DNA of 64,000 nucleotides from Eunapius fragilis. Taxonomy: Eukaryota > Porifera > Demospongiae > Spongillida > Spongillidae. The notes under the pieces were generated by a model. The model did not search any database and was not told the DNA's origin. It saw only the letters and a list, made by a program, of their open reading frames with translations. The stretch spans positions 11,554,739 through 11,618,738 of the forward strand of contig OY811975.1 of the NCBI GenBank assembly GCA_963681505.1, written 5' to 3'. Below, piece by piece: positions 1-64,000 of the stretch (position 1 is the stretch's first letter; every line of letters starts with the position of its first letter). The translations under genes were made by a program, and so were the position numbers.

Positions 1-241
1 TAAAGTTTCTCCTTCCTGTTATTCTATCACTGTGCTTGGTACATATGCGACACTTCAACTTGTTCACTACTTTTGAACCAGCATCCATCTCAGTCTCGCA
101 ATCCAACCACGTTTTTGTTTGATACTCCCTATCATATTGCACTAACCACTTACTATATGTCTCGTACTTCACCTTCCTTCTTTTCTCCATGACATCAATA
201 CCCGCATCCAACAATCCACCCACATCCAACGCACGCTTCAT
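1..241 (-). CDS. TTF-type zinc-finger transposase-like protein, N-terminus (partial)
   Basis: An open frame runs from an ATG at 241 leftwards off the window edge (80 codons visible). The first 20 residues are followed by a Lys/Arg stretch and then by KWLVQYDREYQTKTWLDCE and KLKCRICTKHSDRITGRRNF. A Trp-Leu-Asp-Cys motif followed by a CxxC pair and RRNF is typical of the N-terminal TTF/BED-like finger of hAT-related transposase-derived proteins. The finger would bind DNA, and a DUF4371/hAT catalytic core would be expected beyond the left edge. No stop or frameshift is seen in the visible part. Family assignment rests on motif recognition only. The protein could be a domesticated host factor or a live transposon. 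Confidence 0.5.
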   Translation of the reverse strand, partial: MKRALDVGGLLDAGIDVMEKRRKVKYETYSKWLVQYDREYQTKTWLDCETEMDAGSKVVNKLKCRICTKHSDRITGRRNF

Positions 242-681
242 TTCCAGCTGTACTACGCGGCGGTTAAGTTATTCATTGAGGTTAATGCATGTGTAAACTG
301 AGGTTAATGAATTGCAAACTGAGGTCGCGCTGTGGTTAATAACAACCCAGAAATGCAAAAAAAATTGTTCAGACAAATTGTCTGTGCATAGATGAAATTG
401 CGCGGACAAAACATGGATTTGCTCGGAAAATGTCCAATGTCCGACCGTTATTTCCACCTCTGCAGTTTACTTGCTGCAAAATCAACTTTGCCAAAGGAGG
501 TATGGAATCACTGCCAGTAAAAGATATCAACACATCCTTCAAGGTGCAGACTAACGTTCCAGCTGAAAAAAAAAAAACAGGCAGTAATGTTGGGTTTATG
601 CATACATGTAAACACGCTTCCGCCATTCATGCTGTTTGCATCTGGTAAGAAAATTCCATTATGATTAACATATAATATTTA
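242..681. other. No gene recognised
   Basis: A short imperfect direct repeat of GAGGTTAATG-type sequence lies at about 275-320, just upstream of the transposase-like start; it could be subterminal repeat of that element. Nothing else is supported. Confidence 0.4.
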
Positions 682-854
682 TAGGGTGTCCAAGAAAAAA
701 CCGACAGGGTTAAACTCTTGATAGGATGAAGATAAAGGTGTTTTAAAACTAATTCCGAGGGTTCAGGCAATTTGCCCGACCCATCGGGCTTAGTTGATTT
801 TATCTTCATTCTACTATCACTTTTAACCCTGTCGCTTCTTTCTTGGACACCCTG
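682..854. mobile_element. 173-bp MITE, TA-flanked (Tc1/mariner-like)
   Basis: The ends are inverted repeats of about 55-60 bp. The left end reads TAGGGTGTCCAAGAAA and the right end, reverse-complemented, reads CAGGGTGTCCAAGAAA. Both continue through CGACAGGGTTAAA to a shared GATGAAGATAAA. TA dinucleotides flank both sides (680-681 and 855-856), as expected for Tc1/mariner target duplication. The element is non-coding, so it would depend on a transposase elsewhere. Confidence 0.75.
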
Positions 855-856
855 TA

Positions 857-1335
857 GTGCCCACTACACGTGACATGCTTCCAATATCAATCCCTCTCTA
901 AATAATCTATGAGTGCAGGCATCAAGCTTGGCGAAGAAACATGTCACATATTTCTACATGCTATTTGTATATTATGCATTCTCTATCAAATCAGTTGTAG
1001 TCCATTCGGAATGGCTGACCCTATGAACATTGTATCATCCAGTTGATTGCTCATTAGTTTTGCGATTAGTACTCTATTCTTCAATGACAAGAAATGCTTG
1101 ACAACAGCGGTTGACAAGGGCAACAAAGTACTCTAATTGCTACTGTGTGAAGCGCAGCAGAAAGCTTTGCATACCTTTTGTTCATATCTGTTACAAAAGC
1201 CTTAAGTATTGGGCTCCCACTAATCCGACAATTGCCTTGTTTATGTGAAGTGAATGTTGAGATTAGGGTGGCTCAATTAAGTATGGAATGACCCCTTCCA
1301 GACCTACCAACTCTTCTACATTAGCAGTGAACTCG
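857..1335. other. No gene recognised
   Basis: No coding signal is supported except that the minus strand near 1270-1330 could be the decayed C-terminal continuation of the neighbouring helicase. Confidence 0.4.
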
Positions 1336-1339
1336 TGCT

Positions 1340-2260
1340 AGCTGTCTTCTGTCAGATTGGAGCAGACATCACATTTCTCGCACTCATCACTGTTACAATC
1401 GACTTCATTTCCATCAAAATGTCTGGAAAGCATTCTTCTGCGGTACACATCTTTCTTTGTCGCATATTCAATCATGGCTTGCAGTGCCAATCCCTCTTGA
1501 ACTTTGAGGTGCTTCAGCTTGCACTCTTATTTTCTTTTGTTAAACAGAAGGCTTTCCATCGTGACCAGCTCGTCCACACTGTTGACTATATTCTTCAAGT
1601 GAGTACGGTAGTCCAAACAAAGTCACGTCCCGAACATTAGGGTAGTCAATCCCTATACCAAAAGAACTCGCTGCTACCATCAGTTTCACTTCGCCATCCT
1701 TCCATGCAGCAAAATTGGCCACATTTTCAGAGTCTTCTTGTTGGCTACTGTATGTGACACATGATACACTGCTAATTGATAGCTTTCCTTTAATTTCCAC
1801 AAAGAGGTCGACAGCAGGAATGAACACTATTCCACGATCTTCCGGTGTGTAATAAGTAACCTTTGACTTGATCCTGCTGACCAATGCATCTATGCCAACA
1901 TCCGAGCAGACAGAATATCCAACGTTCCACCTATTGGTCGCCTGTTTTACAATGACTGGCGTCCTTCCTGGACCAAAATAGTTGGACAGAAGATCTGAGA
2001 TGATCCATGGAGTTAAAAGCACAAGAGGCACGGCCACGAATGCCAGTTGAGGAAGTTGACAAAATGTTGGTCGAAACTGGCGTTGCGTGCTGAAAAGACG
2101 TGCTTCATCTACAAAGATTGTGCCCAAACGTTTCTTGCAATACAGTTGCATCAGTTGTTCCCTGACTGCCACACTGATTACTGCTGCTTCTGGCATAACA
2201 AGCACCAAGTGCTCATTGGACACTTTTGATGCATCATTGGTGCAACGTATACCGTGAGAT
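1340..2260 (-). pseudogene. RecQ-like DNA helicase, broken copy 1
   Basis: The minus strand encodes part of a RecQ-family 3'-5' DNA helicase. A long open stretch (2223 to 1540) carries a motif II region FVDEARLFSTQ followed by FRPTF, matching the RecQ DEAH...DFRPxY pattern. It also carries FGIGIDYPNVRDVTLFGLP (motif V region) and QQCGRAGHDGKPS (motif VI). Downstream, in another frame (about 1500 to 1350), are YRRRML and C-x5-C-x2-C-x2-C, the RecQ zinc-binding subdomain. The frame change just after motif VI is either a frameshift or an intron. Motif II has Arg where His is expected (DEAR), and motif VI has His for the second Arg. The helicase N-terminus (Walker A) is missing; homology stops at about 2260, where a poly-G repeat begins. 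A related copy with an intact DEAH lies at 56.7-64 kb. Confidence 0.75.
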
Positions 2261-2271
2261 TTTGCTATTCA

Positions 2272-2430
2272 GGGGCGGACGCAGGATTTAGAGTTAGGGG
2301 GGGGCGCAAAGGCAGCTCAGAGGGTACAAAGGGGTGCCCCCTCCTGCTCCAGCTAGGGGGTATGGGGGAGCGCTGTAAGCTCCCCCATTAGGGTCTGGGG
2401 CGAAGCCCCAGAAGCTTCGCAAGTTCCGTG
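2272..2430 (+). mobile_element. Poly-G MITE-like repeat (CAGGGGCGGA family)
   Basis: It begins CAGGGGCGGACGCAGGATTT, followed by a G-run and GC-rich hairpins. The same start, CAGGGGCGGAyCCAGG, recurs at several other places in this window, each time next to a G/C homopolymer. The repeat abuts the truncated end of the helicase copy. Confidence 0.55.
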
Positions 2431-2639
2431 ATATGAAAACTTCAGAATAATAAAGATCAGCCGCAAAAATGCTAGTCGCGCAAACAGCGCTTGCGCACAT
2501 GCTGCAGCAACTTTTTAATTTTCACATACTTGAATTCTCATAACATACATGCCGGCAACGAACATTAAAGTAACATAAAGCTTTAAATAGTAATTCAGAC
2601 TTTAAACAGTTCATCACAATAATGGATTCAATAGTAGCA

Positions 2640-4830
2640 TTCTTCTAGGATGCTTTGTAGCAAATATGTCAATTATTTCTTCAATATTGATTTCAATGTC
2701 ATTGTTCACATACATCAATATTAATGCGTTAAACCTGTCTTCACCCATTGTACTTCGAAATACATTTTTACATATCTCAAACTTGAGTTTGCTCTTTCAA
2801 CTCCACTCGATGTTACGGAAGTAAGAAGAAGAGGTTAATGATTGTAGTTATATTAGGATACATTGTTGCACATGCTCTGCTATCTGAAATTGTGCCTGCA
2901 AGTGTTGTTGGTTTCATTTGCTGACTCTTCCACATAGTTCTCCACATAACTACTTCTAGGTGTAGCGTGTCTGGAGAAGGCAGGTCATCCATGTAGTAAT
3001 CTAAACTGCTTATCTCATCTTATTGGCCAATGTTGGAAGGAATAAGACTAAGTGCTCGAATTGCTTGCTGAGCTAGATCTCCAAAGCGTGCACTGAACTG
3101 ATGTAATAGCGAGTCCAAAATAGGAATGTATACAGCAATTTTATAGTATTGCTTGGGTGTATCTGCTGGTGCATTGTTACGCTGTGATTGCTTGCCACAT
3201 TGCCTTGGTATTTCTAGAACTGCATCATTATTGGTCAATGCAACCATTGTGGACATTTTTTCAAACACTGCATCGTATTCTGCCTCATCACTCCTGGCAT
3301 TGGCTAGTACAGATGTTATGAGTTTTATCATTTTGTAGCCTTGAATGACATCCAGTGTTGATCCCTGAAGCTTACAGCTTAGCCCTTTAGTGTAACCAAA
3401 GAAATGATTAACTGTTTGGAAGCATGCTATGAAACTATTCTCTTCATCATTCCATAAGCATCTGTGACAGCCTTTGCATCCCAATGAGATTCAAGGCAGC
3501 TAATTGCTTCCAAGCAGTTAAGTAATGGCTCATACATTATATGAAAATCTTGAAGGGTAGTATGTTTTTCGACCCATCTAGTTTCACAAAACATGCTAAA
3601 TTTCGCTTTAGATATTTGGTCTGATTTGCACCTTTTTTGATTAACTTCATCCACTGCAACTTCCAATCGTCTGCTTCTTTTGGGAGAATATTTGAAAAAC
3701 AAACGTAACTGCTTCAGAGTGTCCAACATTAAATGTATTTCCTTTACATCACAAGCTTTGCACAAAGCAAGGTTTAAATCATGGCTGGAGCAGTAGTGAT
3801 ATAACGCCCTTGGTGATTCCTTAAGAAATCGTGTAGCAAATCCTGCATACTTACCAGCCATGTTGCCTGCTCCATCCATTGTCTGCGATCGGCAAAGTTT
3901 GATGTCCAGGCCAGCATCAGTCAATGCTTGAATAACATTTTGGCATAGTGCTTCACCAGTAGTACATTCACATGGTATGTATTCAAGCAGACGCTCTACT
4001 GCTTGATGGTCTTTTACATATCGTAAGATTAGGCCTAGTTGCTCCCAGTTGTTACTGTCTGTGACCTCATCACACTGAAACCCATAATATGCTCCAATTG
4101 CCTGATTCTTAATCTCGTTAATTAATTTGGTCTGAATAAATTGTTTAACACAGAGAAGTAGGTCATTTTGGGTAGTTATTGATGTATATGTTGCATTCTT
4201 GGCACAGGTATCGAAATGATGCTCAAGGACCTTGTCTCCAGCATCTGCACGAAGAGCTAATAGAGCTCTAAAGTTTCCCTTATTAAAACTTGAACTAGTG
4301 TCATCATCCCTGTGACCTCTTAAGGCTATGCCTTGTCTTCCACAAAATCCAAACATTTCAAAATAGACCTCAGTACTTGACGATTACGCTGCATTGCTGT
4401 AGTATTTTCCTCGGCAATTGTTATATCAATCCTACTAGCAGGATTATCATATGTGTCTCTAAAAGCCCACAGTTTTGCCATTGAGTTACAGTGATACTCA
4501 CTGCGCATGTGTTTTAAGGTCTTCACAAGCATCCTTCCAATTTTTATAAGGTTCCGTAATTAATTTACTAGAACGGCGATGTGATGTATCCGGAAATAGA
4601 ACACATCCCACACAATATAAACCATCTTCTCATTTTGAATAGCATACAAAATCAAAATTTTTGAACCAATCTCTTTTGCAATACCGATTAATGAATCCAG
4701 TATGCCTTCTTTTGTCTTTATATTGTGTTGATGGAAACTTTAAATGATTTTCTGGCTCTCTATATTGAATAATCTTGTACTTAATATCATCCATACACTC
4801 TTTGTGTGTGTAATCCCGTAAAGAAGCCAT
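2640..4830 (-). pseudogene. hAT transposase, ZMYM1/DUF4371 type, decayed
   Basis: The minus strand reads in order: a TTF zinc-finger region (about 4830-4440, with FPSTQYKDKRRHTGF, RDWFKNFDFVCYSK and SEYHCNSMAKLW), a DUF4371/RNase H-like core (4356-3430) and a C-terminal hAT dimerisation region (about 3000-2640). The core contains FQCDEVTDSNNWEQLGLILRY, QTMDGAGNMAGKYAG, YHYCSSHDLNLALCKACD and FCETRWVEKH, the usual catalytic-Asp and Cys-His landmarks of the ZMYM1-like hAT family. The dimerisation region has SSGVERANSSL, the counterpart of the family's TxxxERxFSxL. The frame changes at least three times and a stop precedes the dimerisation region, so no full transposase is encoded. Terminal repeats were not identified. 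Confidence 0.75.
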
Positions 4831-4989
4831 TAACGTTTACTTCCTTGATGGTGTTGCGGACTTCAGTAACCTTTTTAAGACCCCGTCAGGCTGTTGACTT
4901 GTGTTGTACTTCCATAGTGATGATCCCTTTTAACCTGTTAATTCAGGATTGCGACTTGATTTTTGCATGCAAAGATTATTTGGTCAAAT

Positions 4990-5210
4990 GAGATGCTAGC
5001 AATAAGAAGAATTTGTGATACATATGTGTATAATAGAAGAGCATACAAATTGCCTTTGTCTTGTACATTAGTATGTAATGTTCTCTTCACAGAATTTGGG
5101 AGGAAGAAGTGATTATCATCATATGACATCATATGACATCATATGACTCCATTTTTTATGTTTTGGTTGTATTGTTGTATGTTGTTGATCTTTGTGTAAC
5201 TGTAGCACTC
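4990..5210. other. Short non-coding spacer
   Basis: The only structure seen is a threefold ATCATATGAC microrepeat at about 5118-5146. Confidence 0.35.
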
Positions 5211-5300
5211 AGGTGTAATCATGTAGCACCATACTCAGGTGTAATCATGTAGCACCATACTCACAGGTGTAATCATGTAGCACCATACTCGCAGGCGTAA
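5207..5300. repeat. 27-29-bp tandem repeat
   Basis: About 3.5 copies of a unit containing AGGTGTAATCATGTAGCACC and then ATACTC lie head to tail. A second short tandem repeat (CATCCCAACATGGAGGGG, three copies) lies at 5545-5605. Confidence 0.8.
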
Positions 5301-5626
5301 TAATGGAGGTCACAGATGGCAGCTCCCTGGACCTCAGTAGGTGGCACTCTGTGACCAGGTCACACAAGAGGGTGTTGACTGGAAGGGAAATCTCCCCTTC
5401 TCAGGGGTCGCAGGTCACCAGCTGGTCATAACCATGGTGTTCAAGAGTGGAGCTCTAAGTAGCATTAACAGAATGAGGGCCGGGGGTGGGTCACTATAAA
5501 CATGCTGGGGACTCCCCTTCTGATGTACGCATGACTGGCGACATCCCAACATGGAGGGGTGGGGCCATCCCAACAAGGAGGGGTGGGGCCATCCCAACAT
5601 GGTGGAGTGCATATACTGTGAAGCAT

Positions 5627-6340
5627 CTACTGTGAAGTGTAGGTGTAAGGGTGGAGCATACCTTCCCCTCCACAATCAACCACACCCTCACTCCGCCCAC
5701 CAACCTTAAATCCCATTGGACAACGACATTGGTACTGAGAAACACAAAAATTGCAAAAGCCACCAGGCATAGATGGACTGTAGACAAGCCAGTGATATTG
5801 GTCTAACCATTTCATTTGGAATCTTTATTTTTTTTGTTTTTTTCCCCCCCAACTTTTACTTCCTCTGATAGCATTTGATCCTGGCTGGATGGTATAAAAA
5901 ATCTTTTAATAGCAATATTTTTCCATATCAGACAAGCGAGAGAGGGAAACATCACGTGACAGTTACAACATGTTATCATATAGCACTCTGTCAACTTAAC
6001 AGTCACGCCTTTCCCAGACAGTGAGGTGCCGCCAACAGACAGAGAGGAATCAGCTGTCAAAACAGATATAGCATTGTCATGGTAATCATTATCTGTTAAT
6101 GCAGGTGCAAGAATCTCTTTGTTGCACAAAGCTATTCCTGACATAGATGTAGGTGATGCTGACAGACTCGGTTGGTCATACACTGTTGCAGAAAGATCAT
6201 TGGATTGCATGCTCAGACCTTTTGAATAATCATCAACAGCTGTTGATTCAGCCTGAGTAGGTAGATTCTTTTCAGCAAGAGCTGTGGCACATGTAAATGT
6301 TCTGCCATCATGTAATGATGATCCGTTCCAAACATTAGTG
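5627..6340 (-). pseudogene. TTF-finger transposase-like fragment with Ser/Thr-rich upstream segment
   Basis: On the minus strand an open stretch from about 6340 to 5812 encodes a Ser/Thr-rich sequence with no domain I recognise. It ends in a Lys/Asn-rich tail near FIPSSQDQMLSEEVK. Immediately downstream in another frame, 5827-5750 encodes RFQMKWLDQYHWLVYSPSM followed by GGFCNFCV. The Trp-Leu-x-Tyr-Ser...FCxxC pattern matches the TTF finger at the N-terminus of hAT/ZMYM-type transposases. I infer a degraded transposon or transposase-derived exon. The frame difference could be a frameshift or a splice junction. No catalytic core follows. Confidence 0.4.
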
Positions 6341-6354
6341 TTAAAGAATTGCGC

Positions 6355-6850
6355 AATATGTTATGTACTCCCTATACTATCGCCTGTAAGTGTAGTGGCT
6401 GCGAACAACGAACAACTATACTAAGAACTCACAGGTTCGTCTAATTGTAATCGCTTATCGGCATGCAGCTATCAATTAGCCCAAACAGCAGTGCCCTAAC
6501 TCAGTAACTAAGTAACCCGTAAAACATAATAGTTTCGACTATGCAAATCGTAATGTCAATAGCTGTGCATTGCATGTATTTTAACAGCTTACCTGGGCTT
6601 TTTCATGAAAAAGGATGCAATAGATGTAGATGGACATCTCGGAGGCATAACAATCGCAATCGCAGCAAACTAACGCAGTTAACTGTGATTAACTAATATT
6701 AAATAACCGTTTTCGTTGCACAACGATAGAAATTGACGGTAACTATATACACGGCTCCAATGAAGATGATATATATTCATTGGAGCCGTGTAGTATACCG
6801 TTGAACAGTACATTACCTTGGTCGCCGTATGCATTACGTCATTGTTGATA
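6355..6850. other. Non-coding, with one perfect hairpin
   Basis: No gene is seen. A perfect 16-bp inverted repeat (ACACGGCTCCAATGAA at 6749-6764 and its complement at 6776-6791) surrounds an 11-bp AT-rich loop. Confidence 0.6.
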
Positions 6851-6864
6851 TAGGAAAGTATAGG

Positions 6865-6935
6865 AAAGGGGGGGGGGGTCCGGATTCCCCCCCCCCCCCC
6901 CCCCCCCCCCCCTAAATCAGCCCCTGTTACCGCGT
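6865..6935. repeat. Poly-G and poly-C tracts flanking a CCGGATT core
   Basis: A run of about 10 G is followed after TCCGGATT by a run of about 24 C and then CTAAATCAGCCCCTG. The last part is a degenerate reverse complement of the CAGGGGCGGAT repeat start. This is probably another poly-G MITE remnant. Confidence 0.5.
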
Positions 6936-7354
6936 TTAGTCAGGTAGTAGGCTAGGGTGAAAACACAGGAAAAAAAGTTAGGAATACTACAGAGAAATAC
7001 CACGGTTTACTACTGCAGTAATAATTATACAGCAGTCTTACACCAGCTGTATATCGCTGTTATTTTAAATGCTGCAAATATCTAGCTAATGCTACAAAAT
7101 GTCATAGAACGCATTGAAGACCATTGTAACTGGCGTTGAAACAATTGCATTCTGATGTAAATGATGAAATGCAACCATTTACCACAAATGTCGAAATACA
7201 GTCACGTGAGAAAATTCTTATCTTTAGCCTCGTTCGCAGACACGATTCAAATCGTTGGGCGCGGCCCAACATGCATCTGCGCAGGCGCTAAGGTCGTACT
7301 ATTAAGCGGGAACTCCTTTCGAATTTAAAATCTAGGATGGGCGGGGGTGGCAAG

Positions 7355-7359
7355 TTGGT

Positions 7360-7394
<35 letters not shown>
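7355..7394. repeat. Poly-G tract
   Basis: An almost pure G run of more than 30 nt precedes a CACACACAG segment. The surrounding 6.94-7.9 kb holds no gene I can support; short open frames there are not conserved-looking. Confidence 0.8.
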
Positions 7395-7397
<3 letters not shown>

Positions 7398-7923
7398 CAC
7401 AGTTTGCTTGTATCAAAGTGGTAAGATGATACACATTTGCTTCTGTGCGTTTTATTGTCCGAGCTTTCATTTTGTCCAGAAAAATGTAAAAGGTTAACCG
7501 ATTCCAGCCAGATTAATTATCCGCAATTACGCACCCATACAGCCGTAATTTTTTTTTTCATTTTTAACGGGCGAGCGTCGATTGGCATAAAGGAGCAGAA
7601 GAAAGCAAAATGCGTATGGGCAAGTGACATTCAACCATTAGTATACACTCCCCGGTATATTTTGGTACTCGTGTTTGGTCACGATCGCTGGGTCGCGTGC
7701 GTGTACAAAATACGCATTATGGTACTACTTTAGCAAAGAACAAACATCCATTTCTTCAGGCGGAATTAGAAGTAAGTGGATCTTTCTAATGTTTCTTGTA
7801 ATAAAAAGTATGGTTTTCTTACGCTAGTGAACGAAAAACGTTAGCAGCAGCTACATAATTTCAAGGTATGTTCTAATTGATGCGCGCGTGGTGTTTCCTG
7901 TTTGAATCCGCACCCTCGTCATT

Positions 7924-8071
7924 TGTTACAAGTCCCACTACTATCTAGAAATAGTTCTTATCACAAACACTCCAAGCAGCCCGCTTACACACAACACAGC
8001 GCATCCAAATCTCTAATAAGAGTCCCCCCCCCACTGCGCATGCGCAGTTCCCATAACAACCTCTCTAAACA
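7924..8071 (-). repeat. LTR of Gypsy 1 (downstream copy)
   Basis: A 148-bp repeat, TG...CA, preceded on the coding strand by a G-rich purine tract. It matches 12278-12425. Confidence 0.95.
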
Positions 8072-8111
8072 TCCCCCCCCCTTTACAAAAAACTTGACTA
8101 AAGTTTCAGCC

Positions 8112-11100
8112 TTAGAACCTCCTGTAGTCTTGATATCGTGAAGGCTCTCTGACCACTCGTCCAGACCTGGTTTTGTACCCATTCTGTCTTGCAGCAGTTT
8201 CCTGTGGCTCTAGTCGGACTTCGACTTGAGGCTCCCTCCCTTGGTCCTTCACTCCCTCCTTTCCATTTCGTTCCTGTGTTGAAGCCGGAGCTTGACCTTC
8301 CATGTCAGGTCTGGGTACAGGTACATCTGAGGTCACACCAGGTACTGTCACAGGTTCTGTTGAGTTCCCCTCCTTCACCTCCGAGAGATCATCCTGCCCT
8401 TGACCATATTCCGTGGCCTCCCCTGGTGGCCAATTATAAGTCGGCTTCAGAAACCTCCTATTTCTCCGGAGTACCTGGCCATCCACATCCACTACGTATG
8501 ACCTGTCAGACAGCTTGTCTACACACATTCCGCGATTCCATTGCGTCTTTTTAGCCAACATGTCTTGGACCAATACAGGTTGTCCCACCTGCAGCGGAGG
8601 GTGATCTCTCCTGGTGTTTGTCCGGTCTTGAATCACTTCCTGCTGATGTACTTTTTTTCTCCACATGTCATCCTGTACCTCGGGCACCAGTTTGTCGGTC
8701 GCTATTGGAACAGCTCCCCTCGTCCTCCGAGCCAGGAACCTTTGACTTGGGCTGGAGTCTAATCCCACAGTAGGTGTATTGCGCCATTCCAATAGTGCCC
8801 AAAATGGATCTTTACTTCTTCTCAACAATTTTTTCGCTATCTTAACTGCCGATTCAGCCTTTCCGTTCGACTGACTATTGTAAGGTGAGGACATGGTGTG
8901 TTGAAATTCCCAGCCTTTTGCAAACTCCCTGAACTCCCTGGCTATGAACTGTGGCCCACCATCTGTTTGTACGGTCACTGGTATTCCATAACGTGAAAAC
9001 TGTTCTTTGATGGCGTCCACCACCACTGTAGCAAGGGTAGTTTTGAGAGCAGAAATTTCAAAGTAGTCAGTTAGGTAGTCCACAATAAGCAGAAAATCCT
9101 TGCCCTTGAATCTGAACAGATCAATTCCAACCTTTTCCCAAGGTTTCTGAGGGATATAGTGTGCCAAATGCTTCTCCTTAGGCATCGCTGGAGAGTCCAT
9201 TTCACAAACAGTGCATTGAGAGCACACTCTCTTTACATCTTCTGTCATTCCTGGCCAATACACTGAGTCCCTCGCTCTTCTCAATGTCGATTCAATACCT
9301 TGATGACTCGCATGCAGTCTTTGCAGTATCTGGCCTCTGAGTTCAAAGGGAACAACAACCTGCCCCCCCTTATAGATGATCCCATCTTGAACCGTCAAGC
9401 AGTCTCGAACGTTCCAGTATGGTCTTAACGGTAGGGACACCTGTGCAATGTTGGACGGCCATCCCTGACCAAGAACTCGTCTCAGTCCACATTGTTCAGG
9501 ATCCTGCAGTGCTGTTTTTTTTATGGCTTCCATTCTCTGGTCGCTAACAAAAACAAACTCCCGCTCCTTGGTACTCTCCACCTCCTGATTTTCAAGGCGA
9601 AAAACATCGTATTTCTCACACTCCTTTCCTGAGGACGATTCCACAGGAGCTCTGGACAACACGTCAGCCACCACTTGTAGTTTTCCCGGCACATACACCA
9701 CATCCAGGTCGTATCGCTGCAACTGTAACAGCATTCTCTGTAGTCGCCTAGGTGCAACTAAAATGGACTTCTTGGCAATCATCTCTAAGGGCTTGTGGTC
9801 CGTCTCAATTCTAACTCTCTTTCCATAGATGTATTGATCTAGTCGTTGGCAGGCGAAAACTATTGCCAGACACTCCAGCTCTAAAGCAACGTAATTCTTT
9901 TCGCTCTTTGTCAGCGATCGTGACACTGATGCTATAGGTCGCCCATCTTGTAACAAAGTGGCTCCAAGCCCCTCAGTGCTTGCATCACACTGAATAACGA
10001 TGGGTTTACGTACGTCGTAGAATGCTAACAGCTGATCATTGCTAATGAGAGTCTTCAGCTCTTCAAAGGCTGCATGTTCCTTGGTCCCCCACACAAATTC
10101 AGCATCTATTTCTGTTAAACGCCTCAAAGGCTCCGCCACTTTCGACAAATTCGGTAGAAACCTGGACAGATAATTGGACATTCCAAGGAAACGGCGCACT
10201 TCTTGAACAGTCTTTGGGACAGGCATGTCTTTCACCGCCTTTACTTTTGCCACATCTGGTTTAACTCCCTCTGCTGAGATTTGATGTCCAATGTACAGCA
10301 GTTCTGTCTGGTGCAGGCGCATCTTATCTTTGTTGAACTTTAAATTGACTTCCCGCGCCCTCTGAAGCAGCTTGAACAGTTTCTGATCGTGGTCCTGCCT
10401 GGCCATTGCCTCCGTTTCACCTACTCCAAACACTAGTGTATCATCTGCAACAACAGCTACACCTTCCAGCCCGTGTAGGACCCCCTGGAGTCTCCGCTGA
10501 AATTCCTCCGGAGCCGATGAAATTCCAAACGGCATTCTGAGCCAGCGATACTTGCGCTCGGCTCCCCAGAAAGTTGTCAAAAAGCTACTACTCTCACTTA
10601 ATTTTACTTGCAGGAACCCATCTTTGGCGTCAAGTAGACTAAACACTCTGGCTCCTTTCAACCGGGGTAGGACGTCGTCTAAAGTAGGAAGATGGAAGTG
10701 GTTTCGTCGGATCGCTTTGTTTAGATCCCGAGGGTCCAAACAGACACGAACAGACTTCTTATCAGGTTTCCACACTGTGGTAATGTTACTGATCCACTCT
10801 GTGGGCTGCTCCACAGCTGCAATAATCCCATTTTCCTCTAAAACTCTGAGCTTGTCCTCAACTGCTGCCCGCATGGTATGAGGTATCTTCCTTGGTCTAT
10901 TAAGCATTGGGGGCACTGCTGGGTCTAGGTCTATCTGGTATTCTCCGGGTAGGCACCCAACGCCACTGAAAACATCACCAAACTCCATCAAGACCTTCTC
11001 CTTTGTCAACGGGCTATGCTCCGCCACCAGATTCACTTTCTCCAACCTGTATGACAGTAGCTCCAACTGTAAACAGGTGTCCAAAGATATTAAGGTATGA

Positions 11101-12227
11101 TGCCTGGTCTTCAATACCTCGAACACCAGCTGCTTGCTTTTTCCTTCCTTGTCTTTCACAACTACTACACACAACCCCAGTGATCGTTTTACCGATCCAT
11201 CGTACATTGACAGTAAGGTTCTGCTGTCCTGTAACTTTGGTCTGCCTAACCTTACATAATCTTGGAAGGACATTACGTTGCAGGACGCAGCAGTATCCAG
11301 CTGAAAGGTCAACTTTATGCTCTTGCCGCTGGTCTGACACCAAAAGCTAGCTAGCAATTTTTTCCCCTTTTTCTCTACCTTGATCTGCAGTAATTCCTCT
11401 GTTTCCAACTCTTGGACCAACTGGGTTGGTCTGCTTCTCATCTTGCACCTCCTTGCAAAATGGTTGAGCCCATTACACTTGAGGCATCTTTGCCCAAACG
11501 CTGGACACTGGCGGGGTCGGTGGCTTCTTCCGCACTTCCCACATTCCTGCTCCTCCTTATCTCTCCTATCCAACTCGATACCTTCAGACCTTGACTCTTT
11601 ACCCTTGACTGGCACACCCCTGTTCCTCACCATGGCAACTTCATCCTCTTCGCGGTGTTCATCTTTGACTGCTGCTACTTGTTCGGACAGTTCCTTAGCC
11701 TCCCAACTCTGCAGATCAGCAGTCGTTGCCTCGATAGTTTGGCACATCTGAATAGCTTTTGCTAAATCCAATTTCTCTGTCTCAAAAAGTCTTCTTCTCA
11801 TGCGCTCACTGTCAATGCCCCTTATCAAAACATGCAGCATCAAATCTTCTTTCAGGTTCCCAAAGTCACAATCCTTGACTTGCTTACGCAGCTCTGACAC
11901 AAACTGATCTACGGTTCGGCCTGCCTGTTTCAGCTGAAAAAACTTGTCCCTGAGTACATGCTTACTGGTTCTTCGAGCACAGAGTGAGTCCAGCTTGGTC
12001 ATGACTCCCTCAAAACCTTTGTCTTCTCCCTCCGCGAACGTCAACGCCTCATACATATCGTTAATTCTAGGACCCACGACTCGCAAAAACAGGGCTAATT
12101 TCACCGCTGAGTCTGCCTTATCCTTTCCCAGCGCCGTCAAAAAGAGCGCGAACTCCTTTTTGAATCGTTGCCATTGCTCCGTGACATCTCCCTCGCCAAC
12201 CTGATCGGGAACTAAGTATTTCTCCAT
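8112..12227 (-). CDS. Gag-Pol polyprotein of Gypsy 1
   Basis: A single 1371-codon frame begins at 12227, 50 bp inside the upstream LTR. In order it shows a gag region, a Cys-rich knuckle region near residues 230-265 (CGKCGRSHRPRQC, then CLKCNGLNHFARRC), and an aspartic protease with FQLDTAAS (near 310). These are followed by a reverse transcriptase with VVADDTLVFG, RNase H (IQCDASTEGLGATLLQ), an integrase zinc-binding HHCC region, and the integrase core with NSQSNGKAESAVK. Gag and pol are fused in one frame. A charged tail follows the integrase. It is a mobile-element gene, not a host gene. Confidence 0.95.
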   Translation of the reverse strand: MEKYLVPDQVGEGDVTEQWQRFKKEFALFLTALGKDKADSAVKLALFLRVVGPRINDMYEALTFAEGEDKGFEGVMTKLDSLCARRTSKHVLRDKFFQLKQAGRTVDQFVSELRKQVKDCDFGNLKEDLMLHVLIRGIDSERMRRRLFETEKLDLAKAIQMCQTIEATTADLQSWEAKELSEQVAAVKDEHREEDEVAMVRNRGVPVKGKESRSEGIELDRRDKEEQECGKCGRSHRPRQCPAFGQRCLKCNGLNHFARRCKMRSRPTQLVQELETEELLQIKVEKKGKKLLASFWCQTSGKSIKLTFQLDTAASCNVMSFQDYVRLGRPKLQDSRTLLSMYDGSVKRSLGLCVVVVKDKEGKSKQLVFEVLKTRHHTLISLDTCLQLELLSYRLEKVNLVAEHSPLTKEKVLMEFGDVFSGVGCLPGEYQIDLDPAVPPMLNRPRKIPHTMRAAVEDKLRVLEENGIIAAVEQPTEWISNITTVWKPDKKSVRVCLDPRDLNKAIRRNHFHLPTLDDVLPRLKGARVFSLLDAKDGFLQVKLSESSSFLTTFWGAERKYRWLRMPFGISSAPEEFQRRLQGVLHGLEGVAVVADDTLVFGVGETEAMARQDHDQKLFKLLQRAREVNLKFNKDKMRLHQTELLYIGHQISAEGVKPDVAKVKAVKDMPVPKTVQEVRRFLGMSNYLSRFLPNLSKVAEPLRRLTEIDAEFVWGTKEHAAFEELKTLISNDQLLAFYDVRKPIVIQCDASTEGLGATLLQDGRPIASVSRSLTKSEKNYVALELECLAIVFACQRLDQYIYGKRVRIETDHKPLEMIAKKSILVAPRRLQRMLLQLQRYDLDVVYVPGKLQVVADVLSRAPVESSSGKECEKYDVFRLENQEVESTKEREFVFVSDQRMEAIKKTALQDPEQCGLRRVLGQGWPSNIAQVSLPLRPYWNVRDCLTVQDGIIYKGGQVVVPFELRGQILQRLHASHQGIESTLRRARDSVYWPGMTEDVKRVCSQCTVCEMDSPAMPKEKHLAHYIPQKPWEKVGIDLFRFKGKDFLLIVDYLTDYFEISALKTTLATVVVDAIKEQFSRYGIPVTVQTDGGPQFIAREFREFAKGWEFQHTMSSPYNSQSNGKAESAVKIAKKLLRRSKDPFWALLEWRNTPTVGLDSSPSQRFLARRTRGAVPIATDKLVPEVQDDMWRKKVHQQEVIQDRTNTRRDHPPLQVGQPVLVQDMLAKKTQWNRGMCVDKLSDRSYVVDVDGQVLRRNRRFLKPTYNWPPGEATEYGQGQDDLSEVKEGNSTEPVTVPGVTSDVPVPRPDMEGQAPASTQERNGKEGVKDQGREPQVEVRLEPQETAARQNGYKTRSGRVVREPSRYQDYRRF

Positions 12228-12277
12228 TCCTCTCTTCCGTTTTCATACAGTTAGAGAAGAAACCACTTCTGACACCA

Positions 12278-12425
12278 TGTTACAAGTCCCACTACTATCT
12301 AGAAATAGTTCTTATCACAAACACTCCAAGCAGCCCGCTTACACACAACACAGCGCATCCAAATCTCTAATAAGAGTCCCCCCCCCACTGCGCATGCGCA
12401 GTTCCCATAACAACCTCTCTAAACA
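12278..12425 (-). repeat. LTR of Gypsy 1 (upstream copy)
   Basis: A 148-bp copy matching 7924-8071. The primer-binding site lies immediately inside it. Confidence 0.95.
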
Positions 12426-12431
12426 GTCATT

Positions 12432-12930
12432 GATGAATTGTGGATGGTGTGTTTAATAGTCAGGGAGTGTTGTAGGTTGTGTTTGAGTAGTGCTGACATG
12501 GTTGGTACATGTATGTGGGGTTTATTAAATTGGTGAGTGGAAGCTTTTGTGTGGTGTCTGATGCTGGAGGCTTGTAGGTAGTGTATGAGTATTGCGGCTT
12601 TTTGGAGGAGGATGTGTGGGGTTTGCAAGTATTGAGGCTTATAGGGTTTCGTGTTAGAGGATTGTAGAGTGTGTGTGGGTGTAGAAGGTTTGTGTGTGTT
12701 GGTGTCAAAGGTTGTGTGTGGAAGGTTTGTGTGAGTGTTGGAAGCTTGTAGGTGTGTTTGGGTTTGGAAGGCTTGTAGGGTGTGTGGGTGTTGAGGTTTC
12801 TAGGGTGTGTGTTGGTAGGTGTTGAAAGCTTGTAGTGTGTGTGTGGGTGTCAAAGGCTTGTAGGGTGTGGGTTTACGAAGGCTTGTGTGTAGGGGTGTCA
12901 AAGGCTTGTGTGTGGGTGTTTAAGGCTCTG
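12432..12930. repeat. GT-rich degenerate minisatellite
   Basis: Variable-length units of the type GGCTTGTAGGGTGTGTGGGTG and relatives are repeated through about 500 bp. The minus-strand open frames here are by-products of the repeat. Confidence 0.7.
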
Positions 12931-12936
12931 CGGCAG

Positions 12937-14534
12937 AAAATAACTTCAAATTCTGAAGTAACTGCGTATTACGAGATATTTGTTTTGGAAGACAAATTGT
13001 ATTCTGTTGTACTCGATGATTTGAAGGTCTCTGAACAAGTTAGAATTGTGCTGAACAACAGGAAGCGCTCCAAACCAGTACTGTTTTGTTCTTTGGCGTA
13101 TATCTGTTTGCATATCACTTGTGTATCATTGTAAGTGCATGTTTATCTCTCTCTGATTTCTGCAGGTGTCCCCATTTTCACCTCCAACGTCTTACTGTAA
13201 GTGCTATGATTACAATACCTGCTTTGAATGCCATTTAATTTTAGGTGTCACATTCTAGCCCTACTTATGCTGGTGATCAGGTAAATTTCCAGGATGTAAA
13301 TTGTCAAAGTGTTCATGGATTTATTCCCCCAGTTGGCATCTGATTTCTACAAATCTACAAAGTAGCTAAGTAGCAAATTTTAGTTCACAAACTAACTCCT
13401 GTATCCGATATTCCAGAGCTTCTACTCCAAGTCAACCTGTTACCATGCAAAAAAACGACCCCATCACGTCCTCCAATGAAGGTCTCTGCACGCAGAAGCA
13501 TCAACTCTCAACCCGTGCAACAGTCGTTAGAGGTACAGTATTTTGTCATGCTGTGATGACCTACCTGGATAACATGTACAGGGTGATCAGCCTGAGAAAG
13601 GAGCAGGAATATTTGAGGTGAGTGTAAAGGCACACTACACCTATCCGTCAGTATATTGATGCCCATGCAAACATCAAATGCAAAGTGCATATGGCTGACC
13701 ACTTACCTTTTCTCTGTTTTTCAAATTCAACCTGCAGTGATGAAGAATGTGAAAACACAACTGAGTGTGAATTGGCTAGGGCCCGAAAAATTCAACAGAC
13801 AAAATGCAAGGTGCATATCGAGTGAGAGCGTGTGAATTCACTCTGCGATTTGGTGGGTCCATTACTCAGTTTTAGTTTCTATTAAGAAGTGATGGCACTG
13901 TGGGATAATAGATAACTTCGTTGCTATTTAACCATTGATGTTATGGAGTTAGGTACAGGGCTGCAGTACAGGTGATCTCGGGTTTGAATAATGCATAGTT
14001 TTTTTCACCTTTTTGCTTTTTGGGTGAAATCCCCTGCACTTGGTATGAAGGTCACACCTGATTTGGTGTGTCCTACCTTCACACCAAATAATTTGGGGCC
14101 TTCACACTTTTGATGTTGCTGCTAGACCACATACCTTGTCCCTGTTTTCAAAGTCAACCAGTGATGAAGAACGTGAAACAGAGCTGAGTATAAATTGGCT
14201 AGGGCCCGAAAAATTCAGCAGAATAGAGATTTTCCTAATCAGCAAGAAAAGGTATGTTACTGTTCAAATTAACACATTCCTATAACATGACTTTCTTGTA
14301 ACTTACTACCAGTAATACAATGGATGATGACGATGCTGTACTCGTTGCATCACAGTGGTACACAGTGCACGTGTGTGCATTACAGGGATTGTCGCTCAGA
14401 TTGACGGGCTTGGAATTCCTAGACCAAAAAAGAACTGCACACTTCAAGAACTTCTAATTTATTTTGGAAACAGACTCGTAGAAGAGAAATTAGTACAAGC
14501 AAAAAACCAGCTGGGTTGTGTAAAGAGGATGTAA
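12937..14534 (+). CDS. Possible 3' exons of an unrecognised host gene, with an exon duplication
   Basis: Several exon-like blocks with fair splice sites lie here. Block 12937-13130 encodes YYEIFVLEDKLYSVVLDDLK and ends at GTAAGT. Small Ser/Pro-rich blocks follow at 13166 and about 13245-13281, and there is a basic block around 13450-13533. A 36-bp block at 13582-13617 joins in phase to 13738-13810, giving SDEECEN then ELARARKIQQ. A diverged copy of that last exon follows at about 14160-14252, again ending in ELARARKIQQN. The last block, 14386-14534, encodes a charged helix-like tail (LQELLIYFGNRLVEEKLVQ) and a stop. The full splice pattern could not be closed: one implied intron would be only 35 bp and some phases do not join. 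I do not recognise the protein. Confidence 0.35.
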
Positions 14535-14539
14535 TTGTG

Positions 14540-15185
14540 TTGAAAATGTAATTGATGAAGTTCATTTCTTTATAAAGTTTACTCCTTGTTAATGTTAATT
14601 AATGGCTGCACATTCTCGTTCCCAGACTAATGTGGAATTGCTACAGTGCTATGCAATGTAAAATCTGGGCACAAGTAACGATATTTGTGGTATTTTCACA
14701 CACACGCAATGCTCCTGTGAGTCGCTAAAACTATTGCAATGCAGTATTACTACAGTAGCAAAGTATGCAAAAGTAGAGCAAATTTTACTACCAATGTAAA
14801 AAATACATGCCATGTAAAACACCATTTTTATAGCATTCGCAAATCACAGTTTACATCGGTTTACAACAACATTTACATCAGATCATATGGAACTACTCTA
14901 GAACTTCAGGGTAGCAAAACAAACATTTTTTCCTGTGAAAGCCCGACCAAACACCGCCCGACAAATGTTGCATGCACAGCTTTTTAATGTTAATACAACA
15001 TGCCATAACATACCTTTGGGTGGTAGTGGTAGTTCTGTGACCCCCGCGGTACCGCGTCCTCTCGGCAGCACTTTTAGCCAATCGGACAGCGGAAGGCATT
15101 TTTAGAGAAAACAACTTCACTAGCCAAAGTAACAACTAAAGTGCGATAGGAACACCAAATAAAAATTTAATGCAGGTTAGAGTAT
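14540..15185. other. No gene recognised
   Basis: AT-rich sequence without supported features. Confidence 0.4.
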
Positions 15186-15198
15186 TTATACTGCTAAT

Positions 15199-15498
15199 AA
15201 AAATCGGGAAGCGGGAGTGTCTTCGGGAGCGGCTGCTCATGCATCTGAGATCAGAACGCACAACAGCAATGATGCCAAATGTGGGGAATTAGGATGGGTT
15301 TGCATCCCATTGGTTGTTGAGACATACGGTGCATGGGGTCAAGAGGCTGTCAAAAGTTTTGCTCAGGTGGCATCTAGGCTGGCAGTCGCCTGCTCCAAGC
15401 CAAAGTCGGTCGTTATAAATGATCTTTACGGCAGGCTGAACACTTGCCTCATAAGATCAATTCCTTCGGCCATCCTTAGTAGGATGGTGTCCACATGA
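15199..15498 (+). pseudogene. LINE (non-LTR) ORF2 C-terminal tail, copy 1
   Basis: An open frame ending at TGA 15498 encodes the pattern LGWVCIPLVVETYGAWGQEA, then LYGRLNTCLIRS. In many marine-invertebrate non-LTR retrotransposons this pattern forms the end of the ORF2 protein, after the reverse transcriptase. Everything upstream (endonuclease, RT) is absent, so this is a 5'-truncated insertion. Recognition is from the motif only. Confidence 0.55.
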
Positions 15499-15588
15499 AT
15501 TTTGCGTTTGTGTATGTATCAGTGTACTGTAAAATTTTGTATTTTATAATTACAAAATACACATCAGCGCTAAATCCTTCTACTTTGA

Positions 15589-15887
15589 ATGAAGCGAGCT
15601 AGTGTGATGGCTGGGTCTGCTGCGTCAGCTGCTGAAACTCGCAAGCATGTCGCCAACGACGAAAAATGCAGTCGTCTGGGCTGGGTCTGTATCCCCTTAT
15701 CAGTGGAGACTTATGTTGTTGGGGAGAAGAAGCTGGTAGATGTCTTGACAGACTCGCCATGCGGATTGCCACACGAACAGGCTGTTCCAAGTCTTCTGCG
15801 GTGTCTGGGCTTTATGGAAGACTAAGTATTGTCCTGGTCAGGGCCAACGCTAGGGCATTACTGGCTAGGTCGTCTTCACTTTCGTAA
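15589..15887 (+). pseudogene. LINE ORF2 C-terminal tail, copy 2
   Basis: A second, related tail (RLGWVCIPLSVETY, then in a shifted frame CWGEEAGRCLDRLA and LYGRLSIVLVRANARALL) follows copy 1 after 90 bp in the same orientation. One frameshift lies near 15715. The two tails differ throughout, so they are separate 5'-truncated insertions of related elements rather than a recent tandem duplication. Confidence 0.55.
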
Positions 15888-16039
15888 AGACTTTAAGTAC
15901 ATATAGGTGTGTAAATTAGTAACATAACTTGATCATTAATTTAAAAGAGAATACAGAAAATAAAAATAAAAATCTATTATAATACTATCATTATTGTATA
16001 GAACTTGCTAGATGTGATGGTCTATATGACATGTAAGTA

Positions 16040-16373
16040 TAACGTGCCGGTAAATTTTGAAGCGATTGGTAGTATTGCCGTTCTTCAAAACCGTTCGTAG
16101 CTCGAGTTATACCTTCCTACGAAGAAGACGATGACGACGACGACGACCAATTAAAAATTATTTTGGGACTGGGCACTAGAAATAGGAATTTTACCGTTTT
16201 ATGACACGGAACCAACGTAGAACTGTAGATCGTTGTGCTCTCATTCCATCGCGATAAAGAGATAAGCAATCCGTTTCTCCGTTGTCCCCCCAGACGCTAG
16301 TGAAGTTTTATTAATGACATTCATCAACCCTCAATCAATCCTATACTGATTGAACCTGCTGCCGCAGGTTCAA
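16040..16373 (-). repeat. Hairpin-headed dispersed repeat, copy D
   Basis: On the minus strand it starts with a perfect 10-bp stem (TTGAACCTGC / GCAGGTTCAA, 4-nt loop, plus-strand positions 16350-16373). Next come TATAGGATTGA, a stretch alignable to copy C (GTCATTAA...GCGGATTGCTTA-like), a GAC/GAA simple repeat (16121-16147), and an ACCAATCGCTTCAAAATT core near 16053-16070. This is the most diverged of the four copies. Confidence 0.6.
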
Positions 16374-16747
16374 ATATCCTTAACGGATTCAGTAAGAGTT
16401 TTCTTGGTGACATCTGGTAGGCTCTTTATGGCAACCTCAGTAAAGTACCTTCGCCGAGGGGAGTTCGCTCGTGCAAAAGACGACGGTTCACACGACGTTC
16501 AGCAGACCTTCCATTAACAATGTCAACATTTTCCTCAGTGTGATTGCTGTCGTTCAAAGCCAAAGACTCACTGCATGCGGAATTCGAAAAAGTACAAAGA
16601 ATTAAGTGATTTTTATTAATAGTGATGCATATACTCGGCATTTAGATTTAAATGCACAATAAACACGTAACAAATGGCATGTACATACATTAAAATGGTC
16701 CAATTTGCAAAGATAACAGTATGGAGATAAACACACAAACACACATT

Positions 16748-16750
<3 letters not shown>

Positions 16751-16814
<64 letters not shown>
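16751..16814. repeat. (CA)n microsatellite
   Basis: About 32 uninterrupted CA dinucleotides. Confidence 0.97.
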
Positions 16815-16816
<2 letters not shown>

Positions 16817-16819
16817 CTC

Positions 16820-18065
16820 AACATGTACATGTAAGGTCCGGTAGTCCAGGCTCCATTTCATTATCCATTACAGGATGTGATGTCACAGTATTGCAGGCAT
16901 GCATAATAGTAAATTAGCGAGACGCCACATAGACGGTATAAAAAATGTGAATATGTATAATCTAAATGCCCTTGTGTGTATAGACTTGACTGGAACCAAC
17001 ATTGGCCTTACGTGGCCCCATAGCAACGAACCTGACAACCGATGTCCTTTCGACGCTCATGTAATACAGTAGAACAAACTCAAACTATCACGGTAAGAGT
17101 AATTGAATTAATGCTGTCTGTTTTTGGTAGAAGTTTATAACGGTACGCATTTTCTGAAGTTGGTAGAAAATCCGCGCCATTTTGGGGGGCGGGTTGGAAT
17201 TGTTTATTTTTTATGTTTAAAACAGAATAGTTTAATAGTTACATGCACTGAGTTACATGTAACTCCGTGAGCACTTGCTTTTAGTATTACAATATAATGC
17301 AGCTATGACGCAAAATATAGCGCAGCTTTTTAGTGCATGCACCGTACATGTAGTTCCAGTAAGAACTCGTTTATTTTTATTTTTGACCTCAAGAATTACC
17401 AAATTAGGTTTCAAGCAGATCGTTCCCATAGGCCGTGTCGGACTTAGGGGTCCTAAACTTTTATCCCCACTGGAACTCGATCGTTTTGGTAAAAATCTGA
17501 ATTTCCTACACCTATAGAAGGCTGTGCTGATACTATAGTCTGGGGTATCAGATATAACAAACATGGAAATGGTTCGCAGAGACGTCGACCGTAAGTTAAC
17601 GCCACAGCCCTATGCGGCCATACAATTTGTGGACAAAAGGCATACCTCTTGAAATATTGAAAAAGTGGCGTAATGCCCTAGCAACCACCCTTGACAACCG
17701 ACAATCTTAGAAACCTTGCACTACATGTTAACATGTTTGAACTTGTCACCATTTTAAAGCCATACAATGAATGAAGTATCTTTGTTCTATTTGTAGCCAA
17801 AGTCACATGGCCTAGTTTTCTCTCCACCGCTTCCTACAAGCGGCCATTTTTCGACGAACGCATCGACTTCAACGTGCTTTTTGGACCACGTAGACAAATT
17901 CTGCACCCCAGTTGGAAGCGCATAACAAAAGGAGACAGAAGGAACTTACAACATATAGTATGGAACTGTAGCCATACTTTTTCTTCGCAATGGTATACGC
18001 ATGTGAAGTGTACTGTGGTTTGAGCCGTGTAAACTAGCCCAGTACACATACGTTTTGACGTGATA
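16820..18065. other. No gene recognised
   Basis: Unique-looking sequence. A few short open frames show no family features on either strand. Confidence 0.4.
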
Positions 18066-18068
18066 ATC

Positions 18069-19375
18069 AGCTGGACCCCCCTGCCCTTATGTCAGCTGGA
18101 CACCCAGCCCACCTACTCACTGTAAGTAGCTGCACCCCCTGCCCCATGTACATGTATTGGACCCCCTGCCTTCATGTACCCACTGCAAGCAGCTGGACCC
18201 CCTGACTGCCCCTTGCCCCCATGTACCCACACTCTGCCCCCATGTACCCACACTGTAATCCCCTGTCCCCATGTGCCCACTATAAACAGCTGGACCTCCT
18301 GCCCCATGCATATACCCACTGTTAGCTGCTGGACCTCCTCCCCCACATGTCTACTGTAAGCAGCTGAACCCCCGGCCTTCATGCAAGCAGCTGGACTCCC
18401 TGCCCCCATACACCCACCGCTACCTCCTGCTCTCATGTACCCACTGTGAGCAGCTGGATCCCCTGACCACATGTACCCTCTATAAGCAGCTGGACTCCCT
18501 GCCCCATGTACCCACTGTAAGCAGCTGGACCCCCTCCTCCCATGTGCCCACTGTAAGTAGCTGTACCCCTGCCCCATGTACATGTATGCAGCTGGACCCC
18601 CTGCTGTCATTTACCCACTGTAAGCAACTGGAACCCCTACCCTCTGAGTCCACTGTAAGCAGCTGGACCCCCTGCCCCATGTACCCACTTTAAGCAGCTG
18701 GACCCCCTCCCCCACATACGCCTACCTCATGTACTAACTGTAAGCAGCTGGACCCCCTCCCCCATCTACCCACGACCCCTTGCCCCCATGTACCCACTGT
18801 AAGCAGTTGGACCCCCTCCCCCATGTACCCACGCCACCTTGCCCCCATGTACCCACTGTAAGCAACTGGCCCCCCTGCCCCCATGTACCCACTGTGAGCA
18901 GCTGGACCCCTGCCCCCCATGTACCCACTGTAAGCAGCTGGACCCCCTGCCCCCATTTACCCACTGTAAGCAGCTGGACCCCTGCCCCCCATGTACCCAC
19001 TGTAAGCAACTAGATCCCCTTGCCCCCGTGTGCCCACTGTAAGCAGCTGGACCCCCTCCCCCATGTACCCATGCCCCCTTGCCCCCATGTACCCATTGTA
19101 AGCAACTGGCCCCCCTGCCCCCTTGTACTCACTGTAAGTAGCTGGACCCCTGCCCCCCATGTACCCACTGTAAGCAGCTGGACCCCCTGCCCCATGTACC
19201 TACTGTAAGCAGCTAGACCCCTGCCCCTGTGTACTCACTGTACTCTCTGCCCCTATGTACTCACTAAGTAGCTGGACCCCCTGCACATGCTCCAAAGTAC
19301 CTATGGACTCCTGCCCCATGTTCCCACAGTAAGCAGCTGGACCCCCTGCCCTCATGTACCCATTGTAAACCCCCT
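18069..19375. repeat. 36-bp minisatellite with higher-order repeats
   Basis: Tandem units are built on CCCACTGTAAGCAGCTGGAC plus CCCCTGCCCCCATGTA, about 36 bp each. The 18.80-18.99 kb block recurs at 19.04-19.20 kb in the same order of unit variants (including the rarer CAACTGGCCCC unit), giving a higher-order period of about 240 bp. A 36-bp unit is 12 codons, which explains the periodic open frames on both strands. Confidence 0.93.
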
Positions 19376-19379
19376 CTCA

Positions 19380-20650
19380 TGAATGCTGTCCTTTTGATCT
19401 CTCAAGCCACCAAATGTTTTCCACAAGTTCTGCAAAGTTTCTGGAGCTGGTATATGTGGTGTTCCATCTAGGCTATGTGACCGAATAAAGCTACTAATAC
19501 CGCATTATTCATAGAAAAGCAAAACCCTTTATTGTGTGGTGAAAAAAAAGTATGGCTGGACCTAAATGGTGTTTCTGTATACCTAAATGTGTATAGTTGA
19601 CAATGCGGCATGCTGACGTTCCTGAGAATTTGTCTGTGCTTGGTATTATCAGCGTGAAGTACCCCCTCTCTCTTACGATATCCATATATAAATTAACTGC
19701 GATTAAGTCCTGTAGCCGCAAATTCGCGTCAAATAGTTGTTTACAGCTACCAAGGTATTTTGGGGGACATGACCACAAACCACAGAAAGATTATACCAAT
19801 TTGAAATCTTTCATGAACAAGGCTTCAGCGGGTATCGTTGGATTACCCCTTTCTGCCACAAAACATTTTTGTGACCACATTTAAGATCAAATAACCTCTA
19901 CATAACAAACCATATTTAGGCCTTAATCGGTTAAGGATTGCGATATGAAGAGTGCGCATATGGTATAGGCTCTACTACGACGATACACCAGTTAAATGGG
20001 AGGGATCAACAGGTATTTGATGGTAAAATGAACAAGATACAGCTCTATCAAAAAACGCCATTTTAATGAGGCCATGGCGCATCTAGCCGCAATGGATTTT
20101 TTTGGTTTACGGTATTGTCTAATTATGGACCCTTTTGTCCAGCCGCAAAGGGCTGTGTAGCGTATCACTATCATGAAGTATATTAACCATTAAAAGGTGT
20201 CCCGTATTAACGTGTAGTATACATAAGCACAAAGCTTCAATACACATAGCAACTGCATGGCTTTATATACTATATTTAACGTATTCTCTATAGGCATGCA
20301 TGAGAGTGAAACATCTTGTGCAACATTCGGCCCCTTTGTTGGATTATTCATAAATAAATAGAACAAATGCTTTTGATGTTGATTGTCCAGAACCTCACAC
20401 GAATCCATGCAACAAGAAAGAAGAAGTATTTAATGCATAATAAAGTTTATAGAAACGAATGAATTTAAGTGGACACCGTCTGAAATGAGTGCAAATGGGG
20501 AATTAGACTTTGCAATCCTACAAGGAAATGGTTGGACACATCCTGCTTTATGTCATCAGGACTGCCACTTACAAGCGTGTCGTACAGTCCTTGAAGGGTC
20601 AATTTGTCACCTTCAGTTTGTCATCTTCAATGCCTTCCAATAAATCATCT
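19380..20650. other. No gene recognised
   Basis: Two overlapping opposite-strand frames near 19.5-19.9 kb show no recognisable motif. No repeat structure was seen. Confidence 0.35.
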
Positions 20651-20657
20651 TTTACCT

Positions 20658-20826
20658 CAAAAATTGAGCTGACAAAAATGAAAATACATTTCGTTACAAA
20701 TGGAATAAATAGAATAATGGTATATTGAGAGCAAACCGCCAACTCGAATCGCGTGACTACTAAGTAGTGAAAATAAAAGCGTAATCAGGTTGAAGGCCTA
20801 TAGGTAAGCTAGCCAAGGGATTCCTT
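20658..20826 (+). repeat. 169-bp direct repeat, left copy
   Basis: It matches 21057-21226 with only a few differences, including a one-base length difference in an A-run. Confidence 0.95.
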
Positions 20827-20939
20827 TTCCCCATCGAGCGGTCGCCTACGGTGACTTTTCTTATATAAATGCGCGGGCACAGGCGAGCGGCAATGGTATA
20901 CGCGAGCGATCTCGCGGGCAAGGAATAACAATTGTACTA

Positions 20940-21056
20940 TACCGGTTATTGTTTAGGAGGGGCTGAGTCCCCCCTATGTCATTATTGGGGGGGCTCGAGA
21001 CCCTCCAGCCCCCCCCCCCCCCCCCCCCCCCCCGCCCCCCCCTTCCGCCGCCACTG
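20940..21056 (-). mobile_element. Poly-G MITE-like repeat between the direct repeats
   Basis: Read on the minus strand it starts CAGTGGCGGCGGAAGGGG, followed by a G-run of about 30 nt, GGGCTGGAGGG and a G/C-rich inverted segment. It resembles the CAGGGGCGGA-plus-poly-G repeats elsewhere in the window. Confidence 0.5.
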
Positions 21057-21226
21057 CAAAAATTGAGCTGACAAAAAATGAAAATACATTTCGTTACAAT
21101 TGGAATAAATAGAATAATGGTATATTGAGAGCAAACCGCCAACTCGAATCGCGTGACTACGAAGTAGTGAAAATAAAAGCGTAATCAGGTTGAAGGCCTA
21201 TAGGTAAGCTAGCCAAGGGATTCCTT
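21057..21226 (+). repeat. 170-bp direct repeat, right copy
   Basis: Partner of 20658-20826. Confidence 0.95.
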
Positions 21227-21606
21227 GCAGGGTGTAGCGTGAGTATGTTCGTGTACTGGTTCACGATAACAGTGACTGTCTTTCAGTGGGTGTCATGCCT
21301 GCGCAGGGGAAAAATTGGCGGAAAGGTTTGCGTTATCCATTAATCAGATCGTGAACGACAAAACACTAGAGTTGTCGATGCCAGCGCGCTTTTTTGTACA
21401 CATACTACGTGGCATGAAGCTTCAAACTATTCTAAAATGGTTGGATTTTAAGCCAGAGAAGCGTAGCAAACAGGGCAGCTTTTATAGCTGTTTGGCGGCA
21501 AACATAATTTACAATATACGCCCCTTTTTTCAAACCGCGATGCCTTTCTTTGTTGGCAATCGTGTCACATGCAATGCAGCAGGGGTGTGATTGAGGGTAA
21601 ACAGGG

Positions 21607-21660
21607 GCGGACCCAGGAATTTTGAAGGGGAGGGGCACCATAAATGAAAAGCGATAATGA
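21607..21660 (+). repeat. CAGGGGCGGA repeat fragment
   Basis: It starts CAGGGGCGGACCCAGGAATT and is followed by a purine-rich GGGGAGGGG. It is a short member of the poly-G family. Confidence 0.5.
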
Positions 21661-21879
21661 AGTGAGAAATGGGCGTGTTCACCGAAAGGGGGTGGGTGCG
21701 AAGCGCGGACGCTTTTTGTTGCTGTACATGTACGTGCAATTTAAAACGCAACTATGAATATATAATTAGACGAACGAAAGGGGCACGGGGGCACGTGAAG
21801 GACTTTGGTAGCACTTACTGCGCCATCATCTAACCGCCTAGAAACCTTTCTCGGGCGAGGTATCAGCTATTCCAAGATC

Positions 21880-23098
21880 TGTGCTAGTCTTTGTTGCAAA
21901 ATCAAGGATTGTTTTGTGCATATCATCTGTCCGCAGCGTCTTAACTCTTAGCTTGGCAATGTGTTGAGCCTCTACTGCGGACATATACTGGCTCTGCAAC
22001 GTTTTTCTCATTGTCAGTTATATTCAAGATTTGATCACACAATAGGAGACCAAAGAGAAAAGGAAACTTCATCATTTGGCTTTTGACACCTATTATTTGC
22101 CCTTTTACATCAGGGTCAAGCCTTGTTTCTAGACTTTGTTCCCAAAGTTCAATCAAGGCACAGTAATTATTTATACTTGTCACTGACGCTCCTTGAACAG
22201 TCCATCTCGTAGGGCAGAACTTCTTCAGGGTAGTGTGAGATATAGGGTTTTCATCCATACGTTGAAGTTCGGCCTGGATTCGTTCAAATGCTGCACTCTT
22301 TTAGGCAAAAATTTGACCAGCCTAGTTATTTTGTACGCAGTATCTAATGCATTGCAGCAGACCTTTGGCTGTTTTATAGTATCACCGACGGCAAGATTGA
22401 GAGCATGTCCATAACAGTGAGTGTAGAGGGCCTTCTTCTCATCACCACAGATCTGTGCAGCTACACCTCGTCTGCTTCCACTCTTATTTGATGCTCCGTC
22501 ATAGCACTGACCGCGAAAATCAGTGAGCTTACCATTTCATCTTACAAGGGTATCCTTAATAGCAGATACCAATGTGTCTGACGTGATGGAATCCACTTCG
22601 TAAAGTCCGATGAAACTTTTGTGACTTTCAAGGTACTTGTCAACCCATCGTATGCAGATAGTGAACTGTTCTACATTTGATACATCAGTACATTCGTCTG
22701 CCATGATTGCGTACCATCCATTCTCCTGGATATCTTTGCTCAATTGCCTGAGGATGTCAAATGCCATGAGTTTCACACATTCGTTTTGGATGTCATGGGA
22801 TGTATATTTGTTAGTTTTCTTGGCCATCCAGAGTTTGGCAATCTACACTTAACAGAGACAGCTGTACGCAAAAGTTGCTATCTTTATGGACTAGGTTTCT
22901 GAATGCTACTCCTTGTCGTGCAAGAAACCTGATACCTTCATGAACCTTAAGAAACTTTTCCTGTTTTTTTCCTTCTCTTCATGGTGCTCGCAGCTTAGCA
23001 GCTCCCCGACGTCAGTAATTACCTTGGGCAGGACGATAACTACCTCAATTGCTTCGCAATGACAATGGCTTTTTGATGCTTCTGAAACGCACCTGTTG
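21880..23098 (-). pseudogene. hAT transposase (DUF4371 type), main part, decayed and interrupted
   Basis: Minus-strand segments give, in order, a TTF-region part (CHCEAIEVVIVLPK), FLRFMKVSGFLHDKE and ARQGVAFRNLVHKDSNF. These are followed by the DUF4371 core (WYAIMADECTDVSNVEQFTI, then CYDGASNKSGSRRGVAA, YTHCYGHALNLAVGDTIK and FCPTRWTVQG). This is the ZMYM1-like hAT family. Several frame changes make it non-functional. The N-terminal part of the TTF finger sits on the other side of a piggyBac insertion at 25806-25919, so the two parts were once contiguous. Confidence 0.75.
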
Positions 23099-25805
23099 TT
23101 AAGTTGTACTAGTGTCACCATTTGGTGACAATAGGAAGTTAGTGTCACCAAATGGTGATGCTATGTTCAATGATATATAGTTTCATGAAACAAGCAAGTG
23201 TTAAATAAGAACTTGCACAAAACAGTACACAAATGATTGGACAACACAAATATACCAAAAAAAAAAAAATTAACTGATGCAAAGCCAACGATACTATCTT
23301 AAATCAAAGGGAAGAAAAAAGTTGAAAAAGGTATAATGAGGGAAAACATTATTCACTTGTTTCATCAAGGCTTCCACAAAGTATCCCACAAAATCCACTG
23401 AGGTTTAATTAAGAAAGACATCAACCTTTTTAGTACTGTCTTTCTGTGTTTTTTGCAGGAATTCCATTATAAATATGCTCTTCCCAGCAGTTGCGACCAC
23501 TAGAATGTTGACAAAATGTACCAGCGTCAACACCACAATAAGTACAGTTCATATCAGACAAGCTTGTCTCTTTTTCAAGACCTTCGCGTGAGATATTACA
23601 CAGCGCTTCCTTTTATCATGACCTAAAAATGCTGGTCTGTGCTCAGTAGATTGAGATAAATTTTTTTCCTGGTAGCACAATAGTCAATGGATTCATTAGA
23701 AGTGCTTTGACAAGCATTTGGCGCATCTGTGCCTGTGGAAAGAAGTATGTCATGGTTCGATATATATTTGCATCTATAAGTGACATCATAGAGGAAGGTT
23801 AGGATGTTCTTGAACTTTTAAGTGATGTTCCCAGCCATTCTTACCACCACCTACTTTACAGTGATTAAAAGCATCAACTGCTCCATATGAATCATACCAT
23901 GATTCTACAATAGCAGGCCTTGGTATTTCTTTCCCACCTTGTCTAATATAAGGTGTCACTGCAGGAGCACTGGACCTTGCAGTTGAAAGAAGGGTTAACT
24001 TGTGGTGAGAGCTTGACCTCCACTGAACAGCATGAAGAAGTACATTATCATCAAGGATATTGACATGTGCAGAAGCTATTGCACCAGCTTCATTCATGCA
24101 CCTAGCTTCAAGATCTTCTCGGGGGTAATTTTTGTGGGCAGTCTTTACAACACCAAGGCTGTCCAACCCTCGTCTCTTCAATTCAGTAGCAGTTTTTACA
24201 GACCTGAAATCACGAATCTATGTACACAAGGCGATGGGGTTCCAACAAACGAAGAGTAGTAGCAGTTGTAGCCCCAAACTCTGCAAAGTATTTCAGCTTT
24301 CGGGTAGCCTCTTTTTCCTTGTTTAATTCAAAATTAATACAAATGCCACTTTCCTTATCTAAAACAGTCCATAACTCATGTCCCCAAGGTTCAGGGTTTC
24401 GCCTAATGTATACAACACAATCAGCTGCTTTAAAATTCGTGTTTATGATCATTGATTCATCCAAAATAATATTGCGACCAGGTATCAAAGCACACTGAAA
24501 ACATGTTTTAGCAGCCAATAACCATTCATGCCAGTACCTCAACTTATCACTTGGCTGTCCATTGTTTCCATAAGTTAGATACTTACAAATCAGTTCAAAC
24601 CTTCTCCACTGGATAAACGGTCCTAAATTAGCTGCAGGGAAGATTTCATCACCCATCCAATGCCAATAGTAGCGATGATGATTACTGCCCAAAGGGTAGC
24701 ATATCATAAAGCAAATAGCTCCAAGAAAAGTCAGAAATTCACCAATGGTTAACAGACTTGTCCACTCGTCATCAAGCTCAGCTGCAAAATTTGTCTGAGG
24801 AATGATACACTGTTCTGCAAAAGCAATAGGAAAGTATTTTGTGAACAAAATCCAAATCAGTGAGGTATCAGCAGAGCTGTTGTTACATTGAAGCTCACCA
24901 CACCAAAGTTTGACTTGATACTGGGGTACATCATCAAGCGGGGATCCTCTAGAATGGGCTCAAAAACCCAAGATAGAATGTTACTACCAGAGGCATTAGG
25001 GTTAGAACTATCCATTTCTTCCTGCTCTTCTCCTTCCTCCTGTTCAGTCTCATCGTTGCTACCTGAATCACTCCTGCTTACTTGTACTTCTGCAGCTTCC
25101 GCATGTGACCACTGGCCTTTCGGTATCTTACGCACAAAATGCTTCTGCCATATCTCATAGCTGTCAGTCAGTACATGAATATGTTTCCTGCTGACTTCCA
25201 TTTCTGTACTGTCATAAGGAAAATAAATAACAAAATCGGAGGAATTAATTTTCTCTTTCACTTTTCCTAACAGCATAGTGCTTCCTCCACGAGCTCCGAA
25301 GTTGCTCTCGCTGCATTTCTCCACCGCTTTCTCAATGTCAAAATTTTTGGCATAAACCCACGCCAACTCTAACGTCTCGCTTTGACATTCCTAATAGCAA
25401 GGGAATATGAGTATTAAAATAAAATTGCATTAAATTCACACATAGTTGGTACATGGTGGGCTATGAATTTTTTATTTATGCACAGCTTGGAACATGTAAA
25501 TTTGACTTGATTGTTTCTGTGTTTCCAATATAGCTAGATGAAATTAAATAACTTTTCAAGCTGCAAACAGGGTAAATCTTCTAACTATTAGGTGGCCTAT
25601 AGCTTCAAAATGTCAATCAGAATAGATACTGCGTTACTGATAGGAAGATTTTGACTTTTTTTTTCAATCAAGTTAAACTTTATTTATCTACTGTGATAGA
25701 TAGGAGAGAGCAACTGTTCCAATTTTCCATATATATAGCATAAATAATAATGAAAAGGTATGGGTTAGTGTCACCATTTGGTGACACTAGGCCCGTACAA
25801 CTTAA
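23099..25805 (-). mobile_element. piggyBac DNA transposon 1 with TTAA duplications
   Basis: TTAA at 23099-23102 and 25802-25805 bounds a 2699-bp element. The ends are inverted repeats: GTTGTAC...CTAGTGTCACC at the left and its complement at the right. Both also contain the palindrome GTGTCACCATTTGGTGACA, a subterminal repeat present twice at the left in opposite orientation. TTAA duplication is diagnostic of piggyBac and some related groups, and the enclosed transposase confirms it. Confidence 0.92.
23480..25366 (-). pseudogene. piggyBac-like transposase (DDE_Tnp_1_7), frameshifted
   Basis: The start ATG at 25366 opens an acidic N-terminal region (25366-24857, Glu/Ser-rich near residues 105-125). 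The catalytic part follows in a second frame (24848-24210) with RNIILDESMIINTNFKA (first Asp) and RLVYIDS (second Asp). A third frame (24181-23786) has YDSYGAVDAFNHCK (third Asp). A CxxC...C zinc-finger remnant (NCTYCGVDAGTFC) near 23.5 kb is the usual piggyBac C-terminal finger. The frame changes at least twice (near 24855 and 24200), so the transposase is broken unless introns account for the shifts; no good splice sites were seen there. Length with the finger would be about 600 residues, usual for the family. Confidence 0.85.
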
Positions 25806-25919
25806 CACTTGTTGTATCTTTCCAATTGGTGTATCCTTTGCTTCAAATGCTGGGTCTCGTTTGGTACTGCTCAAGATTTTGCCTTCTTTATTATCGGAAG
25901 TCTCGCTAGAGACTTCCAT
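25806..25919 (-). pseudogene. hAT transposase N-terminus, other side of the piggyBac insertion
   Basis: A minus-strand frame (MEVSSETSD..., STKRDPAFEAKDTPIGKIQQ) gives the first half of a TTF finger. It continues in sense into the CHCEAIEVV segment left of the piggyBac. The insertion therefore hit the TTF-finger coding sequence. Confidence 0.6.
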
Positions 25920-26235
25920 ATAGGTTTTGACCCCGACTATGAATTTAATTAAATACCCACGACCCTACCGTAGCTTCGCTCCTGATGAGCGGATCATCTA
26001 ACTTGTTGCGGCAATCGATCTAGAAGTCAAAACTGAGTAGTTTCTTTTTTTTTCACGTCGTAGAACCGCGTGGTTGTCGAGAACGAAAAATACTGCTGTC
26101 CTTGTTCCCCTTCCAAAAATAATGGGCGGGTCATCTTCTTCTTGAGAACTCATAACTCGGGACAGGAACATTTTTAAGCAATGAAAATTGCACCAATAGC
26201 TTTAGAATTTGCTGGAGGACTCGCTTTTAGGCTTT
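25896..26235 (+). repeat. Hairpin-headed dispersed repeat, copy A
   Basis: It begins with a perfect 9-bp stem (GGAAGTCTC / GAGACTTCC, loop GCTA, 25896-25917) immediately followed by ATATAGG and TTTTGACC. A decayed, protein-like stretch follows (HIGFDPDYE early, NRVVVEN about 150 bp later). Next come a short CTT repeat, a CATAACTCGGGACAGGAACA block and the core ACCAATAGCTTTAGAATT. Copies B, C and D share this order. Confidence 0.75.
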
Positions 26236-26336
26236 GATACACAAAAGCCTAAAAGCCTATATACGGTCTTATCAAGTCTAATTAAGCAAAAGTACCTATT
26301 TGGGTGTTAAAAAAATTAAGGAAACAAGTAAATTTT

Positions 26337-26589
26337 TCTCTGAGAAAGTTGGTGGGATATAGGTTTTGCAGGCAAATTGTATACTGGTGTAAAAAGCAAG
26401 GAAACAAGTTTTATCAGAAGGGAAAATGTAATAGTCCTATATTTAGCACAGAAACAGCATATGCCTTAGTCGAAGTGTGCTAAATATCGGACTATTACAT
26501 TTTCCCTTCTGATAAAACTTGTTTCCTTGCTTTTTACACCAGTATACTATTTGCCTGCAAAACCTATATCCCACCAACTTTCTCAGAGA
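26337..26589. repeat. Long palindrome A (114-bp arms, 25-bp loop)
   Basis: Arms 26337-26450 and 26476-26589 are reverse complements with about two mismatches. It lies about 100 bp downstream of repeat copy A and is paralleled by palindrome B at 36791-37074. Confidence 0.95.
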
Positions 26590-26609
26590 GAATGTTTTTA
26601 TGAAACTTG

Positions 26610-27225
26610 TCCACTTTTAAACACACGCCAAATCGTTGCTAGCATCATGGGTATCGAAGACACCAAACTGCCCTAAAGAACCTTTCTTCTTTCTTTACGC
26701 TACCAAATACATGCTTTGGAAAGGCAAATTGCATGGGAGGATGAAACATTTCGGGAACATTTGCAGCCATTATAGCACATGTACACTTTATGAATTAACT
26801 AGTAAATGGGTGTGGTTGGGTAAAAGTATTGGTCTGGTGGCTGCCGGATCTGCCAGACCGGTTCTGCCAGCCCTGTGGTAGCTACATATGCTAGTAGAGC
26901 TTGCAATGTATGCAATAGCCCATGCAAGAACTATTGTACTGTGTGCTCTGAAATGGCAAATGGCAGCATTTTTGCCTTACATGGGCTGAAGTCTAAGCAA
27001 GGAAGCGCTTGTATAGTGTAACACATACGTAAAACTCACCATTTTTACTCCCAAGTGATAATGTGTAGTTTATATAAAATTCATAGATGCACCTGCTGTT
27101 ATCTGTGTCCAAAGCATTTGTTTGAATAACAAGGCATAAATCTCATTTCCCTGTATCCCAGGTAGGACTTAAGTCACTACTGTTTATGCATATACCCCTA
27201 TATGGATGATAACAGATAGTGTCTG
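26610..27225. other. No gene recognised
   Basis: One 81-codon plus-strand frame (26636-26881) has no motif I recognise. Nothing else is supported. Confidence 0.35.
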
Positions 27226-27228
27226 GGG

Positions 27229-27720
27229 TTGGGGGGGGGGGGGGGGGGGGGGGGAAGGTGTCTGGAAATACAGTGGCATAGCCAGTAATTGCACGGGGGG
27301 GGGGGGGGGGGGGGTGTTTCTGGCCAAGGGTGCAGTAGGGGCCACACCCACTCCTGCTTCAGCTAGGGGATATGGGCCTGGCAGGGGTGGATATAGGATT
27401 TTCCAAAAGGAGGGGGGGGGGGGGGGTTAGACCCGCGATATGAAAAGCATGAGGAGGAGGGGGGTGCTGTCCGCTACAGGCCCAATACGAAAAGCAGGGG
27501 GTGCTGTACGCTCCGCTTTAGAACCTTTGCAACTTTATCATTATGAAGTCATGTAAGGACCGTTTTGATAGAGGCTGTTTGGAGTTCACGGAAAATCATG
27601 AAAACCTTGAAAAACTACTCACAAGGGTGATTTTGCTTGATACTGTCCCATATGTATACCGTATATTACGGGGGGAGCAGGGGGGGGACGGGGGGGGGGG
27701 GTTCCGGGCAATGCGGAAAC
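27229..27720 (+). repeat. Cluster of poly-G repeats
   Basis: Four G-runs (27231-27254, 27296-27314, 27410-27426, 27670-27701) are each preceded by degenerate CAGTGGC or CAGGGGTGGATATAGGATTT repeat starts. The AATACGAAAAGC / GATATGAAAAGC plus TGCTGT segments at 27436-27515 recur inverted at 42.06-42.2 kb. Confidence 0.65.
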
Positions 27721-28028
27721 AATGCTGGGTACGCCACTAATATGTCCCGGTGGTGACATAGTCTTGTACCCAGACTCAGTATGTATAACACTATTACCAA
27801 TAATGCTAGTAGGCAGGTATAACATATGCTCCAGGGGAGGATGTAACCAAATAGAAGCTTGTCCAGGATGAATTTATAAATGTCTGTTCTGGTGGTTGGG
27901 GAAGGGGGAATGAGGGAGGGTTAAGATCAATATAACGGGGGTGTATTGTGTCTGGGGGTTACGTTGTCATCTGTACGGGTATAATGGAGTAGCTAAAGGC
28001 TCACATTTGCAGATTCATACTTGTGGAG

Positions 28029-31000
28029 ATGGTGATGCCAGCCAGAATGATGAATTTGTGCTTGATAATGTCAGGCGATGTTGAAGAGAACCCTGGGCCT
28101 GGAATGAAAGGTATAAGGTCTATGCTAGTGCCCCAGTTAACTTGGCAGTGCATTAGAACTGCTGGATTCAGTGTGCAGTACTGAACATTTGAACAAAATA
28201 GCTACATTTTGCCATGACTGGAGGGTGATAGGCAGACGCCTAGTGGATCCCCAGGATGTTGAGGACATTGAGCGGGAAGGGCACAGTGAGCAAGAGAAGA
28301 GAGATAAACTGTTAGAAGTATGGTACAGAAGAAAAGGTTCTGGTGCCACCTACAGAGTTATGATGAAGGCATTTAATGACGTACAGAACCAACAAGCTGC
28401 TCAAATGGTGAAGGAATTACTTAGATCAGATAATTCACAAGGTACACTGTATGTCTAAACTGTATACATGTATTCATATATTTACAGATTGTGTGTAGAA
28501 CAGTCTTTTAACCCTGAAACAATTATTAACATGCCATAATATTTCTATTCATGGAAAATTTCATTTCTATTTATATTTTTTGTAGCTGCACTCAATGGAT
28601 TTATTCCTTCAGACACAAATGGCCCTCTAGTCATGTGACCACATTATTGTGGTTTGTGTCATATTTTATGTATGCAAGAAGAATATAGATGAAATGCTGA
28701 ATCATGGCTATAAGGATAGATTGTTAAAAATAAATAAATAAAATCAGGTCAGTTTACCTAGTTTGCTGCATGGTGTTGTATGAGTATTTGATCAAAAAAC
28801 TACAAAGTGTTGGTTGTGAATTATCGTTACAGTCATATAATGCAACTACAAGAACAAACTAAGACTTTTTTAGCTGTTTGCTACATTGTTAATTATTATT
28901 TGTGAGTACTGGTTGGGTGACTGCACTACTGTTTTGTTTCACTGCTTAGGAATGCCCCAAAGAGCAAAAAGCACCCCTACTTCAGGTTCATCACCTCCTT
29001 CAGGTTTGGTGCAGGTGTCATTAATGAATATAACAGTGTGTGCATGACAGGAAACAGTAGAATAGTTATATACCTACATGAACAAGAATATTCTCTTTTA
29101 TGCAAGAATTGATGTATGAGGATGTGCATCCTGTACATTGAGCAGATGCATGTATGTGCAATGTACTGCGTGGGGCAGGGAGCATCACTAACAATTTGTT
29201 TCTCTTAGGACTGCTTCAAAGAGCAATATCCGCTCCCTCGTCAATTGCATCGCCTCCTTCAGGTTTGGTGGAATCATTGACTAATAGTTTTGTACATGAC
29301 TGGATACACGAAGGTTATGAACAATGCAATATAATCTTCTTTTGTGCAAAATTTGTCTGAATTGGTTTGTCTTATACAATGAGCAGACTGAAGTTAATTT
29401 TAGAAAGGATTTTAGCTATTGTAATAGTTTTGAAAATTGTAGCACATTCAGGGGGGAGTGTAACTGATTCAGGTTTACTAATTCTTTAGTGCTTTAGTAA
29501 TGTTCAGAAAACCAGTTTTGAACTTTGATATCTCATTAATTATGAAGAAGCATCAACATGGCATCTCAATTGCACCCAAACAGTTGTTAATGACCTGGTA
29601 AGCAATGATGGCCCTTGTAGCAAGCCACTGGCAACACATTGTCTTGCTAAATGCCTTCAATAGACATAGCTGTAGCTACAGTATAGGTCAAAATAAACAT
29701 TACAGTTCATCTTTGTACTGCGATGGTCTCACAGTACGATTAAACAGAACTAACCAAAAACTATTTCTAAGATGAAGCCAACGATCGGCACCTTCATGTG
29801 TTAATAGTGTATGGAATGTACAGTTAAAACATCATGCTTGCCCTCACGCACCTTTGTTTTAATAAGCGTGCTAGACGATCCAAAAAAGGGAAGCCATATC
29901 TTCATCGCACCATTGTGATGAATTGTGATGTTTATTTTGACTGGTACTGTAGGTCACATGGTTGACTTAGACTATGAAGGGCCTTTAAAAACCTATAGGC
30001 ATTTTGGCTGGCAAACTCGTTATGTGTTTTTGAAGTAAAAAAAGTGATTGTCATTAAAAATGTTTCTGCTTTCAATGTTGAAGAAATTTTGTGCATTCTA
30101 TTTAATACAATAAAGCTACACAATTGCATCACTGTCTTCTGTTTGTGTGTTGATTACTAGGGATTATGGCCCATGACATTGATCTAAATGAAGAGGATGT
30201 GATTGGTAAGGGAGGACAAGCCCATGTGTTCAAAGCATTCTGGAAAACAAAGCAGATACCAGTGGCAGTGAAGGATGTTGGTGTGTTATCGAATGCTGCT
30301 AAACGAGAAGTATGCCAAATATGTTTTATTGATTCTGCATGTATATAAGACCATTCCTTTTTCCAGGTAGAAACACTGTGTTCTGTGAGGCATACAAATA
30401 TTGTGATATTTTATGGTGTGTACAATATTTCACCTCAAAGATTTGGTTTGGTACTAGGTAATACTACGCCAATGTACACTGTACTGTGCATTACAGTCAA
30501 TTTAACTTACACAAGAGCTTGCTGATACATCTTTGAATGAATATTTGAAAAGAAACCCTTTTAGTTTTGAGTCAAGTTTGAATTGGGCAGAGCAAGTTGG
30601 AAAAGGTATAGGCAGTTGTTGCTTCAAATGGACAATATTAGCACTGCTATTTGCCATAATGTAGGCATGCATTACCTGCACTTTGGCGCACCTGATCCGA
30701 TCATTCATGGTGATCTCAAGTCTCCAAATGGTATGTATTGTGGTATTAATGCACTTGCGCAGTGGTTAGCACAACAATTATTAACCACATGCAGTTCTTG
30801 TTTATTCTGACGGCGTGCTCAAAGTAAGAGATCGTAACTGATTTAAATTGCTTGAATTGGTTTTGAAGATTGCAGATTTTGGGAGTTCAAAATTTAAAGT
30901 TGGCCAACAATCTTCAGTGACTCGAATATCCATAGAATGGACTGCTCCTGAGGTTTTTACATGTACAAGCATTTAGTGTTGTGTTGATGCTGGTATGCAA

Positions 31001-34000
31001 ATTACAGTTGTTTGATAATGGAAAACACTCTATGGAATCAGATGTTTATGCCTTTGGCATTCTATTGTGGGAAATGGTGACTCACAAGGTACCATACGAA
31101 GGACTATCAAATACACAAGTCTTTTCGAGAGTCAATAAGAATGAGGTGCAGTGAATTAATATGTGGTGCATTTGATATTAAGGCCACTGTACTTTGCAGC
31201 GTCCAAACATTCCTTTTTGCCATGTAAGTCTGAGAGAAATTATTCAAATATGCTGGGATCATGAACCCAAGGTTAGTCAATATTGTAAAAAATGTCCTGC
31301 ACAATGCGATTTACAGGAGCGTAGGAACCTAAACACAGGATTGATGAGGGGGGGGGGGGGGGGTCAGAGGTGCGTCCAATATAAATTCAGTGTACTTTAT
31401 ATACATAATGCCCAAAATTGGGGGGGGGGGGGGGGGGGGGTCAAGATCCCCCTGTTTCTATGTGTAAATATGGGTCTATTTACATACATTGCAGCATGCG
31501 CTATGACACATGTTATATGGCGTTAGAGAGATTAAATAAAAAAATTGATGGTTTGATTATTGAGAGGTTTATCAGTCAGGTTCGGAATCGTAACATTACA
31601 AAAGTTATTTATGAAGCAAGGTGCCTTGTTCAAATGGCATTATATCACATGTATAGATGCCACCAAACTTTTTTTACAAAGTCCCACTGATCATTTGTCA
31701 AAATAGGGACCAATTGATTTTTTCATCATTACTATTATGGAAGGAAAATTATGTTTAGAGCTCAAAAAAATGTTTAACACTGGGTCCGTGAAAATAATAC
31801 TTTTTTCGCCTGATTTGTTGAACTCACTTTTTTGGAAAATTAGTCGAAAGGGTTTTAGTTGCCTCAAATACTGATTTTGCTAGAGTACAACTCTCCATAC
31901 AATGTTCTAGCGTTGTAACCACTTCTGCTCAGAAACCAGCATTTGTTTAGGCCGACAGGGTAAGACCTGCTACAGGAAATGGGGCACTTTTTTTTCCACA
32001 ACGTTTCTGCAGATAATTAATATGAACTAGCTCACCTGGTTAGTATTGTTAGGGTTTGATAAAATTCTGGCAATATCCTGTCATCCTAGTGACATACAAG
32101 AACTAAACTCTCTTATGTCTCAACTCCAGATCCTAATATTGGTCGTGCGCAGGCCCAGTATTGTTGGGTCCAGACCTGAGTCAATATGGACATTATGAGA
32201 CACTAGCATGATAAAGCTGTGAATCCAAGTAGTGGAATACTTAGTAGTAGCTTCGTTTTGCAAAACTCCAAGTTGCAGTCACATTAAAAAGTGAAGTAAA
32301 AATTATATACAACTAAGGCCATTTACATCTTGTAAAGAAGTCATCCGCTGCATAACTTCTCGTCGAAACTGTGTGGAAGTCCACATGTATTACATGAGGG
32401 ACAATTGTCACGTACCCAGACCTGCTAGTCCCCAGGCTGAAATCAATTACAGTCACCTGTTTCCATCTGGGCACGCGGCAAAAGCAGCTGCATGTGGGTT
32501 TTGTACACGAACTAAGCCAACTGAAGGCATAAAACTTGTTGTGGCCTTATATTCGTTGGAAAAGAACTTGAAATATGTATTAAAACTTGCGCAAAACGTC
32601 CTTGGAAAAAAGTGTCCTCGGCAACACTTTGACATTGATAAGTTTAGAGCCGTGTCACTTAGAATAGGTATAGCTTACGATCCTGTATAGGTACGAAGCA
32701 GGAAACAACGCCAAACACCTTGGTGATGATTGAACTATCTAAAAATATTCTTTTACCAGCCATTACTGTTTTCCGACTAGATTTCCCAAAGTTGGGGTTT
32801 GAAAAAAAAAAGATTTTCATGGACCCGGTGTTAATGATTAAGTCACAATTGGTCAAGTCCGTCTGACATAGATCAGTGTTTCCCCCAAAACGTGGCGCTT
32901 CAATTGCGCCAAAGCATGGCGCTTCAATAGCGCCACGCTTATGAATAAAGGTGATTACTAGGTGTTAAGTTAACTGGGTAGATAGGTGATAAAGATTTGT
33001 TTATGGGCAAAAATGATTACTTTTGTGGTATGTAAAAGCAAGTACATGTACAAGCTAAATACTAATTCTACGATGGTACATCTCACTCCAAATCTCAGCA
33101 GCTTTTACAAAATCAAAGTTTTCTAGTTCTCCACCTTCTAAAATAATTCTCATTATTTGGCATAGAGTGGAGGTGTTTAATCTATTTCTAAGATCAGTTT
33201 TTATTCGGTACATACAATCCAAAAGCATCTATTTCATCACACTCAGGAAAGTAGCTTTCAAACTTTGTCTGCATCATTTCAGTAAAGGAAGTTCTATCAG
33301 TGACAGACACCTTGATGGTATGATCTTTAAGTTCATGCTGAATGAATGCATCCACTTCACCAATAAATCAGCATCACGCAATGCAGATATTTGGTGTAAA
33401 GTAAACTGCAGCCCTGGACAAGTCAACATCCTCTCTTCGGAATATTAAGCTAAGATGGCTGATGTGAGGTAAAATTTGATTAAGAAAATGACAGCAAGCA
33501 ACAAAGGAATATGTTTTTACAAATTTAGCTAGTCTTACTGCTGTTGGTTGACTTCGTTCTGTACCTTGATGCTCTAAACTGACAATGAATGATGAAAGTG
33601 TTCGAAGTATGGACCCTATTGCAGCATCATACGAAGCCATCGAACATCTTTGCTTGCTTAAGCTTGATTATAGGATCATTTGAAATTTCCTGAATAGCAT
33701 GAAGTCCTGCCATCCTAACTGCACTATTATGATAGAACAGAAACAATGACTGTACTGTTTCCTTGAACCTTTTCAAATATGGTATGTTGTCAGCTGCATG
33801 AGCTGCAGCTAGGGCACGTCTATGATTGATGCAATGGACTGACACAAGACGTGGCTGAGCACCTTCAGTTGCGATGCTACTCCACTCACCTCCTACCATA
33901 ACTGCACAGCCATCACTTCCAAATGAGCGCAGATTTTTGATGTCAAGTCCATTTGTCTCCATAAAAGCAACTATAGCACCCTGAATAGTTTCCGCTGTAC

Positions 34001-35060
34001 CATCAGCAATGTCACCTATATGAAGAAATCATGTTTCAATTTTCCCGGATGGAAGGATGTATTTCGCTACAATAACTAGCTGCTTCAATACAGATATGGA
34101 TATGTCGGTTGATTCATCTGTCATTAAAGAAAAGAATGGACTGCACTTTAAGTTATCCAGTTTCTCACTTGCTAGGACTGATGAAAGGCACTGCAAAAAC
34201 TCGGCAACAATCCTTTTACTGGTGTAAGTGGCATTTCTTCGTATAGAAAGATCATTTAAGTATGAGCATCCAAGACTCTTCACCAATTTGACTAAAGATT
34301 CATATTGAGTTGTGATAGCATTGTCCTCCTTAGCCAACCAGTAGACAATCTTCAATGCACCTATGAGTGCTTCTCTATGAACCAGCGGTCCTTCTGTGCT
34401 TAGAGTCACACCAATTTTAGAAGCTGCTGAAAGATGCACCTTTGATTTTTTGTGTCGCTCAATGCAATCCTTGTGGAGGGATGTGCATGGTACAGTTGTC
34501 CAGATACCAGAACTGCTGCTCTCCTGTAATTTGCATATTTCACACAGAAGTCCTGTCATGATACCAGCTGTATCTTCAGTTGGAACTAACCAGGGATAGT
34601 CTTCTTTCCACGATTCCACGTCGATGAACAGTACCCTGTTTTATGACCTCCTTTGCCTCTACTTCGCTTGACCTCGTTGCCATTGCTATAACGCCTGAGC
34701 TATTATGCTATGTTGCCTGCTTATATAGTACTTAAAACGCGCTGAGGGGGGTTTTGTCGAGATATAATTAGAAACATTTAATGAGTAAGGTATATAAATA
34801 AAAATTTAAAGAAACCGCAGATGACAAAGCAACCAAGTGCTAATTAAATTCATAGCCCACACATTTATCACCTGGAATGCGCCACGCTATAGCATGGCGC
34901 TGAGGGAAACACTGTAGATAAAGTTTGATGTTCAATATATGGATAGCACTCATTTGGAATTCTTTATTACTAAAACTTGCAGAACCGACCATCATTCAAG
35001 GAAGTGCTAAGATTGTTAGAAGCTGCTAAAAGTGAGAAGCAGATGTTGTGCAATTGTTGA
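28029..35060 (+). CDS. 2A-like leader, Death domain and TKL-type protein kinase (13 exons)
   Basis: Exons by splice site and phase: 28029-28110, 28157-28441, 28950-29003, 29209-29262, 30161-30309, 30367-30457, 30516-30605, 30665-30730, 30795-30823, 30869-30952, 31008-31145, 31200-31271, 34983-35060. The total is 1272 nt, in frame to TGA (423 residues). Residues 8-24 read MNLCLIMSGDVEENPGP, a canonical 2A ribosome-skipping sequence. A Death domain follows (about 30-115: HLNKIATFCHDWRVIGRRL to YRVMMKAFNDVQNQQAAQMV), then two Ser/Pro linkers and a kinase (about 165-415). Kinase landmarks are GKGGQAHV (P-loop), VAVKDV (beta-3 Lys), REVETL (helix C Glu), HGDLKSPN, ADFGSS, APE, SDVYAFGILLWEMVT and CWDHEPKNRPS. 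HGD replaces HRD, so it is a non-RD kinase. Death plus kinase suggests cytosolic innate-immune or cell-death signalling (inference). The start ATG is the first of three in-frame ATGs; an upstream exon joined at AG 28011-28012 is possible. Confidence 0.85.
28050..28101 (+). promoter_or_regulatory. 2A-like translational recoding site
   Basis: The codons for GDVEENPGP match the D-(V/I)-E-x-N-P-G-P motif at which ribosomes skip the Gly-Pro bond. Here a 23-residue leader would separate from a product starting with Pro. The upstream residues (MMNLCLIM) are hydrophobic enough to act as a weak signal sequence. N-terminal 2A sequences that control targeting are known in sea-urchin NLR-type proteins; function here is inferred. 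Confidence 0.85.
28586..28638 (+). CDS. Candidate alternative terminal exon of the 2A-Death-kinase gene
   Basis: A strong acceptor (TTTTTTGTAG) at 28585 in the right phase opens a 17-codon tail ending in TGA. Spliced to the Death exon, it would give a 2A-leader plus Death-only protein of about 139 residues with no kinase. It could equally be a decoy acceptor in an intron. Confidence 0.35.
29263..30160. other. Intron 4 of the kinase gene
   Basis: 898 bp between the second linker exon and the first kinase exon. No other feature was recognised inside it. Confidence 0.6.
31345..31440 (+). repeat. Two poly-G tracts in the last intron
   Basis: G-runs at 31349-31363 and 31421-31440 separated by about 57 bp. 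The first is preceded by CACAGGATTGATGA, resembling the poly-G repeat family. Confidence 0.6.
31774..32834. mobile_element. TTAA-flanked DNA transposon in the kinase gene's last intron
   Basis: TTAA at 31774-31777 and 32831-32834 bounds a 1053-bp element with inverted ends CACTGGGTCCGTGAAAAT and, right side reverse-complemented, CACCGGGTCCATGAAAAT. TTAA targets fit piggyBac or Kolobok. The only internal frame (32373-32690, plus strand, 105 codons: SHLFPSGHAAKAAACGFC, then KKCPRQHFDIDKF) is not a transposase I recognise, so the element is probably non-autonomous. Confidence 0.75.
32874..34914 (-). mobile_element. hAT DNA transposon in the kinase gene's last intron
   Basis: The ends are inverted repeats CAGTGTTTCCCCCAAAACG and, right side reverse-complemented, CAGTGTTTCCCTCAGCGCC. 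Both are followed by GGCGC/GCGCC palindromic subterminal repeats. TAGAT occurs directly outside both ends (32869-32873 and 34915-34919), a 5-bp duplication rather than the 8 bp usual for hAT. The CAGTG...CACTG ends and the transposase inside support hAT. Confidence 0.85.
33060..34700 (-). pseudogene. hAT transposase (ZNF862/C17orf113-like, DUF4371), frameshifted
   Basis: On the minus strand, ESWKEDYPWLV, then GLLCEICKLQE and HKDCIERHKKSKVH, form a TTF/BED-like finger (34619-34440). The catalytic core then gives FFSLMTDESTDISISVLKQL (34140-34070), FGSDGCAVMVGG and VHCINHRRALAAAHAADNIP (33962-33780), and a C-terminal helical part (33640-33170). The start lies in another frame near 34690 (MATRSSEVEAKEV). 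At least three frame changes disrupt it. The dimerisation motif was not found. Confidence 0.75.
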
Positions 35061-35126
35061 TGTTGTGGAGACACAGAAATCATTGCATGTGTTGATCGCA
35101 CGTGCAATGAAATACATGGTTACGGT

Positions 35127-35816
35127 GTGCGTACAATGATTTGCTTCTTTATTACAACTGCCTCAGCTTTCAAGGCATCTACTTTGGATGCAGCTTCTAT
35201 TTATGGTTGGCTAAAGAAAACATTCTGTGAAACACACCTCGTTATTGCCATTGATTTTACAGATGATGAAAACCTGATCCAACATATGGTGGCTAAGGAG
35301 GTTTTACTACCTACGAAAGATCCTTTAATGAGAGGTACATGTACGTGTACATGAAATATTTATTTAGAATAAAAATTCATATTGGGAAATTTGTAATGAC
35401 CTATGCTTAGCCCAGAAAAATTTTTGTAGCTTTCTGGAGTAAAACCAGGAACTACACGTAAATGTACTTCTTGCCTGCATTATTGCTACCAGCATGCTTT
35501 GAGCAAGTTGCTGTGTGTTCCCTGTATTAAATGTCTCCCAATCAACTTGTTGTAACTTCTTATCTGTCAAAATAAAAAAAAATTGATTTGGTTTGAAACT
35601 GAACAACATTGCTCGTTATAATGTATGATCCATGTAATGTGTATGTCACTACTGCATGTACTGGGATTAATGGTTATCAGCTCTCATGTGGTTCAAAAGC
35701 TATCGATACAGACCCATTCACCTCTGTGTGCAACCAAGGCTACTTAGTGGGTATCACTCTGATGCACCAAAACGCTAGAGCACTTCTGGATTATCTTTTG
35801 TGATTTAACTGACTCT
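35127..35816 (+). CDS. Uncertain exon-like segments downstream of the kinase gene
   Basis: Two plus-strand stretches read like coding sequence. 35172-35336 (ASTLDAASIYGWLKKTFCE, then HLVIAIDFTDDENLIQHMV) ends at a GTACAT donor. 35624-35801 (DPCNVYVTTACTGINGYQLS, then VCNQGYLVGITLMHQNARAL) ends in TGA. No acceptor joins them cleanly and I recognise no family. They may be exons of another gene or a decayed duplicate. Confidence 0.25.
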
Positions 35817-36398
35817 TTTGTGTTAACTACTGTTTCTGTACATGTGTAATTTTAATGAAAATAGTAAAAATTAATAAGACGTGACAAAACAAGAAACCGT
35901 ATCTGCTACTATGATGATGTACTGATGGTACAGTGTATTTCGACCATTATTGTATGCACTCATAACTATTTTGAGTGTATCACAATGTATGGGCATGTCA
36001 GCTGAGTAGATAACAGAGGAGCATAGGGAGCCATTATTCATATAAATCCTTTCCATTTAGGAAACTTGCTTGTGCGCTATTTGAGGACTATTACAACGAT
36101 GCTAATGTATTTGTGTAAGTTCCAGTATGGAGTTGGATAACTTGCAATTACTTTGTGTAATCATAGATAGATGATTACCTGGATTCGAAACGCGTCACGT
36201 GATCCATTGAATTGTCAATTGTAGGCGGCGGACCCTTTGAAGCGAACTGTGTTTTGATTAACCCTTTTGTAGTATACGCTTTTTTCCCAACTTTCACTGC
36301 TATTCAACACAAAAATCGTTATCTTCGGCATTCTTCGTACTCCCACTTGTCTTACTTTCCAGGTTAGTTACTATTGTTCATGCAATTCACTAAGCATC

Positions 36399-36765
36399 GG
36401 AAGTTTCGTTAGAAACTTCCATATAGGATTTGACCACGACTATGAATGTCATTAAAAAAACGCGACCCGTCTGTAACAACACTCCCGACAATCGGATCGT
36501 GTAGCTTGTTTTAGCAATCGATCTAGAAGACAAAAATGAGTAGTTTCGTTTTTGTTTCATGTCGCTGAACCGCGTGGTTGTTGAGAACAAGAGTGTACTG
36601 CCCGTCCTCGTACCCAGTCTCGGAACAAGGGGCGGGTCGTCTTCTTATTCTTCTTCTTCTTCTCCTCCTTCTTCTTGGCAACGCATAACTCAGGACAGGA
36701 ACATTTCTAAGCGATGAAAATTTCACCAATAGCTTCAGAATCGGCTGGAGGACTCGCTTTTATAT
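36399..36765 (+). repeat. Hairpin-headed dispersed repeat, copy B
   Basis: It begins with a perfect 9-bp stem (GGAAGTTTC / GAAACTTCC, loop GTTA, 36399-36420), then ATATAGGATTTGACC. Decayed peptide-like sequence follows, ending in NRVVVEN. A CTT/CTC repeat (36640-36676), CATAACTCAGGACAGGAACA and the core ACCAATAGCTTCAGAATC come next. Relative to copy A the stem carries a paired C-to-T and G-to-A change. Confidence 0.75.
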
Positions 36766-36790
36766 AATATATGAAAAAAAATTAAGAAAA

Positions 36791-37074
36791 CAAGTAAATA
36801 ACAACATTCTCTACGAGAAAGTTGGTGGGATATAGGATTTGATTATGACATTGGTGGTGTAAAAAGCAAGGAAACAAGGTCTTATCAGAAGGGAAAATGT
36901 CATAGTCCTATATTTAGCACACAAACAACACATGCCCTAGAAATGTGCTAAATATAGGACTATGACATTTTCCCTTCTGATAAGACCTTGTTTCCTTGCT
37001 TTTTACACCACCAATGTCATAATCAAATCCTATATCCCACCAACTTTCTTGTAGAGAATGTTTTTATTTACTTG
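36791..37074. repeat. Long palindrome B (131-bp arms, 22-bp loop)
   Basis: Arms 36791-36921 and 36944-37074 are reverse complements with about three mismatches, all near the outer ends. It lies just downstream of repeat copy B. Confidence 0.95.
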
Positions 37075-37079
37075 TACTC

Positions 37080-37990
37080 TACTTAGGTACCGTATCTGTC
37101 ATTTTAGCCTCTTTGGAACATATATCTCAACTTAGAAAAGCTTCAAACCATTCATTTCTATAAGCAAAACATTGCATTATTCCCTTTGTGGAATGAGCCT
37201 ATATCTGTTGTAAAGGGCAGGGGCTTCAGCGTGTGGGTACAACTCCTTGTTGAACGAACACGTAGCGGACCTGTCGTGTTTCAGTACATAGTGTGTGAGT
37301 TAGACACACACAGCAAAGTCTAATTTTGCTTTTAAATGTTAAGCATGAGTTTATGTGTGGAACGCGTACTGTCAGAGGTAGACCAAAGTTACCCGTTATG
37401 TGCAAATGTCTTCTAGTTTTGTGGGTTATATTCATTTAACCGTCCGCGGACCAATATATGTTTCGGTACCTCTTGTGCACGGAAAAGGCAAGCTAGATAG
37501 CATTTAGACACATCTACGCAGTTACTATGATCAGTTGAAGGGAACACACGTACATGTATAGTGATTAAAGTTGAATCTAAGGTTATGATACTTTCGGCCC
37601 TTGGTATCGCCATGTAAATTTATTACACCAAATGTGTCACTTGCCGAAACGCGGATCATTTCTAATTATCTCCACGTTTCATATCCAGGTATTCTTCTAT
37701 CTAGGTTGTAATTGGCAGTCACAGCCAAAGTCACCAACCACTGTTTCTCAGTGACATTCTATAACCAAAGGACAGAGGGGACATTGCACATTTTACATTT
37801 ACTGTAGTTTTGTCATATCTCTCGTTTCATTTAGGTAATAGACATCCCTTTTTGTGGCTATTGATAGTCACTTCATCTTGTATTTTATGTAAGTTCAAAG
37901 GTCAAGCTGGTTTTTAATGTTGATTTATATTATTGTGTGTTATATTGTGTTCATGTGCTGTACCAGTTCATTATACTTCCTCTAACATGT
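37080..37990. other. No gene recognised
   Basis: No coding, repeat or RNA feature is supported. Confidence 0.4.
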
Positions 37991-37994
37991 GCAG

Positions 37995-40900
37995 CTGGTA
38001 AATTTGGTGCACACACCACAATGTACATGTACATGTATAATCCCCGTCATCTCCCTTTACAACATCATTCATCTACTCTGTATACTCCAGATGGGTTACA
38101 ACAAACAACATTGACTCCTCCTTTTATAGGTACTCTGCCCTCAAAGATACTCTGTAAGTTAAATGATGTGCATGAATGAGAATACGCTGTAGATCTAGCA
38201 ATATATTTTTTCAATATGTGCACCTATCAGAGCTGTGCAGCTTTTATATCGTAGACTGCATGTTATGTCTGCTGAGTAGATGTACAAAACCAGGCTCAAT
38301 TGCGTAAACTATAAGAGGAGAGTACTTGTCCCAATTCTGTTTGTTTCTAATAATTGAAATTAGCTATTAACCATGCCATTCTGTGTGTCTTGATCACTAT
38401 TAACCTGGGGCCATGCCATTCTTGATAGCTATTAACTTGGGGCCATGCCATTCTGTACATGCCATTTCATGCAATAATGTCATAGCCTAGTTTTCACTGC
38501 AGCACCTAAGTACTGTATAAATAAAGTTATGAATAATAACTTAAATTAGACAATAATAATTCGTAAAATATATTCATATTATTAATAACATATCAACGTA
38601 AATTTATATGTAATTTGTATTTTTTAATGCTTGACGATCAATTAGTTTGTAATTTTTCACCTGACACGACAGGTACCTCGCTACCAAAACAGTCCTAAGA
38701 AGGGATCGTTTATTAAAACTGAGGTCTATGTATGAGCAAAGTGCCAATAATTGTAGTGCTGACCACTAATTATAGCTAGTGATCACTATTGCGATACTTT
38801 CCTGGCACGTGAATGTCAATAGGCTTGATTGCTTCAACATTTTGCACTAATGCTAGCGTCCTCCTTCATAAACACTCACTTCTCACACAGTCAGCATGCA
38901 CTATTTTAAATCCAATTAACAAAGATTACGAGCTGAACTAAATTCAGAATTATAATTCGTAACAATAAATGCCAGGCTTATTTTAATAATTCGAATTCGT
39001 ATTTAGCTTTATTTATACAGTAAATGTAATCCTATCAACTGTGCCAAAATGTAATAAGTTGCACTCAGCAGTTCAATCACTAGCAAGCATGCTCACAGTT
39101 GACATAAAAAATAAATAAGACTCTGCGTTAACTGTCACCTTAGGCTTCATGCAGCTTTGGCTTCATGCAGCTTAGGCTTCATGCAGCTTTGTTTTCGTGT
39201 TCCGTGTTTCAAGCAAATAAGTACATTGCATCGAGGTTTGGCTGTGTTATTTCAAGACTCAAAAGCCTATTGATGTACATAAAATGCTTATGCTTGCACA
39301 TTTTCCTAATACATGTGCATGTATGTATGATGGCCTTTCCTACTACCCTGCAATAATAAAATGATTACTACTGCACAGACGTTTGTATAATGAAATTTGA
39401 TGATTTTTCATAATGATGTCTCTGTTACTGCCACTAGATCCTTCATCACCCCCTCAAGGTCTACGTGCCGATGCAATCAATACTACAGCAGTGATGCTGA
39501 GTTGGTCACCTCCTCAGGACAGTGGAGGGATCGATATTGTGCTTTATGCTGTATACTATCAGGCACTCATCAGTGGGTCATTGAGGATGACATGGGGCAA
39601 TTTTTATACCACATCAGTGACTGTGACCAACCTGCACCCAGCCACTGGGTATAGGATGACTGTGGTGGCCCAGAATGGAGGGTCTTGGGATGAGGAAAAT
39701 GGAACTGCTTCAATTGATGTGACCACTCTACGTGAACTACCATGTAAGTCTTGTCAAGATATGGTAGGTCACATGTTTTCATTTCCACTACACTACATCG
39801 AGCTCATGATTGTGCATTAATTGCTTATAACTGTTTGCACAATAACATTAATGGCACTTCACTTTTGTATACTGAAAGGTGGACAAATTTATCTTGGGAG
39901 CAAGACCAAATATCCAAGGCATAACCTGACTGCGTATACATGTAATATAACCTACCCTACAGAGCTCACACAAAACATCTCCTGTCTCCGCCCCTTTCTA
40001 CTTATTATTATTGATGACCACCCCCTTGCTGATGATTATGATTATACATCATGATTATACAATAATGTGCAGCTATCAAATGTGAGGCCTACTTGTTCAT
40101 GAGCACTCCTAAAATGATGATAACCCTGCATGAAACATGGATTTTTATTGGTAGATTCTCTATGCACCATGTCGTTGGAGTACTAATGTTTGTATGAGGA
40201 CTCACAACTCACACAATTTTATAGTTTGGGTTCATGCAGTTCTCTGCTTTCCATCTATATGTGGCTTTCAATCCAATTCAATTTAGTTAAGCCTTCACCT
40301 TCTTCTCAAATATAGACACTTGAATTCGTGCAATGAGCATGCATCTGTCTGCTAAGCATAGACTAAGGTGTGTGCAGGCACGGTAGAGATACTGTAACTG
40401 TTGATTGCTTTCATAACTCCAATACACAGAAACTGAGATCACCATAGAAAAATATACTTTTTATATACATACAATTCATCAAGAGTATTAGTAACACATT
40501 CAGAATTGAGTCCATCACATTCCTTCATTCTAATGAATGGAGTTCAGTGCATAATCTGTCATGCCCCCTTACATCCCGTCTTTAATCAGTTGCCTTGTAT
40601 AGACACATTTTGTCCTTGTCTCCAGTGCATGAATGTGATGCAGTACAATTTGGTATCACTAGTGAACATTGCTTTTTAATACCAGCTGGTTTCAGGATAT
40701 GCTTTAAGGAGGTGGAAGGAGGTGATCAGTGCCAGCAAAGTCTCAACACCTGTAGTAGTCTGTCATCAGACCCCAACCTTTTGTGGACCTCACCCTTTCG
40801 TGATGATACAGATCACAGAAAAGGAGGATGCCAGTATACGTGGACATTGATAGGAATTCCTGAGCACAATAAGGTATATCGGGTCTGCTTCAAGGAGACT

Positions 40901-41287
40901 GAGGGATCCTCTCAGTGCCAGAAGAATTCTGATAGCTGCAGTGGGTGGTCCAATTCTCCATCTTGGACCACTCCCTTCCGAGATGACACTGATAGTAGAC
41001 CTGGAGGGTGTATTTATCAATGGAAAATTGAGGAACAAGTTATCTCACCAAGTTCTAATTCATCAGCTTGCAGAGTCTGTTTTCAGGAGACTGAAGGAAG
41101 CGAACAGTGTCAGTTGAATAGAGGACCAACTTGCAGTGGATGGAGTACCTCCCCTGCACCCACTGATGTATTTCGAGACGAAACAGATGGTATGATGTTC
41201 ATTGCATGTATGTCTGTTCAAATGGTTTTCTCAATGTCAGATCGACCTGGAGGCTGTACATATCAATGGAGGCTTGAATGCAAATGA
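37995..41287 (+). CDS. Fibronectin III and Cys-rich triple-repeat protein, 3' part of gene
   Basis: Four phase-compatible exons: 37995-38153 (Thr/Pro-rich, 53 codons), 39438-39743 (one fibronectin III domain, 102 codons), 40626-41189 and 41241-41287 (stop TGA). The FN3 exon begins PSSPPQGLRADAINTTAVML and shows the Trp (SWSPP), the LHPATGYRMTVVAQN strand region and a Thr-rich end. It is symmetric (phase 1-1) and holds exactly one domain. The last exons encode three repeats of about 50-60 residues with the pattern CFxE(T/V)EGxxQCQ, C-S, FRD(D/E)TD, (R)xGGCxYxW. Four Cys per repeat suggest two disulfides and an extracellular or secreted location (inference). No transmembrane segment follows; the protein ends seven residues after the last YQW. 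The 5' part and signal peptide were not found. The first exon is the least certain. Confidence 0.7.
38154..39437. other. Putative intron with small tandem repeats
   Basis: A 50-bp repeat containing GGGGCCATGCCATTCT (38.38-38.46 kb) and a 16-bp GGCTTCATGCAGCTTT repeat (39.14-39.19 kb) are visible. No gene is seen. Confidence 0.5.
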
Positions 41288-41809
41288 ATTTCCAATAGCT
41301 ACAAATCTCTGTTTTGTCTAGGTAGCAATAGTGTATGAATGTGCACTTAGTAATACTTGTGATAAAACTGCATAGCAATTTTGTTGTACAAATCTTACAC
41401 CAATAATGTTACAGGTACTTCTGATTAGGATCATGTTTGTTTTATGCGCACACTTGTACTGCAGTATTAGCAGAATAGTGCAGTGCAAGTGCACATCTGA
41501 TCACATGGGGTTCAGGCAACTGCATGTAGCTGCATGTTCAATTTCTATGCCCTCAGCATCAGGACCCATGTTAGTAGGTCCTATGTAGGATTTGATAGTG
41601 TGATGAATACGATAAGCAAAACACCAGATTCCACTATTGCCATTGCACCGTAGAATCAGTTGGACTTTAGCGAGCGTATTTGGATACAACCAACAATTAC
41701 CTACAATGTAATAAAACTGCCGACGCTTAGAAAGCTCAGACAACAGAGATAACGCTCTCTCGTTCCCATACTCGAACCTGAAAAAAAAGATTCTCCATCT
41801 TCTTCTTCA

Positions 41810-41945
41810 TGGGCGTCCCCGGGGGGGGGGGGGTTTGAGATGATATTCACAATCAATTTTAACCATATATGGACTCAATAACACCATATATGGTGAAAAT
41901 TGATCGTGAATATGATCTCAATCCCCCCTCTGAATCCGCCCCTGC
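41810..41945. mobile_element. Foldback MITE of the poly-G family
   Basis: A near-palindrome of about 60-bp arms. Inward from the ends, a G-run is followed by TTGAGAT, ATATTCAC, ATCAATTTT and CCATATATGG. The right outer end, reverse-complemented, is CAGGGGCGGATTCAGAGGGG. This copy shows that the CAGGGGCGGAT-plus-poly-G sequence is a terminal inverted repeat. Confidence 0.7.
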
Positions 41946-41969
41946 CCATTGGTTGAATCGGCCGAAAGC

Positions 41970-42225
41970 GGACGGCACCCCCCCCCCCCCCACACACACC
42001 CCACCACTGGTTGAATCAGCCGAAACATAGATAGTTTAAACTATCTATGATCATAGAGTTGTCCTTTCATATACTGGTAAGGTACCTCCCCCTCTTCCTC
42101 TGAGCAGCCCCCCCCCCCCCCCCCCCCCCCCCTCCCGCCTTTCGTATTGTGCCTGAAGTGTACAGCACACACCCCCCGCCTCCCCTCCCGCTCTTCGTAT
42201 AGGGCCTATTTCGTACCGGTGTCGG
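41970..42225 (-). repeat. Poly-C tracts and AATACGAAAAGC-type repeat
   Basis: C-runs at 41977-41990 and 42109-42132. The following GTGTACAGCACACACCCCC and CTTCGTATAGGGCC segments are inverted versions of sequence at 27.43-27.52 kb. Confidence 0.55.
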
Positions 42226-42249
42226 AGGATATATTGTCCCCCTGGAAAA

Positions 42250-43798
42250 AGTGTCCCCCCGGACAATATACCCTAGGGTATATCGTCCGCCGGACAATAC
42301 ACCCTAGGGTATAATGTCCCCTCCCTGGTTATATTGTCCCCCCTACCCGGACAATACACATTGTCCCCCCACCCCCCCACCCCCAAACATTTAAAACATC
42401 GACAATCGCTAAAATAAGGTCTATTCATGACTTTGTGGTCGTTAATGAAGAATTGCACGGGGAGTTTGATGAGTTTAGAAGCAAAGTGTATGCATATGTG
42501 TAAAGAATACAGCATTGTTGAAGCTGTGGAACTGCTTCAAGTTTGGTGTCTACGCAGAGTTCAATTGCTTGAAAGGCGATGTTTTCTAATGTCTTCAACA
42601 CATCTGGATGAATTCTGTGAGTGCGTGGGTTCATGATAAAAGGCGCTTGTGCTGTGATGAGGCGGAGTTTAGAGCGACAATGTTAACTGATCCTTGCATT
42701 GATTCCTCACATTTCAAATACATGCAGTATGGATGCAATCACCAGTATGTAGATGTTGGCAAATTTCCAGGTGTAACTCATTTGGATTGAATTTTCATTA
42801 TGGCAATAACCCTCATCATGGTGCAGCAATAAAATGATCGGGATTTCTCAAAGACCCATTAGAACTGGAAGAATATCTGCAAATGGAAATTTCTTTTTTT
42901 CGGTGCATTTCATTCATCATCACTGGATCACAAGACTACCATGAAGAATTGAGATTACTAGTAACAACAAACATGGCTCACAATTCACCAAATGACAAGC
43001 ATCGATCCTTCTTCCCCCAAACATGTCAATGCAATCATATATTACACATTCAAAGATGCAGTCACCTGGAGAATGGGCTACAGAAATTGAAATCACTGCA
43101 ACTTCCTGCTTGCTGAACACAGCATATGTGTGTTTGCCTATACTGGAAAGATTTTTGATTGGGTGCAATATTCTTCACATGAAGCAAAGAGCGACACACA
43201 TCAAGAAGAGTGTATCTACATAACCAATGTGCATAATCTGTCAAAAGGATGATGTAGTGGAATTGATGTATTGTACTGTACTGAAGTCACTTTTAGCATG
43301 ACATTACAAAGTCAATTTATTTATTCCACAACTAACTGACACGATTTTGAACAATCCAATAGTCTCTGACCATGCATGCCGCAGGGGCGGCAGAAGGTGA
43401 TGTAAAATTGGTGGGGGGTGGGGGGGGGGGGGGGGGGGGGGGGGGAGGGGGGTAATGTAATGATCTAATGCCAATTATTGTTTATACACATGTTTTGTTG
43501 ATTGTGTATTTTGTTTATGTTTATATACAATGTAATTCATGCACTAGCTCATTGCATTTCATTTCTTTTGGATTAGTTGCTAATACGCTGTCCTGTTGAG
43601 AGGCAAGGTTCATTCTACTTACGTTTGAATCGATATATTCATGACACGTAATATATCACTATGGACAATAATGAAATGTGCTATCGGGATTTTTAAATGT
43701 TGGGAGACAATGTACCCTAGGGTGTATTGTCCGGGTAGGGGGGACAGTATAACCAGGGAGGGGACATTATATCCTAGGGTGAATTGTCCGTGGGGGAC
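42250..43798. mobile_element. DNA transposon with 105-140-bp TIRs and internal CCCTAGGG subrepeats
   Basis: Left end 42250-42395 and right end 43690-43798 are inverted copies containing ACCCTAGGGTATAATGTCCC, CTCCCTGGTTATA and CCCCCCTACCCGGACAATAC, and ending in ACATTTAAAA. GGACAATAyACCCTAGGGT is itself palindromic and occurs three times at the left and twice at the right. Inside (42427-43240) plus-strand fragments such as WVHDKRRLCCDEAEFRATML, then YMQYGCNHQYVDVGKFPG, look like decayed coding sequence in several frames. I do not recognise the transposase family. A target duplication is not visible; the right end abuts the next element directly. Confidence 0.65.
43390..43455 (+). repeat. Poly-G repeat inside the TIR element
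   Basis: GCAGGGGCGGCAGAAGG precedes a G-run of about 30 nt, another poly-G family copy, here inserted in the TIR element. Confidence 0.6.
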
Positions 43799-46406
<2,608 letters not shown>

Positions 46407-49400
46407 ATTATCTGATACACAAGTTGCGTTCAGTGTAAGGCAGAAACGCCCTAAAACACTAGCAGAAGCAGTTGCTCTAACACTGGAAATGGAGTCGCTT
46501 GCCATAGCTTCAGGCGTGTCTCCGTGCAAAGAGAGCCCTAGGTTGTGTATGGCAGGTACTCAGCTAGACCACAACAAACATTAACGCCAGGGTTTGTTGA
46601 CCACTCTGCTACAGCGAATGGGAAAACTTGAAGACACGCTGGCCGAGGCACGCATGCATATGGGATCCGGGAAGAAAAGGAATGATGTACAGGAGGGACA
46701 CGCTCACAGTGCTACACCCGTGCTGCCTATTAATTCGTCATCTGCTTACAAGATTCCAGCATTCATCAACAACATTCGCGTTAATTTTCTACTGGACACT
46801 GGTGCTGCTGTCTCACTCATTCGTAGAGATGTGTGGGAACAGGTTAACGCGAAGAAACAGCAACAGCTAAGCCCGACCGGACATCACTTGGTGGGGGTAG
46901 ATGGGAGACCATTGAAGATTCTTGGAACTGCTCGAGTTGGCATCAGAATTGGACAGGAACTGTTTTCTGCAGACCTAATCATCTTGGAATCGCTCACAAC
47001 CGATGCTATATTTGGACTGGATTTTCTTCAAGCCAACCAGTGCATCATTGATACCCACAGTAAGCAGATACAGTTTGCTAACAGGAACATGAAGTTGCCA
47101 CTCAGTGTTGCCCTGAATGAAGCAGCTGCCCATGTCACATTGGGGACAACATTACATATACCACCCAGTAGTGAAATTGAAGTGATGGCAAAGGTACAGG
47201 AACCAGCACCATCTACAGGGACATGGATTGTGGAGGGTGCAGCAGCTACCCGTATGCCCATCAGGGTGGCGCATGGATTGGTACAGGTGCGTGGAGATGA
47301 AGTACCGGTGAGACTACTGAACCCATCAACGGAGCCCATTGTAATTCACAAAGGGACCTGGATTGCCACAATGGAACAGGTTCATCCAGCAGAACTCTCA
47401 TCTGTAAGAACTGCTATGCCAGCCAACGAACATTCAACACTGAGGGATTGTTTGTCAGAGAAGACTCGTGCAGCATTGTGCAAAGGTGTGGACAAGGTCT
47501 CACGGATGGCGAGAAAAATTCATTTCTCATGCTCCTTCAAGAGTATAGGGATGTCTTTGCTGTTAACAAGAATGACCTAGGCCGGACTAACAAACTGCAA
47601 CACTCTATCTCCACAGGAAATTCCCATCCCATTCGTCAACCGCTTCGACGTATTCCTGCTGCTAGGTGGGAGGAGGCAAGGAAGATGCTTGACGACATGC
47701 TTGATAAAAACATCATTCAGCCATCTGTTAGCCCTTGGGCATCTCCAGTGGTATTGGTTCCTAGGAAAGATGGCACACTTCGATTTTGTGTGGACTACCG
47801 GCAACTGAACTCGATCACCTCTAAATATGCGTATCCTCTCCCACGTATAGATGAAACATTAGACACCCTTGCTGGGTCAGTGTGGTTTACCACATTGGAC
47901 TTGATCAGTGGGTATTGGCAGGTGGAAGTCAAGCCAGAAGATTGTGAGAAAACAGCTTTCTGTACCAAAGATGGCCTCTTTGAGTTTAAAGTTATGCCCT
48001 TTGGCCTCTGTAATGCCCCAGCTACCTTCCAGCATCTTATGGATCTTGTTCTAGCAGGCATGCAGTGGTCGCAGTGTTTGGTCTCTTTGGATGACATCAT
48101 CATACCTGGTTGCAGTGTGAAAGAACACCTCAGGAATGTTGCAAGTGTTCTACAACGGCTTCGAGATGCTGGGTTAAAGCTTCAGCCAGCCAAATGCTCA
48201 TTTTTTCAAAAACAGGTGAAATACCTGGGACATATGATATCCGAAGAAGGAGTTGCTACAGACCCTACAAAGACAGAGAAGGTAAAACAGTGGCCAACAC
48301 CGTCGACAGCCGACGAGGTTCAGCAGTTTTTGGGATTGGCTAGTTATTACCGGCGCTTTATCCAGCACTTTTCAGAGATAGTGAAACCACTGCATCATCT
48401 CACCGAACGCAATGCAAAATTTCTTTGGACAGAAGAATGTGAACTGGCCTTCCAAGAACTCAAACGTCGCTAGATCACTGCCCCCATCTTATCATATCCA
48501 GACTTCTCCAAAGAATTTGTCCTGGACACAGATGCAAGCAACTTTGCACTGGGAGCTGTCCTGTCACAGGTTCAAAATGATGGATCTGAGAGGGTAATTG
48601 CATATGGTAGTCGCTTGATGACAAAGACAGAGAGAAGGTACTGTGCCACAAGGTGTGAACTTCTTTCTGTAGTCACCTTTGTGAAACAATTTCACCCTTA
48701 TCTGTTAGGTCACCACTTTAAGCTTCGGACGGACCATGGGTCCCTTGAATGGCTGAAAAACTTTAAAGAACCCGAAGGACAGTTAGCGCGCTGGTTGGAG
48801 AGACTTCAACAATATGATTTCACCATCATCCATCATCGAGGTCGAAAGCACTGTAATGCTGATGCAATGTCCCGGATACCCTGTTCACAGTGTGGCAGAA
48901 GTGAGACCAGTCTCAATGAAGAGGAATTGTCTTGCATCTCAATGGTGGTGGTAAGGCCTCAAAAGGTGGTGAATGCACTATGAGAAAGCTACAATTGGAG
49001 GATAGTGAGATTGGCCCACTCCTCTTGGCTATGGAGGCTGGAGTTAAGCCTGATCTCTCTACAGTTCAAGGCTATACTATAGAGGGCAGAAGACTATTCC
49101 AGCTGTGGGACCAGTTGTATGTGCATAAGGACATCCTATGGAGAAGGTTTGAGAACAAAGATGGAAGAGAAAGCATTGCGCAGTTGGTTGTCCCTAGAGT
49201 AGCCAGGGAGAATATTCTGAGTGAGATTCACAGCAGTTTAACTAGTGCACACTTAGGGAAACAGAAGACATTATCCCGGTTAAAAGAGCGATTTTATTGG
49301 CCTGGACATTACAATGATGTGACTGACTGGTGCAAGAGGTGTGTTGTCTGCTCAAGAAGGAAGAGCCCAGTGCCAAGGAATCAAGCTGCACTTCAACCTG

Positions 49401-50860
49401 TCAAGGCTGGTTATCCTCTCCAGATTGTGGCTACAGATATCCTCGGCCCTCTACCCAAAAGCAAGAATGGGAATGTGTATGTGCTGGTGGCGTCAGACTA
49501 CTTTACACGTTGGGCAGAGGCATATGCTATACCCAACCAGGAGGCTGAGACAGTTGCCAAGAAGCTGACCAATGAAATGTTTTGTCGGTTCTCTATACCT
49601 TAACAGCTACATTCCGACCAAGGTCGACAATTTGAATCCAAACTGATATCTGAAATGTGCAAAGTATTGAAGATCTGCAAAACACGTACCACACCATATC
49701 ACCCACAAGGTGATGGATTAGTTGAACGGTTCAACCGGACTCTGATAAGTATGTTGGCAACTGCTACTGCAGACCACTCACTGAACTGGGAGGAGTGTCT
49801 TCCTAAGGTGTGTTTTGCATATAACACTAGCGTTCAGGCCTCTACAGGACATACACCTTTCTACCTTATGTTTGGGAGGCAAGCCAAATTGCCGGTGGAC
49901 CTCATGTATGGCCTGGAGAATACACCAGAAGTCGAGCTCCCAGAGTACATAGCGAATTTGAAAAGAACATTTCAAAAGCATATGAAACTGCTTGGGAGCA
50001 TATTGGAGAAAAACAACAGTTCCAGAAGGAGCTGTATAACCAGAAAGTCCATGGATTACCATTTCGCATAGGAGACCTTGTCTGGTTATATGTTCCAGCA
50101 GTCAAAAAAGGAAGATCGAAGAAGTTGCATCTGCCATGGGATGGCCCATATAGGGTCATTAAGAGGCTTTCAGATGTTAACTATCGCATTCAGGCAACCA
50201 TTGGTCGTCGGAGACGTCTGGTCGTTCACTTCAACCGACTGAAGAAATGCTCATCCGTTGTGGAGGCACATGACAGTAGAACTGGAAATGAAGATTTATC
50301 GACTGATAAGAGACCACAGGAAGCAACTAAATTGCCTGTTCCATCAGACAGGGGACTTACGTTGGTGGATGATGATGAAGGGGATGAAATGGTGGCACCT
50401 CAAGGGGAGAGACATCCTGATGCTCAACCCCACAGACAGGAGGCAGTAGACCTTCCTCAGGACGAAAACATACGACCTCAAGAAATACAAGAGGAGTTAC
50501 TTCCTGATGCCCAACCCCCCAGACAGGAGGCAGTAGTCCCTCCTCAGGCAGCCTTCAACAATATTAAACAACGCTATCCTTCGAGAAATAGACACCCCCC
50601 AGATTATTTCTAATACTGGGGCGTATTCTTTCACAAAGGGGGGCTGTGTAGAGCTGGACATAATCAGAACATACTGTGCTAATCAGTTATGTGCTGCCAG
50701 GCAATTAGTCAGAACGATCTAGAACATTCTATGTTGTAGGTATATATATAGAGAGTGTAATCTTGTTGGAGCGTCTCTTGGTATGAATTCATGAACTACA
50801 TTACATTTCATTGATTTTTATTCATACCCGATTATGAGCCGTATAGCATGTTAAGTTATC
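46407..50860 (+). mobile_element. Gypsy (Ty3) LTR retrotransposon 2, broken
   Basis: Plus-strand parts in order: a gag remnant (to about 46.59 kb), protease with FLLDTGAAVSL (about 46.78 kb), and reverse transcriptase with FCVDYRQLNSITSKYAYPLP and the VSLDDII active site (47.7-48.2 kb). RNase H (48.5-48.9 kb), integrase with its zinc-binding and catalytic regions (49.2-50.0 kb), and a GPY/F-type C-terminus with a duplicated PDAQPxRQEAV segment (50.1-50.6 kb) follow. A purine tract (about 50.63-50.645 kb) leads into a putative 3' LTR starting near 50.645 kb (TGTAGAGCTGGAC), of uncertain end. No 5' LTR is present; the 5' end is cut off at the foldback element. The element carries a few breaks and is a fossil. 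Confidence 0.85.
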
Positions 50861-50869
50861 CATCGTGAT

Positions 50870-51280
50870 ATGAGAGGGAGGTTGTAAAGGTACGACATAC
50901 CTTTGAGTGACCTTAACTCTTTTCGCCGAGCGAGATGCACGTTCAGGACTATGGCAATATCGCTGTCTTTTTTCAGGATCTGTACCTTGCACGTGAAGGC
51001 ATTTTGAAATAAAAAAAAAACTACTTCACTAAGTTACAAAGAGCGTCAAACTTACAACGATCGAAAAACAAGAATGATAATAGTACGCACGTGCACGTTA
51101 TTATAACCGCCCAGTTAATTACCACTACGTGTAGTGCCCAGACCATACACATTTGATTACATAATGTATACTGCTAGTACTTCGTATAAAGAGCGAAGTA
51201 GGACCTACCCGAGTCTTGTCAGTGCAGTAAGCTTAACTATACGTGATTTGCTAACACAACCACCGATATATGTCATGTAG
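50870..51280. other. No gene recognised
   Basis: Nothing supported besides scattered short palindromes. Confidence 0.35.
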
Positions 51281-51284
51281 CCTC

Positions 51285-51954
51285 GAGACGTTTTGACCAC
51301 AGAAGCGAGAATGCCAACGAATTCTGAAGCCATTGGTGTAATTTTCATTTCTTAAAAGTGTTCCTATCCCGAGTTATGCGTGGTCAAGAACAAGAACAAG
51401 AACAAGAAGAACGAGAAATACGTGGGACTGGGTACGAGTTTCGAAAATTGTTTTGTTCTCTCATAGATTGAATACCTTACGGTACACGGTAGATTGAATA
51501 CCTTACGGTACGGGATCGGAAACGCAATATCTAACGCCATAGAGTCGCGTGTTCTATCATCGTTTCGCATGAATCTAATTAAGTTCGCGCGGGCTTTCTT
51601 GGTGTGAAACTGTAGAATCGGGCAAGACGAAGACATCAGAAGGTAAAAGAGACAGATCACGATTCCCTAAAGTCTTGAGATGGTTTTTAACTCTTTTGGT
51701 TCGTTCACAAAAAATATATCTAAAGCTTTAGAATGCGTGTAAGTTCCGTAAGGTCTTCAATCTATGGTTCTCTACAACCACGCGGTTTTGTGACATCAAA
51801 CAAACACGAAACTGCTTGTTGTTGCCTTCTTGTACGACGGCGATAACAAGGTAAGCCATCCGCTCGTCGGGAGTCTTGTTAGAAGCGGGTCGCGTTTTTT
51901 TAATGACTTCATAATCGGGGTCAAATCCTATATGAGAGTTACAACGTAACTCTC
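51285..51954 (-). repeat. Hairpin-headed dispersed repeat, copy C (inverted)
   Basis: On the minus strand it begins with a perfect 9-bp stem (GAGAGTTAC / GTAACTCTC, loop GTT, plus-strand 51934-51954), then ATATAGGATTTGACC. An open stretch (51942 to 51728) encodes HIGFDPDYEVIKKTRP, then NKTPDERMAYLVIAVVQEG and NRVVVEN, the best-preserved version of the peptide seen decayed in copies A and B. It is interrupted by about 300 bp carrying a duplicated TAGATTGAATACCTTACGG. It then resumes with a GAACAA repeat (51389-51415) and the core ACCAATGGCTTCAGAATT near 51.32-51.34 kb. Confidence 0.7.
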
Positions 51955-51964
51955 GATACATACG

Positions 51965-52690
51965 GCACATTAATCAAATTTGTATGGTTAATATTTTCGG
52001 GATTACAGGTCTGCGCATGCGTACAGCATTTGAGAAGACATGATCAGGTCGGTGATATTCAACGGCCTACTTTTTATGTAGGTCCGCTACTCAAGGAGGT
52101 TCAGTTGAGACGGAAATGCTATCCGTAACAGAGTTATGAAATTAAGTCCGCCTCACTGAATCATCTTGTGGGTAGCCGACCTGATTCAAACACGTAGAAA
52201 GTTGGCCGTGTAAGCGTAGGAAGAAAAAGATGTAGCAGATTCTCCCTTTGTGTTTTATCAGTGTGTCTATTAATAACGTAAATCTTCCTTCTCTTTGTTT
52301 CTAGCTTGGATCGAATACTTATTGAACGTATAGCTTGGAGCACTAGTACAGACGGACTGCTTTTAAGGTAAGGCGAGGGGAGCGAGGCGGGTGTTATTGC
52401 TGTGTACGTTGTGGCACGCTAAGTTTCTATATGGAGCCCACCGAGTATATTTTGAGGCGTGGGGAGGGGGCGCAAAGAGCGGATTCATGTGTAAGCTCCT
52501 TTTAGATGTTGCCCGCGAGAAATGGGTTTTCATACAAGATGTAGACGCTCCCTCCTTAAACATCCTGCCACCCCATGACTTGACAACAAACTTTGTGCAG
52601 CGTCACCTGTGCACGCAGCAAGCTTATAGCACACACACAACATATAGAGGTAACAAAGAACAGGCACACAAACACACATGCATCCAACAA
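51965..52690. other. No gene recognised
   Basis: Possible non-coding flank of the DIRS-type element to the right. Terminal repeats could not be identified. Confidence 0.35.
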
Positions 52691-52699
52691 AAACAAATC

Positions 52700-55600
52700 T
52701 CTACACGCCCAGGCTTTTAGACACTGAGAGCCTCCGCTCCACAGAATCCTTAACATAGCCATCCTTAGCAGACTCTGACCTCCAACGCCCATGGCGCTTG
52801 AACAGTCTAACTGGCACCCCAGCATTAGCTGCAGCTGTTGCTCCACCCGCTCGCAAGCTATGCATGCCAAACAACTTGGGGTCCATGCCCAATTGCTCAA
52901 TCTTGGCCAACAACAACTCTCTCAAGCGACTAACTCAAACCACCCCCTTTTCTTAAGCACTCGCCCTTCTTACTAGATACAATAGCTCTAAACAAGTTAT
53001 CTGACGTGTGAGACAGTCCTGCCATGCTAAAATATTTCTGCATCATACTCACAGGGCATGTGTGTGTGCCAGTACGTGCAATAACAAGGGATGCCCCCTC
53101 CCTGTACTGGTCTGTTTTACTGGATACAATATTAATGACCATGCCTTGCTCCTTAAAGGACACATCCTTAAATCTTAGCTTTATCAACTCATCACAACGG
53201 AGAAACCAGCAAATGCTACCAAGGTAACACACAGCAAGCAGCCTAACATCAGAGAGTGAAGGAGCCGGCCCAGCAGCCTCTGCTATGGCTTGCAACATTT
53301 CTATGGACACTGGCTCCTTCCTAACCTTAGGCTTGCTTAGTATTCGTCTCAAACCCTCAAACACTGACTGGACTAACGGTGACTCTGTAGGTGACTCTAT
53401 ACCCGCCATCTTATGCACCCATGCCAGTGCATGCACCACCTCTTCTACTGCTGACCTAGAATGCTTGGCTGTATTAAGATGCTGCACATACAGCGCCAGG
53501 TGCATACCCTTTACGGGGAAGTTGGTACTATTTCCATTGACTCTGCCCATACCTTCCACCTGAAACGCACCAAGGTATTTCTTAGTAGTGCTGTCAGCCC
53601 TACCACTTCGCACAACATCAGGCAATCCAGCTGCAAGTTGCTGTAGTTCTAGCTTCTGCAGGTCACGAAGTCACCTGCAGAAAATGTCTATATAGCGGGA
53701 GGGAAAACAGCTAAGCCAACATAATTGAGAATTACCCCCCCCCCCCCCACCCCACCCCCAGGTGTTACCCTAACCACATAGCCCAGGCTGTGCTCATCAA
53801 CCTGCTGTTGATGCCAAGCCCTCCAGACTACTGCCTGTCACCGCTAGTCACAACTGACCCCTGACTGCCAGGCTGTACATATCTGCACACACACAACAAG
53901 TGTCTCATCTTCGCTGGCCATACGTACCTGCCCCAGACTGCCAGACAAAGTAGCATTACTATAATGCTATAACCAGGTGCCCCGGTACGCGTCCTAACAC
54001 TTCAAATCCTTACTGAAGTCCAAACGCAATGCAAACACTGCTGAATTGGGTGCCTTTCCATTAAACAGCACCCAGGGCAAAATGTCTCTACCTCCATAGG
54101 CAATGGCAGGTAGTCTACCACGAATGTTGCAAACCCCTCCCCTCTTGGACAGAGGAGTGGCCAGTAGGGTACACTTTCCCAACATGGCACCACCAGGTTT
54201 CCCAATGCCCTACACCCCTCAGCGTGTCTCAACACTCTAGGGATAAGCACAGGTGGGGGACACCACCAGTTGTTTTCACCACTCCAATTCACTGTGAAAG
54301 CATCCACTGCCTCCCTTCCCGGGCACGTATAACGCGAGTTACATCTGGGTAACTGCATGTTGTAATGGCTTGCAAATCTGTCTACAGTATGGGGGCCCCA
54401 TAACTCCTCCACCCATGCAAACACATACCAATCATCATAGTCCACTATACGGCTGATATAGTCCGCTATCTCGTTTTGCTTCCTTGGGATCCACTCAGGC
54501 TCTATGTGTATTGCACGGCTCATACAGAGTACAAATATCTGTATGGCTACATCCTGCAAGCAACATTTACCACTACCCACTGTCAATATGCGCACTACAT
54601 TTTGATTATCAGTAAACCATCGGATGCGGAAACTATTGAGCCTGTCGGCAACTGCTTGCAACACTCATTTTACCACTACTAATTCCCGCCATGTAGAGCT
54701 CTGCTTGGCCTCTTCAAGCAACCAGACACCATTAGCAACATGCATCCCATGCTCCACCGTATACCCACCATAACCTGTGCTGCTGGCATCTGAGTACACA
54801 ACCCTCAACACCCCAGGGTTATGCCAAATTGGTTGTGCATTAAAATCATGCAATGATTCTGCCCAGAACTCCAATTCTGTCCTAGCGCCCACTGATAACT
54901 CTAGCAAAGAGCACCATGCTGACCTTGTCTGGAGCAGTGCATACATACTTCTAGTCATAAACCTGGATATTGGCCCCAGTGCCAATCCCATTGCAATAAT
55001 TTTACCTATAAGGCTTGCTAGGCACCTAGCATTAAGCGTATTGGCATCTAACACTGCCCCCAAATTTTTCTTGAGTGTATCAACTTTCTTAACTGGTACT
55101 GAAATGCATCCCTGTTCCAAATTCACAACAAACCCCAGCCATTGTACTTCATGTGATGGTTGCCATGATGACTTAGATTCATTTACAACTAGCCCCGCAC
55201 TATGCAATGTGCACTATGCAATGTGCTCTGCACCCATTGGCTGGCAGTCCATGCTTCCTCCCTACCCTTCCTCCCTACCACATAACCCATCATCCAAATA
55301 GACTACAGCCTTCAAACCCTTACTGCGCCAATAACGAACTATAGGCCTCATTAAATTGGTGAATGCATATGGAGCAGATGATAAACCAAAAGGCAGTACT
55401 GTGAATGTATAGTACACCTTATCCCAGTGAAAACCCAAGAACCGCCTATGGTGCTTAACAATCTCAATGTGATGATAACCCGACTTTAAGTCAAATGCAA
55501 ACATGCGCTCACCTTTGCTGAATAACCAAGTATGCTGGACTCTACAATTGGATTCTAAAAATGTACATCTTGTAGTTATTCCCCCATGCATGGCATATAT
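52700..55600 (-). mobile_element. DIRS-type tyrosine-recombinase retrotransposon, broken
   Basis: Minus-strand parts in order: reverse transcriptase (about 55.6-55.2 kb) with FAFDLKSGYHHIEI and VVYLDDGL, RNase H region (55.2-54.0 kb) with VVYSDASSTGYGGYT and WFTDNQNV, and a tyrosine recombinase (53.6-52.7 kb) with the C-terminal GMHSLRAGGATAAANAG and HGRW box. Reverse transcriptase followed by a phage-integrase-type recombinase, with no DDE integrase, defines the DIRS/Ngaro order. Split or inverted terminal repeats were not found and the 5' gag region is missing. Several breaks are present; the element is a fossil. Confidence 0.85.
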
Positions 55601-55629
55601 ATTACATTTATAATTACACTATAGCAAAT

Positions 55630-56700
55630 TTTGTATACAAGTCTAAATCACCTCTCAGTGCTACTAGAAATGCTTGCTATCAAAATGCCATTGCTGCAGG
55701 GGGGCTGCGCACACTCTGTCCTTCTCCATCCCCAATATAGGTATGTTATGAACTTGTCTTATCTCGGGTATTACATTTGTGCTTCATCAAATCTTGAAAC
55801 TTTTCATCACTATTCCCTATGCATAGTGGAGTTTGCTTAAGAATGGGATCCGGAAACACTACCACTTTATCCCTTGGAATCCTCACAACAAGTCCCTTCA
55901 ATGCACGTTTTGTGCGACACTGGCAAAGTTTCTAAACTCGTGTCTAGATCTATCACACATTCTGTATTTAGAGAAAGCATTCAGCGTAACTGGAGTATGA
56001 TGTAAATTGAGCACAGGTTTGTACGGCTTAACTTAATAATTTTTAATCTCCTCTATAATACGTATTGACAGCAAACCAACTATCCGTTAGCACGTATTAT
56101 TCATCTAGCTATCTAGAAACCAAGTCTTGTAATTTTGACGACAAAGCTACGGTCGCTATGTCTGAGTTTTGTACCTGGTCAAAAATCAAACTTACGTATT
56201 TCTGGTGAGTGTGACACATTAACAGCGCAAAAACTATACTGTGGTACGTAAAATACTGTGCTCTATCTGCCTAGTTATGGGTGTTGGTGGAGTTGGTAAT
56301 TCAATAAGATAAGCGAACATGGTGATACACATCTTTCATTTCTGCAAAGCAAGATGGCACTGCAATGATATCCATGACATCATTGACCTGGCGCTATCCT
56401 AACGCCGCACTGTTGCGCTGCTTTGTTCGGGCGTAGCGTCTGAGAGTTTCAAAATGGAGACGAAGTGCGCCAAGTCTCGTAACTCCCTTTAGGAAGGTAC
56501 TTAAAACATAACTCTTAACTCTCTGTAATCTGCAATTTATGCTCTATCTTTTCCTGCTCTGTTTGTGCCTCAAGTTAACTTTATGATAGACTTATGGGGG
56601 GCGAGGCGTCAGACTTACCAATTAGCAACTGCCAGGATTGTCCGCTCGACGTTTCGTAGAAATGTATGGTGCATGTGCGCGGTTTCCAATCCCTTACCTC
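55630..56700. other. No gene recognised
   Basis: No supported coding or repeat feature between the DIRS-type element and the second helicase copy. Confidence 0.4.
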
Positions 56701-56710
56701 TAATATCCAT

Positions 56711-57098
56711 GGTCAATCCCTATACCAAAAGCACTCGTTGCTACCATCAGTTTCACTTCGTCATCCTTCCATGCAGCAAAACTGGCCACATTTTTGGAGT
56801 CTTCTTGTTGGCCACTGTACGTGACACATGATATGCTGCTAATTGATAGCATTCCTTTAATTTCCACAAAGAGGTCGACAGCAGGAACGAACACTATTCC
56901 ACGATCTTCCGGTGTGTAATAAGTAACCTTTGACTTAATCCTGCTGACCAATGCATCTATGCCAACATCCGAGCAGATAGACAGAGTACCCAATGTTCCA
57001 CCTATTGGTCGCCTGTTTTACAATGACTGGTGTCCTTCCTGGACCAAAAATGTTGGACAGATCTGAGATGATGATGATCCATGGAGGAGCAGTGGCAG
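56711..57098 (-). pseudogene. RecQ-like helicase copy 2, segment 1 (motif V side)
   Basis: Minus strand gives CSDVGIDALVSRIKSKVTYY, YTPEDRGIVFVPAVDLFVEI and VATSAFGIGID, closely matching copy 1 at 1640-2015. Homology to copy 1 stops abruptly at 56711, so motif VI and the zinc subdomain are lost. A 3-bp deletion near 57060 and an extra 10-15 bp before the TTAA distinguish it from copy 1. Confidence 0.8.
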
Positions 57099-59786
57099 TT
57101 AATCATAGATTGACCGTTCGCTGTTAAACGGTGTGTTAAACCAGTTTAACAGTTACATTATTTGCGTACACGTTTTGTGTTTTCCCTTGTAACTTTATAT
57201 CCGTAAGTGCTGCACTTATTTTAAAGGTATATTTGGTATCTAAAATCATGCATCTACGATAAAAAAGTGCACTAATTCAATATTAGTTAAATTGAGCTCT
57301 GGTAGTGGGATGATAATAAGCTAGTAGTGTTGCTTGAATAACATCTTTGCACATTATATGAAAACTTCATTAAAGGCTACCCTTGTCAGCATTACATAAG
57401 TATATATAGATACATTTAGCAGGTTATACACATGACAATTACTGAATGTTGATATGATGTGTAAGTGCTACAGCTATAATGAGTATATTGTCACACAATG
57501 TGCCTCACTAAGCAGCTGCTTCCCCTCTTTGACGATAGTCCACAAATAGAAACTATCTGCCCACATTCAACATTGGAGCATATTGTACAAAAGTAACTTG
57601 CTAGAGAGCTGCATACAGAACACCTCCTCAATGCTCGATGAGCAGAATTTGTAGACACAGATATCAGGTACTGTGGTAGTTCTTTTAATGGATGAAACTC
57701 ATGAGGCAAGCCACCTGCATTAACATCGGAAGTATCAGAGGATGCAGACAGTCTGTGAGTGTCAGTACTAGTCTTTAGTAATGCCTCTGCAATGTCCTCT
57801 GTAAAATCAGCATGCAACCATTTCTTGCCTTTTGGGTGGAAACTGTACCACATATGGTATGCATCTGTTTCAATTATCCCAAGCAATGTAGACAGTACCC
57901 TGTGGTCCCATCGCTGTGTTGCCCATGCAGTTTCCAAGAACAGACCAGATTGCCTGGCATGGTTATGTAATCAATTATTTTGGCTGAATCGAAGTAGTGT
58001 TCTACGAGCTTGGGCCTCTTCGTGTAATGAAAGTACACTTCTGTACCTTCGTGCTCTTCAGACTCAACCTCACGCCAACGCCTTTTACCATGTGGGTTGC
58101 CCTCTAGTGTTGTGTTGTGTGTGGATATGAAGTGTTTCCGAGTTGAATCAATCCAGCCACAAGCAATGTATGAATGCCCATTGATTGAAGCAGTGAGAAC
58201 ATGATGGTCACCTGGCTCATTGTACTCGAGTTCATTAAAATACTTCATTGGGAACTTGGTAGTAGCAGTTTTGACTAAGCCAGTGAAATGCAGGCCATAC
58301 TTTCTACAGGCTTCAGCCGTTGTGACGCTGGCAAACGCTGAGTCAGCATTAACGACTCTACCAGAACCATGCCATGGCTCTGTGAGTCTCAAGACTTGAG
58401 CCGTACCTGCTTTTTTCCATTCCTGCATGAATTTCTTTGTCGCCATCTCTTCCTTCCCTTCTTGGATTTCAAGAGCAATGATGACCTGAGTTTGAGAGCA
58501 CGCTGCATCCTTCAGTTCGGCTCCAACTCCTTTTGGTTTTCTTTTTATCTTTGTCACATGCGGCATCCCATCTGAGCAGTAATTTCCATCCTTACCTCTC
58601 CAAGCACTTATGCTCTCATCCACGCAGATGCTCCACGATGGGTAAAAAGTCTCTGCTCTACGCTTAATAAACCCATCGACTAGCCTACGTACTGGTGCCC
58701 ATCTATCCTGAGTACTTTCAAACTCTTCTGGAGGGCAAAATCTTAAGTATCGAAGCAGTACTTCAAACCTTTGTCGTGAGATCCCATAGCGACTTCCAAA
58801 TCTGGGAGCAGGGAAAATTCCATCTTGAAGACTCCACAGGTCACGCCTTTTGCTGGTGGTGCGTGTGAGGGTGTAGATGATACCTAGAAGCCGCCAGAAC
58901 TCTGCCTCATCCATTTTCTTTTTCTTGATTGGCTTTGCAATTCCACTCCACATCAGTATGTCCGGCACCATTTGAGTTGGAAAGGATATCTTAAAATACT
59001 GAATAGCAATTCTTTCTGCAGCACAGCAGTCATCAACCCATAGAAGTTTTGCACTAAACCGTGGCTGGATCCTTACATCATCTGATACACAGTCACAGAT
59101 GTGCCACTCTACACCTTGGCACACAATTACATTCTCACTTCTCTGCTCTGAGTCAATGCCATCATTGTCTATCTCCGGTTGCCCATTGATATCACCAGCA
59201 TCGAATGCTTCCCCCTCTCCTAGATGGTCTTCCCCGCCTTCAATCTCGTTCACTTCATCTCTAGCTTCAGCATTGGCAGTATAATCAGCAGAACTTGATG
59301 TAGCCACTAAGTCCCCAACATCCTTGTCAGGTTCACTGTCAACAACTACTGTCAGAGCTCTAGCGCTCAAATCTACAACTTTGTTTAACGATGCAAAGCT
59401 GATCCGCCATTTTCGGCTTCGCCCGAAACCTACCTGTTCATTTATGATGCCATAAGCTAGCTTGTTCTTCCAGCCTGCACCATATCGTGCTTTTGCAGCT
59501 CTCTCACCAATAACAGCCTTTGAAGAGGCACAAACTTTGACTCCAACAGCGAGCCCTTTTGCCATGTTAATTGAAATTACCAATGGCGGCAAAAGAAGTG
59601 GGTTGAGTGAATTTGCGTGTAACGCAACAACAAGCGAGAATTCGCCTAGGACTGGTGTGGCGCTAAAACCTAATAGATATCTGGATACGACAACAGTGCT
59701 GTTGTAGAACACAACCACCTTTTATACAGTGTAATAGACACTGGAAAAGTGTTAAACCGGTTTAACACCGGACAATCTATGATTAA
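57099..59786 (-). mobile_element. piggyBac DNA transposon 2 with TTAA duplications
   Basis: TTAA at 57099-57102 and 59783-59786 bounds a 2680-bp element with ends TCATAGATTG (left) and CAATCTATGA (right), both followed inward by CCG and a TTAAACCGGTTTAA-type palindrome. The uninterrupted helicase copy 1 has a single TTAA at the same place (GGAGTTAAAAGCAC), which confirms the empty site. Confidence 0.95.
57491..59565 (-). pseudogene. piggyBac-like transposase (DDE_Tnp_1_7), near complete
   Basis: The chosen start is the ATG at 59565 (MAKGLAVGVKVCASS). An acidic segment (about residues 85-150) precedes the catalytic region with FWRLLGIIYTLTR, FEVLLRYLRFCPPEE, WSICVDESISAWRGK (first Asp), RVVNADSAFASVTTAEACRK (second Asp) and VEHYFDSAKIIDYI (third Asp region). 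The frame runs open to 57874. The C-terminal part (WDHRVLSTLLGIIETDAYHM and the Cys-rich finger RRCSVC, YFCTIC) lies in another frame to 57491. One frameshift near 57.93 kb (or an unseen small intron) separates them. Full length would be about 690 residues. Apart from this it is well preserved, so the insertion is fairly recent. Confidence 0.88.
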
Positions 59787-59965
59787 AAGCACAAGAGGCA
59801 TGGGCACGAATGCCAGTTGAGGAAGTTGACGAAATGTTGGTCGAAACTGGCATTGCGTGCTGAAAAGATGGGCTTCATCTACAAAGATTGTGCCCAAACG
59901 TTTCTTACAATACAGTTGCATCAGTTGTTCCCTGACTGCCACACTGGTTACTGCTGCTTCTGGCG
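59787..59965 (-). pseudogene. RecQ-like helicase copy 2, segment 2 (DEAH side)
   Basis: Minus strand gives MAVREQLMQLYCKKRLGTIF, VDEAHLFSTQ, FRPTFRQLPQLAF. Motif II keeps the DEAH that is changed to DEAR in copy 1. It continues on the far side of the Gypsy insertion at 63955. Confidence 0.85.
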
Positions 59966-60048
59966 TGTGGTATTCGTCAATATATAATTAATAATCACAG
60001 TTCTATATAAAGCACACATTAATAATGCAATGGTTAGTTAACACCACA
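59966..60048 (-). repeat. LTR of Gypsy 3 (downstream copy)
   Basis: 83-bp repeat matching 63867-63949 at all but about two positions. Confidence 0.93.
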
Positions 60049-63000
60049 TCTTCCTTTCCTAATGTGTAACGAACATTCCATATCACTGAGGAGGATGAAT
60101 ACCAGCTCCTGTTCGAGATCGTGTCATTATCGGTTGTGTCTGTTGTACTTGCACTGGTTCTCTCTGCTGTCTCTGTTTCTTGCCTCTGCTATGTCACCTC
60201 TTCCTGGCCTGGTAATGTCACGGGGTTTTCTGGTATGATATTCAGATGTTGGCGATTGCGTCTTACCTGTCCCCCATCTTCAGTAATGACGATGTACGAG
60301 CGAGGCGTTGCAGCTTGCCCTATCACTCTGCATGGTGCTGGCTGATGTCTCTCATTTGTAATCCATACAGATGCATCAAATTTGTGGCAGAGACTGAGCC
60401 TTGTGCTGTCTATCAAAATTCATCTTGCTGTTCTTCTTCACCCTGTCATCTTGCATTCGGAACTCTTTTAAGTATGGCCACTTTGGCTTCAATTGATCTG
60501 GGAGGTTAGTACGCAGATTTCTTCCCATTAGCAGTTCCGCAGGTGAAAGTTTACACCTTGGCAAAGGAGTTGACTTATAGGAGCATGGCTAGTAAAGGAT
60601 CACTTGCCTTCCTCAATATGTTCTTGACAGTTTGCACTGATCTTTCAGCATGTCCATTGCTCCTGGGATGCTTGTCACATGCACAAAATTGTATTCCGCT
60701 GCAAACTTTACAAACAGTTCTGAAGAATACTGTGGGCCATTGTCAGAAACCAATGTTTCTGGAATGCCATGGCGCGAAAATATTGCCTTTGTTGCATCAA
60801 CGACACTTTTTGATGTGGTATCTCTTAGCTTCAACACTTCAGGGTAACGTGAATAATAGTCTGTGACAACAATATAACTTTCTCCTTTGAAGCTAAATAA
60901 GTCTGATGCAACTAGTTGCCAAGGGAATTCCGGCAATGGTGTAGGTATTAGTGGTTCTGGGTGGGGTACAACCTCCCTTGCACAGGTTGAACAACTGTGA
61001 ACAAGATCCTTAATCTGTTGTCCAATACCTGGCCACCAAACTGATATCCGAGCTCTTTCTTGACATCTAACAATTCCTTGGTGCCCCAGGTGCAGCTTCT
61101 TAAGAGTTTCTCTTTGAAGTACCTTTGGAACCACGACCCTTTTTCCATACAGCAGTAACTTTTTGTGAACTACCAGATCACCCTGTACATTCCAATATTG
61201 TTTTAAAGCAGGTTCATTTTTGTGTTTGTCTGGCCAACCCTGTTGAACGTGCTGTATAACCTTTGCACAAATGGGGTCATCCTGCTGTGCTTTGCAATAC
61301 ACTTGGAGTCTTTGTGGGCTGGCTGGAAGGTCTCTGACACACACCTCCATCGAATACTCAGTTTCAGCTTCATGTCTGATGTCTCCCTCTGTAAATGGTT
61401 CAGGGGCCTGAGATAAGGTGTTTGCAGTAAAAAGCATCTTCCCGGCAACATGACTAATGGTATATTCAAACCTTGCCATTCTCAGTCGAAACCTAAATAT
61501 CTGAGGTGGTAATTCGTCCAAATGTTTTGACCCAAATAAGGCAACAAGGGGCTTATGATCTGTTTCAACCATGAATCTCATACCAAGGACATAAGTAGAA
61601 AACTTTTCACATGCCCAAACACAAGCTAGTGCCTCTTTCTATATTTGGGCATAATTAGCTTCTGTGTCTGACAGGGAACGAGAAGCATATGCAACAGGTT
61701 TCCACACAGAATCATGCTTTTGCAAGAGTACGGCTCCCAACCCATGTGACGAGGCATCTCCTGATATCTTTGTTTCAGCATTAGGATCATAGATACATAG
61801 CACTGTTGGCTGGCCGAGTTCTTTCTTTATTTCATTAAATGCCTTATGCTGAACTTCAGTCCACTGCCACATGCGTGTTTTCTTTAGTAGCTCTCGCAAT
61901 GGCTGTGTGATATGGGCTAGATTGGGAGAAAATTTGCTCAATTGATTCACCATTCCAAGAAAGCGTCGCAGTTCAGGGATGGTTTTAGGTGGTTCAATGT
62001 TTTGAATAGCTGCAGTTTTGGCAGGGTCTGCTCGGATGCCTGTTTGATCAATAACATGACCTAGGAATTGCACTTGGGACATTGAAAAATTACACTTATC
62101 CTTATTAAGTGTAACTCCTGCTGACTGGACTCTTTTCAGGACCGCCATCAACCGTGTATCATGCTGGTCTTGGTCCTTGCCAAACACCAAAATATCATCT
62201 ATCTGGCAGACAACTCCCTCAATGCCCTCCAGAATGCGGCTCATGCGTTTTTGGAAGTGTTCTGGTGCACTGCTTATACCAAAAGGCATTTTGTTGAAAC
62301 AATACTGTCCATAGGGGGTGATAAATGTTGTTAACAGCTTTGACCCTTCTGACAGGGGGATCTGCCAAAATCCACTGTTGGCGTCCAATTTGCTGAATAT
62401 TCTTGCACCGGTAAGCAAGGCCAGGGTGTCATCCACCTTTGGTAGTGGATGTACCTACTTGAATTAAGATGCCTGAAATCCACACATATCCATTCTTTTT
62501 CGGAACAATAACCATGCCAGCACACCATGGTGAAGGAACATCTGATCACTCCTAACAATAGCATTCTATCAAGCTCCTGTCTAACTCTCTGGCGTAATGG
62601 AATCGGGATGTTCCTTGGGATGAAAAGTGCATATGGCCTAGCACCTGGTTGCAGACGGATATCAAAAGGTTCTCCAAGATTGCCAAGTCCTTCAAAGAGT
62701 GCTGGGAACTTGTCCACTACCGATGCTACACTAACTGCTTCCAATCTAGCGACTAGTTTCAGTGCCATGATGGCTGGAAGACCCAACAAATTAGTCCGAA
62801 GTCCTGCCACAACAAAAATGGTTTCAATACTCTCTCTTCCATTGTGAGATACTTTGCCACTAAACTGCCCTATGACCCTTAAAGGGTATCGTCCCGGTCC
62901 ATATAACTTTCTTCCAGCTTTTTCCAACTGTGGCTTGTTTATCTCCCTGTAGCTCTTTTCAGATATTGCGGTGACCTCTGCACCAGTGTCCACTTTGAAA

Positions 63001-63866
63001 CTCAAGTTTTCCCCTTCAACCTTCACCTTGATTGTCCAGGACGTTTCACTTGCCAATGACAAAGTATCCAGAAACACAGGGCTGAGATCACTTTGCTGAG
63101 GCGAAACATCTTCCAGTACTTTAGATAAGCAGCAGTTGCTAAAATGACCCTTCCGATGACATCTATGGCATGTAGCCTTTCTAGCTGGACATTCACTAAA
63201 AGGGTGTTGTTCCCTGCCACATCTTGAACACTTCTTACCCTGCTGCCTCTGTCTGGTTGACCTTTCACATGTCTTTTACTGCCTGATGCTTCATCCAGTG
63301 TGACATCTTCCATCCCTTTCAGAACTTTTTGCTGTTTTTGAACTGCTTCCTGTTGTCTCACTATCCTCTTAGCTTTTTCCAAAGTAAGGTCTGGGTCAAG
63401 CTGAAGTCTATTCGACAAGGTTTCGTCTCTGATGCCAACGACAATTCTATCTCGTATCATTTCTGCTGTTAACGCACCGTAATCACAATTTTCTGTCAAT
63501 TTATACAGCTCCATTATGTATGTGTCTATCGGCTCACCTTCATGCTGGCATCGACGATTAAATCGCGCTCTCTCAAAAATGACGTTTCTTCTCACCTTGA
63601 AAAACGCGTCCAGTTTCTCAACAACCTTTTGGTACACCTTTCGCTCGTCAGAGGTTATGTTGGTCGATGCAAGAACTGATGACGCACCTTCGCCCATACA
63701 ATAGAGTAGCGTATTAACCTGTTTTTCATTCGATTCCTTGGCAAGGCCAGCTGCCTCACAAAACTGGTTAAACCTAGCTAGCCACTGAGACCAGTCGTCC
63801 GGCGTTTGAAAGTTGAATGGGTCTGGTGGTTTCAACAAAACCTGTGCCATTCCAACGCTGCCACCA

Positions 63867-63949
63867 TGTGGTATTCGTCAATATATAATTAATAATCACA
63901 GATCTATATAAAGCACACATTAATAATACAATGGTTAGTTAACACCACA
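63867..63949 (-). repeat. LTR of Gypsy 3 (upstream copy)
   Basis: 83-bp repeat. The primer-binding site lies just inside at 63852-63866. Confidence 0.93.
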
Positions 63950-63954
63950 TGGCG

Positions 63955-64000
63955 TAACAAACACCAAGTGCTCATTGGACACTTTTGATGCAACCTATAC
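63955..64000 (-). pseudogene. RecQ-like helicase copy 2, segment 3 (runs off window)
   Basis: The sequence resumes the helicase (matching copy 1 at about 2196-2250, CAAGTGCTCATTGGACACTT) directly after the TGGCG duplication. It continues past the right edge. Confidence 0.8.

What the first reader, a model, noticed from the sequence alone, without database searches (positions are those of the whole stretch)
28029..35060. 2A ribosome-skipping leader fused to a Death domain and a TKL-like kinase
Thirteen exons join by GT-AG rules and phase into one 423-codon frame, the last one across a 3.7-kb intron. The N-terminus has an exact GDVEENPGP 2A core. The predicted outcome is two products from one message: a 23-residue leader and a Pro-initiated Death-kinase. 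2A sequences are best known from RNA viruses and retroelements; cellular use with targeting roles has been described in sea-urchin NLR-type genes. A Death-kinase with a 2A leader would be an innate-immune adaptor-kinase with built-in control of release or localisation. The family and 2A motif are read from sequence; the immune role is inference.
Basis: partly seen in the sequence, partly recalled or inferred. Interest (0 to 1): 0.88.

Follow-up and report, generated by a model that had tools for sequence, protein, structure and literature searches.

The report
Sponge Death-kinase gene with 2A leader
In a freshwater sponge, a gene for a signalling kinase begins with a short virus-style "2A" peptide that is expected to make the ribosome release it and carry on, and the same kind of leader sits in front of many other probable immune genes in that genome, as was described before for sea urchins.

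Summary
Thirteen GT-AG exons (28029-35060) join into one 423-codon frame: leader MVMPARMMNLCLIMSG, core DVEENPGP, Death domain, MAP3K20/ZAK-like kinase. The assembly matches Eunapius fragilis, a freshwater sponge, chromosome 5.

The core is not chance. The genome holds 29 D[V/I]ExNPGP sites; about 0.25 are expected and the reversed control has 0. All 29 have Ser-Gly before the core. A Death exon lies within 1.2 kb downstream in 23 of 29, joinable in frame by a phase-1 GT-AG intron. Partners include kinase, NACHT (8 sites) and a COR-like region. So this gene belongs to a genome-wide set of 2A-led Death genes, like the 2A-led NLRs of sea urchin (PMC4981915). In the best-sampled family the core is kept against amino-acid change while the leader drifts.

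Not shown: transcription, skipping, localisation, immune role. This leader is not unusually hydrophobic. Its near-identical paralogue is a pseudogene. Five related genes carry altered cores; ten show none in the roughly 300 bp read.

Verdict: new variant of a known kind.

The parts
28029..28110 (+). Exon 1: leader MVMPARMMNLCLIMSG + 2A core DVEENPGP + GMK, phase-1 donor AAAG|GTATAA
   Evidence: ATG at 28029 with G at -3 and +4
28157..28441 (+). Exon 2: Death domain (LLDSVCSTEHLNKIA...)
   Evidence: Pfam PF00531; 37-52% identical to ten Death exons of other 2A loci; acceptor
28950..29003 (+). Exon 3: 54-nt Ser/Pro/Thr-rich linker, phase 1-1
29209..29262 (+). Exon 4: 54-nt linker resembling exon 3, phase 1-1
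30161..30309 (+). Exon 5: kinase N-lobe, Gly-rich loop and VAVK lysine
30367..30457 (+). Exon 6: kinase N-lobe
30516..30605 (+). Exon 7: kinase hinge region (LELAD)
   Evidence: 1-nt deletion here in the paralogue
30665..30730 (+). Exon 8: catalytic loop IIHGDLKSPN (HGD in place of HRD)
30795..30823 (+). Exon 9: kinase
30869..30952 (+). Exon 10: DFG and APE motifs
31008..31145 (+). Exon 11: kinase C-lobe
31200..31271 (+). Exon 12: kinase C-lobe
34983..35060 (+). Exon 13: NRPSFKEVL, end of protein and stop codon
31272..34982 (+). Intron 12 (3,711 nt), GT-AG
   Evidence: donor and acceptor kept in the paralogue
32875..34914 (-). hAT-like DNA transposon (label recalled, no family search) inside intron 12, with a broken transposase-like frame on the - strand; absent from the paralogue
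   Evidence: inverted ends CAGTGTTTCCC, target duplication TAGAT, empty site in L032

Best explanation
The gene encodes a Death-domain, MAP3K-like kinase with an N-terminal 2A (StopGo) leader. The ribosome makes a 23-residue leader ending in NPG, fails to form the Gly-Pro bond in a fraction of passes, releases the leader and goes on, giving a 400-residue Death-kinase that starts with proline. The other passes give a leader-Death-kinase fusion. The skipped product would be cytosolic and free to assemble through its Death domain; the fusion would have a blocked or redirected N-terminus. The leader exon is a shared first-exon module, joined by a phase-1 intron to Death exons of many genes (kinase, NACHT, COR-like). 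Shown here: the exon chain on DNA, the core, its recurrence with Death exons, and constraint on the core in some other families of the set. Inferred: that the gene is transcribed, that the core skips, that the two products differ in place or activity, and that the role is innate immune.
For: 29 cores in 218.9 Mb against 0.25 expected and 0 in the reversed control. All 29 are preceded by Ser-Gly though the pattern did not ask for it: the L-rich, SG-ending upstream class with D at p12 (PMC12846837, passages). Death exon within 1.2 kb downstream in 23 of 29; six of those 23 loci (L007, L015, L018, L019, L021, L022) supplied the seeds of that profile, L008 equals one and L020 nearly does. With Pfam's own Death model at least 8 of 29 have one 87-135 nt behind the core. 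In-frame phase-1 GT-AG join to the Death exon in 23 of 23, in 22 of them from a donor 10-19 nt behind the core (permissive scan, no control run). Eight of 53 NACHT matches lie 1.6-7.8 kb behind a core on the same strand. Family C with its altered copies (16 loci): SG+core pN 0.056, pS 0.344; the 14 codons upstream pN 0.313, pS 0.467. Kinase motifs VAVK, DLKSPN, DFG, APE are present. Precedent: the SpNLR2A6 leader recodes at about 80% in vitro, and its non-recoding mutant is sent mainly to the Golgi (PMC4981915).
Against: No RNA or protein evidence. The near-identical paralogue (leader exon identical) is a pseudogene; exons 1-12 differ by 1.2% and their introns by 1.4%, with 14 exon substitutions of which 6 silent, 7 amino-acid changes and 1 stop, so the pair gives no sign of selection. 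In family D the core has no lower pN than the leader (0.023 v 0.000, small counts) and family G has too few changes. Of the 36 best Death exons of the class, 20 have an intact core within 1.2 kb, one at 6.5 kb, 5 an altered or broken core, 10 none in about 300 bp read. [quoted passage not shown] only 16 precede the core here. The leader is not unusually hydrophobic.
Confidence: 0.66

Rival explanations
1. The core is translated but skips poorly here; the leader works mainly as an ordinary N-terminal extension or weak signal/anchor on the kinase, and the 2A is a leftover from the duplicated Death module.
For: Only 16 residues precede the core; several related genes have altered or no core; the C5 pair shows no constraint.
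Against: The canonical core is intact here; in family C it is kept against non-silent change and all 29 keep Ser-Gly.
Confidence: 0.17
2. The leader exon is not part of the main transcript: the Death-kinase is read from another first exon and exon 1 is a relic.
For: No transcript data; the paralogue is dead.
Against: The same order of 2A exon, phase-1 intron and Death exon recurs at 23 of 29 loci, some with quite different Death exons.
Confidence: 0.1
3. The Death-kinase locus is a recently duplicated, decaying gene, and the intact window copy is a chance survivor.
For: Paralogue broken; exon and intron divergence alike.
Against: The 423-codon frame over 13 exons is open, splice sites are kept and the kinase motifs are intact.
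Confidence: 0.07

Closest known systems
Sea-urchin SpNLR 2A-like signal sequences (Roulston et al. 2016, PMC4981915; section 2 and part 1 of section 3 read)
   Same: N-terminal leader with a D[V/I]ExNPGP core before Death-domain innate immune genes; NACHT members in both animals
   Different: Sponge; here the partner is a kinase (elsewhere COR-like or unknown regions); some sponge families have 92-115 residues before the core; this leader is not markedly hydrophobic; function untested
[quoted passage not shown] Odon 2013 not held)
   Same: Core octapeptide and L-rich, SG-ending upstream class with D at p12
   Different: First exon of a cellular gene, not internal to a polyprotein; none of the frames behind other cores that were given to Pfam matched a reverse transcriptase, but there was no systematic scan; a Helitron domain lies 8 kb behind one core
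IRAK/Pelle (Death then kinase; recalled)
   Same: Order Death-kinase
   Different: Kinase closest to MAP3K20; no IRAK or RIPK among the 60 shown of 2,478 matches
MAP3K20 (ZAK/MLT)
   Same: Kinase domain, best single-domain match, 175.8 bits
   Different: N-terminal 2A and Death here; ZAK has a C-terminal zipper and SAM (recalled)
Sponge NLRD genes (Dysidea avara, PMC12909245, abstract and passages)
   Same: Death-NACHT genes, expanded in sponges
   Different: The text has 0 occurrences of 'signal peptide' and of words beginning 'ribosome'; '2A' itself is too short to be searched for

Membership tests
2A/StopGo element | core D[V/I]ExNPGP in frame | tested here: met
2A/StopGo element | suitable upstream context (L-rich, ends in SG) | tested here: met
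   CLIMSG; all 29 have SG; class described in PMC12846837 (passages). Other 2A classes differ
2A/StopGo element | loss of the Gly-Pro bond in translation | not testable with these tools
   needs an in vitro translation assay
SpNLR2A-type dual targeting leader | N-terminal position before a Death-domain gene | tested here: met
   immune role of the kinase itself is inferred
SpNLR2A-type dual targeting leader | leader can act as signal sequence | tested here: inconclusive
   hydropathy reached by 14.8% of background for this leader and 16.0% for L005, but 2.0% for L018 and 1.2% for L007; SignalP not available
NLR | NACHT domain | tested here: not met
   absent from this gene; present behind 8 other 2A sites
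Protein kinase, active | VAVK Lys, catalytic Asp, DFG | tested here: met
   sequence; HRD reads HGD; activity not tested
IRAK/Pelle | IRAK-type kinase | tested here: inconclusive
   no IRAK among the 60 shown of 2,478 solved matches; no tree was made
Death domain | PF00531 over its gathering score | tested here: met

The most novel reading that the evidence does not exclude
A 2A leader joined to a Death domain is an ancient animal immune module, older than the split of sponges from bilaterians: a cellular, non-viral use of StopGo kept as a translational switch and shuffled onto sensors (NACHT), COR-like proteins and kinases.
Probability: 0.3. Interest if true: 0.9.

Novelty: new variant of a known kind. 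Interest (0 to 1): 0.72.

Why it matters
StopGo is described as largely viral and only rarely cellular (PMC12846837, passages). One sponge genome with 29 cores, most of them directly before Death exons of several gene architectures, would make recoding a regular part of immune-type gene expression in an early-branching animal phylum. The varied natural leaders and the copies with altered cores are ready-made comparisons for testing what skipping does. It also makes the origin question testable: common ancestry with sea-urchin 2A-led NLRs, or separate capture.

Tried and rejected
Chance match of the core: rejected. Other 2A classes: a wider core pattern adds two sites, NVEENPGP before a Death exon (C21) and GVEPNPGP (C18), the latter chance-like, since about 3 are expected and the control gave 5. 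Retrotransposon or viral 2A: 9 of the 15 frames of 105 aa or more listed for three of the four loci without Death or NACHT went to Pfam; one is a Helitron domain, none a reverse transcriptase. The fourth locus, L030, was read 1.5 kb each side only. Exon 2 from 28172: replaced by 28157. An extra exon near 28586: left out, its frame meets a stop and I saw no good donor. A recurring start MGVD..YR.R(I/V)G.F of other families was sought in the window and not found. Leucine-rich repeats behind NACHT: a crude motif count over six loci gave 2 matches, both with stops, against 1 in its control, so these loci are called NACHT genes, not full NLRs. Selection between the two Death-kinase copies: no signal. 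The binomial figure treats loci as independent; they are paralogues, so it is no real probability. One search was given 12 of the 150 Death rows, 36 of the 82 rows and 8 of the 53 NACHT rows; the first and last were picked by eye near 2A sites, so those counts are lower bounds. Upstream reads of about 300 bp could miss a leader further off: three intact ones lie 196, 509 and 896 nt from their Death exon. Papers not held, so unread: Rao et al. 2025, Odon et al. 2013. Earlier reports of sponge 2A were sought; none was seen in the rows shown, which for all but searches are a part of the papers found. One sponge paper with the word '2a-like' proved unrelated. Four 2A papers hold no 'sponge', 'Porifera' or 'Amphimedon'.
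Full report
What is there. The window lies in a 218.9-Mb genome of 24 contigs, at C5:11554739-11618738. Contig lengths (C1 24.99, C2 17.64, C3 14.86, C4 14.35, C7 10.09, C12 8.57, C13 7.35 Mb) match the published Eunapius fragilis assembly odEunFrag1.1 (PMC12616128, abstract and passages); C5 is 11.68 Mb against 11.69 printed. GDVEENPGP is at 28074-28100. The leader ends at Gly23; Pro24 would start the second product.

Domains. Pfam gives Death at 38-114 and protein kinase at 170-409, both over their cut-offs. Among solved chains the first row is an EGFR construct that scores by two stretches; the best single-domain matches are MAP3K20 (175.8 bits), then an ancestral Src-Abl kinase (126.5), MAP3K12 (125.0), CTR1 (123.3) and MAP3K9 (122.3) (run on the 418-aa version). 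The VAVK lysine, catalytic Asp and DFG are present; HRD reads HGD.

Is it more than chance? The core pattern has 29 matches in the genome; 0.25 are expected by base composition and its reversed control has 0. A second pattern, which relaxes parts of the core but asks for Gly and a Ser-, Thr-, Cys- or similar codon before it, returns the same 29, and all read SGD[VI]ExNPGP.

What follows the cores. A profile built from six Death exons of these loci finds a Death exon within 1.2 kb downstream in 23 of 29. The seeds came from L021 (the window), L007, L015, L018, L019 and L022, which match by construction; L008 is identical to L007 there and L020 nearly identical to the window. Independently, Pfam's Death model has at least 8 matches 87-135 nt behind a core. 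The L018 exon alone is not recognised by Pfam, but is 42% identical over 77 residues to the L005 exon, which is. One further Death exon lies 6.5 kb behind its core, with an unidentified insert between (L036). A phase-1 GT-AG intron can join the 2A exon in frame to the Death exon in 23 of 23; in 22 the donor lies 10-19 nt behind the core, while L015 lacks that donor, has only a later one with a 42-nt intron, can also be read straight through, and its Death exon holds a stop. Behind the Death exons lie a kinase (two C5 loci), NACHT (five C3 loci and one C1 locus; one C5 locus at 7.8 kb), a COR-A-like region below Pfam's cut-off (27.8 v 35.3 bits, tested on one of the two near-identical C2 loci) with a second Death-like exon in both, or a region without Pfam match (C7). 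One C1 locus (L003) has NACHT but no Death exon that I found. L004, L016, L017 and L030 show neither in what was read.

Turnover. A census of this Death class gave 82 matches; of the best 36, 20 have an intact core within 1.2 kb and one at 6.5 kb. About 300 bp upstream of the other 15 were read: five have altered or broken cores (C21 NVEENPGP, a core of the expanded set used in the viral survey of PMC12846837; two C1 copies with Ser for the first Pro of NPGP; a C12 copy with Arg for Gly; a C7 remnant) and ten show none. So the module is both kept and lost.

Constraint. In family C with its altered copies (16 loci) the ten codons SG+core have pN 0.056 and pS 0.344, the 14 codons before them 0.313 and 0.467. 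Without the altered copies (12 loci) the core figure is pN 0.022, but that set was chosen by the core, as were the other families. B (3 loci): core pN 0.000, leader 0.372. F (3 loci): core 0.070, leader 0.456. D (6 loci): core 0.023, leader 0.000, so no contrast. G (2 loci): core 0.000, leader 0.069, too few changes. For the window gene itself there is no such evidence: its paralogue 95 kb away is a pseudogene, and exons and introns differ alike, 1.2% and 1.4%.

How it probably works. By the established StopGo mechanism and the sea-urchin precedent (PMC4981915: about 80% recoding in vitro; the non-recoding mutant goes mainly to the Golgi), one message should give a free Pro-initiated Death-kinase and a leader-fused form. 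For this leader the fate of the fused form is open: its hydropathy is ordinary, unlike that of some relatives. In families B, C and D there may be a longer upstream product, with a recurring MGVD..YR.R(I/V)G.F start; three examples, two of C and one of D, gave no Pfam match over a cut-off.

Known or new. N-terminal 2A on Death-type immune genes is known from sea urchin; 2A as such is old. Not found in print (mostly partial listings) are a sponge, a kinase partner, and the breadth of the module over several architectures in one genome. Rao et al. 2025, a systematic survey of eukaryotic 2As by its title, was not held and could already list some of it.

Noticed in passing
L032 (G000:C5:11487000-11496999) with L052: Near-identical paralogue of the gene, 95 kb upstream, with splice sites kept but an in-frame stop in exon 2 and a 1-nt deletion in exon 7; it carries its own insert of about 4.2 kb in intron 12.
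   Followed up: yes
window 32875-34914: hAT-like transposon (label recalled) in intron 12 with a 5-bp target duplication (TAGAT) and a broken transposase-like frame; empty site in L032.
   Followed up: yes
L004, L006-L012, L025-L029, L031: Recurring start MGVD..YR.R(I/V)G.F (or close to it) upstream of the 2A core in three families, mostly 280-470 nt off; where it is in one frame with the core, 92-115 residues precede the core.
   Followed up: partly
L053-L055, L057, L058: Altered 2A cores (NVEENPGP, two ENSGP, ENPRP, one broken) before Death exons of the same class.
   Followed up: partly
L036 (G000:C1:21256400-21266399): Large open frames (422, 673, 675 aa) between a 2A exon and its Death exon: an unidentified insert, virus-like or transposon-like; described only.
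   Followed up: no
L049 and L036, 285- and 309-aa frames: Similar Cys-containing region behind the Death exon in family C; the L049 copy has no Pfam match.
   Followed up: no
window 8112-12227, 46594-50613, 60613-63850: Long frames that look like LTR-retrotransposon polyproteins (recalled motifs, no family search).
   Followed up: no
window 27231-27254, 27295-27314, 27412-27426, 31348-31363, 31420-31440: Long poly-G runs just upstream of the gene and in intron 12.
   Followed up: no
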